Positions 1 through 64,000 of a stretch of DNA of 64,000 bases are shown here, one piece after another. Where the stretch lies: positions 69,973 through 133,972 of the forward strand of contig JAGXRP010000033.1 in the NCBI GenBank assembly GCA_018335795.1. Direction: 5' to 3'. Under the pieces are notes generated by a model. The model was not told where the DNA came from, did not search any database, and saw nothing but the letters and a program-made list of their open reading frames with translations. The first letter of the stretch is position 1, and each line of letters starts with the position of its first letter. Origin of the DNA: Desulfobulbaceae bacterium. GTDB lineage: Bacteria > Bacteroidota > Ignavibacteria > Kapaibacteriales > UBA2268. A program made the position numbers and the translations under genes.

Positions 1-573
1 AGTGTAATAACCTCCATCTACGAAAAGCTGATTATCTGAGATCCGTTTTATCTTACTACCGTAGTAAAACCCTTCATTGATTTGAGTTTCACCGACATTG
101 ATTACACCTTGGCTCGTGCGGAAGTTGAATTTAATATTTTCACCGTAGAATGTATCACCCGCATCATCAAATTTAGGGTACCCTTTTAGTTTTCCGTTGC
201 TATCAATAGTCCCTTTAGCCCTGAGAAGTGATTCTTTAAATTCAAGTTCTATAACATCAGATTCCAAAATTTGGGTCTTATATTTAATCTGAGCTTCCGT
301 TTTCAATCTCATAATTTGAGATTTGACGTTGAACGAGATACTGTCTTCAGATTTGTAATATACAGTTGTATCCAAACCTGAGTTTTTAGCCTTATTCATA
401 GCTTGAGCTTTTAGAAACTCATATTGAATCGAATCCACTCTATTTTGAGGATTCATTGTATCGGCTATTGCAATTGGAATTTGATTGCTATTGATTAATA
501 AGGTATCCTGAGCATTCAGATTACCATTACAAATCAGTATCAAAATTATCATTATTGCAAATGATTTTGTCAT
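1..573 (-). CDS. lptD: LptD/OstA-like LPS assembly outer-membrane protein, N-terminal part (runs off the window)
   Basis: The reverse strand read from an ATG at 573 is open to the window edge, giving 191 visible residues. It starts MTKSFAIMIILILIC with a signal peptide ending near NLNAQ. The following region has beta-rich OstA-type wording (VKSQIMRLKTEAQIKY, LLRAKGTIDSNGKLKG, DTFYGENIKFNFRTSQG), typical of the periplasmic beta-jellyroll of LptD, which receives lipopolysaccharide from LptA and passes it to the outer-membrane barrel. The barrel would lie left of position 1. The start overlaps the stop of the upstream lipoprotein gene by four bases (ATGA at 573-570), so the two are translationally coupled. 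An LptA/OstA-only protein is the alternative because the C-terminus is not visible. Confidence 0.7.
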   Translation of the reverse strand, partial: MTKSFAIMIILILICNGNLNAQDTLLINSNQIPIAIADTMNPQNRVDSIQYEFLKAQAMNKAKNSGLDTTVYYKSEDSISFNVKSQIMRLKTEAQIKYKTQILESDVIELEFKESLLRAKGTIDSNGKLKGYPKFDDAGDTFYGENIKFNFRTSQGVINVGETQINEGFYYGSKIKRISDNQLFVDGGYYT

Positions 574-1322
574 TCAATTGTGTCCAAATCAATTACAGTC
601 ATTGAATTGCTGTAAGAGAACATTTTGGGTTTATGTCCATCAGGATTTATCGTGATTTTATCAATCTTTATATTCAAATTAGCATTTGCAGCAGTAAATG
701 ACCAATCAATAGTCTTAGCAAAACTCAAGCCTTCAATTGTTTCAAAATTGGACATATCTGCATTCATTGAAAGTATATTTCCGGCTTCCTTGCGTTGGAA
801 TTTAGCAATTCCATTATGGTTAACAAATAGGAAATCTGCAAATTCGCCTGCTGGAGCTACATATTTATATAAATTGCCCTGTTCCGATGCTTCTGAAAGT
901 GAATATTCAGACTGCGGATAGGGCAGTGAATTTCTTAGCAAAGCAATTAGCTCTTTTATTGAAAACATAATCCGAAATGCACTTTTGAAATTTTCTGGTG
1001 AAGATTTGCCTTTATAAATTCGATTTTCAAAGGAATTGAGGAATGTGAAATAATTCTCATCGGCAAATAACTTACCCAAGGATACTCCGAATGGTCCAAT
1101 TACCTCCATTTCAAGTGAATCATTGTGACCTATCACCATTTTGTAAGAAAAATTGTAGCTTTTGGATTCCATTGTGGCGTCCATCTTTCCTGAAACGACC
1201 ATAACATTCAAGTCTGCTTTCGCTAATTTTTCAAGCTCTAATACACTTCCCGAGCTTTTATCTTTCACGCTCGAACATGAAATCATAGCCATTAGAAGCA
1301 TTAAGTATATTGTCTTTTTCAT
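570..1322 (-). CDS. LolB-like lipoprotein (DUF4292-type)
   Basis: This is a 250-residue protein with a lipoprotein signal (MKKTIYLMLLMAMISCSS; lipobox Cys at residue 16). The body is beta-rich, with runs such as SLEMEVIGPFGVSLGKLFADE and a Tyr-Lys-Gly segment. That resembles the DUF4292 family of Bacteroidota, which has a LolB/LppX-like half-barrel that holds lipid. The probable role is outer-membrane lipoprotein or lipid handling. It lies directly upstream of, and overlaps, the LptD-like gene, which supports an outer-membrane assembly function. Family assignment rests on pattern recognition; the envelope localisation is firmer than the exact substrate. Confidence 0.6.
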   Translation of the reverse strand: MKKTIYLMLLMAMISCSSVKDKSSGSVLELEKLAKADLNVMVVSGKMDATMESKSYNFSYKMVIGHNDSLEMEVIGPFGVSLGKLFADENYFTFLNSFENRIYKGKSSPENFKSAFRIMFSIKELIALLRNSLPYPQSEYSLSEASEQGNLYKYVAPAGEFADFLFVNHNGIAKFQRKEAGNILSMNADMSNFETIEGLSFAKTIDWSFTAANANLNIKIDKITINPDGHKPKMFSYSNSMTVIDLDTIE

Positions 1323-1434
1323 AAAACTTAATTTCCCATTTGAACAAACATCAAAAATACTAAATATATGATAATTTATGACGTCTTTAAATTGTATTAG
1401 TTATGACTATTTCATTCAATTTATCAGGCTTCAA

Positions 1435-1872
1435 ATGCTTTATGTCACTAAAAAGATAAAATTTTCAGCTGCACACAGATTATTCAATCCGACCTTTACT
1501 GATGCTCGAAATGAAGAAATATTTGATAAATGCAACAATATCATGGGGCATGGCCATAATTACACTTTAGAGGTTACTGTTGCCGGTATTCCTGACCCAA
1601 GCACCGGCTATGTAATTGACCTCAAGAAATTGAAACAAATCCTTCAAAATGAAATTTATGAACATGTTGACCACAAACATCTAAATTATGATGTGCCATT
1701 TTTGAAAGGAATTATTCCAAGTGCTGAAAATATTACAGTTACTTTTTGGAATATTCTTTCAGAAAAAATCTCCCCCGGGAAGCTTTATAGAATTCGATTA
1801 TTCGAATCTGACAGCAGCTGGGTAGAGTATTACGGCGACCCTATTGATATACCAATTTACGAGCTAAAATAA
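1435..1872 (+). CDS. 6-pyruvoyl-tetrahydropterin synthase (PTPS-I type, QueD/COG0720 family)
   Basis: The protein has 145 residues if started at the ATG at 1435; an upstream ATG at 1378 would add 19 residues with no family counterpart. The zinc site is visible as SAAHRLF (His near residue 14) plus GHGH (near 39-41). The catalytic Cys at residue 33 sits in CNNIMGHGHNY, a Cys-x5-His-Gly-His arrangement. That spacing marks PTPS-I, which makes tetrahydrobiopterin-type pterins; QueD has Cys-x3-His-Gly-His. DHKHLN and RLFESDSSW complete the family signature. The substrate would be 7,8-dihydroneopterin triphosphate, supplied by FolE encoded eight bases downstream. Automated annotation would probably say queD. 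Confidence 0.9.
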   Translation: MLYVTKKIKFSAAHRLFNPTFTDARNEEIFDKCNNIMGHGHNYTLEVTVAGIPDPSTGYVIDLKKLKQILQNEIYEHVDHKHLNYDVPFLKGIIPSAENITVTFWNILSEKISPGKLYRIRLFESDSSWVEYYGDPIDIPIYELK

Positions 1873-1880
1873 TAACAAAA

Positions 1881-2519
1881 ATGGAAATAAACCAAATTAC
1901 TGATGCCTTTGACTCTAATGGCAATAAACCAATGTCTGAAGTTGAACTCAAACAAATGGTCAATCAGCTTGAACATAAATTTTCAGAAATATTTGACATA
2001 TTGAAAATTTCAAAAGATGACCCAAATTCCACAAATACTCCAAGAAGACTCGCCAAAATGTATGTCAACGAGTTATTCGAAGGCAGATACACAGAACCAC
2101 CGAAATTAACCGTATTCCCGAATCGAAACCATGTCAACAATCTTATTATCAGTAAAGGTATCGAAGTAATGTCGGTTTGTTCACATCATTGGCAAACCAT
2201 TTCAGGTAATTGTGCAATTGGCTATATTCCGGGAAAATTTATCATTGGGCTGTCTAAACTTACCAGAATTGTCAATTGGTTTTCGCGACGAGGTCAAATA
2301 CAGGAAGAATTAGGGGAGCAGATAGCCGATTATTTGGAGGATTTGCTCAAACCCAAAGCACTTGGAGTTGTGATTAATGCCAAGCATTATTGCATGATAG
2401 CTCGTGGAGTTAGCTCATCAGAAGAAAATTCTTATATGACAACTTCTGTAATGAGAGGCTATTTACTAGACGATTTGAATTTAAGAAATGAATTTCTTAA
2501 ACTTATTAATAATAAATAA
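1881..2519 (+). CDS. folE: GTP cyclohydrolase I
   Basis: This 212-residue protein converts GTP to 7,8-dihydroneopterin triphosphate and formate, the first step of folate and tetrahydropterin synthesis. The zinc and catalytic motif is SVCSHHW near residue 100, and the third zinc Cys lies in HYCMIARGV. IIGLSKLTRIVNWFSRR and QIQEELGEQIADYL match the conserved dimer and active-site helices. The usual CEHH motif reads CSHH here, so the Glu next to the zinc ligand is Ser. The C-terminus is normal for the family. It follows the PTPS gene with only eight bases between, implying co-transcription and a shared pterin pathway. Confidence 0.93.
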   Translation: MEINQITDAFDSNGNKPMSEVELKQMVNQLEHKFSEIFDILKISKDDPNSTNTPRRLAKMYVNELFEGRYTEPPKLTVFPNRNHVNNLIISKGIEVMSVCSHHWQTISGNCAIGYIPGKFIIGLSKLTRIVNWFSRRGQIQEELGEQIADYLEDLLKPKALGVVINAKHYCMIARGVSSSEENSYMTTSVMRGYLLDDLNLRNEFLKLINNK

Positions 2520-2598
2520 CATTACTGTAATATCTTCATATATATTATCAAGTGAACGATAATAAGTAATTGATAAATAATGTTAATATTTGCAAATT

Positions 2599-3177
2599 AT
2601 GAAAATTGCCGGAATTGACGAAGTGGGAAGAGGTCCTCTCGCAGGACCTGTTGTCGCTTCTTGTGTTATATTGCCCGATGATTATAAAAACAGCAAAATC
2701 ACAGATTCTAAGCAAATTTCTCATTTCCGTCGTGTCCAACTATCTCAAGAAATACAAGAAATTGCTGTTGATTATGCAGTAGCTGAAATGGATAATACGG
2801 TCGTAGATGAGATTAATATTCTTCAAGCCACCCACAAAGCAATGGTCATGGCAATTGAAATGCTAAAAATCAAGCCCGATTTTATTTATATTGACGGAAA
2901 TAGTATCCCCAAAAACATGAAGTACAAGGCCGAAGCAATTGTGAAAGGGGATACATTCATTTCTCAAATTTCGGCAGCCTCCATTTTGGCGAAAGTTCAT
3001 CGCGATAATTGGATGACTGATATTGCTCATGAGTTATACCCTCAATATAACTTCGCAAAGCACAAAGGATACGCAACTCGTGAACATTTTGATGCAATAA
3101 CTAAGTATGGAATTTGCCCTCTACATCGAATAACATTTCTAAAAAAATTCTACAACAAACAAATCGCTTTATTTTGA
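2599..3177 (+). CDS. rnhB: Ribonuclease HII
   Basis: This 192-residue enzyme cleaves the RNA strand of RNA-DNA hybrids and single ribonucleotides in DNA. The start is the ATG at 2599, which gives MKIAGIDEVGRGPLAGP; the in-frame TTG at 2590 would add only three residues. The N-terminal GIDEVGRG carries the catalytic Asp and Glu. Later acidic residues appear in YIDGNSIP and the family segment AASILAKVHRD, with HKGYATREH near the C-terminus. Length and order are normal for type 2 RNase H. It follows folE by about 80 bases and may have its own promoter. Confidence 0.95.
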   Translation: MKIAGIDEVGRGPLAGPVVASCVILPDDYKNSKITDSKQISHFRRVQLSQEIQEIAVDYAVAEMDNTVVDEINILQATHKAMVMAIEMLKIKPDFIYIDGNSIPKNMKYKAEAIVKGDTFISQISAASILAKVHRDNWMTDIAHELYPQYNFAKHKGYATREHFDAITKYGICPLHRITFLKKFYNKQIALF

Positions 3178-3224
3178 CTCCGAAATTACTTAATTTTACA
3201 AGAAATTTTTATGACGAGGAAAAA

Positions 3225-3752
3225 ATGTTTTTTAAAATTGTGCCTATATTACTTGTTGCATCAATTTTGTTTTCATGCTCGGAAACAAAAGAAGAAAAAA
3301 TCAAAAGCGCTGTCGGTTTAATTAACTCAAAATCTTACGAAAGTGCATTGATTAAACTTGATGAAATCATATCAAAAGATTCCAACTATGCAGAGGCATA
3401 TTTTTATAGTGGTGTTGCATCCGAGGAACTAAAAGATTATGATAAGGCAATCGAATATTATTCGAAGACAATTGCAATCAAACCTAATAGTGTCAAAGCA
3501 TTTCATAGTAGGGCAAAACTCAATTTCAAAATCGGGAATTTCAAAGAAGTGGTCAAAGATTATACAATTTTGCTATCAATCTATAATGATGATACAGATG
3601 CAATATTGGAACGCGGTCGAGCGTATTACGAAATGAATGATTTGGAATCTGCTTGTAATGATTTCCGGACTGCTTCAGAATTGGGAAATATGGAAGCAAC
3701 TCGTTTTTATGATAAGCTTTGCACAAAGCAAACCGAATCAGAGCCTTTTTGA
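3225..3752 (+). CDS. TPR-repeat lipoprotein
   Basis: The ATG at 3225 is preceded by GAGGAAAAA and opens a lipoprotein signal (MFFKIVPILLVASILFSCSE; lipobox Cys at residue 18), giving 175 residues. An upstream in-frame ATG at 3114 would overlap rnhB and put 37 residues before the signal, so it is rejected. The mature part holds about four tetratricopeptide units (for example AEAYFYSGVASEELKDYDKA and AFHSRAKLNFKIGNF), a helical scaffold for protein contacts. Location is the periplasmic face of a membrane. No enzymatic residues are seen and the partner is unknown. Confidence 0.8.
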   Translation: MFFKIVPILLVASILFSCSETKEEKIKSAVGLINSKSYESALIKLDEIISKDSNYAEAYFYSGVASEELKDYDKAIEYYSKTIAIKPNSVKAFHSRAKLNFKIGNFKEVVKDYTILLSIYNDDTDAILERGRAYYEMNDLESACNDFRTASELGNMEATRFYDKLCTKQTESEPF

Positions 3753-3802
3753 TTTAAAGTGTTAAATTTGTAAATTAATTTTGAACAAGAACTGGAAAAT
3801 TG

Positions 3803-5086
3803 ATGAATTTACTATTCAATGACATCAGAGTAATATCTCCGAGTCAGAACATTGATACTCGGCTTAATATTTTAGTAAAAGATGGATTCATAGCCGAAAT
3901 GACGACATCAGCAATCAGTGTTGATTCCCAAACAAAAATTGTTAATTCAAAGGATTTAGTGGCATCACCGGGATTATTCGATATGCATGTACATTTCAGG
4001 CAACCCGGGCAAGAACATAAGGAAACTATCGTGACCGGAACAGATTCAGCGGCGAACGGAGGTTTCACAGGCGTTGTTTGTATGCCTAATACTGAACCTG
4101 CAATTGACGATGTCACGGTTGTGGAATATATAAAAAGCAAGTCCAAAGGTTTACTAACTGATGTTTATATATCAGCAGCAATAACTAAAGAACGGAAAGG
4201 TGACCACATTACACCAATGATTGAATTGAGCGATGCAGGTGTTGTTCTTTTTACTGATGATGGTTCAGCCGTTAGTCGTGCAGATGTGATGAAACTTGCT
4301 TTCGAATATGCCGCTCCATTTGATTATTTGTTATCTCAACATTGCGAAGAGCACACAATAACGAAAAATTTCGCGATGAATGACGGTGCTTTGGCTTATA
4401 AACTTGGATTGAAAGGATACCCGAGTATAGCTGAAGAAATGATTGTAGCACGTGATTTGATGATTGCAAGCTATACTGGAAATCGCCGCTACCATCCACA
4501 ACATATAAGTACTGCGGGCACTGTACAATTAATAAGAAAAGCTAAAGCTGACGGACAGAGAGTAACATCTGAAGCCGCTCCACACCATTTTGTTCTTACA
4601 GATGATTATTTATCCACTTACGATTCAAATTATAAGATGAATCCACCATTGAGAACAAAAGCTGATGTGGATGCCATTATCGAAGGTTTGAAAGACGGTA
4701 CTATAGATTGTATAGCAACTGACCATGCACCGCACAGCTTACACGAAAAACATGTTGAATTAGAGAATTCTCCAAATGGTATAGTAGGTTTAGAAACTTC
4801 ATTGGGGCTTTCTTTGACGTATTTGTATCATACAGGACATCTTAACTTGAGCCATATAATCGAGAAAATGTCGGTTAATCCGCGAAGAATTTTGAATTTA
4901 GAACCGATTCTTTTAAGTGTTGGTAGTAGGGCAAATCTAACGATTTTCAATCCTGACATCGAATGGACAGTTAACAAGCAACTTTTTAAATCTAAGTCGC
5001 AAAATACACCATTTGATAATTTAGCTTTGAAAGGCAAACCAATATTTACTATAAACAACAATCAATGTATTGAATGTAATTTATAA
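3803..5086 (+). CDS. pyrC: Dihydroorotase (class I)
   Basis: This 427-residue amidohydrolase cyclises carbamoyl-aspartate to dihydroorotate in pyrimidine synthesis. The ATG at 3803 is preferred over the in-frame TTG at 3800. Metal ligands are visible in order: DMHVHFRQPG (HxH), VVLFTDDGSAV, SQHCEEH, SEAAPHHFVLTD and ATDHAPHS with the catalytic Asp. GVVCMPNTEP is the substrate-binding segment. Like other class I enzymes of about 425 residues it should pair with aspartate transcarbamoylase, which is not in this window. A -7-like TAAATTTG at 3763-3770 lies in the short upstream gap, so independent transcription is possible. Confidence 0.95.
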   Translation: MNLLFNDIRVISPSQNIDTRLNILVKDGFIAEMTTSAISVDSQTKIVNSKDLVASPGLFDMHVHFRQPGQEHKETIVTGTDSAANGGFTGVVCMPNTEPAIDDVTVVEYIKSKSKGLLTDVYISAAITKERKGDHITPMIELSDAGVVLFTDDGSAVSRADVMKLAFEYAAPFDYLLSQHCEEHTITKNFAMNDGALAYKLGLKGYPSIAEEMIVARDLMIASYTGNRRYHPQHISTAGTVQLIRKAKADGQRVTSEAAPHHFVLTDDYLSTYDSNYKMNPPLRTKADVDAIIEGLKDGTIDCIATDHAPHSLHEKHVELENSPNGIVGLETSLGLSLTYLYHTGHLNLSHIIEKMSVNPRRILNLEPILLSVGSRANLTIFNPDIEWTVNKQLFKSKSQNTPFDNLALKGKPIFTINNNQCIECNL

Positions 5087-5091
5087 TTCTC

Positions 5092-5268
5092 ATGCGCAAA
5101 TCTAACAAAGAGAATTCTGGCAAAAAACTTGTCAAATCAAAATCGGAAGATAAGATTTTGAAAGATATGATGAACAAAGACATGTTGAAAAGAATTCAAA
5201 ATAAGATAGATTCTAATGACAGTAACTTTCTGAGGGTTTTCAAATCAATTTTGAAAAGTCAAGATTAA
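5092..5268 (+). CDS. Small basic hypothetical protein (58 aa)
   Basis: An ATG five bases after the pyrC stop opens a 58-codon frame ending in TAA at 5266-5268. The product is Lys-rich and hydrophilic: it begins MRKSNKENSGKKLVKSKSED, continues with a predicted helix DMMNKDMLKRIQNKID and ends LRVFKSILKSQD. There is no signal peptide, membrane segment or recognised motif. The close spacing suggests it is read through from pyrC. It could be a real small protein or a chance frame; codon use looks like its neighbours, but the length is too short to be decisive. Confidence 0.45.
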   Translation: MRKSNKENSGKKLVKSKSEDKILKDMMNKDMLKRIQNKIDSNDSNFLRVFKSILKSQD

Positions 5269-5336
5269 AATTATGCAATATAATCAACATTATGTAAACT
5301 ACTGTTTTGGAATTTCCACCCTATTCTGTTTATTAT

Positions 5337-5367
5337 TTGTGTTTATAACATATTTTGAATATTTTTG
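5337..5367 (+). promoter_or_regulatory. Bacteroidota-type promoter upstream of the DUF6580 gene
   Basis: TTG at 5337-5339 is followed after 20 bases by TATTTTTG at 5360-5367, matching the Bacteroidota consensus TTG-N19±1-TAnnTTTG. The predicted start point is about 30 bases before the ATG at 5406. The surrounding gap 5269-5405 contains nothing else recognisable. Confidence 0.5.
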
Positions 5368-5405
5368 TATCTGATAGTATTACAAACTAAATTTAGTATA
5401 AAATT

Positions 5406-5987
5406 ATGACTACGCAAAATAAAATGTATTTAGCAATCGGGCTGATATTTGTAATGGCTTTGTCCAGACTTTTTCCGGTTTTCCCAAACTTTCAACCCGT
5501 AACGGCACTTGCATTATTTGCAGGGGCAATCTTTTCTTCTAACAAAAAATTAGCATTATTGATTCCATTATCTGTAATGTTATTGAGCGATGTTCTATTG
5601 CATTTTTTGAGTGAAAGCTTGTTGGGTTATTATGCCGGCTTTCATTACAGCACTATGATAGTTTACTTTTCAATCGTAGTCATTGCTTTCATTGGCATAT
5701 TTGGAATCAAAACTATAAGCTTCAAAAATGTCACTTTAACTTCTTTGGCAAGTGCTTTAATATTTTTTATACTTACAAATATAGGTTCTTGGCTTTTCGG
5801 TTTGGATATTACAAACACTCCTTATGAAAAGTCATATGCAGGATTTATTTATTGTTTTGGTCAAGCACTTCCATTTTTTAGATACACTTTGACTTCAACC
5901 CTATTGTATTCAGGAATCATGTTTGGCATTTGGATAGCTGCTGAAAAATATGTCATTTCGACAAGAGCTGAATTAGTTCAAAAGTAA
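5406..5987 (+). CDS. DUF6580-family integral membrane protein
   Basis: This is a 193-residue polytopic membrane protein with about five or six hydrophobic segments. The N-terminal part, with ALSRLFPVFPNFQPVTALAL followed by AGAIFSS and IPLSVMLLSDVLLHF, matches the conserved opening of the DUF6580 family. Members are sometimes annotated as putative transport proteins and resemble ECF-transporter substrate-binding subunits. No ATPase or transmembrane partner gene lies nearby, so the substrate is unknown. It has its own probable promoter and converges with the kgd-like gene. Confidence 0.75.
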   Translation: MTTQNKMYLAIGLIFVMALSRLFPVFPNFQPVTALALFAGAIFSSNKKLALLIPLSVMLLSDVLLHFLSESLLGYYAGFHYSTMIVYFSIVVIAFIGIFGIKTISFKNVTLTSLASALIFFILTNIGSWLFGLDITNTPYEKSYAGFIYCFGQALPFFRYTLTSTLLYSGIMFGIWIAAEKYVISTRAELVQK

Positions 5988-6018
5988 GAATAATAGAATA
6001 GATCTAAAACTCTAGCAT

Positions 6019-6038
6019 AAGAATAAAATTTTATTCTT
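6019..6038. terminator. AT-only palindrome between convergent genes
   Basis: Positions 6019-6038 form a perfect 20-base palindrome (AAGAATAAAA and its complement), followed on the plus strand by a T-rich stretch. It sits between the convergent stops at 5987 and 6077. The absence of GC pairs makes it a weak terminator candidate. Confidence 0.35.
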
Positions 6039-6076
6039 TCTTATTTTTATTTTAAACTGAGGTAGTTTTACAACCT

Positions 6077-9000
6077 CTAACTCAAAGCCGAATCAACTAT
6101 TTCATATTGCTCTGCTAAGTGTATTTGGTGGATACCTGTAGCAGTTGCAGCACTGGCTTTTCTGCCAATGTAGTTCACTTTTGTAGATGACAGCGAATCA
6201 CTTTCTATAAAAATTTGATGTAAGTAGTTCCATGCACCCATATTTTTGGGTTCCTCTTGTACCCAGCATATATTCTTAGCATTTTTGTAAGAATTAATGA
6301 TTTCGTCAAATAAATCTTGATGAAATGGATATAGTTGCTCTATCCGAACTATTGCAATATCGTTTATGTTACGTTTTCGTCTTTCAGTTTCTATGTCAAA
6401 ATAGACTTTTCCTGTACAAAGCAAAACTTTCCGGACTTGTTTTTTTTCAATCGAATTGTCATCAATTATGTGGATGAATTTGCCTTTACTTAGGTCTTCT
6501 ACAGAAGAAACCTTTAGAGGATGTCGCAGCATACCCTTTGGCGTCATCAAAATCATTGGCATTTTATATGGCATCAATGTTTGGCGACGCAAAGCGTGGA
6601 AATAGTTCGAAGGAGTTGTAAAATTGCCGACAATCAAATTATTTTCAGCACAAAGTTGAAGATACCTCTCTAATCTTGCGCTGGAATGTTCCGAGCCTTG
6701 TCCGTCATACCCATGAGGCAATAACATAACTAAATTTGAGGTTTGCCCCCATTTTACTTCACCGCAAGCCAAGTATTGGTCAACAATAGTTTGGGCATTG
6801 TTTGCAAAATCTCCAAATTGCGCTTCCCACAATGTCAATCCATCTTCTGAAATTATACTATAACCGTACTCAAATCCTAATACAGCTACTTCTGACAAAG
6901 GGCTATCGAAAATTCTTAAAACGCTTTGCTGTTTTCTTATATGATTAAGCGATATGTAGTCAATTTCGGTAATCATATCTGTCATTACTGCATGACGTTG
7001 GCTGAAAGTACCGCGTCTTGAATCTTGCCCCGAAAATCTGACTTCTTTCCCTTCGATTAGAAGTGTTCCAAATGCCAATAATTCAGCCATCGCCCAATCA
7101 ATTTGTGGCTTATCGGATTTGACCATATCAGCTCGCTTTTGCAATAAGGTTGCAAGCTTTGGATTAACTCTAAATCCCTCAGGTACATGACTCAAGGCGT
7201 TAGCTACCTCATTTATTACTTCCTCAGATACTTTACTGTCAAAATCATCGAAAATAGTTCCATTCTTATCTAATAATTGCAAAGAACTACTGAGTGCAAT
7301 GTCTTTTCTGTTGGCATAAGCGGAATCGAGTTTTTCCTTCAATTGGTCGTAATACTCATTGATTTCTTCACGTGTAATTACATTCTCATGAATAAGTTGT
7401 TGCTCATAGAGTTTAGCAGCATTCATCATAGACTTTATTTTTTTATAAAGCAATGGTTGAGTGTAGCTTGGCTCGTCGGCTTCGTTGTGCCCATATTTTC
7501 TGTAACATAATATGTCTATAATCACATCATTACGGAATTTATTTCTATATTCAAAAGCGAATTTTGCGGCAGAACTTACTGCTTCCGGGTCGTTTCCGTT
7601 GACATGAATAATAGGCGTTTGAATCATTTTTGCTATATCGGTCGCATAGATACTTGACCTTGCTGAATCTATTGTAGTTGTGAACCCTATTTGATTGTTG
7701 ATAATCACATGAATTGTACCACCGGTTTTGTAACCATCTAATTCTGACATGTTCAAAGTCTCGGCAACAATACCTTGACCTGCAAAAGCAGCGTCTCCAT
7801 GTACAAGTACAGGTAGCACTTTGGAGTATGATTTGTCCCCTATTTCATTCTCGAGAGCACGAGCCATTCCTTCTATTACCGGGTCAACTAATTCAAGATG
7901 AGAAGGATTTGGGGAAAGTATGAGTTTGATTGATTTATTATTTTCAGTCTTGTAGGTTCCTCTTGCACCCAAATGATATTTAACATCACCTGAACCTTGG
8001 TAAGATTTGGGGTCAATAACGCCTTCAAATTCATTAAATATTTTGTTATATTTTTTGCCTATATTATTTACAAGCACATTAAGTCTGCCTCTATGAGCCA
8101 TGCCCAAAACTATTGTATTTAATTCTGCTTCTGCAGCGGATTCGAAAATTTTATCAAGCATTACAACTACGGACTCTCCACCTTCGAGTGAGAATCTTTT
8201 GCTACCAACGAATTTTGTATGTAAATAATTTTCGAAAACTTCAGCATCAATCAATTTCCGCATTATACCTATTTTCTCTTCATGCGAGTATTCTATTGTA
8301 TTTCTGGTTGTTTCCAATCTACGTTTTATCCAATCTTTCTTTTCGGGACTTTGGATGTGCATAAACTCTATTCCGGTTGAGCCACAATAAGTCTCTCTCA
8401 ATATCTCAATAATATCTCGGAGAGGTATATTATTCTCGTCCCAATTGTCATCGGCATGGAAAACTCTATCAAGGTCCCAAATTGTAAAGCCATAGTATGC
8501 AGGGTCTAACTCAGGGTAATAATACGTCTGAAGTCCTAATGGGTTGACGGATGCCAACAAATGTCCACGCACTCGATAAGCATTCAACATCTGGATTACA
8601 TGAGCACCCTTTTCGACTTCGTTTTCGACGTTGAAAAAGCTGAATTTGCCGTTAGAACTGTCTTTTGCCCATTTAATTGGTTCAAATGGAATTTTCAAAC
8701 TATAGAAAATCTGGTCATAGAACTGTTCTTCACCAAGGAATAATTTGTTGATTTGAGCCAGAAACTCAGCCGATTCTGCACCTTGAATAATCCTATGGTC
8801 ATAAGTATTTGTAATATTGACAACTTTTGAAACTGCAAGTGTAGTCAACACTTCCGGTCTAACTGCTTGAAGTTCCGTGGGATAATCAATTGAACCTGTA
8901 GAGACAATGATGCCTTGGCCTTTGAATAATCTCGGATGTGAAGATGTAGTACCTATCATGCCCGGATTTGTCAAAGTAAAAGTAGTATCAACAAAATCGT

Positions 9001-9682
9001 TATATTCTAATTTGTTAGCCCGCGCCCTTTCAATCAAATTATTAAATTCTTCGACATAATCATCAAACTTCATATCTTGAACATTCTTGATATTGGGGAT
9101 TACTAACAATCTCACGCCATCTTTTGAAATTACATCAATTGCTAATCCAACATTTATTGCTTTTCTTTTAACGCGGTATGGTATTCCGTCAACGACTTCA
9201 AATGTATCATTAAGATTCGGAAATTTCATCAAAGCTTTAATTGTCGCCCAACCTAAGAAGTGGGTAAATGAAACCCTGTCTCGCTTTAATTTGATCAAGT
9301 ATCGGTTAATAATGCGTCTGTTTTCGTCCAATGCTTTGACGGGTATAGTTCTAGTGGAAGATGCTGTGGGTACTTCCAGACTTTCGTACATCTGATAAGC
9401 ATTGCTTTGCTCAATTTCATTCAAAGGTGTAAGTTCGCCCTCGGACTTATTTATACCCCCATTCTTTTTAAAATTTGAATTTCGGGGATTCCATTCCATG
9501 GATTTTTTATCTATAGTATCACGGCTACTCAAAGGGATTGGTTTATTACCATCATCAATTACATATATAGATTTGCCATGAATTTTTTGGAAATATTCTC
9601 TCCATTCATTGCTTACAGAGTCAGGGTCTTTTAAGAAACTAAAATACAATTCATCTTCAAAAGCAGAGTTAAGATTTATCAT
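6077..9682 (-). CDS. kgd: Multifunctional 2-oxoglutarate dehydrogenase E1 with fused E2 succinyltransferase domain (Kgd/OdhA type)
   Basis: A 1201-residue protein started at the ATG at 9682 (MINLNSAFEDELYFSFLKD), which restores the usual E1 N-terminal helix; the in-frame start at 9739 adds a poor hydrophobic lead. Order: E1 N-terminal helix (about 1-45), low-complexity linker, an E2 acyltransferase domain (about 90-320) ending TYDHRIIQGAESAEFL with its His near residue 297, then the full E1 (HRGRLNVLVN near 528; thiamine diphosphate motif GDAAFAGQG to INNQ near 626-675; transketolase-like C-terminal half). No lipoyl domain is present, so lipoyl and E3 must come from elsewhere. It should decarboxylate 2-oxoglutarate in the TCA cycle. 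This E2-E1 fusion is best known from Actinobacteria. Confidence 0.93.
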   Translation of the reverse strand: MINLNSAFEDELYFSFLKDPDSVSNEWREYFQKIHGKSIYVIDDGNKPIPLSSRDTIDKKSMEWNPRNSNFKKNGGINKSEGELTPLNEIEQSNAYQMYESLEVPTASSTRTIPVKALDENRRIINRYLIKLKRDRVSFTHFLGWATIKALMKFPNLNDTFEVVDGIPYRVKRKAINVGLAIDVISKDGVRLLVIPNIKNVQDMKFDDYVEEFNNLIERARANKLEYNDFVDTTFTLTNPGMIGTTSSHPRLFKGQGIIVSTGSIDYPTELQAVRPEVLTTLAVSKVVNITNTYDHRIIQGAESAEFLAQINKLFLGEEQFYDQIFYSLKIPFEPIKWAKDSSNGKFSFFNVENEVEKGAHVIQMLNAYRVRGHLLASVNPLGLQTYYYPELDPAYYGFTIWDLDRVFHADDNWDENNIPLRDIIEILRETYCGSTGIEFMHIQSPEKKDWIKRRLETTRNTIEYSHEEKIGIMRKLIDAEVFENYLHTKFVGSKRFSLEGGESVVVMLDKIFESAAEAELNTIVLGMAHRGRLNVLVNNIGKKYNKIFNEFEGVIDPKSYQGSGDVKYHLGARGTYKTENNKSIKLILSPNPSHLELVDPVIEGMARALENEIGDKSYSKVLPVLVHGDAAFAGQGIVAETLNMSELDGYKTGGTIHVIINNQIGFTTTIDSARSSIYATDIAKMIQTPIIHVNGNDPEAVSSAAKFAFEYRNKFRNDVIIDILCYRKYGHNEADEPSYTQPLLYKKIKSMMNAAKLYEQQLIHENVITREEINEYYDQLKEKLDSAYANRKDIALSSSLQLLDKNGTIFDDFDSKVSEEVINEVANALSHVPEGFRVNPKLATLLQKRADMVKSDKPQIDWAMAELLAFGTLLIEGKEVRFSGQDSRRGTFSQRHAVMTDMITEIDYISLNHIRKQQSVLRIFDSPLSEVAVLGFEYGYSIISEDGLTLWEAQFGDFANNAQTIVDQYLACGEVKWGQTSNLVMLLPHGYDGQGSEHSSARLERYLQLCAENNLIVGNFTTPSNYFHALRRQTLMPYKMPMILMTPKGMLRHPLKVSSVEDLSKGKFIHIIDDNSIEKKQVRKVLLCTGKVYFDIETERRKRNINDIAIVRIEQLYPFHQDLFDEIINSYKNAKNICWVQEEPKNMGAWNYLHQIFIESDSLSSTKVNYIGRKASAATATGIHQIHLAEQYEIVDSALS

Positions 9683-9884
9683 CTCAAGAAATGCCAAATA
9701 TGTAACAAATATAAAAGATACAAACGATATATTGCTCACTAAATTTTGAGCAAATATCAGTCTTTTGAAATATTTTCTGAATCTCGATTTTTAGAATAAA
9801 ATATTCACATATTTGGTTGAAATTGGCACATAAAGCATGAATTAAGTATCAATAATCATTTAAAAAATTGCTATTCCAAAAAAT

Positions 9885-9908
9885 AAAAAGCTGCCCTTTT
9901 GAGACAGC
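9885..9908 (-). terminator. Rho-independent terminator of the EIIA gene
   Basis: On the minus strand a 7-bp stem (9902-9908 with 9890-9896, including two or three G-U pairs) with a 5-base loop is followed by five U residues (9889-9885). It lies about 30 bases after the stop of the PtsN-like gene and upstream of the kgd-like gene. Confidence 0.6.
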
Positions 9909-9938
9909 CTCTTCAAAAATATACTATAAAAATGTTTT

Positions 9939-10400
9939 TTAGTCATTCTCTTCCATACTATTAAAAATATCGAGAACTTCTTTCGATGAACGACAATCTA
10001 ACAATTGGAACCTGAAACTATCATTATTCATGAGCCTTGAAATTTTGCTCAATACTCTCAGATGATAACCCACGTTAGTTTCCTGTCCTAAAAGTAAAAA
10101 CACTATTCTTACGGGTTCGCCATCAAGCGAATCGTAATCAAGTGGCTCTTTTAAAATTGCCAATGAACCGACTGCTTCGCTAACGTTGTGAGTTTTGGCA
10201 TGTGGCAAAGCGATAGATTTCCCGACACCGGTTGACATGATTTTTTCACGTTCGTTGACTGCTTTCAAAACTGCATTGACATCGTTAACTTTACCACTAT
10301 AAGCAGCAAATTCGACCATTTTAGCGAGTAAATCAGCCTTGCTGTCGACTTCCAAGTCTAATACAATAGATTTGATGTTTATAATTTCATTGATTTTCAT
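9939..10400 (-). CDS. ptsN: PTS EIIA (PtsN-like, fructose/mannitol EIIA-2 family)
   Basis: This 153-residue single-domain EIIA has the phosphorylatable His in SIALPHAKTHNV, preceded by REKIMSTGVG, both hallmarks of the EIIA-2 fold. The remainder (VRIVFLLLGQE; HLRVLSKISRLM) matches PtsN/EIIA-Ntr length and order. No permease or EIIB domain is fused, so a regulatory phosphocarrier role is more likely than sugar uptake. No HPr or enzyme I gene is in the window. It follows the nucleotidyltransferase/phosphomutase fusion gene by 19 bases and is probably co-transcribed with it. Confidence 0.85.
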   Translation of the reverse strand: MKINEIINIKSIVLDLEVDSKADLLAKMVEFAAYSGKVNDVNAVLKAVNEREKIMSTGVGKSIALPHAKTHNVSEAVGSLAILKEPLDYDSLDGEPVRIVFLLLGQETNVGYHLRVLSKISRLMNNDSFRFQLLDCRSSKEVLDIFNSMEEND

Positions 10401-10419
10401 TTTATTTTACCTGAGATAT

Positions 10420-12924
10420 TCACCCTTTAGATTTCCAATTATTAATTAAACTCGCATACTTTTCAGCGATTCTTTTTGCCTTTAATTCAGTATCTCCTTC
10501 ACCATAAACTACAAAAGCTGCTTTCTCTTTGTCCGGCATGAGCAATACAGATTCATCACTTTCATATATTTTTACTCCATCAACCAATTCTCGTTTATAC
10601 TTATCCGAATATTCCATAGCGTTTCTCATTACAGTTCCTTTAAATTCCCAAGGAACACTAACATTAATCCCACATTGGAATCTTCTTGGCAAGATTTCAT
10701 CAAGTTCAGATGTCGTCATATTTGTTATTGCAAGCATTTCAAGCATTTTCCCAACTGTGTACATTCCGTCAGACGCAAAAAGAAAATCTCTGAAAATAAA
10801 ACCACCATAAATTCCGCCCACAAATAGTACTTTATCGTCTAATGTTGCCTCCATCATAGCTGAATGGGAATTTTTAATACGTATTACTTCAACATCATAT
10901 TCCTGTGCAATCATCTCAATTTCCGATGGTGCCACAATCGAAACTGCAATCTTATACGGTTGACGGTGTTTATTAGTTTCGAGAAAGAGTTTTGTCAATA
11001 TTGTCAATAACCTTGTGTGAGTGTACCAAACACCTCGTTCATCAATTACAGAAATTTTTTCCGCTCCACCTTGCATCCTAAATCCGAGCTGATAACCTAA
11101 AGAACTCATAATCCTACCTGTATTGTCAGTATCCCCTTCAAATTCATTAGGGTCGGGATGGAAACGTGAGCCGTCAATATAATTATTCAAAGACAAAACT
11201 TCAGCACCTAATTTTCCGAGAATACCCGGAAAAATTGAAGATGCCAATCCAAAAGAATAATCCATAAGTAGCTTAAACTTGCGTGTTATGATTGCTTCTA
11301 CGTCCAAAGAAGATAAATATCTGCTGAAATAAATTTCATTAGTTCTTTCCGGGAAGAAAATCTCACCTACATCACTAGCAGAGACACGCTCGATGTCTTC
11401 GCCAAAGAAATATCTTTCAATTTTCTTAGTTGTATCAATCGAAATATCTCGACCATCTTTATTGAAAATTATGATGTCGGTAATATCAGGATTTCTCGGT
11501 GACCGTCTAACGTGAAAACCGCCTGCATATTTCCCGATACGTAATTCCTGACGATTTTGCGGAATCGAAATTTGTTGCAAATCATTAATATAAACACCTA
11601 CGGATAGCAAACCTGCTGTAATCGAACGTTTCATTATACGCGATACTGAGTCCGGTTCACGGCTTGCGAGTAAAGTTGTACCCTTTCCAAAAGTACAGCC
11701 AAGTGCAGAACCAAGTTTTGCACCAAATTCAGGGTTGATTTCTATATTTGATAAACCCGAAATTCGTGCATCTGTAAACAATTCCCTTTGCCATTTCTCT
11801 TCTTGGACAAGTGAACGAGATAATTGAGAGCCGGCTTCGACAATTTTGTTGGGCCATAGTTTAATATTAGAAAATAGTCTTGCATGACTGCCGATTTGGC
11901 AATTTTCAGCTATAAAAACATTTTCGGCTATCAATGCAAAATCACCAATTTTAGTATTATAACAAACTACATCGTCTGTTAATTCTGCAAAATCGCCAAT
12001 ATCGACCCCGTCCCAAAGTGTGACACCGTTCAATCTGACTCCATTACCGATGATTACATTATCACCAATAACGGAATCTTTAATCTCGCAGTTTTCGCCG
12101 AATTGAGAATTGCTACCGATAACATTTTTGCCGATTAAAGTTACGCTTGCAGGTAATATTGTGTTACGACCAATTGATAGATTATTAATGATTTTTTTAG
12201 ATTCTTCGAGATTAACGATACCTTTCAAAGCATCGAATTGCCCGGCTTGATATTCATTCAAATTACCCACATCCCGCCAATAACCACTTGCTATGTATCC
12301 ATAAAGAGGCATGTTGTTTTGAAGCATTAACGGAAACAAATCTTTGCTGAAGTCAAATTCCTTTTGATATGGAATGAGGTCCAATGCTTCAGGTTCGAAT
12401 ATGTATATTCCGGTGTTTATGGTATCGGAAAATACTTGACCCCATGAGGGTTTTTCCAGAAAACGAGTTATTTTGCCATTATTATCAGTCATTACTATCC
12501 CGTATTGTAATGGTGCCGGTACGCGAGTTAGCAAAACAGTTGCAATAGCTTTCTTTTCTTCATGAAACTTAAGTGCTGCAGATATGTCAAAATCTGTCAA
12601 TACGTCACCGCTTATAACTATGAATCTATCCTTTACAAGTTCATATGCATTTTTGACTGCTCCTGCTGTACCATAATCAGTCTGTGCTATGACGTAATTC
12701 ATGTTGATATCAATTGATTCACCATTTCCAAAATAGGATTTGATTTTATCTGGTTCAAAATAAAGTAGCGATACTACATCATTGATGTTATGTTTCTTAA
12801 GTAAGGATACTATATGGTCCATCATTGGTTTATTCAAAATTGGAACCATCGGTTTAGGTATGCTCATTGTGAGTGGTCGTAGCCTTGTACCAAAGCCACC
12901 TGCCATGATTATTGCTTTATTCAT
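10420..12924 (-). CDS. NDP-sugar (mannose-1-phosphate) nucleotidyltransferase fused to a degenerate phosphomannomutase
   Basis: The ATG at 12924 gives 834 residues starting MNKAIIMAGGFGTRLRPLT, the nucleotidyltransferase signature; the in-frame start at 12957 adds 11 unsupported residues. Domains: nucleotidyltransferase (1-240), left-handed hexapeptide beta-helix (about 250-390), and a four-domain alpha-D-phosphohexomutase fold (about 400-834). In the mutase half the phospho-Ser position is kept (GGFHVRRSPRNP, Ser near 473), but the TASHNP context is lost. The metal loop expected as DGDxDR reads QGGAEK near 620. The sugar loop GExSGH reads GGIYGGF near 704. The C-terminal half is therefore probably non-catalytic, perhaps a sensor or stabiliser. 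The N-half should make GDP-mannose or a related NDP-sugar. Confidence 0.88.
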   Translation of the reverse strand: MNKAIIMAGGFGTRLRPLTMSIPKPMVPILNKPMMDHIVSLLKKHNINDVVSLLYFEPDKIKSYFGNGESIDINMNYVIAQTDYGTAGAVKNAYELVKDRFIVISGDVLTDFDISAALKFHEEKKAIATVLLTRVPAPLQYGIVMTDNNGKITRFLEKPSWGQVFSDTINTGIYIFEPEALDLIPYQKEFDFSKDLFPLMLQNNMPLYGYIASGYWRDVGNLNEYQAGQFDALKGIVNLEESKKIINNLSIGRNTILPASVTLIGKNVIGSNSQFGENCEIKDSVIGDNVIIGNGVRLNGVTLWDGVDIGDFAELTDDVVCYNTKIGDFALIAENVFIAENCQIGSHARLFSNIKLWPNKIVEAGSQLSRSLVQEEKWQRELFTDARISGLSNIEINPEFGAKLGSALGCTFGKGTTLLASREPDSVSRIMKRSITAGLLSVGVYINDLQQISIPQNRQELRIGKYAGGFHVRRSPRNPDITDIIIFNKDGRDISIDTTKKIERYFFGEDIERVSASDVGEIFFPERTNEIYFSRYLSSLDVEAIITRKFKLLMDYSFGLASSIFPGILGKLGAEVLSLNNYIDGSRFHPDPNEFEGDTDNTGRIMSSLGYQLGFRMQGGAEKISVIDERGVWYTHTRLLTILTKLFLETNKHRQPYKIAVSIVAPSEIEMIAQEYDVEVIRIKNSHSAMMEATLDDKVLFVGGIYGGFIFRDFLFASDGMYTVGKMLEMLAITNMTTSELDEILPRRFQCGINVSVPWEFKGTVMRNAMEYSDKYKRELVDGVKIYESDESVLLMPDKEKAAFVVYGEGDTELKAKRIAEKYASLINNWKSKG

Positions 12925-13068
12925 ATTTTTTCCAAACAAAAAATTAAAATTTGTCAAAAGATAATAAGCAATTTATTTATTTTATCCTGACCCATCAAAT
13001 TAAATTTGAACATTCTGTAATCTTTTTAATGCTTATTTTTGTTTTTCTTTAAATTAGGATAGATTAAA

Positions 13069-14055
13069 ATGAAAGTTCTGGTGACAGGAGCGACTGGTTT
13101 TATAGGTAGTCATGTTGCTGATATGCTTTTGGACAAAGGGTATGATGTTGTTTGCACAGTTAGAAAATCGAGCAATTTGAGATGGCTGAAGGATAGAAAT
13201 TTTAAAATCGAACAATTACCGACTGAGGATGATAAACATGCAGAAAATATTTTCAGCAAACTTGATGCTGTATATCATATTGCAGGTGCTACATTTGCTC
13301 GTGATTACGACGAATTTTACAAAAGCAATGCATTAGCAACTAAAGAATTGATAGACCAAGTTATCAAATATAGCCCAAATTTGAAACGATTTGTTTACAT
13401 GAGTAGCTTTACAGTATCAGGCCCAGCGCTTTCTTTAGACAAACCTGTTGATGAATATTCAATACCAAAACCATTGACAGCATACGCTAAGAGTAAACAA
13501 GCAGGCGAAGAAATTGTATTGTCGTACAAAGATAAAATCCCGGTCACAATTATCAAAGCGCCTGCTGTGTTCGGACCACGTGATACAGCGATTTATTCGA
13601 TTTTTAAGACAGCTAATATGGGTCTCGGTACATTAATAGGTTTGAACAAAAAATATTTGAATCTAATTTATGGATTAGATTTGGCTCGAGGGACCATCTT
13701 AGCAGGTGAATCTGAAAATGCTATAGGGCAATCCTATTTTTTAGCTGATAATCAAATTTATAATTGGGACGAACTCATCAAAATTATAAGAGATGCTTTA
13801 GGCAAGAAGTTCTTTTTCAACATCAGAATTCCTGATATAATTGTAATGATAATTGGCTCAACGACTGAGTGGTTTGGACAATTCTTAGCCAAAGCTCCAA
13901 TATTCAACCGCGACAAAGCGATTGATTTCACCCAACAATTTTGGATATGTTCAGCAAAGAAAGCTAAAATCGAACTCGGTTTCGAATGTGAATATACAAT
14001 TCCGGAGGCAATTCAAGAGACGGTTGATTGGTACAAACAACATAAATGGCTTTAA
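13069..14055 (+). CDS. NAD-dependent epimerase/dehydratase (extended SDR)
   Basis: This 328-residue extended short-chain dehydrogenase has the Rossmann motif VTGATGFIGSHVAD at residues 4-17, the Ser in YMSSFTVSGP and the catalytic Tyr-Lys pair in AYAKSKQAGEE. IKAPAVFGPRD is the conserved substrate-loop region. The substrate could be a nucleotide sugar, or a flavanol/sterol-like alcohol as in dihydroflavonol-reductase-like members. It is divergent from the nucleotidyltransferase fusion gene, which favours a nucleotide-sugar role, and is followed four bases later by a penicillin acylase. Confidence 0.85.
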   Translation: MKVLVTGATGFIGSHVADMLLDKGYDVVCTVRKSSNLRWLKDRNFKIEQLPTEDDKHAENIFSKLDAVYHIAGATFARDYDEFYKSNALATKELIDQVIKYSPNLKRFVYMSSFTVSGPALSLDKPVDEYSIPKPLTAYAKSKQAGEEIVLSYKDKIPVTIIKAPAVFGPRDTAIYSIFKTANMGLGTLIGLNKKYLNLIYGLDLARGTILAGESENAIGQSYFLADNQIYNWDELIKIIRDALGKKFFFNIRIPDIIVMIIGSTTEWFGQFLAKAPIFNRDKAIDFTQQFWICSAKKAKIELGFECEYTIPEAIQETVDWYKQHKWL

Positions 14056-14059
14056 TTAA

Positions 14060-16507
14060 ATGAATAGAATTCCGGTTATATTGGTTGGAGGGTTGGTATT
14101 TATTATCATCGTCGTGGCTGTTATTTGGTTTTCTAATGGCTTGATTAATGCATCTTTACCTCCCGATTTGGAAAATTTTGAAACTCCATTAGTCACTGGA
14201 GATGTGAAAATATTCAAAAGTTATTATGGGATTCCTCATATTATTACTGATAATGAAAGCGATTTATTTTTCGCAATGGGTTTTTATCACGCATCCGACA
14301 GACTTTGGCAAATGGACTATTACAGGCGACTATCACAAGGGCGACTTTCCGAAATTTTTGGGGAAGAATCAATACTTGTTGATAAGTTTTTGAGATGCTT
14401 TCGGATTGACAGCACTGCTCGGAAGTGTTATGAAAACATGTCTGAGCAATCCCAAAAAGTGCTACAAAGATATAGCCAAGGCATCAACTATTATATGAGC
14501 GAATATCGGAAAAAACTACCATTCGAATTTGGTGCTTTAGCCTATCAACCGGATGAGTGGCTTCCCTATCATTCGATGCTTATCGGACGTGTTCTTACAT
14601 TTGAACTATCTTTAGGAATATGGGCTGATGCTGCTTACGGAGAAATAGCATCGAAATTCGGTTATGATAAAGCAAGATTGTTAATCCCCGGGCTTGAACT
14701 ACCCGAATCATTTCCAATTGACAGTAATAACTTTTTGAATTCATTCAACAACGATTTGAGTTTATATTCAGACAAACTATCCAAGATTAGGAATGACATA
14801 GGTATAGTTGGCTCATCATCCGGAAGCAATTGTTGGGTTTTCAGAAACGTTGATTCTTCGTCGCAAAGTGCATTATTGGCTAACGATGCTCATTTGCCAC
14901 TAACTATACCGGCTCGATGGTTACAAATGCAATTTACAACGAAGGGTATTAATGCCGTTGGGCTTTCATTGCCGGGCATACCGTTGCTTATAAGTGGCAG
15001 AAATGATAATATTGCTTGGGGAATTAGCAATATTATGACCGACGATTTCGATTATTTTGTTGAACGTATCGAAAACGAACATTATTATGTCGGTGAAAAC
15101 AAAAAGAAAATCAGATTCATCGTTGACACTATTTTTGTGAAAGGTAAAGAACCACACGTGTATTATCAACGATTTACTGATACATCACCAATTATTTCTG
15201 ATTTTCATATCAATCGCGACCCTTCAATATTGCTAAATTTACAAGGCTCTACAGATTCAAGCTTTTTTAAGCAGAATGCAATGTCCTTCAGATGGGTCGG
15301 GAATAATATTTCCGATGAAATTCTAACTCTATATAAATTAGCCCGAGCAAGCAATTATGATGATTTCAAATCGGCTTGCAATCATTGGTCTAATCCCGGT
15401 TTGAATTTTCATTATGCTGATAATGAGGGAACAATTGCCTTGAAATCTGCGGCAGACCTCCCTATCCGTGCTGAAGATTGTGACCCTAATTTGCCTAATC
15501 CGGCATGGCTTAGTTCTTTTCAATGGAAAGGATTCAAAAGACTTGAAAACGAAAAAGTATCTCGAAAACCAATTGATGGAAAATTCATAGCCTCAGCCAA
15601 CGATAAAATTGAAAATGCAAGTTATATTTCAAATTATTGGGAGCCTGAATCTCGCATCAATCGAATAAATGAAGTTCTGAACCTTGAAGATAAACATGGT
15701 TCGCGAGAAGCCCAATATTTGCAGAACGATTATTATTCAGACTTTGCCAAGAAAATGTCAGATATTATAGTTCCCATTTTGGACAAGTATTCATCACTTA
15801 TGACAGAAAATGAACTTAGGGTACTAAATAGTTTAAATGATTGGGATTATATAATGTTAACTGATGTAGGTTTAAGTTCTTTCGTAAATGTTTATACTAA
15901 CCAATTCATTTATAACATATTTTACGACGATTTTGGACCATTGCTTTACAACAAATTTACCTTCGTGAGTAGTATCCCAACTCGCTTAGTTATGGATGTG
16001 CTAACTAATTCAAAATATGATACTTTCATAAATGACTTAACAACGAAAGATTCTGAGATAATCGATGATATTATATTTGTAACTTATAGAGGTAGTATAA
16101 ATTACTTAATAAAATTTTTTAATTCAGGCGAGATAAACGATTGGAAATACGGAAATATTCACCAATTGAATATAAATCATACTTTTAGTCGTCAAAAATT
16201 TATCTCACCTTCTGTTACTTTAGGTCCTTTTGAAATGAGTGGCAATAATACAACAGTGAATAATACTGAATGGAATTTCACAAATCCCTACGCTATGGTA
16301 ATTGGTGCTTCTATGCGTTTTATTGCTGATATGAATGAGGAATATATTTTTACAGTATTACCAGGTGGTGCTTCGGGTGACCCGGCATCTCCAAATTACA
16401 GTGACCAAGTGAGAATTTGGTTAAATGGTGGATATATAAAAATACCATTTGGCAAAACACCCTCCTTAAATTATAAGCTGGCTGTCAGTATTTCGCCCGA
16501 ACGTTAA
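14060..16507 (+). CDS. Penicillin acylase family Ntn-hydrolase
   Basis: This 815-residue precursor begins with an N-terminal membrane anchor (VILVGGLVFIIIVVAVIWF). The alpha chain has the MGFYHASDRLWQMDYYRRL opening typical of the penicillin amidase family. The self-cleavage site is GSSSGSNCWVF, with the nucleophile Ser near residue 256, followed by ALLANDAHL. GNNTTVNN near the C-terminus supplies the conserved Asn. It would hydrolyse an N-acyl amide in the periplasm; candidates are acyl-homoserine lactones, peptides or amino-acid amides, and the sequence does not say which. It lies four bases after the epimerase and converges with a minus-strand gene three bases beyond its stop. Confidence 0.88.
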   Translation: MNRIPVILVGGLVFIIIVVAVIWFSNGLINASLPPDLENFETPLVTGDVKIFKSYYGIPHIITDNESDLFFAMGFYHASDRLWQMDYYRRLSQGRLSEIFGEESILVDKFLRCFRIDSTARKCYENMSEQSQKVLQRYSQGINYYMSEYRKKLPFEFGALAYQPDEWLPYHSMLIGRVLTFELSLGIWADAAYGEIASKFGYDKARLLIPGLELPESFPIDSNNFLNSFNNDLSLYSDKLSKIRNDIGIVGSSSGSNCWVFRNVDSSSQSALLANDAHLPLTIPARWLQMQFTTKGINAVGLSLPGIPLLISGRNDNIAWGISNIMTDDFDYFVERIENEHYYVGENKKKIRFIVDTIFVKGKEPHVYYQRFTDTSPIISDFHINRDPSILLNLQGSTDSSFFKQNAMSFRWVGNNISDEILTLYKLARASNYDDFKSACNHWSNPGLNFHYADNEGTIALKSAADLPIRAEDCDPNLPNPAWLSSFQWKGFKRLENEKVSRKPIDGKFIASANDKIENASYISNYWEPESRINRINEVLNLEDKHGSREAQYLQNDYYSDFAKKMSDIIVPILDKYSSLMTENELRVLNSLNDWDYIMLTDVGLSSFVNVYTNQFIYNIFYDDFGPLLYNKFTFVSSIPTRLVMDVLTNSKYDTFINDLTTKDSEIIDDIIFVTYRGSINYLIKFFNSGEINDWKYGNIHQLNINHTFSRQKFISPSVTLGPFEMSGNNTTVNNTEWNFTNPYAMVIGASMRFIADMNEEYIFTVLPGGASGDPASPNYSDQVRIWLNGGYIKIPFGKTPSLNYKLAVSISPER

Positions 16508-16510
16508 ATG

Positions 16511-16858
16511 CTACCTTTTAGATGAAAATTTATCTTCGTCTTCACGAAACAAGAAATTAAAAGAAGTCAATGAGCCGTAACATTTTGTAACATACGCTTG
16601 ATATTTTAGCTTTTCTCCATCTGTCAAATTATCGTTAGCGTTGATTTGAGCTTCTAGAACTCTTAAATTATCACGTATCATCACAATTTTGTGCATGATT
16701 TTGTCAATTCCCATTTCATGTTCTTTTGTGTCCGAAGCTGCGGGAATGAAAAAAATTGAGCCTCCCTCCCATTTCGGTGCTAATTCTGCAGAATGCGACC
16801 TGTCCATTTCTTCTACTAATGCTTTGGCAAGTTCCCTAATTTCAAATTTATCTAACAT
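16511..16858 (-). CDS. Conserved hypothetical protein (115 aa)
   Basis: This is a soluble, mostly helical protein with no signal peptide. Sequence blocks such as ELAPKWEGGSIFFIPA, DKIMHKIVMIRDNLRVLEAQ, LTDGEKLKYQAYVTKCYGS and LTSFNFLF look like a conserved family that also occurs in other phyla, including Myxococcota, as proteins of unknown function. That recollection is not database-checked. The start is the ATG at 16858, three bases after the permease stop, so it is the last gene of the DacB-permease unit. No catalytic motif is recognised. A regulatory or complex-assembly function is possible, but unproven. Confidence 0.6.
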   Translation of the reverse strand: MLDKFEIRELAKALVEEMDRSHSAELAPKWEGGSIFFIPAASDTKEHEMGIDKIMHKIVMIRDNLRVLEAQINANDNLTDGEKLKYQAYVTKCYGSLTSFNFLFREDEDKFSSKR

Positions 16859-16861
16859 AAT

Positions 16862-17686
16862 TTATTCCTTGAGTGCCCCAGAAGTTAAACCTTTTATGAT
16901 TTGACGTTGAAAAATTATAAAAATTACAATGATTGGGAAAGCAGAAATCGCTGCCCCAGCCATCAAATGTCCCCAATCTATAGATTGTTTCCCCAAGTAG
17001 AATGCTAATCCAACCGGTAAAGTTCTGAATTTTTCAGTATTTGTGAATAGATACGGGAAAAGGAATGAATTCCAATTCGATAAAAAAGTATAAATTGCCA
17101 AAACTGTCAGCATCGGTTTGCTGAGTGGCACAATTATCCTAAAAATAATGTACCAAAATCCCGCGCCGTCAATTCTGGCAGCATCTTCGATTTCGCGAGG
17201 AATAGTCAAAATATATTGTCGCATTAAAAAGATGCCAAATGGCGTAACAAGCCATGGCACAATCAAGCTATAATACGAATTAATCCAACCATAACCAACC
17301 ATCATTCGATATAAAGGTATCATTATGACATGCGGCGGAATTATCATTACACCAAGCAATGTTGCAAATAAAATGGCTTTCCCGATGAATTCTTTTCTTG
17401 CAAAGGCATATGCCACCAAAGTGCAAAAAAGCAAATTCCCTGCTGTCACAAACGTAGCTACGAACAATGAATTCAGGAAGTACTTATCGAAAGAATCTGA
17501 TTGCAAAGCATCAAAATAATTCATGAGTGTGAAATCGGAAAACAATAACTCATGGAAAGTCTGATATTTTTCGGGGTATTCCTTCAGAGATAGTAGAAGC
17601 ATCCAAAATACTGGGAAAACCATTCCAATTCCTATGATGATTAATATTCCGTAAATCAATATTTTTTGAATTGAGATGTTATTCAT
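16862..17686 (-). CDS. ABC transporter permease (carbohydrate, MalG-like)
   Basis: This 274-residue permease has six hydrophobic segments, and the EAA loop that contacts the ATPase is clear: EIEDAARIDGAGFWYIIFRI followed by VPLSKP. This places it in the CUT1 family with MalG. The N-terminal region (IGMVFPVFWMLLLSLK) and the C-terminal GLTSGALKE are also typical. No MalF-type partner, binding protein or ATPase is present in the window, so it must pair with subunits encoded elsewhere or be a relic. Its start overlaps the end of dacB by eight bases, showing translational coupling. Confidence 0.88.
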   Translation of the reverse strand: MNNISIQKILIYGILIIIGIGMVFPVFWMLLLSLKEYPEKYQTFHELLFSDFTLMNYFDALQSDSFDKYFLNSLFVATFVTAGNLLFCTLVAYAFARKEFIGKAILFATLLGVMIIPPHVIMIPLYRMMVGYGWINSYYSLIVPWLVTPFGIFLMRQYILTIPREIEDAARIDGAGFWYIIFRIIVPLSKPMLTVLAIYTFLSNWNSFLFPYLFTNTEKFRTLPVGLAFYLGKQSIDWGHLMAGAAISAFPIIVIFIIFQRQIIKGLTSGALKE

Positions 17687-19220
17687 ACGAATCTGTTACT
17701 GCAAAACGATATGTGAAATCTGATAATAACTGAGCTAATTTATTTTCTAAATCTTTATATACTCCAACATTTGGACCATTGAAAATGAAAGCAAATGCGA
17801 TTGTATCACCTTCGATAGTATCAATATACCCTGCTAAGGCGCTTACATTGCGCAAAGTGCCGGTTTTTGCAGTAATATTTCCATTAGAAGATGAATTTCT
17901 AAGTCTTTTTTTAAGTGTCCCATCATTTCCTGCTAAAGAAAATGAATTTCTGAACTCATCTCTAAAGCTACTTTTATAAGATTCCTGCAATACTTTGATT
18001 ATTGATTCAGGAGTCACTAAATTCCGACGAGAAAGCCCGGAACCATCATTCAACATACATTTTTTACAAATAATTCCGTATTGAATAAACAGTTCATCAT
18101 AATACAATCTTGCGGATTTCCCATTGTCATCGTCTAAGTTTGCTTCTGCTCCCACAATTTTAAACAATGTTTCAGCCAAATAATTATCACTGTCTTTATT
18201 TATTTTGCTTAATATATCCAACATTGGTCTTCTGAATTCTGTGACAGGCGTGAATATAATTGATGAATTGTTGTGATAAGCATCCGTAACAGAGCTTGAA
18301 CCTGTAATTTTGATTCCGCCGGCTTCTAAGCGACTTTTGAATGCTCCTGCGATAGCCAATTCAGGGAAAGTCAAATTGTGACCATAGGAAGCTGTACGAT
18401 TCGAAGCTAAATTGCCTGTAATAGTAAAGACCTGTTTACCATCCTTTGCGGCTCTTGAGACCACTCTTAGATTTGATGCTTTTTTCTTCGAGCCTTTCAC
18501 TGTAGCCGAATTGATAGTTAAGAAATGTTCTGATGATGGTAGATATTGTACCCTAACCGGAGTCCCGGCTTTCGTGCCTGATGAAACAATAGCATAAACC
18601 ACATTCCTGTCAAGACTAATTGCTGATATGGGGGGAAGTTGGACCACGACATCCTTATCGCCGCTATATGTCAAACGTTCGTAAACACCGTCGAAATAGC
18701 TCCCATCAACAAAGATATCACCTTTGATTTCTTTCACACCCAATTCTTTGACTTTATCGGAAATGAACTCCAAATCTCGTAGTGAAAAATTTCCGTCACC
18801 AAACCCCACCAAATAAAGATTTCCTTTGAGAATGGAATCCGGACTAATATAACCATCTGTAAATACTTTTGTGGGTATCATATAGTCAGCACCGAACAGG
18901 TTTAGAGCAGCAAATGACGTAAACAATTTGGTTACCGATGCCGGAGTGAGCGCCTTGGTGAGATTATGCGAATAGTATGACTTGTTGTTATTGAGTGAAT
19001 GAACAGCAATTCCATACTCTGTTTTGCCGATTTTTGATAGTGCGATTGTACGCTCAATATCCTGAACCAGAAGCCCCAAAGAATAGACACTATCTAATTC
19101 GTTGAATCCCGTAAAGAAGGTCTCTCGATAGATTTGGGCTGCATCTATATCGGTTTGACTGCTTGCCGAAACAGTCAATGCCCAAAAACAAATTATAATA
19201 ATTGGTAGTCTGATTTTCAT
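17679..19220 (-). CDS. dacB: D-alanyl-D-alanine carboxypeptidase/endopeptidase (PBP4, peptidase S13)
   Basis: This 513-residue protein has a signal peptide (MKIRLPIIIICFWALTVSAS). The three penicillin-binding motifs are in order: SVTK near residue 95 (TPASVTKLF), SDN (KDSDNYLAE) and KTG near 450 (ITAKTGTLRNVSALAGYI). It trims or cuts peptidoglycan peptide cross-links in the periplasm. The large insert between SxxK and SxN is the usual class C PBP4 architecture. It lies 54 bases downstream of miaA and overlaps the orphan permease gene. Confidence 0.94.
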   Translation of the reverse strand: MKIRLPIIIICFWALTVSASSQTDIDAAQIYRETFFTGFNELDSVYSLGLLVQDIERTIALSKIGKTEYGIAVHSLNNNKSYYSHNLTKALTPASVTKLFTSFAALNLFGADYMIPTKVFTDGYISPDSILKGNLYLVGFGDGNFSLRDLEFISDKVKELGVKEIKGDIFVDGSYFDGVYERLTYSGDKDVVVQLPPISAISLDRNVVYAIVSSGTKAGTPVRVQYLPSSEHFLTINSATVKGSKKKASNLRVVSRAAKDGKQVFTITGNLASNRTASYGHNLTFPELAIAGAFKSRLEAGGIKITGSSSVTDAYHNNSSIIFTPVTEFRRPMLDILSKINKDSDNYLAETLFKIVGAEANLDDDNGKSARLYYDELFIQYGIICKKCMLNDGSGLSRRNLVTPESIIKVLQESYKSSFRDEFRNSFSLAGNDGTLKKRLRNSSSNGNITAKTGTLRNVSALAGYIDTIEGDTIAFAFIFNGPNVGVYKDLENKLAQLLSDFTYRFAVTDSYE

Positions 19221-19274
19221 ACTTTTGTAAAATTCTCTTTATCTGCTAATACAAATTAACAAAAATCATTTGAA

Positions 19275-20192
19275 TTACAAACGATTAAATACATTTTTAA
19301 AGCGTTCCAAATCATTTGTAATATCAATTACACCCTCAATTTTTTTAAACCACGTAAATTGACGCTTGGCATAATGTCGCGTATTTTGTTTTATCAATTC
19401 AATTGCTCGTTCGAGACTTGTTTGTCCGTCTAAATAATTGATGATTTCTTTGTAACCGACAGTGTTCATCGAATTGAATTTGAGGTCGAATCCGAGTGAT
19501 AACAAATAATTAACTTCGTCAATTAACCCGCTCCCAATCATACTATCCACTCTTGAATTGATAATTTGATATAAGGATTCTCGTTGAGGAAAAAGACCAA
19601 AATATTTGGGAACAAAATTATGCTTCTTCTCCGATTCCTGTGATTCTGAAAATTTAATTCCAAATGAATAGAAGAACTCTATGGCTCTAACGATTCTTTG
19701 CGGGTTCATATCGCGATTTTTTTCCGCCGAGACAGGGTCAATTTGCTTAAGTAATTGGTACAGATGCTCTCTGCCTTTCTCTTTGAGCATATTATTCAGA
19801 TTGTCTCTAACCAAATCTCTTGATTCATTTACAGGCTCATCGGATAGACCCTCAAAAAATGCTTTGATGTAGAATCCTGTTCCGCCTACAATAACCGGTA
19901 TTTTATCGCGATTGAGGATATCATTTACAGCTGTGAGTGCATCTTCAGCAAATATTCCGGCGCTATAATCAACGTTTGGAAACAGGAAATCAATCAAATG
20001 ATGCTTCACGAGCGACATTTCTTCTTTCGACGGTTTCGCAGTTCCTATGTTCATATATTTATAAATCTGCCTCGAATCAGCTGACACAATTTCCATTGGT
20101 CCAATTTGGGCAAGGTCAAGAGCAGTTTTAGTTTTACCTGATGCAGTAGGACCAATGATGACAGGGATATCTATAGTCTTATTCTCGGTCAT
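19275..20192 (-). CDS. miaA: tRNA dimethylallyltransferase
   Basis: The enzyme has 305 residues from the ATG at 20192 (MTENKTIDIPVIIGPTASGK); the longer frame to 20273 would overlap pcm by 95 bases. It transfers dimethylallyl to A37 of tRNAs reading UNN codons. The P-loop GPTASGKTKTALDLA, VSADSRQIYKYMNIGTAKPS, HHLIDFLFPNVDYSAGIF and the C-terminal RQFTWFKK are all conserved. The start lies inside the last 14 bases of pcm, so the two are coupled. Confidence 0.95.
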   Translation of the reverse strand: MTENKTIDIPVIIGPTASGKTKTALDLAQIGPMEIVSADSRQIYKYMNIGTAKPSKEEMSLVKHHLIDFLFPNVDYSAGIFAEDALTAVNDILNRDKIPVIVGGTGFYIKAFFEGLSDEPVNESRDLVRDNLNNMLKEKGREHLYQLLKQIDPVSAEKNRDMNPQRIVRAIEFFYSFGIKFSESQESEKKHNFVPKYFGLFPQRESLYQIINSRVDSMIGSGLIDEVNYLLSLGFDLKFNSMNTVGYKEIINYLDGQTSLERAIELIKQNTRHYAKRQFTWFKKIEGVIDITNDLERFKNVFNRL

Positions 20193-20847
20193 CAATTTCC
20201 CAACCCTTATCGCCAATAAGCGGGACGAAACGAAATTTACTGTGCTCCGAAATTGAGATTTTTTCTTCATCAATTCGGATTAGTTTAGTCATAGTTTGTA
20301 ATTTCAAATCACCAACCGGTGCAACAAGTTTGCCATTGATTTTCAATTGCTTGACCAATTCATTTGGAATTGATGGGACCCCTGCTGTTACAAGGATTGC
20401 ATCATAAGGCATAAATTCAGGCAATCCCATGCTACCATCGCCTAATTTGATATGAATATCAAAATTTAACATTTCGAATAATGCTTTTGATTTGTTGAAC
20501 AGTTGAGGTATTCTTTCAACGGTAAAAACCTCGACGTTGCATAAACTCAAAATCATGCTTTGATATCCGCTACCCGTACCGATTTCCAATACTTTATCGC
20601 CATTCTTCAATTCTAATAATTGCGTCATGAATGCGACAGTATATGGTTGCGAAATCGTTTGTTTGAAATCTATTGGGAGTGCCATATCATCGTAGGCTTT
20701 GTCAAATAGGGATTGGTCTATAAAAAGCTCGCGCGGAATTTGCAGAATGGCGTTTAAAACCTTTTCGTCAAAAATACCCTTTTTTCTCAAGTCTTTGACT
20801 AATTTTTCCCGTGCTGCGGGGTCTAATCTGAGAAAATCATTTATCAT
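20179..20847 (-). CDS. pcm: Protein-L-isoaspartate O-methyltransferase
   Basis: This 222-residue SAM-dependent enzyme repairs isoaspartyl residues in aged proteins. QTISQPYTVAFMTQLLEL is the substrate-side motif, VLEIGTGSGYQSMILSL the SAM-binding motif I, and YDAILVTAGVPSIPNELV the later motif. Length and order are canonical. It is three bases downstream of cdaA and overlaps miaA, within a compact minus-strand unit. Confidence 0.94.
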   Translation of the reverse strand: MINDFLRLDPAAREKLVKDLRKKGIFDEKVLNAILQIPRELFIDQSLFDKAYDDMALPIDFKQTISQPYTVAFMTQLLELKNGDKVLEIGTGSGYQSMILSLCNVEVFTVERIPQLFNKSKALFEMLNFDIHIKLGDGSMGLPEFMPYDAILVTAGVPSIPNELVKQLKINGKLVAPVGDLKLQTMTKLIRIDEEKISISEHSKFRFVPLIGDKGWEIDDRE

Positions 20848-20849
20848 AA

Positions 20850-21617
20850 TTAAGTCTGGGATAGACGGTTTGTTAAGATTTCACCAATTTCGTTATGTTG
20901 TATATTCAAAGTCATATCTCCACTTTCCGAAATCGAGATGCCACCGGTCTCTTCAGAAACTACAAGTACAATTGTGTCAGCTTGTTCGGATAATCCTAAT
21001 GCAGCCCTATGACGCGTACCAAGATTTTTATTTCCAAATTTAGTTTGCGAACTAAGTGGCAATACGCACCGTGCAGCTACAATCATGTTGTTGTCAATTA
21101 TTACAGCACCATCATGAAGTGGTGATTTTGAATTGAAAATTGAAAGTAACAATTCCTTGGATACCATTGATTGTAGCGGAATGCCTGTGTCAACGGTCAT
21201 CTGAACATTCTGAGAACGAGTGAATACTATTAATGCTCCAATGTGTTTTTCCGACATTTCGATTGCTGCTTCGATTACTTCATCAACTGTTTCGGATATT
21301 TTGGGCTTTACGAATACCCTGAAAATAGGACTTCGGACAATTATCATTAGCAATTTGCGTAATTCGGGTTGGAACAGTATTATGAAAGCTATTAGCCAAA
21401 TATCTGATATTGTTCGCAGAATCCAATTCAATGACTTAAAGTTAATGGCTTCAGTAATAAATTGCAAACCGATTATAATGACCATTCCAAAAAGTATCTG
21501 AACGGCAACAGTGTTCTTCAATGAGCGATAAACCCAATAAATTATCAATGCAACGATAATTATATCGAATAAATCAATCAAAGTGAATGTCAGAAAACCA
21601 ATTTTGAACAACGTCAT
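20850..21617 (-). CDS. cdaA: Diadenylate cyclase CdaA (c-di-AMP synthase)
   Basis: This 255-residue membrane enzyme makes cyclic di-AMP from two ATP. Three N-terminal hydrophobic segments cover roughly residues 10-80. The catalytic DisA_N domain follows, with LHDGAVIID near 165 and GTRHRAALGLSE near 203. The tail IVLVVSEETGGISI is conserved. C-di-AMP usually governs potassium and osmolyte balance and cell-wall integrity, consistent with dacB further down the same strand. It starts 13 bases after the PhoH-family gene. Confidence 0.94.
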   Translation of the reverse strand: MTLFKIGFLTFTLIDLFDIIIVALIIYWVYRSLKNTVAVQILFGMVIIIGLQFITEAINFKSLNWILRTISDIWLIAFIILFQPELRKLLMIIVRSPIFRVFVKPKISETVDEVIEAAIEMSEKHIGALIVFTRSQNVQMTVDTGIPLQSMVSKELLLSIFNSKSPLHDGAVIIDNNMIVAARCVLPLSSQTKFGNKNLGTRHRAALGLSEQADTIVLVVSEETGGISISESGDMTLNIQHNEIGEILTNRLSQT

Positions 21618-21629
21618 TATTATATATCT

Positions 21630-22631
21630 TTATTTTTCGCGATTATTCTCAGTCGTTTCTCTTTTGGCGATATCATTCTCGTAAGCTTTAATAATTTCGG
21701 CTACAAGTTTGTGACGTACAACGTCACGATTATCGAAGTAAATGAAACCTATATCATCAATATCTTTCAATAGCCTTTGAGCCTCTTTCAGCCCAGAAAT
21801 TGCGTGATGAGGTAAATCAATTTGTGTTATATCGCCTGTAACTATAGCTTTGGAATTAGGACCTAAACGTGTAAGAAACATTTTCATCTGTGTTGCTGTT
21901 GCATTCTGAGCTTCATCTAAAATGATAAAAGAGTTGCTCAAAGTACGTCCTCTCATGTACGCTAATGGAGTGATTTCGATTACGTTTTTCTCTATAAGGG
22001 ATTTCACTTTTTCTACTGAAATCATGAAATGCAAAGCATCCATCAAAGGTCTTAAGTAAGGGTCAATTTTCTCTTGCAAATCACCTGGCAAAAATCCCAA
22101 GGATTCACCCGCTTCCACTGCAGGTCTTGATAAAATTATGCGTGTGACCTCATTATTTCTAAGTGAAGCCAATGCCATTGCAACAGCTAAGAAAGTTTTT
22201 CCGGTACCTGCCGGACCTATAGCAAAAACAAGATCATTTTGCTGAACTAATTTGAAATAATCATGTTGCTTTGCATTTCGTACTCTGATTGCATCTTTTA
22301 CTCCTTGAAAAATAATCTGATTCATGAATCTCGCTGAATGGCTTTCAGAACCTTTAGGCTTATTGTCAATCAAATCAATTACAGTTTTGACATCGCTTTC
22401 GGTAAGAGTCTTATTTCTCTTCAACATATAATTCATTTCATTCAAGATCTTCTCGATTTTTTCAATCTCATTTTCATCGCCTTTCAGTATTAGACTACTA
22501 CCTCTGACTATTATACCTGCTTTGAACCGATTTTCAATCATATTGATATAAATGTCATTAGTACCGAAAAGTGAAACGGGTTCTATATCCTCAAATTCAA
22601 TACGTTTCTCTGTCAATTTTAAATACTCCAC
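21630..22631 (-). CDS. PhoH-family ATPase (PhoL/YbeZ-like)
   Basis: This 333-residue protein carries the PhoH NTPase domain after an N-terminal KH-like/leader region of about 120 residues (INMIENRFKAGIIVRGSSLI). Walker A is GPAGTGKTFLAVAMAL, followed by RPAVEAGESLGFLPGDL and Walker B in FIILDEAQNATATQMKMFLTR. VTGDITQIDLP is the family signature after Walker B. These ATPases are linked to ribosome and RNA metabolism, usually beside the endoribonuclease YbeY, which is not seen here; cdaA takes that place. Confidence 0.93.
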   Translation of the reverse strand: MEYLKLTEKRIEFEDIEPVSLFGTNDIYINMIENRFKAGIIVRGSSLILKGDENEIEKIEKILNEMNYMLKRNKTLTESDVKTVIDLIDNKPKGSESHSARFMNQIIFQGVKDAIRVRNAKQHDYFKLVQQNDLVFAIGPAGTGKTFLAVAMALASLRNNEVTRIILSRPAVEAGESLGFLPGDLQEKIDPYLRPLMDALHFMISVEKVKSLIEKNVIEITPLAYMRGRTLSNSFIILDEAQNATATQMKMFLTRLGPNSKAIVTGDITQIDLPHHAISGLKEAQRLLKDIDDIGFIYFDNRDVVRHKLVAEIIKAYENDIAKRETTENNREK

Positions 22632-22675
22632 TTTTAATAATCTTTAAAAATAAGAACTAAGTTTCAGAGTACCAA

Positions 22676-22706
22676 ACAAAAACCCTGCTTCGTAAACGAA
22701 ACAGGG
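22676..22706 (-). terminator. Rho-independent terminator of the LysM gene
   Basis: Arms 22683-22692 and 22697-22706 form a 10-bp stem (one G-U pair) with a 4-base loop. On the minus strand it is followed by a U-run (22682-22678). The opposite face also has a T-run, but no plus-strand gene ends here. It separates the LysM unit from phoH. Confidence 0.75.
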
Positions 22707-22733
22707 CTTTTTATCAAAATAATTCAATTATCA

Positions 22734-23519
22734 TTAATTTACGCCGGGTTGTACAGCTTCGTTTTCTGCTTGAGCTTCTTTCTTCATTCTCCAATATTTA
22801 CGCTCAGCTTTCATTTCGTCGCTGGATTTGGGTCCTTTTACCGGAATTTGTAAAACTTGACCCGGATGGATTATATCAGGGTTTCTGATTTGGTCAGTAT
22901 TTGCTTGCCAAATTTTTGGCCACATGAATGGGTCACCATAAATTTCGATTTTGCCTGCTATATTCCACAAACAATCGCGATTTTCAGCCCATGTTCCTAC
23001 AGTATAAGTAGTAATTTTCTTTTCTCTGTAAAGACCTTTGATATCTTTTGCTAATGCAATGATTTTATTATAAAATTCAGGTATCAAAGAAATCTTATTT
23101 TTGCGAAGTTCGTTCAAATCTGCTTCCAATTTGCGTACTTCGTCTTGACGGTCAGCAAGTTGGCTATCTGATAGTCTTTGCATTTCGCGAACTTTGTTTT
23201 CAATAACGCCCAATCTTTGTTTGAAAGCGGCGATATCAGCATCAGTAGCACCTAATAGACGTTTTGTTTCGTCTTCGCAATCTTTAAGTTGCTTGTTTAC
23301 ATCTTCAAGTTTAGCTTTCAAGCCATCTACCTTGATATTCGCATCGTTCAATCTTTTTTCAAGATCTTGAACAACTTGGAGGTATTGGTTAATCCTTAAA
23401 GTAGCTTCATCTTTTGTCAATTCGGCATCAGGTTTGTTTGCTGGTGGTGGTACCACCTGAGCTTCGATTGCTGCAGATGCAATCATCAATAAGGCAAAAA
23501 TTATTAAAAAGTTTTTCAT
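22734..23519 (-). CDS. Secreted coiled-coil protein with C-terminal LysM domain
   Basis: This 261-residue protein has a signal peptide (MKNFLIIFALLMIASAAIEAQ). A long heptad-rich coiled coil covers residues about 35-150 (for example LRINQYLQVVQDLEKRLNDA). A LysM-type module follows at about 170-235: YTVGTWAENRDCLWNIAG, then FMWPKIWQANTDQIRNP and HPGQVLQIP. It should bind peptidoglycan glycan strands and project a coiled-coil rod into the periplasm. It ends with a Lys-rich tail. It lies just downstream of a small coiled-coil lipoprotein gene and has its own terminator. Confidence 0.85.
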   Translation of the reverse strand: MKNFLIIFALLMIASAAIEAQVVPPPANKPDAELTKDEATLRINQYLQVVQDLEKRLNDANIKVDGLKAKLEDVNKQLKDCEDETKRLLGATDADIAAFKQRLGVIENKVREMQRLSDSQLADRQDEVRKLEADLNELRKNKISLIPEFYNKIIALAKDIKGLYREKKITTYTVGTWAENRDCLWNIAGKIEIYGDPFMWPKIWQANTDQIRNPDIIHPGQVLQIPVKGPKSSDEMKAERKYWRMKKEAQAENEAVQPGVN

Positions 23520-23548
23520 AGTTTTCTGTCTTTAAATGTTTAACATAA

Positions 23549-23854
23549 TTAGTTATTAGGATTGTAATCAGGCCAAACATTGGGCCATTGCGACAACTTT
23601 GTTTTAATAAAATCTTTGTCCTTGTTGCAATCGTTCAGTATAGCTTGGCGGGAGTTTATTTCGCTCTCCAATTTTGGTACTTCTGATAGCTTTGTTGTGA
23701 TAGCTTGGTTTAATTGGTTCTCTTTCTTTCTCAGTTCAGCCAATTGTGCAAGTTGTTCTTCAGTGATTTTTGAAGTACAGCTTGTAAACGACATGGTTGA
23801 AAAAAGGATTGCAGAGCTTAAACCTAAAGCAATTGCGAATCTCTTCAAATTCAT
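23549..23854 (-). CDS. Small coiled-coil lipoprotein
   Basis: This 101-residue protein has a lipoprotein signal ending near FTSC (Cys at residue 26) and a charged coiled coil (ITEEQLAQLAELRKKENQLN, then VPKLESEINSRQAILNDC). It ends in a Trp- and Pro-rich tail, LSQWPNVWPDYNPNN. The helix resembles Lpp-like or OmpH-like spacers, without a recognised peptidoglycan attachment residue. It is 29 bases upstream of the LysM gene and very likely co-transcribed, suggesting a two-part envelope spacer. Confidence 0.7.
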   Translation of the reverse strand: MNLKRFAIALGLSSAILFSTMSFTSCTSKITEEQLAQLAELRKKENQLNQAITTKLSEVPKLESEINSRQAILNDCNKDKDFIKTKLSQWPNVWPDYNPNN

Positions 23855-24089
23855 ATAGCCTCCATTAAAAAATAATATAACATATTTCCAATTTTTTCAT
23901 CTTAACGATACCATCAATAGTATGCAAATATCGTTATAATTTTTATTTTAACCTAATGTGAAACGAATATAAATACAAAAATATTATAAAATCGATGCAA
24001 ATTACTATGATTTTGCAATTTTGTACATAATTGTCTTGTTTTTTTGGTAAATTTAAAGTTTATATAATGACTAATTCTAAAATGATTTT

Positions 24090-26795
24090 ATGATAATTGA
24101 ATTTCCTAAAGCATATGAACCAAACTCTGTAGAGAGTAAATGGTACAAAATTTGGAACGATAATAGTCTGTTTGATTCAAACCGAATAGATAGAACTAAA
24201 AATTACAGCATTCTCATGCCTCCACCAAATGTTACCGGCATACTTCATTTCGGTCATGTATTGAATATGACAATTCAAGATATGCTAATCCGACGAAAAC
24301 GGATGCAAGGCTATAACGTTTGTTGGTTTCCTGGTACCGACCATGCCGGAATTGCAACCCAAGCAAGAGTCGAGAAAGAAATTGCAGCTGAAGGACTAAA
24401 CAAATATGACTTAGGTAGGGAAAAATTTCTCGAACGAGTATGGCAATTTAAAGAAAAGTATGGTGATATTATAATTGAGCAAATTAAAACGATGGGTGCC
24501 TCATGCGATTGGAGTAAACAAATCTTTACTATGGACGAAGCCCCAAGTCATGCTGTTCAAGAAGTTTTCATAAGGTTGTTTGAGGAAGGTTTGATTTATA
24601 AAGGTAAACGAATCATCAATTGGTCTCCCCTTTCCCAAACAGCACTCTCAGACGAAGAAGTCGATTTCAGAGAGGTGAAAGAGCATCTTTACACTATGAA
24701 GTATTTTTTTGAGAATGGAGTTGATTACATTACTGTATCTACTGCTCGCCCTGAAACAATTTTTGGTGATATTGCCGTTGCTGTTAATCCGAATGATGAA
24801 CGTTTCAAGAGTAAGTTAGGACAATTTGTAACTGTGCCATTAGTTGGAAGGCGTATTCCAATCATAGCAGATGATTATGCAGACCCTGAATTTGGTACAG
24901 GTTGCGTTAAAATAACTCCCGCACACGACCCAAATGACTTTGAAGTTGGACAAAGACACAATCTTGAAATTATCAATACAATTAATCCAGACGGCACATT
25001 AAATGAATTGACCGGAAAGTATGCCAATTTGGACAGGTTCGTAGCACGTAAACAAATCGTTGAAGATTTGAATGCGAACAATTTGATTGAAAAAACAGAA
25101 GAATATGTCCATAATGTTGGTTTTTCTCAAAGAGGTGGTGAACCAATCGAGCCATATCTGAGTGACCAATGGTTCGTAAATATGAAACCCCTTGCAAACG
25201 AAGCACTCGAAAAAGTGACATCAGGTCAAATCAGATTTCACCCGAATCATTGGGTAAAAACATACGAACATTGGATGAATAATATCAGAGACTGGTGTAT
25301 TTCCCGACAACTTTGGTGGGGACACAGAATTCCGGTGTATTATTCCAAAGATGGAAAATTTGTAGCTGCACATAACGAGCAAGAAGCACGATTAAAACTC
25401 AATCTTGAAAATAGTGAAATTTTGAGACAAGACCCTGACGTATTGGACACGTGGTTTTCGTCATGGATTTGGCCAATGACAACTATGAAATGGCTTCACG
25501 ATGGAATTATAGACGAAACTGACGACATGAAACGCTTTTTGCCTACTGATTTGCTCGTAACTGCACCCGACATAATATTTTTCTGGGTTGCTAGAATGAT
25601 AATGGCTACTTCCCATTTCAAAAATACTATTCCATTTACTGATGTTTATTTTACAAGTTTAATTCGTGACGGCAAAGGACGCAAGCTATCGAAATCATTA
25701 GGTAATTCCCCTGACCCTTTGAATGTAATTGACAAATATGGCGCAGATGCCGTAAGATTTACTATGATTTATTTGTCGCCATTGGGATTAGATGTACGTA
25801 TGGAAGTTGACATCGAAACTCAAGACATACCATCAATGGAAATTGGTCGGAATTTTTGCAACAAAATTTGGAATGCCGGTAGATTTTTATTGATGAAAAA
25901 AGAACAAATTATTTCTGACACTGGGATTAATAGCAATACTATTTTGCAACCTAAAGAATATTCCACTTCGGATAAATGGATTGCATCACGCTTAAACAAT
26001 GTTCTTAAATCATCGGAGTTAATGCTTTCTAATTACAAAGTTAACGATTATTCTAAAGCATTGTATGACTTTATTTGGCGAGATTTTTGCGATTGGTACG
26101 TAGAAATCTTAAAAGTACAAACCGGCATTGATGCAGACCCGACAAGAAGGATTGAAACAATTAATTTTGCAATCAGCATATATGAAACAATATTACAATT
26201 GATTCATCCAATCATGCCATTTATTTCAGAAGAAATTTGGCATTTGCTGAATCAAAAACATGAAAACGAATCTATCAGTACTCAAAATATTGCGGATTTT
26301 GACGATAAGTTTATAGATACTAAAATTGAAAGTAACTTTGTTCTATTGCAAACAATTATCGAAGAAACCAGAAAGTTGAGAGCATCCAAAAATATTCCTC
26401 CTTCTAAGAAATTGCCATTAACAATATCTTGCAAAAATGAAGAAATTGCTACATTCTTCCAATCCGAAAATGAAATTGTAGCATTTCTTGGACGCTGTTC
26501 GGAAGTTAAAGTGGGTGTAAACGTTGAACGCCCTGCTATTTGCTTGACAACTATTGTTCATGAAATAGAATTGTATCTCGAACTTGGTGAAGAAATTGAT
26601 ATCGAACAAGAAAAAGCGAAATTAATGAAAGAGATTGAAAGATTAGAAAACTTAATTAAATCGAGCGAAAAGAAGTTGAGCAACGAAAAATTTATGAGCA
26701 ATGCAGCTCCGGAAATAATAAAAAGTGAACAAGAGAAACTTACAAGTATGAAAGTGTCATTAGCATTAGCAGAAAGTAATTTAAATAGCCTTTAA
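24090..26795 (+). CDS. valS: Valyl-tRNA synthetase
   Basis: This 901-residue class I synthetase charges tRNA-Val. The HIGH motif appears as LHFGHVL near residue 50 and KMSKS as GRKLSKSLGNSPDPL near 531. The editing domain includes STARPETIFGDIAVAVNP and GTGCVKITPAHDPNDFEVG. RDWCISRQLWWGHRIPVYY follows. The anticodon-binding region and the final coiled coil (from about residue 835) are present, so the gene is complete. The start MIIEFPKAYEPNSVESKWY matches the family. Confidence 0.97.
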   Translation: MIIEFPKAYEPNSVESKWYKIWNDNSLFDSNRIDRTKNYSILMPPPNVTGILHFGHVLNMTIQDMLIRRKRMQGYNVCWFPGTDHAGIATQARVEKEIAAEGLNKYDLGREKFLERVWQFKEKYGDIIIEQIKTMGASCDWSKQIFTMDEAPSHAVQEVFIRLFEEGLIYKGKRIINWSPLSQTALSDEEVDFREVKEHLYTMKYFFENGVDYITVSTARPETIFGDIAVAVNPNDERFKSKLGQFVTVPLVGRRIPIIADDYADPEFGTGCVKITPAHDPNDFEVGQRHNLEIINTINPDGTLNELTGKYANLDRFVARKQIVEDLNANNLIEKTEEYVHNVGFSQRGGEPIEPYLSDQWFVNMKPLANEALEKVTSGQIRFHPNHWVKTYEHWMNNIRDWCISRQLWWGHRIPVYYSKDGKFVAAHNEQEARLKLNLENSEILRQDPDVLDTWFSSWIWPMTTMKWLHDGIIDETDDMKRFLPTDLLVTAPDIIFFWVARMIMATSHFKNTIPFTDVYFTSLIRDGKGRKLSKSLGNSPDPLNVIDKYGADAVRFTMIYLSPLGLDVRMEVDIETQDIPSMEIGRNFCNKIWNAGRFLLMKKEQIISDTGINSNTILQPKEYSTSDKWIASRLNNVLKSSELMLSNYKVNDYSKALYDFIWRDFCDWYVEILKVQTGIDADPTRRIETINFAISIYETILQLIHPIMPFISEEIWHLLNQKHENESISTQNIADFDDKFIDTKIESNFVLLQTIIEETRKLRASKNIPPSKKLPLTISCKNEEIATFFQSENEIVAFLGRCSEVKVGVNVERPAICLTTIVHEIELYLELGEEIDIEQEKAKLMKEIERLENLIKSSEKKLSNEKFMSNAAPEIIKSEQEKLTSMKVSLALAESNLNSL

Positions 26796-26799
26796 TATA

Positions 26800-26829
26800 T
26801 TGTCATTAACAAATTATTCATTATACTTG
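26800..26829 (+). promoter_or_regulatory. Bacteroidota-type promoter for the PAS histidine kinase
   Basis: TTG at 26800-26802, a 19-base spacer, then TATACTTG at 26822-26829 (one mismatch to TAnnTTTG). The kinase ATG follows only 10 bases later, so a transcript from this promoter would have almost no leader. Confidence 0.45.
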
Positions 26830-26839
26830 CACAAAAAAT

Positions 26840-28027
26840 ATGTTGCAAGAATTTATATATCGAAGCACTTTAGATTTGAGCCCGAATTCAGTTGTTATAT
26901 TGGATTCGGCAGGTAAAATTTTGTACGTAAACAAGAAATTTACAGAAACAACATTATTCAAATATAACGAAGTTCACCACAAGAATGTCAAGGACAATTT
27001 GCCTTACATGTGCGAATTTGCCGATAATAGTGTTTGGGAATTATTGATTAATGAACGACAATGGCATGGACAAGCCAAGAATATTAAGAAAAATGGTAAA
27101 TATTATTGGGAGTCTGTGTCTATTTACGCTCAAAGTGAAGAAAATTCGTATAATAATTTCTATGTGATTTTCAAAGAGGATATTTCAGAAAAAATTAAGA
27201 TTGAAAATCAACGCACTATTTCCAAGAAGATGGAATCAATCGGTCATTTGGCAGCAGGGATAGCACATGAAATTAATTCTCCACTTCAATTTGTCAATGA
27301 CAGCATCTACTTTCTTGATATTTCATTCACCGATATGATCGAGTATATCAAAACGATTGAAGAGTATTTTAAGAGCAATGCGGGTAGTATTGAAAATTAT
27401 GTTGAGTTGAACAATTCACTGCAAGCTTTAAAGGATAATCTTGATTTAGAATTTGTACTCAGTGAAGTTCCTGAGGCTTTTGTTAGAATTTCTAATGGTT
27501 TAGGTAGAGTGAACAAAATCATTACTGCAATGAAACGTTTCACTCACTCAAGTCAAAATGAAAAATCAATGGTGGATATAAATCAAGAAATTGAAATGGC
27601 TACAATTTTGACAAAGAATGAGTGGAAGTACGTTGCTGAGATGAAATTGAATCTTGCTGAAGAATTACCAATGATATTTTGCAGAGTTGACGAAATCAAT
27701 CAAGTATTAATAAATCTTATCGTTAATGCTTCTCATGCAATTGCCGATAAAAAAGAGATGACCGAAACAGATGGGACTATAACTATAGCAACTTCTATTG
27801 AGGGCAACGACTGCAAAATTACAATTTCAGACACTGGCAAAGGCATTTTGCCTGAAAATATGGATAGAGTGTTCGACCCATTCTTTACTACAAAAGACCC
27901 GGGCAAGGGTACCGGACAGGGACTTTCTCTTTCGCATGATATAATAGTCAATAAACATGGCGGACAAATTTATATAGAATCAGACTTTGGTCACGGAACT
28001 ACTGTGACAGTTAAAATACCAAAATAA
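26840..28027 (+). CDS. PAS-domain sensor histidine kinase
   Basis: This 395-residue soluble kinase has no membrane segment. An N-terminal PAS domain (about 10-115; SPNSVVILDSAGKILYVN and YYWESVSIYAQSEEN) would sense a cytoplasmic cue. The dimerisation helix has the phospho-acceptor His near 143 in SIGHLAAGIAHEINSPLQF. The ATPase domain shows N-box INQVLINLIVNASHAI, G1 ISDTGKGI, F-box FDPFFTTKDPGKGTGQGLSL and G2. The type is the HPK4-like cytosolic kinase. A response regulator gene follows 22 bases downstream and is the likely partner. Confidence 0.92.
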   Translation: MLQEFIYRSTLDLSPNSVVILDSAGKILYVNKKFTETTLFKYNEVHHKNVKDNLPYMCEFADNSVWELLINERQWHGQAKNIKKNGKYYWESVSIYAQSEENSYNNFYVIFKEDISEKIKIENQRTISKKMESIGHLAAGIAHEINSPLQFVNDSIYFLDISFTDMIEYIKTIEEYFKSNAGSIENYVELNNSLQALKDNLDLEFVLSEVPEAFVRISNGLGRVNKIITAMKRFTHSSQNEKSMVDINQEIEMATILTKNEWKYVAEMKLNLAEELPMIFCRVDEINQVLINLIVNASHAIADKKEMTETDGTITIATSIEGNDCKITISDTGKGILPENMDRVFDPFFTTKDPGKGTGQGLSLSHDIIVNKHGGQIYIESDFGHGTTVTVKIPK

Positions 28028-28049
28028 TGCTAATTTTGATGGAAAATTG

Positions 28050-29183
28050 ATGACAAGAAAGATATTGATGATTGATGACGATAGGGATATTTTAGCATCC
28101 TATCAAGTTAATTTACGGAAAGATTTTATAGTTAGAATTGCTTCTAATGCCAATCAAGTAATGGAAATTCTCAAGGCAGAAGACGACATCGGTGTTATTG
28201 TAACTGATTATAAAATGCCTGATGTAAATGGCATTAACTTGTTGAAAATGATACGTCAAATTTACCCTGACCCTATTAGAATAATGATTACCGGTTTCGC
28301 TGATATGCAAATTGCTGTCAATGCTGTTAACGAAGGCTCTATTTTTAGATTTTTAACTAAACCGATGCCAACGCCTGAATTGAAGCAAATCATTCAAGAT
28401 GCACTAATTCAGTATAATCTGAAAAAAAATGAGAAGGAACTTCTAAACAATACATTGAAAGGTACCTTGAAACTTTTGATTGACCTCATCTCTATTTCAA
28501 TTCCTCAATCATTGAATATTGGTTCGCAAGCGAGAGCCGTAGCAAGAAAAATCGGTGTTAAAACAGGCGACGTTGAATTATGGGAGCTTGAAGTTGCTTC
28601 TTTGCTTTCTAATATTGGCCTCTTATTATTGCCAAACGAAATTATACAAAAAAAAGCCGAAGGAAAAGATTTGAGTTTATCTGAATCAGCAGTTTTCAAC
28701 AATCATCCTGAATTGGGGGCTAATTTACTTAAACATATTCCGAAATTTGAGAAAATATCGGATGCTATTTTGCATATGAATGATATTTTTGGAAGTAAAA
28801 ATGACAGAAACGTAGCAAACGAATCTATTCCGCTCTATTCGAGGATTCTCAAAGTTTCAAATGATTATATACAATTCATTCAATCGAACAAAACGCCTCT
28901 CGAAGCTTATGAAAAAATGCTTGAATTATTCTATCAATATGACCCCAAGTTATTAGAATTGCTTCTTACGGAAGTTGTTGGCTCCGATAATAAACGAAAA
29001 ATTAAGCAAATCCAGCTTATGGAACTCAAGGGTGGAATGGTTGTTGCTAAGGACATTGTTGATGACCGAGACACTGTATTGTTCAAAAAAGATAAAGAAA
29101 TCACAGAACCAATCATAATCAGACTTCAACAAATCTCAAATGTTCGAAATATAGTTGAACCATTATTAGTTTATGAACAGTAA
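28050..29183 (+). CDS. Response regulator: receiver plus degenerate HD-GYP-like domain
   Basis: This 377-residue protein is started at the ATG at 28050. The receiver occupies 1-120, with acidic pocket IDDDRD, phospho-Asp near 53 (VTDYKMPDVNG) and Lys in RFLTKPMP. The output half has the layout of an HD-GYP domain, but the metal ligands are gone: the HD pair reads SN in LLSNIGLLLLPNEII, and the HHE region reads LHMND. Only single His residues such as NNHPE remain. A C-terminal module (MELKGGMVVAKDIV) is shared with the regulator at 55680. It probably acts by protein contact rather than c-di-GMP hydrolysis. Partner: the PAS kinase upstream. Confidence 0.82.
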   Translation: MTRKILMIDDDRDILASYQVNLRKDFIVRIASNANQVMEILKAEDDIGVIVTDYKMPDVNGINLLKMIRQIYPDPIRIMITGFADMQIAVNAVNEGSIFRFLTKPMPTPELKQIIQDALIQYNLKKNEKELLNNTLKGTLKLLIDLISISIPQSLNIGSQARAVARKIGVKTGDVELWELEVASLLSNIGLLLLPNEIIQKKAEGKDLSLSESAVFNNHPELGANLLKHIPKFEKISDAILHMNDIFGSKNDRNVANESIPLYSRILKVSNDYIQFIQSNKTPLEAYEKMLELFYQYDPKLLELLLTEVVGSDNKRKIKQIQLMELKGGMVVAKDIVDDRDTVLFKKDKEITEPIIIRLQQISNVRNIVEPLLVYEQ

Positions 29184-29593
29184 TCAATTCACTTACTGCT
29201 TTTTTACATATAATATATTTCTGTTTATTATCCAAATCACTTAAATTGAGTTTTGACAAAAATTTTGGCATTTACTTATATTTCTAACCCTTCATAAACA
29301 AATTCATAAAATATCATGAATATCTCTATTTTCTTATTAAAATGTGCAAATAAAAAGCACTATTAAAAATAAGAAAAACAAATAATCTAGTTAAATAATT
29401 CTTGTTACCTATTGCAATATATAGATATAAAGAACTATATTCACGTATTTCTTTTAACTTAATCCAACAACCTAATAACATAAAAAACTATAATTATCAC
29501 AACATAATAAATTAAAATAAAATAATTGTTTATCTAATAATAGTTATATATGTTTGGTTAAATTATTTGTTCAATTTTTTACAAGGTGTTAAG
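29184..29593. other. Intergenic region, very AT-rich
   Basis: These 410 bases separate the response regulator from the large T9SS-exported protein. The sequence is poor in G and C, with many A and T runs. Apart from the promoter-like site at 29526-29556, I see no ORF, RNA gene, strong hairpin or repeat. A terminator for the upstream gene is not obvious. Confidence 0.7.
29526..29556 (+). promoter_or_regulatory. Bacteroidota-type promoter for the large T9SS surface protein
   Basis: TTG at 29526-29528, a 20-base spacer, then TATGTTTG at 29549-29556. The predicted transcript would carry a leader of about 30 bases before the ATG at 29594, containing AAGGTG at 29583-29588 as a clear ribosome binding site. 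Confidence 0.5.
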
Positions 29594-32500
29594 ATGATGT
29601 TAAGATACTCATTAACAAAAAAGTTTTCAATTGCTTTTTTGTTGTTTCTGATACCAATTTTGATGAGTTTAGAAGCTAACTCTCAAAGTTGGGTTGCCCA
29701 AAATCAGCAAGATGGTTTTATTCTCAAAAAAGTTGTAAGCGATACTACAATTGCTACAGGACAGCCTTTCAGCTATACGATTTACTTTACAATCCCGGCA
29801 GGAGCTACAAACGTAACGATAACAGACCAGATTCCGGTAGGCTTGCAATTTCTCGCACATTCATTTACAAGTGCATGCGGAACTCCTACTGTAGTTGCTC
29901 CTGCAGTAAATGCAATGGGTGGCACATACTCGCTAAGTTGGGCAAGTTTACCGAGCGGTTGCACAGGTTCATTTACAGTAACTGTTGCATTCCCGAATGG
30001 GGTTACTTGCCCGGGAACAAGTGTCAGAAATAATGTATGTTTGATAGGAATGTTAAACGGCAAAGACTATGATTTCTGTACACCATTCGTGACAACGATA
30101 GCGACTGCCGTCAATCCTTGGGGAATCAACAAATATCCGCTTGGTGTATCTTGGCAAGGCGGGAATTGTCCTTATGCAACGGGTAACGATACTATCACAT
30201 ATCAAGTTTGCGTTTATAAATCTGTCGGTACTACAGGACAATTAAATCTGGTTAATGGAGTAGTAAGAGACACTCTACCAACCGGCGCAGTATTAGTAAA
30301 TTCAAATTGTGGAGCTACTCAATCAGGTAATATAATAACTTGGAATGTAGGCAATCTGAGTGCTCTTCCTTCTTACAATGCTGTTTGTTGCCAGTTTGTT
30401 GTTTACTATCCACCTGCTCTATTCCCGAACGGTACTAATATCACAAACAAAGCTACATTATCGGGTTCACTCGGAAGTGCAAATCAACCATGTAGTAATT
30501 TCAACGTGGTAAGTAACCAAACTTGTGTTCAGAAATTATCATTCACAAGCGGTTCTATCAGCAAATGGGCTTATACAAATCGCCAACCGGGTTGTTCCGG
30601 ACAGTATTTGATTTATATTTGCAACACCGGTACAACACCAATAGTAATTACAGCTTTGGATACACTTCCTTCGCAATTGTCAAATTACAGCCTTGGTTTT
30701 GTATGGGGGCTTAATGCAACACTCAATTCCGGTATTGTAAGTATAACTGATACTTTGGCACCGGGAGCTTGTGGTTATGTGTATATCAATTTTACTATCC
30801 CTGCTAATGCAGTTGTTGGTTCGACAATTACTAATTGTGCACATTTGTTTATTCCGGGCAATGCTCCACAAACGGTTTGTAATTCGTTTGTAGTAGATGC
30901 TCCTGCACCAAAACCTTGTGTGTGGAAAGAAGTTTGCAACAAGCAAGTTGATTACACTCCGGGATCTACATTCAGGTATCGCTTAAGAGTACAAAATACA
31001 GGTGGTATGCCAATAACCGGTTCTACTATAACTGATGTCCTTAACCCGAATCTCGAATATATTGGCAATCCGTCATCATATATCAGCAATTCGTACAATA
31101 CACCTTGTACTACAACTCCGGCAAATCCTTGGACCGGTGTAAATCTATCTTATAACACAGGTACAAATACAGTAACTGCGATACTCGATACAATTCCTGC
31201 TACTTGTCAAAATATATTCTACACGAATTGTGGAATGTACGGTACTTCTGGAGTTCCATACTACTTTATTGAATTTGATGTGAAAGTAAGAGATACAGCA
31301 GCTTTGGGTAGTGTGCCAAATCAATTTGTTCTTGCCGGTGGTTCACTTGGCACAACAACTCATCCATCAAACATCGAATATGTACTGATTACAGGAGTTG
31401 TTGGTTATAACTTACAGAAGGGAGTCAAAAAACCGTCTGACGCGAATTATACTCCTTCAATTTCAACTACTGCGGGTGCTACTGTTGATTATCGCTTGAA
31501 AATGAATTCTTCAGGCACAGCAGCTTTACGTCACGTAACTTTTGTTGATTTGTTACCGCGAAATGACGGCTCAAATGATGGGAAAATAATTTCCGCATGT
31601 TTGCCTCGAGGTAGTCAGTACGATGTTACTTATTCTGCATTATCATCGTCAACCCCGGCAATATTCTCAACATGGAATAATGCAGCCACTACATTGTCAA
31701 ATGTCAATAACCTCTCCCCGACCGGAATTCCGGGTTCAGCCTTTACTATTGGGTGTGGAACGGTAGGAACTTGGGCTGCAAATTGGAGTGCAGGACAGAA
31801 GAACATCGCAGCTTATTTTGGACCAAGTGCAATAGGCGTTACCGGAGCGACAATTGATTTCTCCGGTATAGTTGGCTCTACTGCCCAACCAAAACAAACT
31901 GCATGCAATACATTTGCGGTTAGTGGATGGACTAAACACTTGATTCAGAGTAGTCTCCCCACTTTCCAACTTGCGGGGCAACTCGAATCGCCTACCGCTT
32001 GTGTGGCAATTGATACTATTGTTAAACCTAAGCCATGTTTTGAAGAGTTGAAAATAGATGTTAAGTGCGACGGCGTTACTGCAGATGGGTTGAAGAAATA
32101 CATATTCACTATCAGTGCAGTTTCGTGTGCTCCGGCAACTTTGATTATAAGTTCGCCCGATGGCACTTTCACGCCATCTACATTTACTTTGGCATCAAGT
32201 CCATGGTCAATAAATACAAACTTCGCTCATACTTCTGCTAATAATCCTATAACCATAAATTACAGCCTACTTTGCAATGGCGAAGTTTGTCGTGACAGTA
32301 TTAAGAGGGATTTACCTGATTGCCCGAACGAACCGCCAATAGATGAATGTTGTGCGAAATTTATTCATAAAATCGAAACTCCCAAAATCAGTGCCAATAG
32401 CTCCACAGGCTCAGTTGCAATGGCTATTCCAATGACTGCAGGACCTGCTCCGATTAAATCATTTACAGCTACAATTGTAAGTGCACAAGTCAGACGAGTA

Positions 32501-33943
32501 TGTGGAAATAGTGCATCTGCATGGACTCGTGTATTTGGTGATATTACTGGTGGTAACTTAGCTGTTCCCCCGGCGCCGGGTCCACAGTTATTGTCTATAT
32601 TCAGTCGCGAAGCTAAATGGGGTCCCGGACATTGTATTGATTGGACGAAAGGTGCAACACTACAGCTTAATATGTTATTCCCACCCTTCTCAGGTGGATT
32701 GAAATGCCGTGACACACTACGTTACTCAATTAGATACAGCTTCACAGATTGTGAATGTAAAACTTGCGATACAGTTGTCACCTATACAGTTGTTAGAAAA
32801 TGGAAATTCTTACCTTGGGATGATGCTGTTGGAGAAATCAAATTTGATAGACTCACAGGAGAAGTTAAACCGGGTGGCGATGAATTCCAAAGTGAACAAC
32901 CTGATATTACTTCAATAATCATGGACGACGAAACCAATGGTACTTTGTGGGTAATCAGCCCCGACCATGTGGACAATGATGTTACCATAACAGCTATTGA
33001 AATGCGTTCATCCGAGGTCACAATACTTGAAATTTCTAATGGAGACGAGAAAGGCATCGTTCAAGATGACATAGCTTATGTAGCTACTAATTTTGCTCGT
33101 GGGGATGTCGGTGGAATTAAATTTAGGATTGGTAAAAGCACTCCACAGTTGTCATTTACAGTTAATGTCAGATATGCATATAAAATCGAAGGATATGATG
33201 AGACATTCTGGACCGAACCGATTCCTTATTTGGTAAGAGTACCAGGTGCTGCACCGGATATTTTGGATATCGAAAAGAATCACAAACCTGACAGAGTTCG
33301 TACATACGCAATGTATTTCAGTAGTTCTAACGGTTACAACCAAGATATTGCAGCAATTGGACTCAAACCAACAAATAATATGAGAATATTAGCTGTCGGT
33401 CCTCCAAATGCCGGAGATGAGCCCGCTTATTTAGTTCCTCGCAAGCAGGATGACGGCTCTTATATCATTACCGTTCCGGGCTTAGGAATAATGGGAGTTG
33501 AAGCTTTGACGCGTGTGAGCCCGATTTACATTACACTATCGAACGTTGACGATACTAATGCTGAAATTGAATTCACTACATTCGATGGAGATGCCGTAAT
33601 GGTTTCTACCGGTAACTTGATGCTTACCAATCCAATTTCATCGGTAATGAATGATGGATTTGATATGGGCAATGATTCGGAAATACAATCGGTAATTCCA
33701 AATCCGGCAAATAACACAGCCACGATTACAATTTCAGTCAAGCATGATGTCACAAGTGCCAAATTGAGCATAGTTGACGTTTTGGGACGTGAAGTAATCA
33801 CTGTAACAGATGCAAACTCGCTATTGATGCAAGGAACTCATCTGCATTCAGTTGACGTTAGCAAATTGCCTACAGGTATGTATTTCGTAACATTCGAAAC
33901 GAACAATTCAGTTGTTTCTAAACCACTTTCGATAGTGCGTTAA
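29594..33943 (+). CDS. Large secreted DUF11-type repeat protein with type IX secretion C-terminal sorting domain
   Basis: This 1449-residue protein starts at the ATG at 29594, five bases after AAGGTG, and opens with a Sec signal ending near LEANSQS. Several beta-sandwich units of the DUF11 kind follow (for example VTITDQIPVGLQFLAHS, VVRDTLPTGAVLVNSNC, STITDVLNPNLEYIGNP), rich in Cys, Asn, Thr and Gly. A Cys-rich segment near 920-930 (DECCAKF) precedes a different, more acidic region. The last 85 or so residues form a Por/T9SS sorting domain (IQSVIPNPANNTATITISVK through VDVSKLPTGMYFVTFET). The protein should be exported and anchored or released at the cell surface, as an adhesin or sheath-like component. 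Confidence 0.88.
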   Translation: MMLRYSLTKKFSIAFLLFLIPILMSLEANSQSWVAQNQQDGFILKKVVSDTTIATGQPFSYTIYFTIPAGATNVTITDQIPVGLQFLAHSFTSACGTPTVVAPAVNAMGGTYSLSWASLPSGCTGSFTVTVAFPNGVTCPGTSVRNNVCLIGMLNGKDYDFCTPFVTTIATAVNPWGINKYPLGVSWQGGNCPYATGNDTITYQVCVYKSVGTTGQLNLVNGVVRDTLPTGAVLVNSNCGATQSGNIITWNVGNLSALPSYNAVCCQFVVYYPPALFPNGTNITNKATLSGSLGSANQPCSNFNVVSNQTCVQKLSFTSGSISKWAYTNRQPGCSGQYLIYICNTGTTPIVITALDTLPSQLSNYSLGFVWGLNATLNSGIVSITDTLAPGACGYVYINFTIPANAVVGSTITNCAHLFIPGNAPQTVCNSFVVDAPAPKPCVWKEVCNKQVDYTPGSTFRYRLRVQNTGGMPITGSTITDVLNPNLEYIGNPSSYISNSYNTPCTTTPANPWTGVNLSYNTGTNTVTAILDTIPATCQNIFYTNCGMYGTSGVPYYFIEFDVKVRDTAALGSVPNQFVLAGGSLGTTTHPSNIEYVLITGVVGYNLQKGVKKPSDANYTPSISTTAGATVDYRLKMNSSGTAALRHVTFVDLLPRNDGSNDGKIISACLPRGSQYDVTYSALSSSTPAIFSTWNNAATTLSNVNNLSPTGIPGSAFTIGCGTVGTWAANWSAGQKNIAAYFGPSAIGVTGATIDFSGIVGSTAQPKQTACNTFAVSGWTKHLIQSSLPTFQLAGQLESPTACVAIDTIVKPKPCFEELKIDVKCDGVTADGLKKYIFTISAVSCAPATLIISSPDGTFTPSTFTLASSPWSINTNFAHTSANNPITINYSLLCNGEVCRDSIKRDLPDCPNEPPIDECCAKFIHKIETPKISANSSTGSVAMAIPMTAGPAPIKSFTATIVSAQVRRVCGNSASAWTRVFGDITGGNLAVPPAPGPQLLSIFSREAKWGPGHCIDWTKGATLQLNMLFPPFSGGLKCRDTLRYSIRYSFTDCECKTCDTVVTYTVVRKWKFLPWDDAVGEIKFDRLTGEVKPGGDEFQSEQPDITSIIMDDETNGTLWVISPDHVDNDVTITAIEMRSSEVTILEISNGDEKGIVQDDIAYVATNFARGDVGGIKFRIGKSTPQLSFTVNVRYAYKIEGYDETFWTEPIPYLVRVPGAAPDILDIEKNHKPDRVRTYAMYFSSSNGYNQDIAAIGLKPTNNMRILAVGPPNAGDEPAYLVPRKQDDGSYIITVPGLGIMGVEALTRVSPIYITLSNVDDTNAEIEFTTFDGDAVMVSTGNLMLTNPISSVMNDGFDMGNDSEIQSVIPNPANNTATITISVKHDVTSAKLSIVDVLGREVITVTDANSLLMQGTHLHSVDVSKLPTGMYFVTFETNNSVVSKPLSIVR

Positions 33944-33966
33944 TTCCTGAATTGTATCCAAATCAT

Positions 33967-34000
33967 AAGCCGCTCGATTAATATCGGGCGGCTTTTTTTT
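33967..34000 (+). terminator. Rho-independent terminator of the T9SS protein gene
   Basis: Arms 33967-33978 and 33983-33994 make a 12-bp GC-rich stem (one G-U pair) around a 4-base loop, followed by eight T (33993-34000). It lies 24 bases after the stop codon. Confidence 0.9.
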
Positions 34001-34006
34001 GTGAGT

Positions 34007-34261
34007 CCCGTCAGATGTTACATCTGATGGGAAAACAAACATTCGTAGGGACTGCAACAGCGTTCTGTCCAAAACATAGCCCATGAATTTATTCGTGGGT
34101 AATGAATTTTAGGGCAAGACAGACATCGCGATAAACAAACATAAGGATGTAATTTTGTTATAGATATTCAATCCCTTCAGGATTGTCATAATAGGGTTCA
34201 GACATTTCTTTCCCCCCGCATTTCATACGGGGCTATGCATATTCAATCTCTTCGAGATTGC
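34007..34261. repeat. Cluster of small palindromic intergenic repeats (left flank)
   Basis: Five small inverted repeats are packed here: 34007-34017/34021-34031; 34080-34088/34091-34099; 34169-34174/34180-34185; 34214-34218/34228-34232; and a perfect 34244-34250/34254-34260. Between the first two lies 34045-34070, an inverted copy of 35129-35153. The style resembles abundant REP-like intergenic elements of Bacteroidota/Chlorobi genomes. The gap 33944-34354 otherwise holds only the upstream terminator; no ORF is supported. Confidence 0.7.
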
Positions 34262-34354
34262 GAACTAAATAAAATTTGGCAATAAGCTAATCTATTATTA
34301 TTTTGCGGAGTACATATAATGCAAACTTTAGTTTTAACAAAACAGGAGCAAATA

Positions 34355-35011
34355 ATGAAATTGTACTTTATTTCGGCACTATTTGCTATTTTTTCAATGC
34401 CTATACCATCATTCAGCCAGTCTTATATCAATAATATGGGAGATTGCGAGTCACCGGACTCTCGCCTACATTACGATAATTTTGCATTCTTTTCAGCTGA
34501 TGCCCTTGATTCTCTCAAATATACTCACATGTTCTCATTCTACTGTGGTTCTGGCTTAGAAGCTATGGGATGTTCGGATTTACACAAGGAGTTTTTTAAC
34601 CCATTCCATTACATTTCATATGATTCTGTTGATTATTCCTTGGGTTCAATGATAATTCATTTGATTTATAGTAAAAATCTTTCGATTAACTCAAGTAATG
34701 AATTTATAATTGAATTGGAAATTGATGGGACAAATAAGCCATTAGCATTCGTTTACGGTTCGGATCATGAGGCTTACAACCCGTCCGGGTTAAGAGAAAC
34801 TCTCGCCTACTTGGTGTCAATGGACGATAATGACCCATACGCAGCAGGATATTCTCCGGACGAACTTACGTATAAGTCAATATACAATCATAATGGTTCA
34901 ACTTTATACGAAATTAGAGATATTGACCGTGATAAGATGCTCGTCGGATTGCAATACAAGTCGCCCACAACAAAACGCGAACACATCAAATTCTTGGTTC
35001 CGAATAATTGA
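34355..35011 (+). CDS. Secreted protein of unknown function
   Basis: The ATG at 34355 is six bases after AGGAG and opens a signal peptide (MKLYFISALFAIFSMPIPSF), giving 218 residues. The in-frame ATG at 34319 would place 12 residues before the signal and is not favoured. The mature protein is acidic and beta-rich, with segments such as DSVDYSLGSMIIHLIYS, EFIIELEIDGTNKPLAF and SMDDNDPYAAGYSPDELTYK, and three Cys. No family is recognised and there is no sorting domain or lipobox. It sits alone between two clusters of palindromic repeats, which suggests an accessory gene. Confidence 0.7.
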   Translation: MKLYFISALFAIFSMPIPSFSQSYINNMGDCESPDSRLHYDNFAFFSADALDSLKYTHMFSFYCGSGLEAMGCSDLHKEFFNPFHYISYDSVDYSLGSMIIHLIYSKNLSINSSNEFIIELEIDGTNKPLAFVYGSDHEAYNPSGLRETLAYLVSMDDNDPYAAGYSPDELTYKSIYNHNGSTLYEIRDIDRDKMLVGLQYKSPTTKREHIKFLVPNN

Positions 35012-35023
35012 GAAAAGCATGTT

Positions 35024-35192
35024 CGTCAGATGATCAGCTGAAGGCAAAACATATATCCTGACTCCGAAGGAGTCACATGTTTATAGTAAAAATGTTCTTC
35101 GAGATTGCTACTATCCCACATAATAAAAGGGCAGAACGCTGTTCTGTCCCTACAAACTTTATATTTGGACCCTGAGCCTGTCGAAGAGTCGG
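35024..35192. repeat. Cluster of small palindromic intergenic repeats (right flank)
   Basis: This holds a perfect 7-bp hairpin (35059-35065/35069-35075), a 12-base direct copy of the left flank (35097-35108 equals 34250-34261), an imperfect hairpin 35129-35153 that repeats 34045-34070 in the opposite orientation, and a nine-base match (35024-35032 equals 34009-34017). From about 35167 it continues with a CCTGAGCCTGTCGAAG-type sequence, which I recognise as a common intergenic repeat in environmental genomes. Confidence 0.65.
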
Positions 35193-35229
35193 AGTGAGGT
35201 GATTTTCTTGCCTTTGTACTGTCTAAACC

Positions 35230-38200
35230 TTACTGATTATTCTTTTCTAAATTATTGAAATATGCACGAATCAAGTTTTCGTAATCTTTGGAAAATGATT
35301 TGCTGCTACGTTCCAAAAGCTGTCTCATCAATTCCTTGCGTCCCTCTTGCGTTGACAAATCAAGATCATTCGGGTTGTCGCCAAAGATGTTTTGCCCGGA
35401 ATCTGCTTTGCGTTGCTTTTCGTAATCGCGGTCGTGAACGGATTTAGATTCATCAAGCAAACGCGACAGGATTCGTTCCTGCTTTTTCAAGGTTTCCGGA
35501 GTGACATTACCACTGTTGATGTCATTCATAATTTCTTCCATATCCTTGGCAATGCGATTCAATTCACCGAGTTTTTCCTTATTTGGAGCAAATTGCTTTT
35601 GTTCTTCGGCTAATTCTTCGAGAGATTTCTGTGCTTGTCCTTGTTTATCGGCAAGTCTGCGCATTTCGGCTTGCTTTTGCATCTGCACTCTTCCACCTTG
35701 ACCGGAGCCACCTTCCATCATTTTTTGCATTGCTTGATTCACCGCTTGTTGTTGGGCTGCAATCTCTTGCATTTTTTGAGACATACCCATCCCGCCTGAG
35801 CCTTGTCCTTGACCTTTACCTTCACCCTCGCCTTCACCTTCGCCACCGGGATTGTTACACGAACCGTTTTGTTGGTCTTTCATCGTTTGAACCATATCTT
35901 GCATTTGCGAAGCCGCTTTATTCATCGAGCCCATTGCATTGTTTTGAGCTTGATTCGCTCCCCTGATGTTACGGTCAGCCATATTTTCGACAGCACTTCT
36001 CATTTCGCTCAATGCGTTTGTTACGTCCATTCCCATTTCCGGAGTAACGGCAAAACTTTTTTCGGATAGTTCAGCCATTGCTTTTGCAACGTTTGCCAAT
36101 GATTCAAATAACTCTGCTTGTTGCTGTGCTTGCTTAGGCAATTGAGTAGAGTTGAAATCGCTTTTTGAAGTATTATTACGAACAGATTGTTGATTTTTAG
36201 AAAGTTCAATCATATCTTCCAAGGATTTTTGCATTTGCTTGATAGCTTGCTCCATTCCTTGTTGCTTCATATTCTCTTTCATTTCATCCATTTTCTTGGC
36301 GAACTTTTTGAGATTTTCAGCAGCTTTTTTCTGAGATGGTTGTGATTTTTTGAAATCGCCTGATTTCAGCGATTTTTCCGATTTATCCATTTCCGATTTA
36401 GTTTCCTGGGCGTTCAAATCTTCCTTAGCTTGCTGCAAGTCGTTCTCTTTGAGCTGCTCTTCGCCCAATTCACTCAACAAATCATCGAGCGAATTCAAAT
36501 CCTTTTCAAGTTGGTCTAATTCGCTTTCTAATTTTTCTTGGCGTTTAGATAGTTCGTCTTGAGCTTGCTGATTTTTTGGGTCAGATTTTTCAGTATCCGC
36601 TGACAATTGCTCTTGGCGTTGAGCCAAATCCTCGGCTTTTTTCCGCAAGGCATCTGTTTTTTGTTCAGCTTGGATTCGCTTCAAAATCTTCATCGTTCTT
36701 TCGATGTTTTTACGGAATTGCTCTTCGTCGAATTTGAATTGCTCCAAAGCTTTTTTCATGGCTTCTTGGTCCATGTTTTTCAGGGCATCTTGCATTTTTT
36801 GTTGCATTCTACGCAATTCCGGCGAATCCACTTGTTTCATCAAATTTTGGAGCTCTTTGAATTTATCAAGAGTTTCTTGCGAAATAAGATTGTTGTTTTC
36901 CATTTTTTGCGTGGTTTGCTCCAAATCATCACTCAATTTGTTCATTTCTTTACGCAACTCATTTTGGCGTTTTGACAAATCTTCAGTTTTTTTCTTTTGC
37001 TGCCAATCCGGCTCTTTATTTTTGTTTTTTGCCAATTCACGATTCAAATCCTCAAGGTCGCGTTTGATTTCCAACGTTTCTTTAAGCAATTTTTCAAGAT
37101 TTTTCTCAATATATTCCTGAGCTAATTCAGCATCTTTTTGCACTTCAGATAAAGATGGCAGTCTTACGCTGACTGTTTGCGTCTTAGATTTTTTGGGTCC
37201 GCTTACAATGTCATTATCGGCAACTTCGAGGTAAAATTCAAAAATATCATCGGGCATAATCCCGAGCTTATTTAAATCCCAAACGTAATTGACTTCCAAA
37301 TCCAATCTATCTTTAACGAAACTAACATCAAATGATGTGAATTTCTCGTCGGGTGCTGCATACGGAGATTGAGCTAAGCGATAATATAGCTTTAAGGTCG
37401 AAATACCATAATCATCGCTGATTAAAGTTTTGATTGGCAATAAGGCATTTGTATTGATTTGGACGTCAAATTCCGGTTCAACCATGCTGATTCTTGGATA
37501 TTCGTCTGTCAGAGCAATTACGGAGTAATTAATCGGTTCTTCATTTGTATTGCCGTCTTCGTCGAACACTTCAACAAAGTAATATCCTGAGCGATTGATT
37601 CTGAATGATGAATTGAGTTGCTGACCTGAAATTGAAAGAGCATATTTTGTAGTATCGAGTTTGACATCTGTTGCTTCGTTAGTTACGATACTTGAATTTG
37701 CAGTTACAAAGACGATGTTGCCTTCTACGACAGGTTTGCTGCTGAATACTGTAATTTCGACTTTGCTACCAAGTAATGCCGAAAGGTCACCGTTCTTTTC
37801 ATCGAAATATCTTGGTGCCGTATTAGTATATGATGGATAAATCAGTCTACCGTTGATTGAACGGACAATTGGTTTATCAACGACGTTAATTTTGCCCGTT
37901 TCGGTAACGATTTCCTCGCTGAACCATTCAGTCGAGCCATAAAAAGTGATTGAACTTTTTAATGAATTTATCGCATAGACATATTCGCCGATTTCATTTG
38001 GTTTGAGTTCGATTTTATCAAAATTCGATTGCAAATCTTCACGTAAATTCAAATATATTTTGTCAGGCATCTCACCTTTTACGATTACCTTGATTTCAAC
38101 TGCTTGACTTCTCAAAATCGTATCATCTTTGGGTTCAATGTCCAAAGTGAAAGGCACAGGTGGCAAAAATGAAGTGGAAAATTTGGAGATTCTGAATAAG

Positions 38201-38757
38201 GATTCGCCTAATGTTGTGCTGAAAATCGTAAGCGATGCAATGAAAACAGAAGCAATCGCAAAAAACAGGATTCCTGCTCTTTTCAACTTATTTTTATCAA
38301 TTACAACGGTAAAATCTAAATCTTTGACAATGTTTGAAACGTTAGAATACGCTGCTAAAGCCAATTCAGGCGAAGCACCGCGCGGATTGTCTATGAGAGG
38401 CACCAATTGCATTGCATTACACAAGTTATCTTTAACTTGGGGATAATATTCTCCTATTCTAAGGGCAATATCGTACTCTGAAGGATTATTTCTTATACCT
38501 AAGGCTCTCAACACTGACGGGAATAAATACCAAAATGCAGCAGCTGCAGTCAAACCCACAAAGACTGTTACAAGTGTGGTTCTAAACATAACACTTCCGT
38601 GAGCGATGGATTCAACAACCGTAATCAAAAAAAGCACGGCAAAAGCAACTATCAACGTACTCAACAAGCCTGTAAGCAATAGTACACTACTTTCAAGTCG
38701 TCTGACAGATTTCACTTTATCAACAAGTTCAGAAAAATTTATTCTATCGGTTTTCAT
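35230..38757 (-). CDS. DUF4175-family membrane protein with giant coiled coil
   Basis: This 1175-residue protein has two or three membrane segments near the N-terminus (SSVLLLTGLLSTLIVAFAVL; MFRTTLVTVFVGLTAAAAFW; a further one near residue 160). A beta-rich periplasmic region covers about 200-540. A very long, Lys/Glu/Gln-rich coiled coil (about 540-1150) follows, interrupted by a Gly-Glu low-complexity patch near 970-990 (GEGEGEGEGKGQGQGSGG). This is the DUF4175 layout seen in Bacteroidota and Alphaproteobacteria. Function is unknown; its usual partner DUF4159 is encoded directly upstream, ten bases away. The MoxR, DUF58 and VWA genes often found beside such genes are absent. Confidence 0.82.
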   Translation of the reverse strand: MKTDRINFSELVDKVKSVRRLESSVLLLTGLLSTLIVAFAVLFLITVVESIAHGSVMFRTTLVTVFVGLTAAAAFWYLFPSVLRALGIRNNPSEYDIALRIGEYYPQVKDNLCNAMQLVPLIDNPRGASPELALAAYSNVSNIVKDLDFTVVIDKNKLKRAGILFFAIASVFIASLTIFSTTLGESLFRISKFSTSFLPPVPFTLDIEPKDDTILRSQAVEIKVIVKGEMPDKIYLNLREDLQSNFDKIELKPNEIGEYVYAINSLKSSITFYGSTEWFSEEIVTETGKINVVDKPIVRSINGRLIYPSYTNTAPRYFDEKNGDLSALLGSKVEITVFSSKPVVEGNIVFVTANSSIVTNEATDVKLDTTKYALSISGQQLNSSFRINRSGYYFVEVFDEDGNTNEEPINYSVIALTDEYPRISMVEPEFDVQINTNALLPIKTLISDDYGISTLKLYYRLAQSPYAAPDEKFTSFDVSFVKDRLDLEVNYVWDLNKLGIMPDDIFEFYLEVADNDIVSGPKKSKTQTVSVRLPSLSEVQKDAELAQEYIEKNLEKLLKETLEIKRDLEDLNRELAKNKNKEPDWQQKKKTEDLSKRQNELRKEMNKLSDDLEQTTQKMENNNLISQETLDKFKELQNLMKQVDSPELRRMQQKMQDALKNMDQEAMKKALEQFKFDEEQFRKNIERTMKILKRIQAEQKTDALRKKAEDLAQRQEQLSADTEKSDPKNQQAQDELSKRQEKLESELDQLEKDLNSLDDLLSELGEEQLKENDLQQAKEDLNAQETKSEMDKSEKSLKSGDFKKSQPSQKKAAENLKKFAKKMDEMKENMKQQGMEQAIKQMQKSLEDMIELSKNQQSVRNNTSKSDFNSTQLPKQAQQQAELFESLANVAKAMAELSEKSFAVTPEMGMDVTNALSEMRSAVENMADRNIRGANQAQNNAMGSMNKAASQMQDMVQTMKDQQNGSCNNPGGEGEGEGEGKGQGQGSGGMGMSQKMQEIAAQQQAVNQAMQKMMEGGSGQGGRVQMQKQAEMRRLADKQGQAQKSLEELAEEQKQFAPNKEKLGELNRIAKDMEEIMNDINSGNVTPETLKKQERILSRLLDESKSVHDRDYEKQRKADSGQNIFGDNPNDLDLSTQEGRKELMRQLLERSSKSFSKDYENLIRAYFNNLEKNNQ

Positions 38758-38767
38758 TATAATTTCC

Positions 38768-39445
38768 TTAATTACTTAATGCCCATACTATAAGATTAGT
38801 ACCAAATTTGAAAGCAAGTTCCCGCTTATCGGGAGGTGTTTTGTGGATGTCGGGCGGTGCCCAACCATCGCTTGGATTTGTTTCATAAGTAAAAACAACA
38901 CAAAGTCTGCCACGGTAGAATAGCCCGAAGGTTTGCGGCTTCTTACCGTCATGTTCATTTATTTTTGGCACTCCATTCGGGAATTTGAAATGTGCATTGA
39001 AGATGCCATGTGAAAATGGCAATTCTGCAAATTCTTGGTCAGGAAAGACTTTCTTCATTTCTTTACGAATGAATGGGTCTAAACCGTAATCATCATCAAT
39101 GTATAGAAATCCCCCATTTTGAAGATATGCTCTCAATCGGCGAACTTCGCTATCTGTAAAGTTCACATTGCCGTGCCCAGTAAGGAACAAAAATGGGTAA
39201 TCGAAGATTTTATCGGTACTCAAGTCCACAAATTCGTAAACAGGTTCAACTTTCAGATTTGTGTTCTTTTGGACGTACTTCAACAATTCAATTTCAGAAG
39301 CGGGGTCATTGTACCAATCACCACCACCGGAATATTTCACTCTGGCAATTTTAAATGATGATGAAATTTGTTGTGCTACCGCATCGGACGCCACAAAAAT
39401 CATCATGATTATTATTAGTTTTGTTATGTTTCTCATTTGCTGCAT
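38768..39445 (-). CDS. DUF4159-family periplasmic protein
   Basis: The ATG at 39445 gives 225 residues with a hydrophobic N-terminus ending near SDAVAQQ; a start at 39436 is equally possible. The longer frame to 39487 would overlap rsmG and is rejected. KIARVKYSGGGDWYNDP, FLFLTGHGNVNFTDSEVRRL, LQNGGFLYIDDDYGLD and FRKEMKKVFP-like segments match DUF4159, which has a GATase/ThuA-like fold. It is between rsmG and the DUF4175 gene in one minus-strand unit and probably acts with DUF4175 at the envelope. Confidence 0.83.
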   Translation of the reverse strand: MQQMRNITKLIIIMMIFVASDAVAQQISSSFKIARVKYSGGGDWYNDPASEIELLKYVQKNTNLKVEPVYEFVDLSTDKIFDYPFLFLTGHGNVNFTDSEVRRLRAYLQNGGFLYIDDDYGLDPFIRKEMKKVFPDQEFAELPFSHGIFNAHFKFPNGVPKINEHDGKKPQTFGLFYRGRLCVVFTYETNPSDGWAPPDIHKTPPDKRELAFKFGTNLIVWALSN

Positions 39446-39455
39446 AAAGTCTATT

Positions 39456-40157
39456 CTACTCTTTAGTTTGACGAAGCACTTTGTCATTCATTTCAAGACT
39501 TTTCTTGCCAATGATTACAATTTTCTTTTCATCTTTTTTGAAAGAATCGCAGCCATACATATCAATCAAATGTTCGCGAACTTTCATCGAAGGGTATGAT
39601 GCCTTCAATTCAGCAATCTCGTCAGTCAAATCGCCACCTTTGAGCAATACATAAAGCCCCGAATCGGATAAAAATTTATACGACCAATCAACAATATTCT
39701 TAATGCTGCTCACAGCTCTCGCCATTATGAAGTCGAATTGGATAAATTCTTTTGACCCAATAGACAAATCCTCAGCTCGGATTGTGGCAACTTCGATCTT
39801 TTTCAGACCCGTATGTTGAGCGAACATTTCAGTTAGTTTGACTTTCTTCCTTATAGAATCTATCAACATCATATTAATTTCAGGATTTGCAATCTTTACA
39901 GGCAAACCCGGAAATCCCCCACCTGTTCCAATATCAAGGCATCGTGATTTGGAGCGTATCTTGACGTATTTCAAAATAGATAAACTATGTAAAAAATGTC
40001 TTTCAAAAATATTATCTTCGTCTTTCCGTGAAATTAAATTTACTTTAGAATTCCAATAAATCAATTCGTCACGATAACGTTCGAATGTTTTAAGTTGTTC
40101 TACTGTTAGAACTATTGAATTTGCTGAACAGATTGTCCAAAATTGAGTAATGTCCAT
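39456..40157 (-). CDS. rsmG: 16S rRNA (guanine527-N7)-methyltransferase
   Basis: This 233-residue SAM-dependent enzyme modifies G527 in the 530 loop of 16S rRNA. The motif CLDIGTGGGFPGLPVKI is the SAM site, with preceding NLISRKDEDNIFERHFLHSL and following MMLIDSIRKKVKL, all strongly RsmG-like. DFIMARAVSSIKNIVDWSYK and LLKGGDL complete the core. Its ATG (40157-40155) is separated by only two bases from the start of a plus-strand glycosyltransferase gene, so the two promoters must lie inside one another's coding regions. Confidence 0.94.
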   Translation of the reverse strand: MDITQFWTICSANSIVLTVEQLKTFERYRDELIYWNSKVNLISRKDEDNIFERHFLHSLSILKYVKIRSKSRCLDIGTGGGFPGLPVKIANPEINMMLIDSIRKKVKLTEMFAQHTGLKKIEVATIRAEDLSIGSKEFIQFDFIMARAVSSIKNIVDWSYKFLSDSGLYVLLKGGDLTDEIAELKASYPSMKVREHLIDMYGCDSFKKDEKKIVIIGKKSLEMNDKVLRQTKE

Positions 40158-40159
40158 AG

Positions 40160-40816
40160 ATGTATATTGCCGTTAGAAAAAATATTATACCGTACTTTTC
40201 TGTCATTGTAACGACGTACAATCGAGCTGATTTGTTACATCGTGCTTTCAATTCATTGCTTAATCAAGTAGAACATGATTGGGAATGTATCATAATTGAT
40301 GACGGCAGTAATGACGATACTTTCAGTATATGTAGAAAGTACTTAGACTCAGACCCGAGATTCAGGTATATTTTCCATTCCAATCGTGGTCAAGCTCTAT
40401 CTAAAAATGTCGGGATTTTAACTGCATCTGGAATTTATATTACTTTTCTTGATTCAGATGATGAATATAGAAAAGACCATCTTGAAATTAGACACAAAGT
40501 ATTTAACCAAAACCCTCATGTCGAATTGCTACATGGTGGAGTCAAAATTATAGGTAATCATTACGTTCCTGACTTGAATGATACTACAAAGATGATTCAT
40601 TTGTCCGATTGTATCATTGGTGGCACTTTTTTCATTCGCAAAGAAAAAGCTATCGCTCTTGGTGGTTTCAAGGCGCTAACATATGGTGATGATACTGAAT
40701 TTTACGAAAGAGCAGTCAAAAAGGGTTTCGTAATTGCGAAAATTTCTTATCCAACATATTTCTATAATAGGGATTCACCAGATTCAATTTGCAACAACAT
40801 CAAAAAATCAAAATGA
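40160..40816 (+). CDS. Glycosyltransferase family 2
   Basis: This 218-residue GT-A enzyme has the N-terminal donor-binding strand SVIVTTYNRADLLHRAFNSL, followed by CIIIDDGSNDDT. The metal-binding region reads FLDSDDEY. The acceptor part is short (YGDDTEFYERAVKKG near the C-terminus), so the protein is near the minimum for the family. It likely adds a sugar to a surface glycan or glycolipid. The stop overlaps the start of the endonuclease III gene by four bases (ATGA), and two more glycosyltransferases follow. Confidence 0.88.
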   Translation: MYIAVRKNIIPYFSVIVTTYNRADLLHRAFNSLLNQVEHDWECIIIDDGSNDDTFSICRKYLDSDPRFRYIFHSNRGQALSKNVGILTASGIYITFLDSDDEYRKDHLEIRHKVFNQNPHVELLHGGVKIIGNHYVPDLNDTTKMIHLSDCIIGGTFFIRKEKAIALGGFKALTYGDDTEFYERAVKKGFVIAKISYPTYFYNRDSPDSICNNIKKSK

Positions 40817-41472
40817 GCGACAAAAAATTTCAAACATCTTTATCAGCCAAGAAAGAAAGAATTGCAGATGTAATATCAATCCTCTCCCAAAAATATCCAG
40901 ATGTAAAAATTCAATTAGACCATGAAAACCCATTTGAACTATTGATAGCTACAATCCTATCTGCACAATGCACAGATGCAAGAGTAAATATCGTAACCAA
41001 AGATTTGTTTGCAAAATATAAGATTCCGACTGATTACCTTATAGTTGAAGTTGCAGAACTCGAACAAGATATTTTTTCGACAGGATTTTACAAAGCAAAA
41101 GCCAAAAACATTCGTGGGGCTTGCCGAATGATAATTGATGATTTCGGTGGTGAAGTTCCACAAACTATGGAGAATTTATTAAAATTACCCGGAGTCGGTC
41201 GTAAAACGGCAAATGTCATTTTAGGTCATTGCTTTGATACTCCCGGAATAGTTGTGGATACTCACGTAATACGTATTAGTAACAAACTCGCTTTGGTAAG
41301 TACTACTGATGCTGTAAAAATTGAGAATGAACTGATGAAATTGATACCAAAAGAACTTTGGGTCATTTTCACGCATTATTTTATAAATCACGGACGGAAC
41401 ACCTGCATCGCCCGAAGACCCAAATGCTCCATATGTGAAATCAACCATTTATGCCCTTCTGCACAGATTTGA
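40813..41472 (+). CDS. nth: Endonuclease III (DNA glycosylase/AP lyase)
   Basis: The ATG at 40813 overlaps the upstream stop as ATGA and gives 219 residues. This base-excision repair enzyme removes oxidised pyrimidines. The helix-hairpin-helix LPGVGRKTANVIL carries the catalytic Lys (near 131), and VDTHVIRISNKL the catalytic Asp (near 148). The 4Fe-4S cluster motif is Cys-x6-Cys-x2-Cys-x5-Cys in CIARRPKCSICEINHLC. Everything needed for activity is present. Its position between glycosyltransferase genes is by operon neighbourhood only. Confidence 0.95.
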   Translation: MSDKKFQTSLSAKKERIADVISILSQKYPDVKIQLDHENPFELLIATILSAQCTDARVNIVTKDLFAKYKIPTDYLIVEVAELEQDIFSTGFYKAKAKNIRGACRMIIDDFGGEVPQTMENLLKLPGVGRKTANVILGHCFDTPGIVVDTHVIRISNKLALVSTTDAVKIENELMKLIPKELWVIFTHYFINHGRNTCIARRPKCSICEINHLCPSAQI

Positions 41473-41565
41473 TTCATGTTTTCGTTCAATCGAAGTACAG
41501 TAATCACATTCATATAAATTATTTTCACTACTTTTGAATCTTTGTAGAACCAAATGAAAAAGTAA

Positions 41566-42510
41566 ATGAAAATTAGTGTTGTCATTGTCACCAGGAACAG
41601 AAGCGAAGACTTAAAGTTTTCAATCCATCGTTTTTTGGAACAAACATACCCAAACAAAGAGATAATTGTCATTGATAATGCCTCTGAAGACAATACTAAA
41701 GAAATGATGAAAGAGAATTTCCCGGATATCAAATACCTAAGATTGCCGGATAATCATGATATTCGAGGGATTAATATCGGAATTGAAATGTCCGATGGCG
41801 ATATTATTTGGCGAACAGACGATGATTCGAGCCCTGAGCATAATGATGAATTTGAAAAAGTTGTAGAAATATTTCGTAATCACGAAAATATTGATATCAT
41901 AACATGTGAGTGCATCAACGTTAAGGATAATTTTGAAGTTTGGAATTGGTATCCTTTCAAACATGACAAAACAAATGTACCACCCGAAGGATATAAATCT
42001 AATCATTTAGTTGGTGTCGGTGCAGCTATCAGACGTACAGTTTATAACAAAATCGGTGGATTTTGGGAATGGGGTTTTGAAGAAATTGATTTTTGTACTC
42101 GCGCAATTATTGCAGGATTTAATATCAGATACTTCCCAAATTTAAGAGTAATGCATTATGCTTCAATGGGTGGGCGCTCCAATCCTACAAGATGGACAAA
42201 ATTAACTCGACAGAATGTTCGCTATATTTGGAAAAATTTCCGATTTTTTGATGCTTTGGGTAGAACTATTGTCGTATTATTCCTTCAATTTTTCGAAGCA
42301 ATGAGAATGAGGGTCTCACTCGGAGCAATAATTGAAGGGTATCTAAGTGTTTTACCTGTTATCATAGCTACCCGACGCGATGAATACTCCCCAATTCCCA
42401 AAGACAAATATTATGATGTCACGCTTGGAATAAGCGAGTTCCGTAAAGTTGCTCATCATATTATATCTTTTTTCATTCGTAAATTCAAAAAGCACTTCAA
42501 GAAAAAATGA
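41566..42510 (+). CDS. Glycosyltransferase family 2
   Basis: This 314-residue protein begins MKISVVIVTRNRSEDLKFSI, the usual GT2 nucleotide-sugar strand. IIVIDNASEDNT, then IIWRTDDDSSPE as the DxD-type metal site, and GFWEWGFEEIDFCTRAIIAG as the acceptor/ED-like block, follow. The C-terminal third contains a basic, aromatic-rich segment that may associate with the membrane. A -7-like TACTTTTG at 41529-41536 lies upstream. The stop overlaps the next glycosyltransferase by four bases. Confidence 0.9.
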   Translation: MKISVVIVTRNRSEDLKFSIHRFLEQTYPNKEIIVIDNASEDNTKEMMKENFPDIKYLRLPDNHDIRGINIGIEMSDGDIIWRTDDDSSPEHNDEFEKVVEIFRNHENIDIITCECINVKDNFEVWNWYPFKHDKTNVPPEGYKSNHLVGVGAAIRRTVYNKIGGFWEWGFEEIDFCTRAIIAGFNIRYFPNLRVMHYASMGGRSNPTRWTKLTRQNVRYIWKNFRFFDALGRTIVVLFLQFFEAMRMRVSLGAIIEGYLSVLPVIIATRRDEYSPIPKDKYYDVTLGISEFRKVAHHIISFFIRKFKKHFKKK

Positions 42511-43700
42511 GAGTATTACAGTTATCACCTCAGTTTGTCTATCCCGCTGATGATGGTGGAAAAATCGGGATATATAATACAACACGTACTTTAAAATCGC
42601 TTGGATGTGAAGTTACTTTTGTTACTTTTTCTCAAAATCAAATTCCGCAAAATCACTTAGAACACTTCAAAAAATTTGCAGATGTACATGTAATTGAGTA
42701 TTCAACCAATAATACTATATCACGCATAATTAAATCAACTATAGATACTTACCCAATTTACTTAAGAAAACACTTTAACAATTTTCTAAGTGAAAAATTG
42801 AAGGAAATTGCATTAAGCAAAGAGTTTGATGTTATTACTGCCGAACACTCAAGCATGGCACCGCTTGCATTATATTTGAAAAATATTCTTAAAAAGCCTA
42901 CTTTTTTAAGATTGCATAATATCGAACACAAAATATGGGAAAGATACTCTGAATATCTTAATCCTCTGAACCCCAAAAAGCATTATGTCGCTCGTCAAGC
43001 AAATTTGCTCAAATTACAAGAAGCCGAGATGTTTCCAAAATTTGATATGTGTTTTACAATCACGAATGAAGATAAAAAGCTGGCTGAATCTATTGCTCCA
43101 ACCGGAAATTATATGACAATTTTCTCGGGAGTAGATTTTGAGAAGTTCAATCCGGATAGTTCCAAATCACGTGTTGATAATGAATTTATTCATATTGCCT
43201 ACTTTAGATGGATACACAATGTTAATGCAATCACATGGCTCATAGATGAAGTGATGCCTGAAATTGTCAGTTCTCATCCTAATGTTAAATTTAACATAAT
43301 CGGCAAAGGCACTCCCAAACAGTTCGAGAACAAAAATATACATGGGAGTGAGTTTTTGGGCTATGTTGAGGACATTAATCACTACATGAATAGAGCATCG
43401 TTCTTTGTTGCTCCTTTGTTTGTAGGCAGTGGAATAAGAATTAAAATTCTCGAGGCTTTAGCGATGGAATTGCCTGTAATAGCTACATCAGTTGCAGCCG
43501 AAGGTATACCTGCATCGTGCGAAAACGGTATTATAATAGCTGATAGCAAAGAAGATTTTGTCTCTTCAATCCGACATCTCCTGGACAATCCGGATGAAGC
43601 ACGAAGATTGGGACTTGTAGGCAGAAAATTTGCACAAGATCATTTCGATTGGGAGCACAACATTTCAAAGATTTATGAAATTTATAAGAAATTTCAATGA
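42507..43700 (+). CDS. Glycosyltransferase family 4 (GT-B)
   Basis: This 397-residue protein has two Rossmann-like halves. The N-terminus [20 protein letters not shown] is a GT-B acceptor-domain opening. The C-terminal donor domain shows [12 protein letters not shown], the family-typical [20 protein letters not shown] with the conserved E-x7-E pattern, then [13 protein letters not shown]. It is a retaining transferase of surface polysaccharide type; donor and acceptor are not evident. It is translationally coupled (ATGA) to the GT2 gene upstream. Confidence 0.92.
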
Positions 43701-43779
43701 TAATAGTTTTTTTATTTTAAACTTTCTGTGTATTTTTGTAATCTTTGGTAATAATAAACAACATAAATGGGGAATAGTC

Positions 43780-44004
43780 ATGGCAAGAATATGTCAATTA
43801 ACAGGTACAAAACCAATATCGGGTAATAACGTATCGCACGCTCATAACAAGACACGCAGAAGATTTTTGCCGAATCTTCAAAAAAAACGTATCTGGTTGC
43901 CCGAAGAAAAGCGATGGATTACTATCAAAGCTACTGCGAAAGCAATCAAAACTCTCGACAAAAAGGGCTTATATCAAATGCTTAAAGATTTGGAAAACAA
44001 ATAG
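43780..44004 (+). CDS. rpmB: 50S ribosomal protein L28
   Basis: The protein has 74 residues from the ATG at 43780 ([20 protein letters not shown]). [20 protein letters not shown] is the classic L28 block, followed by [20 protein letters not shown] longer in-frame reading to 43630 is an upstream extension and is rejected. TATTTTTG at 43731-43738 is a possible -7 element. A strong terminator follows, so it is a single-gene unit. Confidence 0.97.
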
Positions 44005-44020
44005 TTGAAAAAAATATTAA

Positions 44021-44052
44021 AAAACGCAGCCAATTTGGTTGCGTTTTTTTTT
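44021..44052 (+). terminator. Rho-independent terminator of rpmB
   Basis: An 11-bp stem (44021-44031 with 44037-44047, one G-U pair) with a 5-base loop is followed by nine T (44044-44052). It lies 16 bases after the rpmB stop. Confidence 0.9.
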
Positions 44053-44080
44053 GCTATTGTTGTAACGTAAATTATATTTG
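44051..44080 (+). promoter_or_regulatory. Consensus Bacteroidota promoter for the flavodoxin gene
   Basis: TTG at 44051-44053, a 19-base spacer, then TATATTTG at 44073-44080, an exact fit to TTG-N19-TAnnTTTG. The TTG overlaps the T-tract of the rpmB terminator. A second -7-like TAAATTTG at 44096-44103 lies downstream without a matching TTG. Confidence 0.6.
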
Positions 44081-44143
44081 TTATTGATTTTTTACTAAAT
44101 TTGAAAAACATTTTTTTGTTAATTCACAAAACGGAGATTTATT

Positions 44144-44659
44144 ATGTTGATAGGAATTTTTTTCGGAACTAATACCGGAAACACAGAAACAGTTGTAGAA
44201 ATACTTGAAAAAGAGTTGAAAGTAAATGGATTTGAAGTTGATGTTCATGATATGTCAAGCGCTTCTGTAGATGATATGGCAAAATACGACCAATTCATTA
44301 TTGCAGTGCCAACATGGAATGATGGCGAATTGCAAGATGATTTTGATGCTGTATTCGGAGAATTTGAATCGTTTGACTTCTCGGGCAAAAAAGTCGCTTT
44401 TGTTGGCCTTGGTGATCAAGATGGTTATCCGGACAACTTCCTTGATGCAATTGGCATACTTGGAAAACCTGTCCTCAAAAATGGTGGTTCAATCTTTGGT
44501 TATTGGCCTACAGATGGTTATGAATTCACTACTTCAGCCGGATTGGCAGAAAATGGCAAATTCTTTGGACTTGGAATTGACCAAGACAACCAAGAAGACC
44601 AAACCGAAGATAGAATCAAATCTTGGGTAGCTCAAATCAAAGGCGAACTCGGAGTCTAA
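44144..44659 (+). CDS. fldA: Long-chain flavodoxin
   Basis: This 171-residue FMN protein has the phosphate loop FFGTNTGNTETV at residues 5-16. VPTWNDGELQDDF and FVGLGDQDGYPDNFLDAIG are the isoalloxazine loops and long-chain insertion. It shuttles low-potential electrons in the cytoplasm and can substitute for ferredoxin under iron limitation. A GGAG sits seven bases before the start. It is a stand-alone gene with its own promoter and a terminator shared with the opposing HAD gene. Confidence 0.95.
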   Translation: MLIGIFFGTNTGNTETVVEILEKELKVNGFEVDVHDMSSASVDDMAKYDQFIIAVPTWNDGELQDDFDAVFGEFESFDFSGKKVAFVGLGDQDGYPDNFLDAIGILGKPVLKNGGSIFGYWPTDGYEFTTSAGLAENGKFFGLGIDQDNQEDQTEDRIKSWVAQIKGELGV

Positions 44660-44681
44660 TTTTGACTGCTGAATTTCTTTA

Positions 44682-44710
44682 AAAGGGCTGTCTTACTCAG
44701 GCAGCCCTTT
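44682..44710. terminator. Bidirectional terminator between flavodoxin and HAD genes
   Basis: Arms 44682-44693 and 44699-44710 form a 12-bp stem with one G-U pair and a 5-base loop, flanked by A-rich and T-rich ends suitable for both strands. The loop and arm contain the stop codon of the minus-strand HAD gene (44695-44693). Confidence 0.85.
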
Positions 44711-45457
44711 CTTATTTTCCAGCAATTCAATGCAATGTGGGATATCATTCCAATCAAATACTTCTGCATTGGCTATTGTAGCTTTCATATTGTCTGCATC
44801 ACGATGTGTTGTTGTCGGGTCACCTGAAAACTTAATAGCCATCATCCCCAATTCTATTGCACCCTTTATATCAGTTTTCTCTATGTCTCCAATATGAAGA
44901 GCTTCGGAAGGACTTACATTGAATTCATTTAAAACCTTATTAAAGGCTTTAGGATGTGGTTTTGAAACACCGGTTTCATCACTAAAGCTAAAAGAGTTGA
45001 AATATTCAAGAACGCCATTATTTTTCATTAGTATTTGAAGCGTGCTACCAGGTGTAAAACCTGTATCGGATACGATTCCCAACTTATATTTAGAAGCTAA
45101 AATTGGCAATGCTTCGCTTACGTTTGTCATCATTTTTGGGGGATAGTTCAAAATTGAATCAGAGAAAACCTGTGTGACTTTGTCAATTGAAGTTTTGGAA
45201 AATGGTAGTTTCAGATAGCTCCAGAAAAATTCGATTGTTTCAACAGGTTTAGGTGTCCGTTGTTGATTTATCCAGATATTATTGAAAAATTCCCATGATG
45301 CTTTTAGAGCTAAATCCAAATCTTCGTCTGTAACAGATGTTCCTAGATGAGAAATCTCCTCCATGATTGTGTGATAACGTAGTGCATTTCTATGTTTACC
45401 GCCGGAGGAATCGAATAAAGTATTCCAAAAATCAATAGTTATAACTTTTAAACTCAT
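44693..45457 (-). CDS. HAD-superfamily hydrolase (DxWxT variant)
   Basis: The ATG at 45457 gives 254 residues opening MSLKVITIDFWNTLFDSSGG; the longer frame to 45496 adds a poorly supported 13-residue lead. Motif I keeps the nucleophile Asp, but the second Asp of DxDxT is Trp (DFWNT). Motif II lies in LGIVSDTGF, motif III near VSKPHPKAFNKVL and motif IV is HIGDIEKTDIKGA. The domain is a haloacid-dehalogenase-like phosphatase of the subfamily that commonly has DFWGTL-type motif I. The substrate is unknown. Confidence 0.85.
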   Translation of the reverse strand: MSLKVITIDFWNTLFDSSGGKHRNALRYHTIMEEISHLGTSVTDEDLDLALKASWEFFNNIWINQQRTPKPVETIEFFWSYLKLPFSKTSIDKVTQVFSDSILNYPPKMMTNVSEALPILASKYKLGIVSDTGFTPGSTLQILMKNNGVLEYFNSFSFSDETGVSKPHPKAFNKVLNEFNVSPSEALHIGDIEKTDIKGAIELGMMAIKFSGDPTTTHRDADNMKATIANAEVFDWNDIPHCIELLENKKGLPE

Positions 45458-45490
45458 TTTTGCTCTTTTGAAATAATATGTCACGATGCT

Positions 45491-45519
45491 TTGCACCTTA
45501 AATTTTATATTTATATTTG
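45491..45519 (+). promoter_or_regulatory. Bacteroidota-type promoter for the YD-repeat giant
   Basis: TTG at 45491-45493, an 18-base spacer, then TATATTTG at 45512-45519. The predicted start lies about 40 bases before the ATG at 45566. It also covers the region upstream of the divergent HAD gene. Confidence 0.5.
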
Positions 45520-45565
45520 AAATTCTGATTTTGAAACATTTAAAAGCGGTCTGTGTCTATTATTT

Positions 45566-48500
45566 ATGATGAAACTGAATTCCATATTTTTCTTTTTATT
45601 TTTTGCTTGTGCGAGTAATCCTTTATTAGCGCAAGAAAATTTTATCATCAAGCATGGTGACTCTATTGTTTCCGACCAACAAATTGGCTCTATGACAAGG
45701 GGCAAATATCATTTTCAACACTTTGTAAGCCCTGCTGCAGGGCTCGATAATGAACGTGAACAACTTTTGGTAAATACGGTATCAGGCAACTTACTATACA
45801 ATAGAACCGATTTCTTAAGTAATGATATTGGGTTTTCGATTAATGCAAAATTCACTTATAATAGTCTTAGCTCTTTCAACGGCAGATTTGGAGCAAAATG
45901 GCAGTTTTCATATAATATCAGGTATGCAACCAACAATGTCAATAAGAATGTGATGATTGTTCTTTCTGACGACAAAACAGAATTGTTCCAAAAAAGGTCC
46001 GATTCAGCCTTCCACCCTATTTATGGTTCAATCGGTCAACTTAAATTCGATAACGGAAACTATGTTTATACCGGTATTACAAATGATATTATAGCAAATG
46101 CTAATCCTTGTTATTACCAATTCAATGAGCCTGATAATCATTATGTCAGCAATATCAGTGATAATTTCGGCAATGAAATCAAATTTGAATATGTACAAAA
46201 CAGATTGACTCAAGTTGTATTTCCTTCAGGCAACAAACTGATTTTAAGTTACACAGATGAAAAATTGACAAAATTAAGATTTGGTGATACTCTAGAGATT
46301 ACCTATGAGTACGATGAGGAGGAGAATCTTATAAAAGTCATTTATCCGGATGCGACCTTTTACACATATGAATATGATGATTGCAACTTGTTACGCAAAA
46401 TAATTTTTCCAGCCGGAAACAGTATCAATATTGAATATGCTCCCGACCTATCAGTGCTAAAAGTGAATGTTGGCAATAATCTTGATTTTAGCTTTGTAAG
46501 CAATAGACAACTTAGAACTTTCAAAGTCATTTTGCCGAATAAAGCAAATTACCATTTTGATTATGATACACTTTTTAGGACTACTCGCATCGCAAATCCA
46601 AATGGTTCTACGGTTCTATATAGCTATAATGATAAATATGAACTAACCGTGGTTGAAAATCCTGAAGAATCAACCACCCGTTATTTCTATAACGATTTAG
46701 GTTTATTAACGATGACTATCAACCCTCTGAACCGACAAACGCTATATTCGTATGATTCAATTGGGAACTTGATGGAATATACCGACGCCGAAACCAATAA
46801 ATGGCAGTTTTCAAGAAATGAATCGGGAATCATCAACAAAATAACCGGTGGAAATAAAAGTTATGATTTCGATTTTGATAACAAAGGCATCTTAAAACGC
46901 TTCGAAATTGATGAACTTAGCATAAGATTCGACAATGATTCAAGAGGAAATCCGAGCCGAATAGCTTTTTCCGACCATATCCTGTATGATTTTCGTTATG
47001 ACCAATTTGGCTATATATCCTCATTTACACAGCCGGATAGGTTGATTTATGTCATCGAGAATAACTTCAAAGGTTTGTTCACTAAAATTGCATACCCTAA
47101 TCAAAGTTCAAAAGAGTTTGAATATATAAACAGCTCGAATCTATACAAAGTTATTAGAAATGATGGCGTTGTTCTCAAGTTTTTGTATGATAATGCAATG
47201 AGACCCGAATCATTCAAACTTGGAAATATTCCCGAGTTCATAGCTGAATACAAAAGCTACGATTCCATTATTTTTAAAACACCTATCCTATCGCAAGCCC
47301 ATTTAGTTTATGGAAAAAATCGAAAACTTGCATCACTTTACGATTTCAATAACATCGAATCCAATTATGATTACGACAAAAGAGATAATTTGATAGCTGA
47401 ATATATAACTAACAACAGAGTTTCAAGCCGTTATTACAATCTTAACAACGAAATGATTGAATGTACTGTTTTAGGTTTTCAAGAAACCTTTTCGTACGAT
47501 AAACTGTCGAGACTTATTACCTATTCTAATCCAAATGGTACAAAATCTTTCCAATATGATGCGTTTTCAAATTTGATTAATTATATATCTTCTTCAAATG
47601 TTCAGTATACTTTCCAATATGATTTTTTGAACAATCTTAGAACTATTCTTCGCAACTCACAATCTATGGCTACATTCAACTATGACATATACGGGAATCT
47701 AATCGCTTTAAACAAGCCAGGCCAGATTCACATCAATTATGAAAATGATGAGTTGGGACTTGCCAAATCTTTGACAATTAACAATGGTACACCAATTCAA
47801 TATCGGTACAATTCCTTAAGAAAGGTGTCGAGGATTAATAATGGGATGATTGAATTGACCTATATTTACGATAAAGTGAATAGATTATCAGAAATCAAAA
47901 AAGATAATAATCAGTTTAAGGCTTACTCTTATGATCAAATTGGCAAAGTCAGTGAAATTTTAAATAATGATATACCCAAAGCAAGTTATGAATATAATGC
48001 AATTGGCTCACTGAACCAAATCACTCAAAACGGTACTACACATAATTTAATGACGTCGCCAAAGTCATTATCTTTAAGTTATTTTGGTGACTTCAGTTAT
48101 ACGTATGGGTTCAGTGATTTTTATAAGCTCGAATCAGTTTCAAATACTACTAATGATGAGATTCGATTCATCTATGATGATGCTGAGAGATTGAGTGAAA
48201 TTTTAGCCGATGGATTAAAATTCGGATTTACATACAGTAATTCTTTACTAATCAGTTCATACACTGATGGCGATAATAACAGAGTCTCTTTGAATTACAG
48301 TCCTATAGGCAATTTGATTGCTATCATAGACCCAAATTTGAATTCAACCGGAATTTTACACGATGTCTTTGGAAACATTACAAGTTTTGTAAATAGTCAA
48401 AATAGACCGGTAACATTTCAATATGAAAATGACTTATTAGCCAAAATTAATTTCTCAAACGGTGATTCCATTAGATATATTTATAATCAATATGGGCAAC

Positions 48501-51500
48501 AAATCCGAAAAATAACTGAAAGAGCATTTGCAACAAATTATGAGTATAATTCCTTTGGGCTACTTTCCAAAGTCTATGATGCAAACATGTCGAAGTATTT
48601 TTCATATGACAAAGATATGAATTTGGCTCAAATTGTCAACGAGTTGAATGATACTTTAAAGATAAGTAATCAAAATAATCGAATAAAAAGCATCCAAATG
48701 TATGATTTTGATTTATCGGCAAGCTATTTGAATGGAAAACTTGTTTCCTTAGATTTGAATGGGTTACCCTTTTCAAGAATGACATATGATAATTTTGGTT
48801 TTGTGAATTCATATATTTACTTGAGTGATTACAAAATCATTCTAAGCAATAATCACACAGGATTGCTAAATCAAAAAACAGATTATAATAACTATACTGT
48901 TGTCAATTTCCGAGATAAAATCGGAAGAACTTTAAGAAAAAACTTTCACGATGCCACTTCGGAACTGTTTTCATATACTAATAGCGGGAAAATCTCATCT
49001 CTCATTGATAGGGCTAACTCTGAATTTTTGATTCGATACGACAAAGCTAAACGACCGATTAGCTTTATCGTAAACAGATTTGATTCATTGCGATACGTTT
49101 ACAATTCTGTTGGAGATATTATCAGAATTGCAGAGCCAATGGGGAACAGTTTTGAATTTCAATATAATTCTATGGGCAACTTGACTTCAATTATTTCTCC
49201 AATCGCATATATTCTTAATTTCAGCTACAACAAACAAGCAAATGACTTCAAGATGTACGATAATTCAGGCGATACAATTACATTCCGATTAGACAACTAC
49301 TATAGAATTGTAAGCAAAACAGACAAAATCGGCAGAGTGAGTAATTTAAGTTATGATAATTTAGGCAATAGGCTTAGTATAATTCAAAACGGTGATACAA
49401 ACCATATTTATCGCGAAGATAAATATGGCAGGATTACGAATTCTAAAAATTGCTCATCTACGAATTTATACTCTTATATCGGCAAGCAATTGAAACCAAG
49501 TTCAATTATAGCTAATAGTGTAGATTACGCAATCAATTCAAGCAATAAATTATTTGAAACATGGGTGAACAGCATACTTCAAACTACAATAAGTTTTAAC
49601 TTGAATCATAACATTACTTCAGTTACGATTCCAACAATAGGGACATACAATTATGTTTATGATGTAAATCAATATCTGGCACGTATCAGTCATTCAAACA
49701 AAAATTTAATCAATTTCAAATTTTCTCCTATCGGTGAAATTGAAAGTGTTGAGTATAATTCTTTGAAATATTTTTTTGCTTACGACACAAAAATCAATTT
49801 GCAAAGCATTGAAAAAGCCGGCAAAAGTTACTCCTACTATTATGATGGCAACTCAAATTTGATAATCAAGGATTACCCGACAGGATTTGATAATTTTTTT
49901 GAATATGATGATTGGAACCGATTGAAAATTCGTTTTGACCAATCAGGCAACGTTTTTGATTACACATATAATAACATTGGGCAAACCAAAACTATTTCAA
50001 AATCAAGTCCTGAGAATGAACTCATAACTTATGAATATGATAAAGCGGGCAGATTGCATCTTTTAAAGAATTTTCTTAATGGTCAAGAGCCGATTATTGC
50101 ATACCAATATGATAATCTCAATAATTTGAAATCATTAGCATTGAATGGTCAAAGCGTGATTCAAATCAGCAAAGCATCAAAATTATTTATTGATACAGTA
50201 AAATTTGGTTCCGAACATTCTATAATTGTGCATAAAAATAGTAGTGGTTTGCCATTACGAATTCAATATGATGATGATTCGGAGGTACGATACGAATATG
50301 ATTTGAAAAACAGACTTTCCAATGTAAGTATTTTCATTTCGGAAAATTTAGGCAAATCATATAATTACGTCTATGACAATGCTGATAGATTAGTAAAAAT
50401 ATCGAGTAATACCGATACTTCCCTTTTCGCTTTGACTTATAATGAATGGTCCGAATATACAAAGGTTGCTACTATGGACAATTCAACAATATTCGATTAT
50501 GATAATGCCGGAAGAGTAATCTCACGAAACGAAAATGGTGAATTGATACTCTACACTTACGGTTCAAACAGCAATATTCCACATAAAATTGCTGATGCTT
50601 TCATCTATACAAATGAGTCAGAGAATATTAGCTCAATTTCCAATGGCAATGAACAATACGGATTTTTCTATAATAATGAAGACCAATTGATTGGTTATTC
50701 CGGTCCAAATGGTGATTTCACCACATTGCGTTACAACAACGAAGGAATATTGTCAAAATCAATTAGTAAAGATACAATCCACTATTTTGATATTCCATTA
50801 CAAAGCCAATCACCCAATTATTTTGCTGTAACTAAAAACAGTAATTCATTGAAAATAAACAACTATTTTTACAATCTTTTCGACCATCAAGAGCTTTTGT
50901 TTTCATTAGATTCAAATGGAAACCCTAATCATTTGATAAAAGATATATTTGGTAACTTGCTTGCTTATTCATCAGCTGATTCAATTATATATAGTGAATA
51001 TTTCACTTATGATAATGTAGAGGAATCGAAATCACCCAATCCACAATATAAATTCAGGAACTTAGTATCAATTCCTGAAACAGATTTATATTATGACGGG
51101 GTAGATTTCTTTCATAAAGATTTCAAAATTTTTATTACTCGCAATAAACGCTTAGAACGGAATTCATCATTTTTGCCTATACTCGGCAAAATGAACACTA
51201 AGCCAAATTTGAGTGATTTGATAAAGTATCATATTGATTCTGAATTAATTATAGGAGGTACAGATAATTATAGTAAAATAGTTGAACAAATCAAAAGGGA
51301 CAACTTGATTGAGGAAATGATAAACGCTGAGTTGAATCTCCAATATAACCATTTCCAAACTTATAAAGTCAGAAGTCAGTTTAATCAACATAGAACAAAA
51401 TTCGATTTCCTGAGCCCAAATGATATAGATACCGATTACATAGTGGGCACTTCAAACAATAAAATGCCGGTTCTTGCAATGACTCCAACCGGGATGAATC

Positions 51501-52183
51501 TGCTTAGCGATACTGTATTCAAAAAAGCTTACATGGAGCCAATTATCTATGACTATCGCTTGATTCCACGTTACACAAGCAATCGAATCGAAAATATATT
51601 GAGTTTGATGAAATACTTAAAAATTGAAGGTGACCAATTTGTAAGAATACTCAATTTGATTAACAAACTGTTAACGATTGGTCAATATAAGCTACCTTCA
51701 AACATTACAGACATCTCTCCTATTTGCATTGATTTCATGATGATGGACTCCATAATGAGACAAAATGATTATGTACGTATAGTTGTTGATGCCTCAGAAC
51801 CGATTGACGAATGGCAAGAGTCATTGAATAACCTAAAAGCAAACTTTGAAATGTTCCAAAATGAGATAATTCAGCACAAAAAGAATTCTAACCGTCAGGT
51901 GGACATAATGAATCCCGGTTTTAAATTATACAAGCCAAATTTCGATATTCCGACAAGAATAAACCATGTACCAAGCATTTTTTATGATTACCTAAGAGTT
52001 CACGAGGAAAACATTTCTAACGTTATATCTAAAATGTTAAGTATTGAACTTAATGATGGATTAGACTCAAAATGTAGATATGACAGCACAATTGAACTGC
52101 CGTTTAGATTCGACACACTCGATGACTTGAATTTAAGAAATATTAGACCAATTTATCAAAATTATTTTCGTTTTTTACGTTAA
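45566..52183 (+). CDS. Giant secreted RHS/YD-repeat protein
   Basis: This 2205-residue protein has a signal peptide (MMKLNSIFFFLFFACASNPL). Most of its length (about 130-1800) is a chain of YD repeats of the type YxYDxxGNL (for example FSYDKLSRLITYSNPNG and YEYDKAGRLHLLKNF), which in RHS/teneurin proteins wrap into a hollow beta shell. Near 1826 a degenerate RHS-core-like segment appears (FRNLVSIPETDLYYDG), lacking the usual GRF-type autoproteolytic sequence. The remaining roughly 360 residues are mixed alpha/beta with no motif I recognise. No T9SS sorting domain, VgrG or PAAR gene is present. Function may be a surface or toxin-delivery shell. Confidence 0.85.
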   Translation: MMKLNSIFFFLFFACASNPLLAQENFIIKHGDSIVSDQQIGSMTRGKYHFQHFVSPAAGLDNEREQLLVNTVSGNLLYNRTDFLSNDIGFSINAKFTYNSLSSFNGRFGAKWQFSYNIRYATNNVNKNVMIVLSDDKTELFQKRSDSAFHPIYGSIGQLKFDNGNYVYTGITNDIIANANPCYYQFNEPDNHYVSNISDNFGNEIKFEYVQNRLTQVVFPSGNKLILSYTDEKLTKLRFGDTLEITYEYDEEENLIKVIYPDATFYTYEYDDCNLLRKIIFPAGNSINIEYAPDLSVLKVNVGNNLDFSFVSNRQLRTFKVILPNKANYHFDYDTLFRTTRIANPNGSTVLYSYNDKYELTVVENPEESTTRYFYNDLGLLTMTINPLNRQTLYSYDSIGNLMEYTDAETNKWQFSRNESGIINKITGGNKSYDFDFDNKGILKRFEIDELSIRFDNDSRGNPSRIAFSDHILYDFRYDQFGYISSFTQPDRLIYVIENNFKGLFTKIAYPNQSSKEFEYINSSNLYKVIRNDGVVLKFLYDNAMRPESFKLGNIPEFIAEYKSYDSIIFKTPILSQAHLVYGKNRKLASLYDFNNIESNYDYDKRDNLIAEYITNNRVSSRYYNLNNEMIECTVLGFQETFSYDKLSRLITYSNPNGTKSFQYDAFSNLINYISSSNVQYTFQYDFLNNLRTILRNSQSMATFNYDIYGNLIALNKPGQIHINYENDELGLAKSLTINNGTPIQYRYNSLRKVSRINNGMIELTYIYDKVNRLSEIKKDNNQFKAYSYDQIGKVSEILNNDIPKASYEYNAIGSLNQITQNGTTHNLMTSPKSLSLSYFGDFSYTYGFSDFYKLESVSNTTNDEIRFIYDDAERLSEILADGLKFGFTYSNSLLISSYTDGDNNRVSLNYSPIGNLIAIIDPNLNSTGILHDVFGNITSFVNSQNRPVTFQYENDLLAKINFSNGDSIRYIYNQYGQQIRKITERAFATNYEYNSFGLLSKVYDANMSKYFSYDKDMNLAQIVNELNDTLKISNQNNRIKSIQMYDFDLSASYLNGKLVSLDLNGLPFSRMTYDNFGFVNSYIYLSDYKIILSNNHTGLLNQKTDYNNYTVVNFRDKIGRTLRKNFHDATSELFSYTNSGKISSLIDRANSEFLIRYDKAKRPISFIVNRFDSLRYVYNSVGDIIRIAEPMGNSFEFQYNSMGNLTSIISPIAYILNFSYNKQANDFKMYDNSGDTITFRLDNYYRIVSKTDKIGRVSNLSYDNLGNRLSIIQNGDTNHIYREDKYGRITNSKNCSSTNLYSYIGKQLKPSSIIANSVDYAINSSNKLFETWVNSILQTTISFNLNHNITSVTIPTIGTYNYVYDVNQYLARISHSNKNLINFKFSPIGEIESVEYNSLKYFFAYDTKINLQSIEKAGKSYSYYYDGNSNLIIKDYPTGFDNFFEYDDWNRLKIRFDQSGNVFDYTYNNIGQTKTISKSSPENELITYEYDKAGRLHLLKNFLNGQEPIIAYQYDNLNNLKSLALNGQSVIQISKASKLFIDTVKFGSEHSIIVHKNSSGLPLRIQYDDDSEVRYEYDLKNRLSNVSIFISENLGKSYNYVYDNADRLVKISSNTDTSLFALTYNEWSEYTKVATMDNSTIFDYDNAGRVISRNENGELILYTYGSNSNIPHKIADAFIYTNESENISSISNGNEQYGFFYNNEDQLIGYSGPNGDFTTLRYNNEGILSKSISKDTIHYFDIPLQSQSPNYFAVTKNSNSLKINNYFYNLFDHQELLFSLDSNGNPNHLIKDIFGNLLAYSSADSIIYSEYFTYDNVEESKSPNPQYKFRNLVSIPETDLYYDGVDFFHKDFKIFITRNKRLERNSSFLPILGKMNTKPNLSDLIKYHIDSELIIGGTDNYSKIVEQIKRDNLIEEMINAELNLQYNHFQTYKVRSQFNQHRTKFDFLSPNDIDTDYIVGTSNNKMPVLAMTPTGMNLLSDTVFKKAYMEPIIYDYRLIPRYTSNRIENILSLMKYLKIEGDQFVRILNLINKLLTIGQYKLPSNITDISPICIDFMMMDSIMRQNDYVRIVVDASEPIDEWQESLNNLKANFEMFQNEIIQHKKNSNRQVDIMNPGFKLYKPNFDIPTRINHVPSIFYDYLRVHEENISNVISKMLSIELNDGLDSKCRYDSTIELPFRFDTLDDLNLRNIRPIYQNYFRFLR

Positions 52184-52232
52184 TCTATTTTTACAAAAAC
52201 TTTTATAAAATATCCCAAAGAATCAGACATTC

Positions 52233-53867
52233 ATGAAATATATACAAAGACTGACATTTATAAACATTTTCTCGATTTCGATTCTTGTAATATTAGGCGC
52301 ATGTTCAAGTTCACCTAAATCAAACAAATATGATATTTCTAATATTTTAGCTAAAGATTTCATCATACAGGTGGACACAACAAGATTGCAAAAAGCAGCC
52401 ATCAGTCATGTTGTTCGTGGGTCAACTCTTCAAAATCAAGGTGAATTTGCACTTTCGGTAATCGAATTTCAGGAAGCATTGCGATATGACAAAAGTCCGG
52501 GAATTTATCTTGCTTTAGCCAATTCTTATAGAAACCTTTTCAAATTTGAATTAGCTCACGAGTCTGTCAGTCATGCAATTGCATTAGACCCTGGATTCGA
52601 ACCTGCATACCTTTTATTAGCTGAAATTCTCATTCCACTCAGAAAATACGATGAAGCGATTCAAACACTTGAGTATTGCTACGATAAATTTGGTAAAGTT
52701 GAGTTGCTAATATATATCGCAAGTGTTTATGAATACACAGACAAACGCAAAGCACTTGAGTATTTTTCTAAGGTACCCGAAGATAAATTGGACTTGTTCA
52801 CTTTGTATCGAATTTCGGAATTATCGAAATCATTGAATGACACAATCCGTCAAAAAAAGACCCTATTGAAAATGATTGCAAAAGCACCTGATAATTTCAA
52901 TCCTCATAGTGTTATGCTTGATTTTTATTTGGATAACAAGGACTTAGAAAGTGCTATAGATCTGATATTTTCTACTGAGAAAAAGTGGAATTTTGATGAC
53001 TTGAAATCAATGTATTCAAGAGTTGGTGTGTTTTTTTTGATGAATTCATTCCAAACGGACACTGTGCAAGCTCGAAGATATGTGGAAAAGGTCGATAACA
53101 GATTCCAATTTGATGAATTCATGCAATTTGTCGGGGGTGCTGTCAATCAACAAATCGGCGATACAGTCAAAGCTGATAAATTTTTAACCTATTTGCTGAA
53201 AAATGGTGAAAATAAAGCTTTCAATGCGGTTGAAATTGCACAGATTTATGTCTTTTCAAGCAGATGGGACAAAGTAATTGAAGTATTGAAGGATTTTGAA
53301 AACTCAGAAGATGATATGCGTTATCATTATTTTTTAGGCATTGCTTACATGCAAACTCATGACTATCAAACTGCTGAAAACTTAATGTTGCAAGCATTAA
53401 AGTTAGATAGCGATAATGCCGATATATTGTCTAATCTAGGGTTTATTTATCATGAATTGGACGATTATGATAAGTCTAATCAATATTACAAAAAGGCTAT
53501 GATGATTATGCCTGATAATGCACTTTTGAATAATAATTATGCATATACACTATCTGAACAAAATATTGATTTGCAAAAAGCTTTGGAAATGTCTGAATTT
53601 TCATTGAAGGAAGACCCCGAAAATGCCTCTTATCTTGACACTTATGGCTGGATAATGTTTAAAATGGGGAAATATGATAAGGCGCTGGAATATTTGTTAA
53701 AGTCCTACACAAACACGGAATCTATTTCGGCTGAGATATGTTTGCATCTTGTAGAAGTTTATTTGAAGTTGAATGACACAGCGAATGCAAAAAAATATCT
53801 TAATATTGGTTTAGATATGTTTCCGAAAGACAAAAAATTGTTAGATTTGTCAGATAAAATTAAGTAA
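52233..53867 (+). CDS. TPR-repeat lipoprotein
   Basis: This 544-residue protein has a lipoprotein signal (ILVILGACSSSP; Cys near residue 24). At least eight tetratricopeptide-like units follow, densest from about 55 to 130 and 350 to 530 (for example AEIYLALANSYRNL-type helices, ADILSNLGFIYHELDDYDKS, ASYLDTYGWIMFKMGKYDKA). The layout resembles large outer-membrane TPR lipoproteins of Bacteroidota that organise envelope complexes. It lies 50 bases after the YD-repeat giant and 33 bases before motA, so it may belong with either. No enzymatic motif is seen. Confidence 0.83.
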   Translation: MKYIQRLTFINIFSISILVILGACSSSPKSNKYDISNILAKDFIIQVDTTRLQKAAISHVVRGSTLQNQGEFALSVIEFQEALRYDKSPGIYLALANSYRNLFKFELAHESVSHAIALDPGFEPAYLLLAEILIPLRKYDEAIQTLEYCYDKFGKVELLIYIASVYEYTDKRKALEYFSKVPEDKLDLFTLYRISELSKSLNDTIRQKKTLLKMIAKAPDNFNPHSVMLDFYLDNKDLESAIDLIFSTEKKWNFDDLKSMYSRVGVFFLMNSFQTDTVQARRYVEKVDNRFQFDEFMQFVGGAVNQQIGDTVKADKFLTYLLKNGENKAFNAVEIAQIYVFSSRWDKVIEVLKDFENSEDDMRYHYFLGIAYMQTHDYQTAENLMLQALKLDSDNADILSNLGFIYHELDDYDKSNQYYKKAMMIMPDNALLNNNYAYTLSEQNIDLQKALEMSEFSLKEDPENASYLDTYGWIMFKMGKYDKALEYLLKSYTNTESISAEICLHLVEVYLKLNDTANAKKYLNIGLDMFPKDKKLLDLSDKIK

Positions 53868-53900
53868 AAAACAAAATCCTTAAAATAAATTGGATAAACG

Positions 53901-54761
53901 ATGTTTGTAATTGTTGGAATTATTGTGGTTTTTGTTTGTGTGTTCGGCGGCTTCTTTTGGGCAGCAGAATTCAATATGGATGCAGTAGCATTTTTTCTTC
54001 ATCCTTATGAATACATTATAATTGGTGGTGCTTCGATTGGATCTATGTTAATAGCCAATTCCAAAGACCTGAACATGCGCATAATAAAAGGAGCTCTGGG
54101 CATATTTAAAGGTGCCACAGTTAACAAACAATCATATACCGAATTGTTGAGAATGCTTTATGAATTGTTTCAATTTGCAAAACGCGAAGGCTTGATAGCG
54201 TTGGAACAACACATTGAAGCACCCGAATCAAGTACTATAATCTCCAAATACCCATCTTTTTTGGCAAACCATCATGCAGTAGATTTCCTTTGCGATACTC
54301 TTAAAGTAGTGCTCTCCGGTGGCGTACCTGCCCATGAATTAGAAGAACTGATGGATATTGACCTCGAAAACATTCATCAAGACGAACACCACCCGCCCGC
54401 AGCACTAAATATTGTTTCAGATGCTTTGCCCGGACTGGGTATAGTTGCCGCAGTTTTAGGTATTATCGTAACTATGCTTTCGATTACTGCCGGTGCCGAA
54501 ACAGTCGGTAAGAAAGTAGGTGGTGCATTAGTTGGTACATTCATGGGCGTTTTGCTTGCGTATGGATTTGTAGGTCCAATTGCACGTAATATGGAAAAGA
54601 CTGTTGAACAAGAAGCAAAATATTTGGAATGTATCAAAGCAGCCCTTTTGGCATTTGCAAAGAGCATGCCCCCGACTGTAGCTATCGAATACGGCAGAAG
54701 AGCAATTGACCCTCATAACAGACCAAGCTTTAAAGAAACCGAAGAAGCGATAAAAGGCTAA
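53901..54761 (+). CDS. motA: Motor stator protein MotA
   Basis: This 286-residue inner-membrane protein has four hydrophobic segments (FVIVGIIVVFVCVFGGFF; YEYIIIGGASIGSMLIA; PGLGIVAAVLGIIVTMLSI; GTFMGVLLAYGFVGPIA). The cytoplasmic loop shows AKREGLIALEQHIE, the charged rotor contact region, and the conserved Pro of TM3 is kept. With MotB it makes a proton channel that drives the flagellar or a related rotary motor. motB begins 10 bases after its stop. No other flagellar gene is in the window. Confidence 0.93.
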   Translation: MFVIVGIIVVFVCVFGGFFWAAEFNMDAVAFFLHPYEYIIIGGASIGSMLIANSKDLNMRIIKGALGIFKGATVNKQSYTELLRMLYELFQFAKREGLIALEQHIEAPESSTIISKYPSFLANHHAVDFLCDTLKVVLSGGVPAHELEELMDIDLENIHQDEHHPPAALNIVSDALPGLGIVAAVLGIIVTMLSITAGAETVGKKVGGALVGTFMGVLLAYGFVGPIARNMEKTVEQEAKYLECIKAALLAFAKSMPPTVAIEYGRRAIDPHNRPSFKETEEAIKG

Positions 54762-54771
54762 TCAAAACACT

Positions 54772-55680
54772 ATGTCTGAACAAAAGAGTCAAAAAGAACA
54801 ACCAATAATCATAAAAAAGGTTAAAAAGGGAGGCGGTCACGGTCACCATGGTGGTGCGTGGAAAGTTGCCTATGCCGATTTTGTTACTGCAATGATGGCG
54901 TTCTTTATCGTTATGTGGATATTGGCATCATCTGAAGAAGTGAAAATGCAAGTCGCCGAATATTTTGAGCATCCTGACAGGTTTGAACTTTTTTCAGGGA
55001 AAAAGAAGTCAGGTCCTATACCGATTGAACTTGACTTAGAAAACTCAAAACGTAGGGCTGAAATAAGCGCTTCTAAAGGCGAAGGGGAATCTATCTTGAA
55101 ATTTGACAAAGAGACCACAGATACTTTGTATCAGAAACTATTGAATAAAGCTGTTCAAGATAGTATCTTAGCCCAAGAAAGAGTCGAGCAAATTGGTGAC
55201 GATTTACGCAAGAGATTTTCACAATTAATGACCGAAATGCCGGAAATGGAGAAGATACTTTCTTCAATTAAAATAGAAATGACCAAAGAGGGATTAAGAA
55301 TTGAATTAATCGAATCAACTGAATCGCTATTTTTTGAAATCGGCAGTAGTAAATTAAGCAAAGCAGCGATTAATATACTAAAAGTTTTAGGTCGTGAAAT
55401 TGGTAAACTACCCAACTATGTTGACATCGAAGGACATACTGATAGTCGTAGCTATCGAGGAGCATCTGATTACAGTAACTGGGAATTATCTACCGATAGA
55501 GCAAATGCGTCGAGGCGCATGCTCGAACGTGAAGGGTTGTGGGATGGTCAAATCGTCGAAGTAAAAGGATTTGCCGATAAGAGACTTCGGAATCCCGATA
55601 ATCCTTTCGACATGTCAAACAGACGCATCAGCATACTTATAAAACACATAAACGTTGACCAATTCTTACCGGAGTTATAA
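54772..55680 (+). CDS. motB: Motor stator protein MotB
   Basis: This 302-residue protein has a His/Gly-rich cytoplasmic lead and one membrane helix with the proton-binding Asp at residue 36 (AYADFVTAMMAFFIVMWILA), followed by a plug region and a C-terminal OmpA-like peptidoglycan-binding domain (VDIEGHTDSRSYRGASDYSN, then ELSTDRANASRRML and NRRISILI). The Asp context is of the H+ type rather than the Na+ PomB type. Its stop shares a base with the start of the next gene (TAATG at 55678-55682). Confidence 0.95.
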   Translation: MSEQKSQKEQPIIIKKVKKGGGHGHHGGAWKVAYADFVTAMMAFFIVMWILASSEEVKMQVAEYFEHPDRFELFSGKKKSGPIPIELDLENSKRRAEISASKGEGESILKFDKETTDTLYQKLLNKAVQDSILAQERVEQIGDDLRKRFSQLMTEMPEMEKILSSIKIEMTKEGLRIELIESTESLFFEIGSSKLSKAAINILKVLGREIGKLPNYVDIEGHTDSRSYRGASDYSNWELSTDRANASRRMLEREGLWDGQIVEVKGFADKRLRNPDNPFDMSNRRISILIKHINVDQFLPEL

Positions 55681-56894
55681 TGGAAGAACAAAAATCAAAT
55701 GATATTATCAAAATCTTAGTAGTAGATGATGACTCATCAAACAACCTTGCTATAGAAACATTGATAAGAATTCATTTTCCGGATATCAAAGTTTTTTTAG
55801 CTTTTGATGGGTTGGAAGCCTTCAATATAGCTCAAAACGAATACCCTGATATTATTATCTCCGACATCACAATGCCAAAAATGAATGGTTTTGAATTACT
55901 AACAAAAATCAGGAGCAGAAACGAACTTTCTGATGCTATCTTTATCTTTTTGACTGCAAGTGTTGAGGATGATATTTATACACACGCTATTGAAATTGGA
56001 GCAGATGACTTTCTGGGAAAACCCATAGAAAGCAATCGTTTGTTAGTAAGAATACGCTCATCGTTACGCATAATTAATCTAAAGCGTCAGGTTAGAAGCG
56101 AAAACAAGTTATTGATGGAACTTGCTGAAGCACTCGAAAACGATATGCAGGATATGATTAAATTGGCTGTTAAATTTCTTGAAGCCAGAATCCCTGCATC
56201 AATCGATATACTCAAAAGAGTTTCGCAATGCTCAGTTTGGATAATGAAAAATCTTAGTGAATATGATGAAGAGAGTCTTCGTGATATTGAAATTGCTTCT
56301 TTCCTTTCTCAAGCCGGAAGGATTTTTCTCCCCGATTCCATGCTAAAAATGCCTGTACTAATTGATGGAGCACCAACAGACCCCTTAATGTGCCAAGTTC
56401 CTCAATCAGGCAAAGCAATTGTTGAAAGTATAAACCGATTCCGTCACGTAGCTTTAATCATCGGTCATATCTACGAAAATTTCGATGGAAGCGGAATTCC
56501 TGAACGGCTCAAATCATGGCAAATACCATTAGAATCAAGAATTATCAGAGCATCATTAGACTTTGAAGAACTCAGAGCACTAAGGAATTTATCATCCAAA
56601 AATGCAATCGAAATATTGAGAAAAGAATCCCAAAGACTTTATGATAATAGAGTAATTATACTACTTGAGCAATATCTAAAATCGCATGATAAGGAATTAT
56701 TCGACCCATTTGAAATGGCAGTTCAACTTGCCGAACTCAAAGAAGGAATGATAATAACTCGTGACATTTATACTAACAAGGGACTTAAATTAATTCCGTC
56801 AGGTGCTACACTATCAACTAAGACAATTGAAAGGTTGATTTCGCATAATTCGACCGACCCTATCCTTGGGAACGTCCACGTAAAGAAAGGCTAG
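55680..56894 (+). CDS. Response regulator: receiver plus degenerate HD-GYP-like domain
   Basis: This 404-residue protein has a receiver domain at 1-130: VVDDDSSNN, phospho-Asp near 62 in IIISDITMPKMNG, and Lys in FLGKPIES. The output half is HD-GYP-shaped, but the HD pair reads SQ (FLSQAGRIFLPDSML) and the later His-His-Glu reads GHIYENFDGSGIPERL, where the GSGIP loop is kept. A C-terminal module (AELKEGMIITRDIYTNKGLKL) matches the one at 28050-29183. The gene is translationally coupled to motB, so it may tune motor or c-di-GMP-linked behaviour. Catalytic hydrolysis of c-di-GMP is unlikely. Confidence 0.85.
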   Translation: MEEQKSNDIIKILVVDDDSSNNLAIETLIRIHFPDIKVFLAFDGLEAFNIAQNEYPDIIISDITMPKMNGFELLTKIRSRNELSDAIFIFLTASVEDDIYTHAIEIGADDFLGKPIESNRLLVRIRSSLRIINLKRQVRSENKLLMELAEALENDMQDMIKLAVKFLEARIPASIDILKRVSQCSVWIMKNLSEYDEESLRDIEIASFLSQAGRIFLPDSMLKMPVLIDGAPTDPLMCQVPQSGKAIVESINRFRHVALIIGHIYENFDGSGIPERLKSWQIPLESRIIRASLDFEELRALRNLSSKNAIEILRKESQRLYDNRVIILLEQYLKSHDKELFDPFEMAVQLAELKEGMIITRDIYTNKGLKLIPSGATLSTKTIERLISHNSTDPILGNVHVKKG

Positions 56895-56895
56895 T

Positions 56896-59800
56896 TTAAA
56901 AGTCAAGCCCCATGGAAATTAAATAATTAGGTTCTGACCAGCCTGTATATTGATTGCGCCATGCTATATCAACTTTCCAAGGGATACCCAAGAAATAACT
57001 TCTAATGCCAATGCCTGTACTCATCAAAAGATTGACAGGTTGAAGATTTCCACTTTCGTCTTTACGGGCAGATACAAAAGTATTGTTCCATGCTCCACCG
57101 ATATCGAAAAATAACGCACCATTAATACCTGATATGAGAATTGGCAAAGGACCTGCTACTAATGCTGTTAATAAAGGGAATCTTAGTTCGAAATTTGAAA
57201 GGAAAAATTTGTTACCGGTTAATTCTGCAACTTGCCATCCTCTCAAAGGAGTCTGGAAACCCATGAAAGCAAAATCTTGAGGACTGTCAAATGGTAATCG
57301 ACCGTTCTTAAATCTTCTGTTTATCCAATTATCTGTACCGCCCATATAAAAATTAATCGGGTCAGGTCCGAAGCTTGCCGCACCAGCCGTTCTGGCTGCA
57401 ATGCTTATCCAATCGCCCAATGGAAAATAGATTCTATAATCAGCTGAAAAGGTTAAAAAACCTACACCGGAAGACTCTGAAATTTTGGGTGATGCAGTTA
57501 CATCTACAAAAAATCTTGAACCGTCACGTGGACCATAATAGCCCCAAAGTGTATTATCGTGAATGAAACGAACATTTGGTACTAACAGGAATCGTGAATC
57601 TGAAGGAAATTGAGGTACTTCGACATTCTCTCTTGTTAAGAACATGAAATTTGTACCGACTTCAAATCTCTGAAACATCGTTATAGGATATGATGCTTTC
57701 AATCCGGAGCCAAAATTTCTGTATCTGTGGTAATAATTATCAGTTCTCAACACGAATGCAGATGTGTGGTAAGCACTTACCTGATAATCAATGATATTAG
57801 GCAAGTAGTTATATGCAAGATAGAACTGGCTGTTTCTCAAATCCATTAATATATTTGCTTGGAAGAAAATTTGATGGTCGCCCAATATATCGCTAAATAG
57901 CATTTGTGTAACCCCTTGAGCGCCATAATAAGTGCTATAGCCAGGATTTCCCATTACCAAATCAGCAGAAAAAGAGACTTTATAATCGTTTTCTTGGAAT
58001 TCTGAAACATCTACTTCAGTAATTTTTTTATTGCTTTCATCTCGTTTTGCCATAGCATCAATATTGGGAGATACCAATTTTTGTTGCTCAAAGCCAACTT
58101 CAAAATCACCGTATCCAACTAGTTTTTCTTCTTCAGATTTTTTGTTTTCGGTTGCAATATTATCAATTAATTTCTGCTTATCGCGTTCGCCTTGTTTGAA
58201 CTTTGTCAGAGGTAACTCATCAAAATCCAATTTCTTCTCAAGAGGAAACCGCATCATATAAATATCGTAGCCACCGTTGACCTGTGATGTAAATAATAAT
58301 TTTGTGGCATCTTTTGATAAAGCTATTTGAGTTATTGCATTTATTGAATTTGTAATAGGTCTGGATTCTAAAGTATTCAAATCAAGCACATAAACGTTGC
58401 TTATGCCATTTTTATCCGAACTATATAGAATTTTATCATGTCCATGAACGGAAGTCACTGAAGACTTATCATTGTCGGAATCAAATGTTAGTCGTCTGAT
58501 AGAAAAATCAGCTAAAGTCAATTCATATAAATCGGTTTGATAAACATCATAATTCCACATTTTAAAAGATTCTAACATTGGAGTTAGATTGGTTGACCTA
58601 TCAGAGCCAAAAAATATCTTAGTATCATCACTTGACCACCTTAAAAACTTATCCGAAAATATGTCGTTTGTAATGTTTGTTATTTTTTTTGACTTCAAAT
58701 TATAAATGAAAATATCGCTTCGGTTTATTTCTGTACCAATGAAAGCGAGTTCATTACCACTATTTGACCAATCTACTGATGAAATTGAAATTATTCCGGG
58801 TGTTATTTTTTCATAATCACCGGTTTCAGCATCAATGATGAAAATAGCATCTTCCCCACCTGATTTAGCTGAAATCGCAATTTTCTTTCCGGTTGGGTCC
58901 CAAGAAATCCCGGGTGTAAGCATATTCAAATCTTCAAAATCTTGTTTTCTGAAGCTACTAACTAATTGACGAGTTGAATTTTTATCATCAATATTTCTGA
59001 CAAAGATGCCAAAAGTTCCTCCCGGTGCCGAGATAAATGCTATTTTCTCTCCGTCGGGTGAAATAGCAGGAGATGAGTTATAGTATGTTCTTTCTTTAAA
59101 ATGGTCTGTAATTGGGCTTGCAAAATCTTTCAAATCGGTGAAAACTTCTAAATCTGGCCAATAATATCTCTTTAAATCTCTTTCCCATTTTTCGGAAAAG
59201 CTTTCCAAATCTAACTGAAAAGCACTTTCAAAAGCTATGTTGAGATTCTTATGAATTTTCAATTTATTTATAAAATCACCGACTTTTTCCTTGCCGTATT
59301 TATCTGCAACGTACCAATAAAATGTCTGCCCGCCTCTATAAGCAAGAAAGCCATTTAATCGCTCCAATGATGGAAGATTTTCGCTTAATAGCAAATCACG
59401 CATAAACATATCTGTTTCGGTGTTCATTCCGCCTATACTTTCCCATTCGGCAAGTCCTTCATTTAACCATAATGGAATCATGAATCCTGAGCTTGATGTA
59501 ATTGCAGATTGAAATGTACCTCCGTAAAACATATCATTAAGTACTGCATGCACAAGCTCGTGATGAATTACGTGGTCAAGTTGGGCATAATCTCCTTGAA
59601 ATGGCACTACAACACGATTTTTGAATAACTCAGTAACACCTCCGACGCCTTCTGGCATAAAACTACTTATTACATTAGTTTGTTGGAATTCATTATGTGC
59701 TGCATAAACAACTATCGAAACTCGTCCGGTCAATCTGAAGTTTACTGTTCTTTGAATGGATGCAACTGCTTTTTCGGCTGATAAAGCAGTAAATTCAGCC

Positions 59801-59991
59801 AGATATTTATGTCCGGCATCATAATAGACATCAAAATTAGCAGATTGGATAAATTTCCAATTGAAATTCCTATACTGAACTTTATTTTTTCCAAATTGTT
59901 GAGCAGTCATTAATTGTGAATAGCTACTCACAAAATTGAAAGATATTAATACAAATATCAAAATTTTTATGCTACGAATTAAATTCGACAT
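56896..59991 (-). CDS. Outer-membrane metallopeptidase / TolB-type propeller / beta-barrel fusion
   Basis: Started at the ATG at 59991 after a GGAG at the right distance (a GTG at 59997 is in frame but too close), the protein has 1031 residues. It opens with a signal peptide ending near SSYSQ. A gluzincin peptidase-MA-like domain (about 30-280) has HHELVHAVLND near 142 and the third ligand Glu in WLNEGLAEWES. A TolB/WD-like propeller (about 300-610) shows SPAISPDGEKIAFIS, GISWDPTGKKIAIS and VDWSNSGNELAFIG. The C-terminal third (about 670-1031) is a BamA/Omp85-like barrel ending in aromatic Phe (YLISMGLDF). It should be anchored in the outer membrane with peptidase and propeller in the periplasm or outside. 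Confidence 0.82.
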   Translation of the reverse strand: MSNLIRSIKILIFVLISFNFVSSYSQLMTAQQFGKNKVQYRNFNWKFIQSANFDVYYDAGHKYLAEFTALSAEKAVASIQRTVNFRLTGRVSIVVYAAHNEFQQTNVISSFMPEGVGGVTELFKNRVVVPFQGDYAQLDHVIHHELVHAVLNDMFYGGTFQSAITSSSGFMIPLWLNEGLAEWESIGGMNTETDMFMRDLLLSENLPSLERLNGFLAYRGGQTFYWYVADKYGKEKVGDFINKLKIHKNLNIAFESAFQLDLESFSEKWERDLKRYYWPDLEVFTDLKDFASPITDHFKERTYYNSSPAISPDGEKIAFISAPGGTFGIFVRNIDDKNSTRQLVSSFRKQDFEDLNMLTPGISWDPTGKKIAISAKSGGEDAIFIIDAETGDYEKITPGIISISSVDWSNSGNELAFIGTEINRSDIFIYNLKSKKITNITNDIFSDKFLRWSSDDTKIFFGSDRSTNLTPMLESFKMWNYDVYQTDLYELTLADFSIRRLTFDSDNDKSSVTSVHGHDKILYSSDKNGISNVYVLDLNTLESRPITNSINAITQIALSKDATKLLFTSQVNGGYDIYMMRFPLEKKLDFDELPLTKFKQGERDKQKLIDNIATENKKSEEEKLVGYGDFEVGFEQQKLVSPNIDAMAKRDESNKKITEVDVSEFQENDYKVSFSADLVMGNPGYSTYYGAQGVTQMLFSDILGDHQIFFQANILMDLRNSQFYLAYNYLPNIIDYQVSAYHTSAFVLRTDNYYHRYRNFGSGLKASYPITMFQRFEVGTNFMFLTRENVEVPQFPSDSRFLLVPNVRFIHDNTLWGYYGPRDGSRFFVDVTASPKISESSGVGFLTFSADYRIYFPLGDWISIAARTAGAASFGPDPINFYMGGTDNWINRRFKNGRLPFDSPQDFAFMGFQTPLRGWQVAELTGNKFFLSNFELRFPLLTALVAGPLPILISGINGALFFDIGGAWNNTFVSARKDESGNLQPVNLLMSTGIGIRSYFLGIPWKVDIAWRNQYTGWSEPNYLISMGLDF

Positions 59992-60078
59992 TTTCACTCC
60001 GGTTTAAAACTATTTTTCTAAAAGACACATCAAAACGCAAAAGGTTTCAAGTATTGACGGAAAAAAACGATTTTAAGT

Positions 60079-60107
60079 CAAAAAAAAAGCGTCACAATGG
60101 ACGCTTT
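60079..60107 (-). terminator. Rho-independent terminator of gcvPB
   Basis: Arms 60086-60093 and 60100-60107 form a perfect 8-bp stem with a 6-base loop, followed on the minus strand by a U-run (60085-60079). It lies 30 bases after the gcvPB stop. Confidence 0.85.
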
Positions 60108-60136
60108 CTTTAAATCATTCAAATTCAAACGTGAAT

Positions 60137-61576
60137 CTACCAACGAACATTCAATTTTCTGGCAGCAAGAGCGTCATCAACTCTTCTAATCGGAGTGTTC
60201 AAAGGAGCAGAAGTAACTAATTCAGGCTTTTCTCTAGCTTCCTGAGCGATTTTATTCATAACATCTGCAAACTGTTCGATATTCTCTTTTGTCTCAGTTT
60301 CAGTAGGCTCTATTAGCATACATTCGTGTACAATAAGAGGGAAATAAATCGTTGGTGCATGGAAACCGTAATCCAACAATCTTTTGGCAATATCTTTGGC
60401 ACTTACGCCCAATTCCTTTTGGTAATCGGCAGAAATCACAAACTCATGCATACCAAATTCGGTATAAGGAATTTTGTAATTATGCTTGATAAGTGCTCTC
60501 AAGTAATTTGAGTTAATTATAGCATTTTCAGATATTTGTCTCAATGCTTCATTGCCATGCATAGAGATATATGTATAAGCTCTGATAAACATTCCGAAGT
60601 TTCCAAAGAAAGTATGAACGCGACCAATTGAGTGTTCTTTGCCAAAATCCAATTTGTATTTATCATTGTCTTTGGAGATTTGTGGTATCGGCAAATAAGG
60701 TATTAATCGTTCACTTACACAAACAGGTCCTGAACCGGGACCGCCGCCACCATGAGGTGTCGAGAATGTTTTATGTAAATTAATATGAACACAATCGAAT
60801 CCCATATCTCCCGGGCGTGCAATGCCTAATAGGGCATTCAAATTGGCACCGTCCATATACATCAAACCACCACAACCTCTGATTAGTTCAGCGATAGTTT
60901 CAATTTCCTTTTCAAAAATACCAACAGTATTTGGGTTTGTAAGCATAAATCCGGCAACATCATCGCCAATTTTTGAGCGTAAATCTTCAATATCAACCAT
61001 ACCTTCGGCATTTGAATCAATTTCCACAATCTCAAATCCGGCAATTGCTGCAGAAGCAGGATTTGTTCCATGCGCCGCATTTGGAATGAGAATTTTGGTT
61101 CTTTTAGTATCATTACGATGCTTGTGATAAGCTCTGAACATCAAAATACCTGTTAATTCACCCTGCGAGCCTGCAGCTGGTTGCAAAGAAACACCCTGCA
61201 TACCAGAGATTTCCTTAAGTACTTCCCCTAATTTATACATCACTTCTAATGCACCTTGAGACATTTCGTCAGTCGAATTGGGATGTAAATCTGCAAATCC
61301 ACTCATAGAAGCAACTGTTTCATTGATTTTAGGATTATATTTCATCGTACAAGAACCTAAAGGATATAAACCTTGTTCAATATTGTAGTTCAAATGGCTC
61401 AAACGTCCGAAATGACGAGCTACTTCGAGTTCGGCAATTTCCGGTAGATTTGCTGCTTCTTTACGTAAATAGGACTCCGGAATAGAATTTTGTATATCAG
61501 AAATTCCGACATCAAGTTTGGGTAATGTATAACCACGTCTTCCGGGCCTGCTTTTTTCAATTATTATCTTTTCCAT
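60137..61576 (-). CDS. gcvPB: Glycine dehydrogenase (decarboxylating) subunit 2
   Basis: This 479-residue P-protein beta subunit is part of the glycine cleavage system, decarboxylating glycine with PLP and passing aminomethyl to the lipoyl H-protein. The PLP Lys is in HINLHKTFSTPHGGGGPGSG near residue 270. The N-terminal LGSCTMKYNPKINE is the two-subunit family signature. The partner subunit 1 and the H- and T-proteins are not in the window. It starts 22 bases after the rnc stop and ends at a good terminator. Confidence 0.95.
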   Translation of the reverse strand: MEKIIIEKSRPGRRGYTLPKLDVGISDIQNSIPESYLRKEAANLPEIAELEVARHFGRLSHLNYNIEQGLYPLGSCTMKYNPKINETVASMSGFADLHPNSTDEMSQGALEVMYKLGEVLKEISGMQGVSLQPAAGSQGELTGILMFRAYHKHRNDTKRTKILIPNAAHGTNPASAAIAGFEIVEIDSNAEGMVDIEDLRSKIGDDVAGFMLTNPNTVGIFEKEIETIAELIRGCGGLMYMDGANLNALLGIARPGDMGFDCVHINLHKTFSTPHGGGGPGSGPVCVSERLIPYLPIPQISKDNDKYKLDFGKEHSIGRVHTFFGNFGMFIRAYTYISMHGNEALRQISENAIINSNYLRALIKHNYKIPYTEFGMHEFVISADYQKELGVSAKDIAKRLLDYGFHAPTIYFPLIVHECMLIEPTETETKENIEQFADVMNKIAQEAREKPELVTSAPLNTPIRRVDDALAARKLNVRW

Positions 61577-61598
61577 TTTTTATTTTGTTAAAATAATT

Positions 61599-62396
61599 CT
61601 ATAAATAATGACTTATTAATGCTCTTTTTGCGGCAACTTGTTCGGCGTCTTTTTTACTTTTACCTTTCCCGACACCGCTCTGAATACCTTCGATAAGGAC
61701 ACCGACAGTATAGTTTTTATTGTGCGGTGGTCCTTCTTCTTCAATTACTATATATTCGGGTGATTTCTTGCCTTCCGCTTGGACTAATTCCAATAATCTA
61801 CTTTTATAATTTGTATCGTCAAGTAACGATTCGTTTACAATCAGAGGCAACATTTTGTTTATTACAAAATTCCTTGCGCTTTCAAGTCCTAAATCAAGAT
61901 AGACAGCTGCTATAATAGCTTCCATAGCGTCTGCAAGAATCGTCTCGTTTCCTGCCTGTACTGTTTTAGCTGCGCTGTGGCTGATACGTAGAAAACTCTC
62001 AATATTCATTTTCTTGCCACAAACTGCTAATGAATGTTTGTTTACCAATCTTGACCTAAGTTTAGTTAATGTTCCCTCACTGTCAATATTGTAAAATACA
62101 AAAAGATATTCAGCTACAATCATATCCAAAATTGCATCACCAAGGAATTCTAATCTTTCATTAGAAACTGGCGACTTCAACTCATTTTGTGCTGGGTACG
62201 AACGATGAGTTAACGCTTCTTCATATATGCCTATCCTGATGATTTCGAATCCGAGAATTTCAATAAAACTTTTTCGGATATCACCTATTAAAAACCCGAG
62301 CTCAGGGAATTTATCCTTGAGTTCGGATTTAATAATATCGGAACTTCCCATATTAATGTTTTGCGAACTATTAATACCGGGGAAATCACTTTTCAT
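61599..62396 (-). CDS. rnc: Ribonuclease III
   Basis: The ATG at 62396 lies just after the fabF stop and gives 265 residues. Starts at 62441 or 62498 would lengthen the N-terminus into fabF and are less likely. The catalytic signature NERLEFLGDAILDMIVAEYLF contains the metal ligands, with the later ILADAMEAIIAAVYLDLG Glu block. The C-terminal double-stranded RNA-binding domain ends GKGKSKKDAEQVAAKRALIS. It processes rRNA precursors and cuts double-stranded RNA. Operon order acpP-fabF-rnc is a common arrangement. Confidence 0.95.
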   Translation of the reverse strand: MKSDFPGINSSQNINMGSSDIIKSELKDKFPELGFLIGDIRKSFIEILGFEIIRIGIYEEALTHRSYPAQNELKSPVSNERLEFLGDAILDMIVAEYLFVFYNIDSEGTLTKLRSRLVNKHSLAVCGKKMNIESFLRISHSAAKTVQAGNETILADAMEAIIAAVYLDLGLESARNFVINKMLPLIVNESLLDDTNYKSRLLELVQAEGKKSPEYIVIEEEGPPHNKNYTVGVLIEGIQSGVGKGKSKKDAEQVAAKRALISHYL

Positions 62397-62406
62397 TTCA
62401 TTCACA

Positions 62407-63666
62407 TTATTGTTCGTATGCTTTGAAACATAACGAAGCATTGTGTCCGCCAAAACCGAATGTATTGCTAATCGCAGCTTTGATTTCACGTTCGACAAAT
62501 TTGTTCGGAGCGTAATTCAAATCGCAATCAGGGTCCGGTGTATTATAATTGATTGTTGGTGGAATCTTGGAATTCTTGATAGCCATCACAGTAGCTATGG
62601 CTTCGATAGCACCTGCAGCACCCAACAAATGTCCTGTCATGGACTTTGTGGAGCTAACAACCAATTTATAAGCATGGTCACCAAATACCGTTTTGATTGC
62701 CGCTGTTTCATTTCTGTCGTTAAACGGAGTTGAAGTACCGTGAGCGTTGATATAATCAATGTCTTGCGGTAACAAACCTGCATCTTGGATACATAATGAC
62801 ATAGAACGAACTGCACCTTCGCCCCCGGGAGCCGGTTGAGTAATATGAAATGCATCATCAGTCAGACCGATTCCTGCTATTTCACAATATATTTCGGCGC
62901 CACGGTTTAACGCGTGTTCTAATGTTTCGAGAATTAAAACCCCGGCACCTTCGCCAATCACAAAACCATCACGGTCTTTGTCGAAAGGTCTGCTTGCTGT
63001 TGTAGGGTCGTCATTTCGAGTTGAAAGGGCTTTCATGGCATTAAATCCACCAACGCCCATCGGACAAACAACAGCTTCGCTACCACCTACTACCATCATA
63101 TCTGCATCGCCTCGTTGAATGATCATCAAAGCATCAGCAATTGAGTGTGATGATGTTGCACATGCTGAAACGGTTGCATAATTCGGACCTTTCAAACCCC
63201 ACCTGATTGCTACGTGTCCAGCAGCAATATCCGATATTAACATCGGAACAAAAAAAGGAGAGATTCTATCAGGCTTGCCGTCTCTGTCATATAGATTTTG
63301 TTGTTGTTGGTGGTATGTCCACATACCACCTATTCCCGAACCAATTATAACACCGATTCGGTTTCTGTCAAGATTATCGAAATTGATTTTTGCATCTTCA
63401 ACTGCCATAGAAGCTGATGAAAGGGCATATTGCGTGAATAAGTCCATTCTTTGAGTTTCTTTGGCATTAATATGCAAAGTGGGTTCGTAATCTTTCACTT
63501 CGCATGCAAATTGCGTCTTATATTCTGTAGCATCGAACTTTGTAATAGGTGCTGAACCACTCTTTCCTGACAATAAGCCATTCCAGTAATCTTGGAGTGT
63601 ATTGCCAACAGGTGACACTGCGCCCATTCCGGTAACTACTACCTTTGGAAAATTATATTTTGGCAT
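62407..63666 (-). CDS. fabF: 3-oxoacyl-ACP synthase II (beta-ketoacyl-ACP synthase)
   Basis: This 419-residue condensing enzyme elongates fatty acids. The Cys-His-His triad is clear: VSACATSSHSIADAL (Cys near 168), INAHGTSTPFNDRNE and SSTKSMTGHLLGAAGAIEA. The thiolase fold N-terminus VVVTGMGAVSPVGNT is canonical. It follows acpP by 22 bases and precedes rnc by 10. Complete and active by sequence. Confidence 0.97.
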   Translation of the reverse strand: MPKYNFPKVVVTGMGAVSPVGNTLQDYWNGLLSGKSGSAPITKFDATEYKTQFACEVKDYEPTLHINAKETQRMDLFTQYALSSASMAVEDAKINFDNLDRNRIGVIIGSGIGGMWTYHQQQQNLYDRDGKPDRISPFFVPMLISDIAAGHVAIRWGLKGPNYATVSACATSSHSIADALMIIQRGDADMMVVGGSEAVVCPMGVGGFNAMKALSTRNDDPTTASRPFDKDRDGFVIGEGAGVLILETLEHALNRGAEIYCEIAGIGLTDDAFHITQPAPGGEGAVRSMSLCIQDAGLLPQDIDYINAHGTSTPFNDRNETAAIKTVFGDHAYKLVVSSTKSMTGHLLGAAGAIEAIATVMAIKNSKIPPTINYNTPDPDCDLNYAPNKFVEREIKAAISNTFGFGGHNASLCFKAYEQ

Positions 63667-63688
63667 AAGCTACTCGCTTAATTTGCAA

Positions 63689-63925
63689 TTAATTGTGTTC
63701 GTTTAGATAGTTGATTACGTTGCCGACAGTTTGTATTCTTTCGGCGTCACTATCTTCGATTGTTATATCAAACTCTTTTTCAAATTCCATGATTAACTCT
63801 ACAGTATCTAACGAATCAGCCCCAAGGTCTTTTGTGAACGAAGCGTCTTCTGTAACTTGTGAGCGTTCCACTCCAAGTTTTTTCACAATGATATCAATTA
63901 CTTTTGATTTTAAATCCTCTGACAT
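63689..63925 (-). CDS. acpP: Acyl carrier protein
   Basis: The protein has 78 residues from the ATG at 63925 (MSEDLKSKV); the four extra residues of the longer frame to 63937 are not needed. The 4'-phosphopantetheine Ser is residue 38 in [12 protein letters not shown], the absolute ACP signature. The acidic helix II ([13 protein letters not shown]) is the partner-recognition surface. It carries growing fatty acyl chains for the FabF encoded next to it and lies 43 bases after the fabG remnant. Confidence 0.97.
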
Positions 63926-63968
63926 TTTGAACCTCAAAATATGTTATTAAAAATTATCTAAAAATGTT

Positions 63969-64000
63969 TTAAATTGCTAATCCACCATCAACATGCAATA
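63969..64000 (-). CDS. fabG: 3-oxoacyl-ACP reductase, C-terminal end only
   Basis: The last nine codons before the stop at 63971-63969 read LHVDGGLAI, the terminal signature of FabG-type short-chain dehydrogenases. The rest lies beyond the window. Its place just upstream of acpP and fabF fits the standard fatty-acid operon. Only this tail is visible, so the call depends on the motif plus context. Confidence 0.65.
   Translation of the reverse strand, partial: LHVDGGLAI

What the first reader, a model, noticed from the sequence alone, without database searches (positions are those of the whole stretch)
45566..52183. Secreted 2205-residue YD-repeat shell with an unknown C-terminus
Seen: about 1700 residues of YD repeats, a weak RHS-core remnant near 1826 without the usual self-cleavage signature, then about 360 residues unlike any domain I recognise. 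There is no VgrG, PAAR, T9SS domain or obvious immunity gene; the next gene is a TPR lipoprotein. Inference: a surface-exposed or released shell, possibly carrying a toxin or enzyme, exported in a way not evident here.
Basis: partly seen in the sequence, partly recalled or inferred. Interest (0 to 1): 0.7.

Follow-up and report, generated by a model that had tools for sequence, protein, structure and literature searches.

The report
Conserved uncleaved YD-repeat shell protein
A giant secreted protein of the kind bacteria often use as a toxin capsule appears here as a fixed, inherited gene, with its release mechanism lost and its tail kept, in front of flagellar-motor genes in three related genera; it looks more like a capsule turned into a cell-envelope part than a weapon.

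Summary
In detail: 45566-52183 is one intact ORF (2205 aa) with a signal peptide, ~1670 residues of YD/RHS shell, a degenerate RHS core and ~340 residues matching no curated domain above cut-off. The toxin reading is not supported. The tail is not hypervariable: among three congeners it is about as conserved as the shell (71/71/83% against 71-74/71-75/84-86%), with dN/dS 0.10-0.18. It occurs in 7 of 54 family genomes (three genera) and nowhere else firmly in 123 genomes of the order or 391 sampled from the class. The two-aspartate self-cleavage pattern was found in 0 of 7 members. No immunity gene, T6SS, Tc or teneurin N-terminus was found, and no T9SS sorting tail, although this genome has at least 150. 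The following TPR gene heads the motA-motB operon in 20 of 20 loci fetched from tail-less genomes; the YD gene lies directly upstream of it in 6 of 6 uncut loci. One congener shows no FliF, FlhA or MotA but keeps YD and TPR intact. Best reading: a domesticated, uncleaved, probably periplasmic shell whose tail stays attached as plug or partner-binding chain. Location, mechanism and tail fold (AlphaFold2 pLDDT 36.5) are unproved.

The parts
45566..52183 (+). YD-repeat shell protein, 2205 aa
   Evidence: intact ORF; RHS_repeat and DUF6531; intact syntenic orthologues in both other genomes of the genus
45566..45634 (+). Signal peptide, about residues 1-23
   Evidence: read by eye: hydrophobic segment then LLAQ; hydrophobic N-termini also in relatives; no signal-peptide program run
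45635..45769 (+). Short N-terminal segment, residues 24-68; no PAAR, NHL, FN-plug or adhesin domain matched
   Evidence: no Pfam/NCBIfam hit there; 78-80% identical to congeners
45770..50785 (+). YD/RHS shell, residues 69-1740, starting with DUF6531 (69-139)
   Evidence: AlphaFold2 beta-rich, pLDDT mostly 60-87 over about residues 1055-1715, with low stretches near 1276-1335 and 1426-1445; Foldseek top hits by E-value are Rhs shells
50786..51160 (+). Degenerate RHS core region, residues 1741-1865
   Evidence: two-aspartate pattern found in 0 of 7 family members; 78-80% identical to the congeners
51161..52180 (+). Conserved C-terminal tail, residues 1866-2205; last 30 residues 93-97% identical in the genus
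   Evidence: found in 7 of 54 family genomes
52233..53867 (+). TPR lipoprotein (LGAC lipobox), head of the motAB operon in this family
53901..54761 (+). MotA
   Evidence: TIGR03818, 349.6 bits over the 303.8 cut-off
54772..55680 (+). MotB
   Evidence: MotB_plug and OmpA
55680..56894 (+). Response regulator with HD domain, end of the conserved block

Best explanation
A domesticated Rhs/YD capsule. Ancestrally a Sec-exported YD-shell protein, it became a fixed envelope component in one lineage of this Ignavibacteriota family. The self-cleavage centre was lost, so the roughly 340-residue tail stays covalently attached. The tail is most likely laid as a chain of short helices inside the closed shell, or emerges from it as a ligand, and does not leave as a toxin. 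Without a recognised outer-membrane export signal the protein most likely stays in the periplasm, where the TPR lipoprotein encoded directly downstream is its likeliest partner, possibly as a scaffold near the stators. Shown: intact gene, conserved tail, lost cleavage motif, conserved adjacency, retention after motor loss in one congener. Inferred: periplasmic location, TPR binding, tail inside the shell, structural role.
For: Full-length orthologues, 73-74% identical, in 2 of 2 other genomes of the genus, at the same locus. Tail identity 71/71/83% against 71-74/71-75/84-86% for the shell; tail dN/dS 0.099-0.177 against 0.125-0.142 for the shell. The tail is found in 3/3, 3/3 and 1/1 genomes of three genera; the g19 profile finds the window genus at E 1e-7 to 1e-5, the best of 1400 shuffles being 0.01. 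Two-aspartate pattern in 0 of 7. YD-TPR adjacency on the same strand, gap 49-78 bp by mechanical ORF starts, in 6 of 6 uncut loci. G002 has no match to FliF, FlhA or MotA, and motA-motB-RR is absent from its locus, yet YD and TPR are intact and no more diverged from G000 than those of G001. At least 150 T9SS tails in this genome, none on this protein. MotA+MotB tree: g1 and g19 are sisters, support 1.000.
Against: No experiment shows location or binding. AlphaFold2 gives the tail region mostly under pLDDT 50 in both runs (mean 36.5 over the 516 residues of the first; 10-residue blocks of 23-56 after about residue 1725 in the second), so 'inside the shell' is unproved. TPR is also kept where neither FliF nor MotA is found in two genomes without the tail (G009, 89% complete; G056, 84%), so its retention in G002 does not prove dependence on YD. 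At least two of three g19 TPR proteins (G020, G055) lack a lipobox cysteine. The TPR tree does not group g1 with g19, though its deep nodes are poorly supported. The profile of the window genus alone finds g14 but hardly g19. The FliF tree joins g14 to the others only weakly (0.33 and 0.43). Fixed toxins exist (general knowledge), and surface export by untested routes is possible.
Confidence: 0.45

Rival explanations
1. A toxin capsule with one fixed cargo: the tail is an effector of unknown fold, released by a host or target protease instead of self-cleavage.
For: The YD shell is the classic toxin cage; the tail follows the core where Rhs cargo sits; the tail has no known domain.
Against: Monomorphic tail, syntenic in the genus; no immunity gene in the 49-78 bp gaps, and the next gene is in 40 of 54 family genomes; no invariant H, C, S, T, E, Q, K or R in the tail (alignment at 17-21% identity between genera); self-cleavage pattern not found.
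Confidence: 0.18
2. A surface adhesin or recognition protein, teneurin-like in use, exported by a route not recognised here.
For: Uncleaved YD shells serve adhesion in animal teneurins; mammalian ones lack the cleavage motif (PMC13018210, Results part 1 of 3); signal peptide present.
Against: No N-terminal adhesion, NHL or FN-plug domain matched; no T9SS tail; no convincing lipobox by eye.
Confidence: 0.2
3. A flagellar accessory: the shell is a stator scaffold working only with MotAB.
For: In 5 of 6 uncut loci the order is YD-TPR-motA-motB-RR; TPR is with motAB in 20 of 20 loci fetched from tail-less genomes.
Against: G002 keeps YD and TPR with no FliF, FlhA or MotA found; FliF is found in 48 of 54 family genomes and the tail in only 7 of 54.
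Confidence: 0.1
4. A decaying relic of a toxin locus.
For: Degenerate core.
Against: Low dN/dS along the whole length in the genus and no frame breaks in the six complete loci; the one TAA flagged (G055) is the gene's own stop, the match running past it.
Confidence: 0.02

Closest known systems
Rhs/YD polymorphic toxins (T6SS Rhs, e.g. 8h8a, 7pq5; Tc BC cocoon)
   Same: YD-repeat shell; best PDB sequence match 8h8a at E 1.4e-25; Rhs chains head the Foldseek list by E-value
   Different: no T6SS or Tc N-terminus matched, no paired DPxG self-cleavage pattern, fixed instead of variable tail, no immunity gene adjacent
Bacterial teneurin-like proteins (PMC13018210)
   Same: large secreted YD shell; sequence match to 9ifo at E 3.9e-14
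   Different: no FN-plug, NHL or TIP region matched; in that paper the C-terminal domain is polymorphic and an immunity gene follows almost all TLP genes (Results part 1 and passages)
Mosquito SGS1 (PMC9935623)
   Same: YD shell holding a long C-terminal chain of helices (passages); the tail here is predicted helical, at low confidence
   Different: SGS1 has added receptor domains, predicted transmembrane helices and a putative cleavage site; the tail here has no strongly hydrophobic stretch (max 19-residue mean 1.26 in 7 tails)
G008 YD protein L031 (same family)
   Same: 31% identical over query residues 25-419; core and first part of the tail align (hhalign probability 83%)
   Different: core nearer the standard form by eye, remainder of the tail not aligned, not next to TPR (TPR lies on another contig)

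Membership tests
Rhs/YD polymorphic toxin | YD/RHS repeat shell | tested here: met
   RHS_repeat E 1.6e-59; 13 Rhs or teneurin-like sequences in the PDB at E <= 0.01
Rhs/YD polymorphic toxin | RHS core with two aspartate motifs for self-cleavage | tested here: not met
   loose pattern in 0 of 7 members and 0 of 2 G008 paralogues; in 6 of 13 other YD ORFs over 1000 aa, some cut at contig ends
Rhs/YD polymorphic toxin | hypervariable C-terminus on a conserved shell | tested here: not met
   tail about as conserved as the shell in three congeners; homologous in three genera
Rhs/YD polymorphic toxin | immunity gene directly downstream | tested here: not met
   49-78 bp gap to a TPR gene found in 40 of 54 family genomes, 34 of them without the tail
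Rhs/YD polymorphic toxin | toxic C-terminal domain | not testable with these tools
   no domain match; no assay
T6SS Rhs / Tc BC component | PAAR, VgrG or TcB-type N-terminus | tested here: not met
   no such family listed for the protein at E 0.01; only 45 residues between signal peptide and DUF6531
Teneurin-like protein | FN-plug and NHL before the shell | tested here: not met
   none listed at E 0.01; 45 residues leave no space for them
T9SS client | C-terminal sorting domain | tested here: not met
   no TIGR04183 on the protein or on the 7 tails, at least 150 elsewhere in the genome
TPR-motA-motB operon | TPR gene directly followed by motA and motB | tested here: met
   20 of 20 loci fetched from genomes without the tail; 5 of 6 YD loci

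The most novel reading that the evidence does not exclude
A polymorphic-toxin capsule domesticated as a permanent periplasmic machine part: a sealed YD shell with a built-in, never-released tail that works with a TPR lipoprotein in the cell envelope, gained once at the head of the stator operon and kept even after the flagellum was lost.
Probability: 0.3. Interest if true: 0.72.

Novelty: new variant of a known kind. Interest (0 to 1): 0.5.

Why it matters
The bacterial YD-shell structures matched here are titled as T6SS Rhs proteins, Tc components or teneurin-like proteins, that is, toxin carriers; the known change of role is in animals (teneurins). A bacterial shell with its cleavage centre lost, its tail frozen and no immunity gene would be a bacterial counterpart of that change, and the motor-less congener offers a natural test of what it works with.

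Tried and rejected
Tail against PDB by profile: best 4uzz E 0.027, taken as chance. IML1 hit in Pfam: below the cut-off, 3 of 7 members, about 48 residues; rejected. PADLOC: nothing for the YD protein or its tail, weak hits for the TPR protein (best 2.9e-6). AlphaFold2 on residues 1690-2205 (7 rows): pLDDT 36.5, not used. AlphaFold2 on 1006-2205 (9 rows): mean 51.4; parts of the shell usable, tail not; Foldseek TM-scores against PDB are low (0.06-0.20, rmsd 28-41 in the 50 rows shown), so only the E-values and the nature of the hits were used. G118 match (E 6e-4, 586-aa frame) regarded as chance. Promoter scan 69 found against 59.9 (sd 8.4) in shuffles, terminator scan 6 against 5.9: uninformative. 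The idea that TPR survives motor loss only with YD was tested and failed. The genome-contig scan gave one locus, L053, on a contig of 571,465 bases, the length of G002's contig C40. Literature searches; YD repeat with Ignavibacteri* gave 0 papers, the others were seen as listings; papers opened: PMC13018210 (outline, Results part 1 of 3, passages), PMC8636562 and PMC9935623 (passages only). No described non-toxin bacterial YD shell was seen in these; subscription journals are mostly not covered.
Full report
WHERE IT IS. The window is part of a 3.5 Mb draft genome. The only named relative found is a MAG titled Ignavibacteriae bacterium HGW-Ignavibacteriae-1, tail 72% identical (taxonomy Ignavibacteriota). 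The family holds 54 searchable genomes.

OBSERVATION. The ORF at 45566-52183 is intact, 2205 aa. It has a signal peptide (by eye), 45 residues without a domain match, DUF6531 and YD repeats to about residue 1740, a degenerate RHS core and a 340-residue tail without a domain match above a cut-off.

NOT POLYMORPHIC. Both other genomes of the genus have full-length orthologues at the same locus, 73 and 74% identical. For the three pairs, tail identity is 71, 71 and 83%; shell identity (two halves) is 71-74, 71-75 and 84-86%. dN/dS of the tail is 0.099, 0.116 and 0.177, of the shell 0.125, 0.133 and 0.142 (dS exceeds 1 for two pairs). The last 30 residues are 93-97% identical. In polymorphic toxins the tail changes while the shell is kept; here it does not. 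The dN/dS test covers the genus only.

DISTRIBUTION. A tail profile finds 7 of 54 family genomes: 3/3 of the window's genus (g1), 3/3 of g19, 1/1 of g14. In the order it finds 8 of 123, the same 7 plus one weak match. In 391 genomes sampled from the class it finds 6: five of the seven plus the same weak match, with at most 5 candidates scored per listed genome. Between genera the tail is 17-21% identical to the window's. A profile of g19 alone scores the window genus at E 1e-7 to 1e-5 and g14 at 4e-15; the best of 1400 shuffled tails scores 0.01. The reverse profile, from the window genus, finds g14 (1e-7) but of g19 only one of three, at 0.02 with the best shuffle at 0.03; so the g1-g19 link rests on the g19 profile, on g14 as a bridge and on whole-protein homology. 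A MotA+MotB tree of 25 genomes makes g1 and g19 sisters (1.000); the TPR tree does not, with poorly supported deep nodes. A FliF tree of 20 genomes groups g1, g14 and g19 with weak support (0.43). One gain is the simplest reading, not a proven one.

SELF-CLEAVAGE LOST. One Rhs protein was shown to cut itself at paired DPLGL motifs 17 residues apart, as in Tc toxins (PMC8636562, passages). A loose form of this pattern was found in 0 of 7 members of this family (an isolated second half matches in G002, upstream of the core), in 0 of 2 G008 paralogues, and in 6 of 13 other YD ORFs over 1000 aa fetched here. Of the other seven of those 13, two run off a contig end where the core would lie (L026, L040), L041 and L045 keep near-forms and L044 a partly changed one by eye, one L038 ORF has the first half only and the other L038 ORF none. 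The G008 protein L031 looks intermediate.

NO CATALYTIC SIGNATURE. The seven-member tail alignment has 13 invariant columns: N, F, P, D, I, L, I, N, I, N, Y, I, P; ten more are shared by 6 of 7, one of them a lysine. None of the 13 is H, C, S, T, E, Q, K or R. At this divergence misalignment could hide some.

NEIGHBOURS. The TPR gene is found in 40 of 54 family genomes at E 1e-30, 34 of them without the tail. I fetched 20 of these 34 loci; in 20 of 20 motA and motB follow directly, and in 18 of 20 the RR-HD gene too. Two more of the 34, fetched later because their genomes show no MotA, have TPR without motA beside it (G009, G056). The TPR gene is therefore normally part of a stator operon, neither an immunity gene nor a partner private to the YD protein. 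In all 6 uncut YD loci the YD gene is directly upstream of TPR on the same strand, gap 49-78 bp by mechanical ORF starts; the seventh (G015) is cut by contig ends, and no TPR match was found in that 85% complete genome.

A NATURAL KNOCK-OUT. G002 (98% complete) has no match to FliF, FlhA or MotA, and motA-motB-RR is missing from its locus while both flanks remain. YD and TPR are intact and as similar to the window's as those of G001, which has FliF, FlhA and MotA. So YD is not simply a motor part. Against over-reading: of five genomes with neither FliF nor MotA found (G002, G009, G043, G048, G056), TPR is present in three, two of them without the tail and under 90% complete.

LOCATION. SprA of the T9SS is present in 8 of 8 genomes tested, and this genome has at least 150 T9SS tails (150 of 215 candidates were scored), none on the YD protein. 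The tail profile gave a single match per positive genome at E <= 1, so the tail is not a shared sorting signal. Periplasm is the default inference, untested. The TPR protein has a lipobox by a strict pattern in 17 of 26 genomes and, by eye, a cysteine at the end of the signal in 6 more; G020 and G055 have none and the start of G054 is unclear.

FOLD. Parts of the YD shell are predicted with fair confidence, and the best Foldseek matches by E-value are Rhs proteins, then teneurins. The tail is not predictable from 7-9 sequences. It has no strongly hydrophobic stretch. Precedents for a chain inside a YD shell are Rhs/Tc toxins and SGS1, about 230 residues (PMC9935623, passages).

VERDICT. A real, conserved and unusual variant of the Rhs/YD shell. 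A toxin role is unlikely. The envelope role is the best inference at moderate confidence.

Noticed in passing
window 52233-56894: TPR-motA-motB-RR(HD) is a conserved block in this family; the TPR protein diverges fast (about 25-34% identical to the window's in other genera) while MotA stays at 57-82%.
   Followed up: yes
L028 (G002:C40): A congener with no FliF, FlhA or MotA found and motA-motB-RR missing between intact flanks: apparent loss of the flagellum.
   Followed up: partly
L026 1-6290 (G000:C34): A second YD-repeat protein of the same genome, cut by the contig end, of a different type; the 299-aa neighbour carries a T9SS tail match (G000:C34:6309-6542).
   Followed up: no
L031 and L032 (G008): Two YD paralogues in one genome; L031 looks intermediate between a standard RHS core and the degenerate one.
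   Followed up: partly
window 33692-33925: T9SS sorting tail at the end of the 1458-aa ORF 29567-33943.
   Followed up: no
G000:C51:11-1057: A partial second FlhA-like match at a contig edge, besides the full one on C62; possible contamination or second copy.
   Followed up: no
G038: A relative of the same order with 39 YD-type matches, on seven contigs in the rows listed.
   Followed up: no
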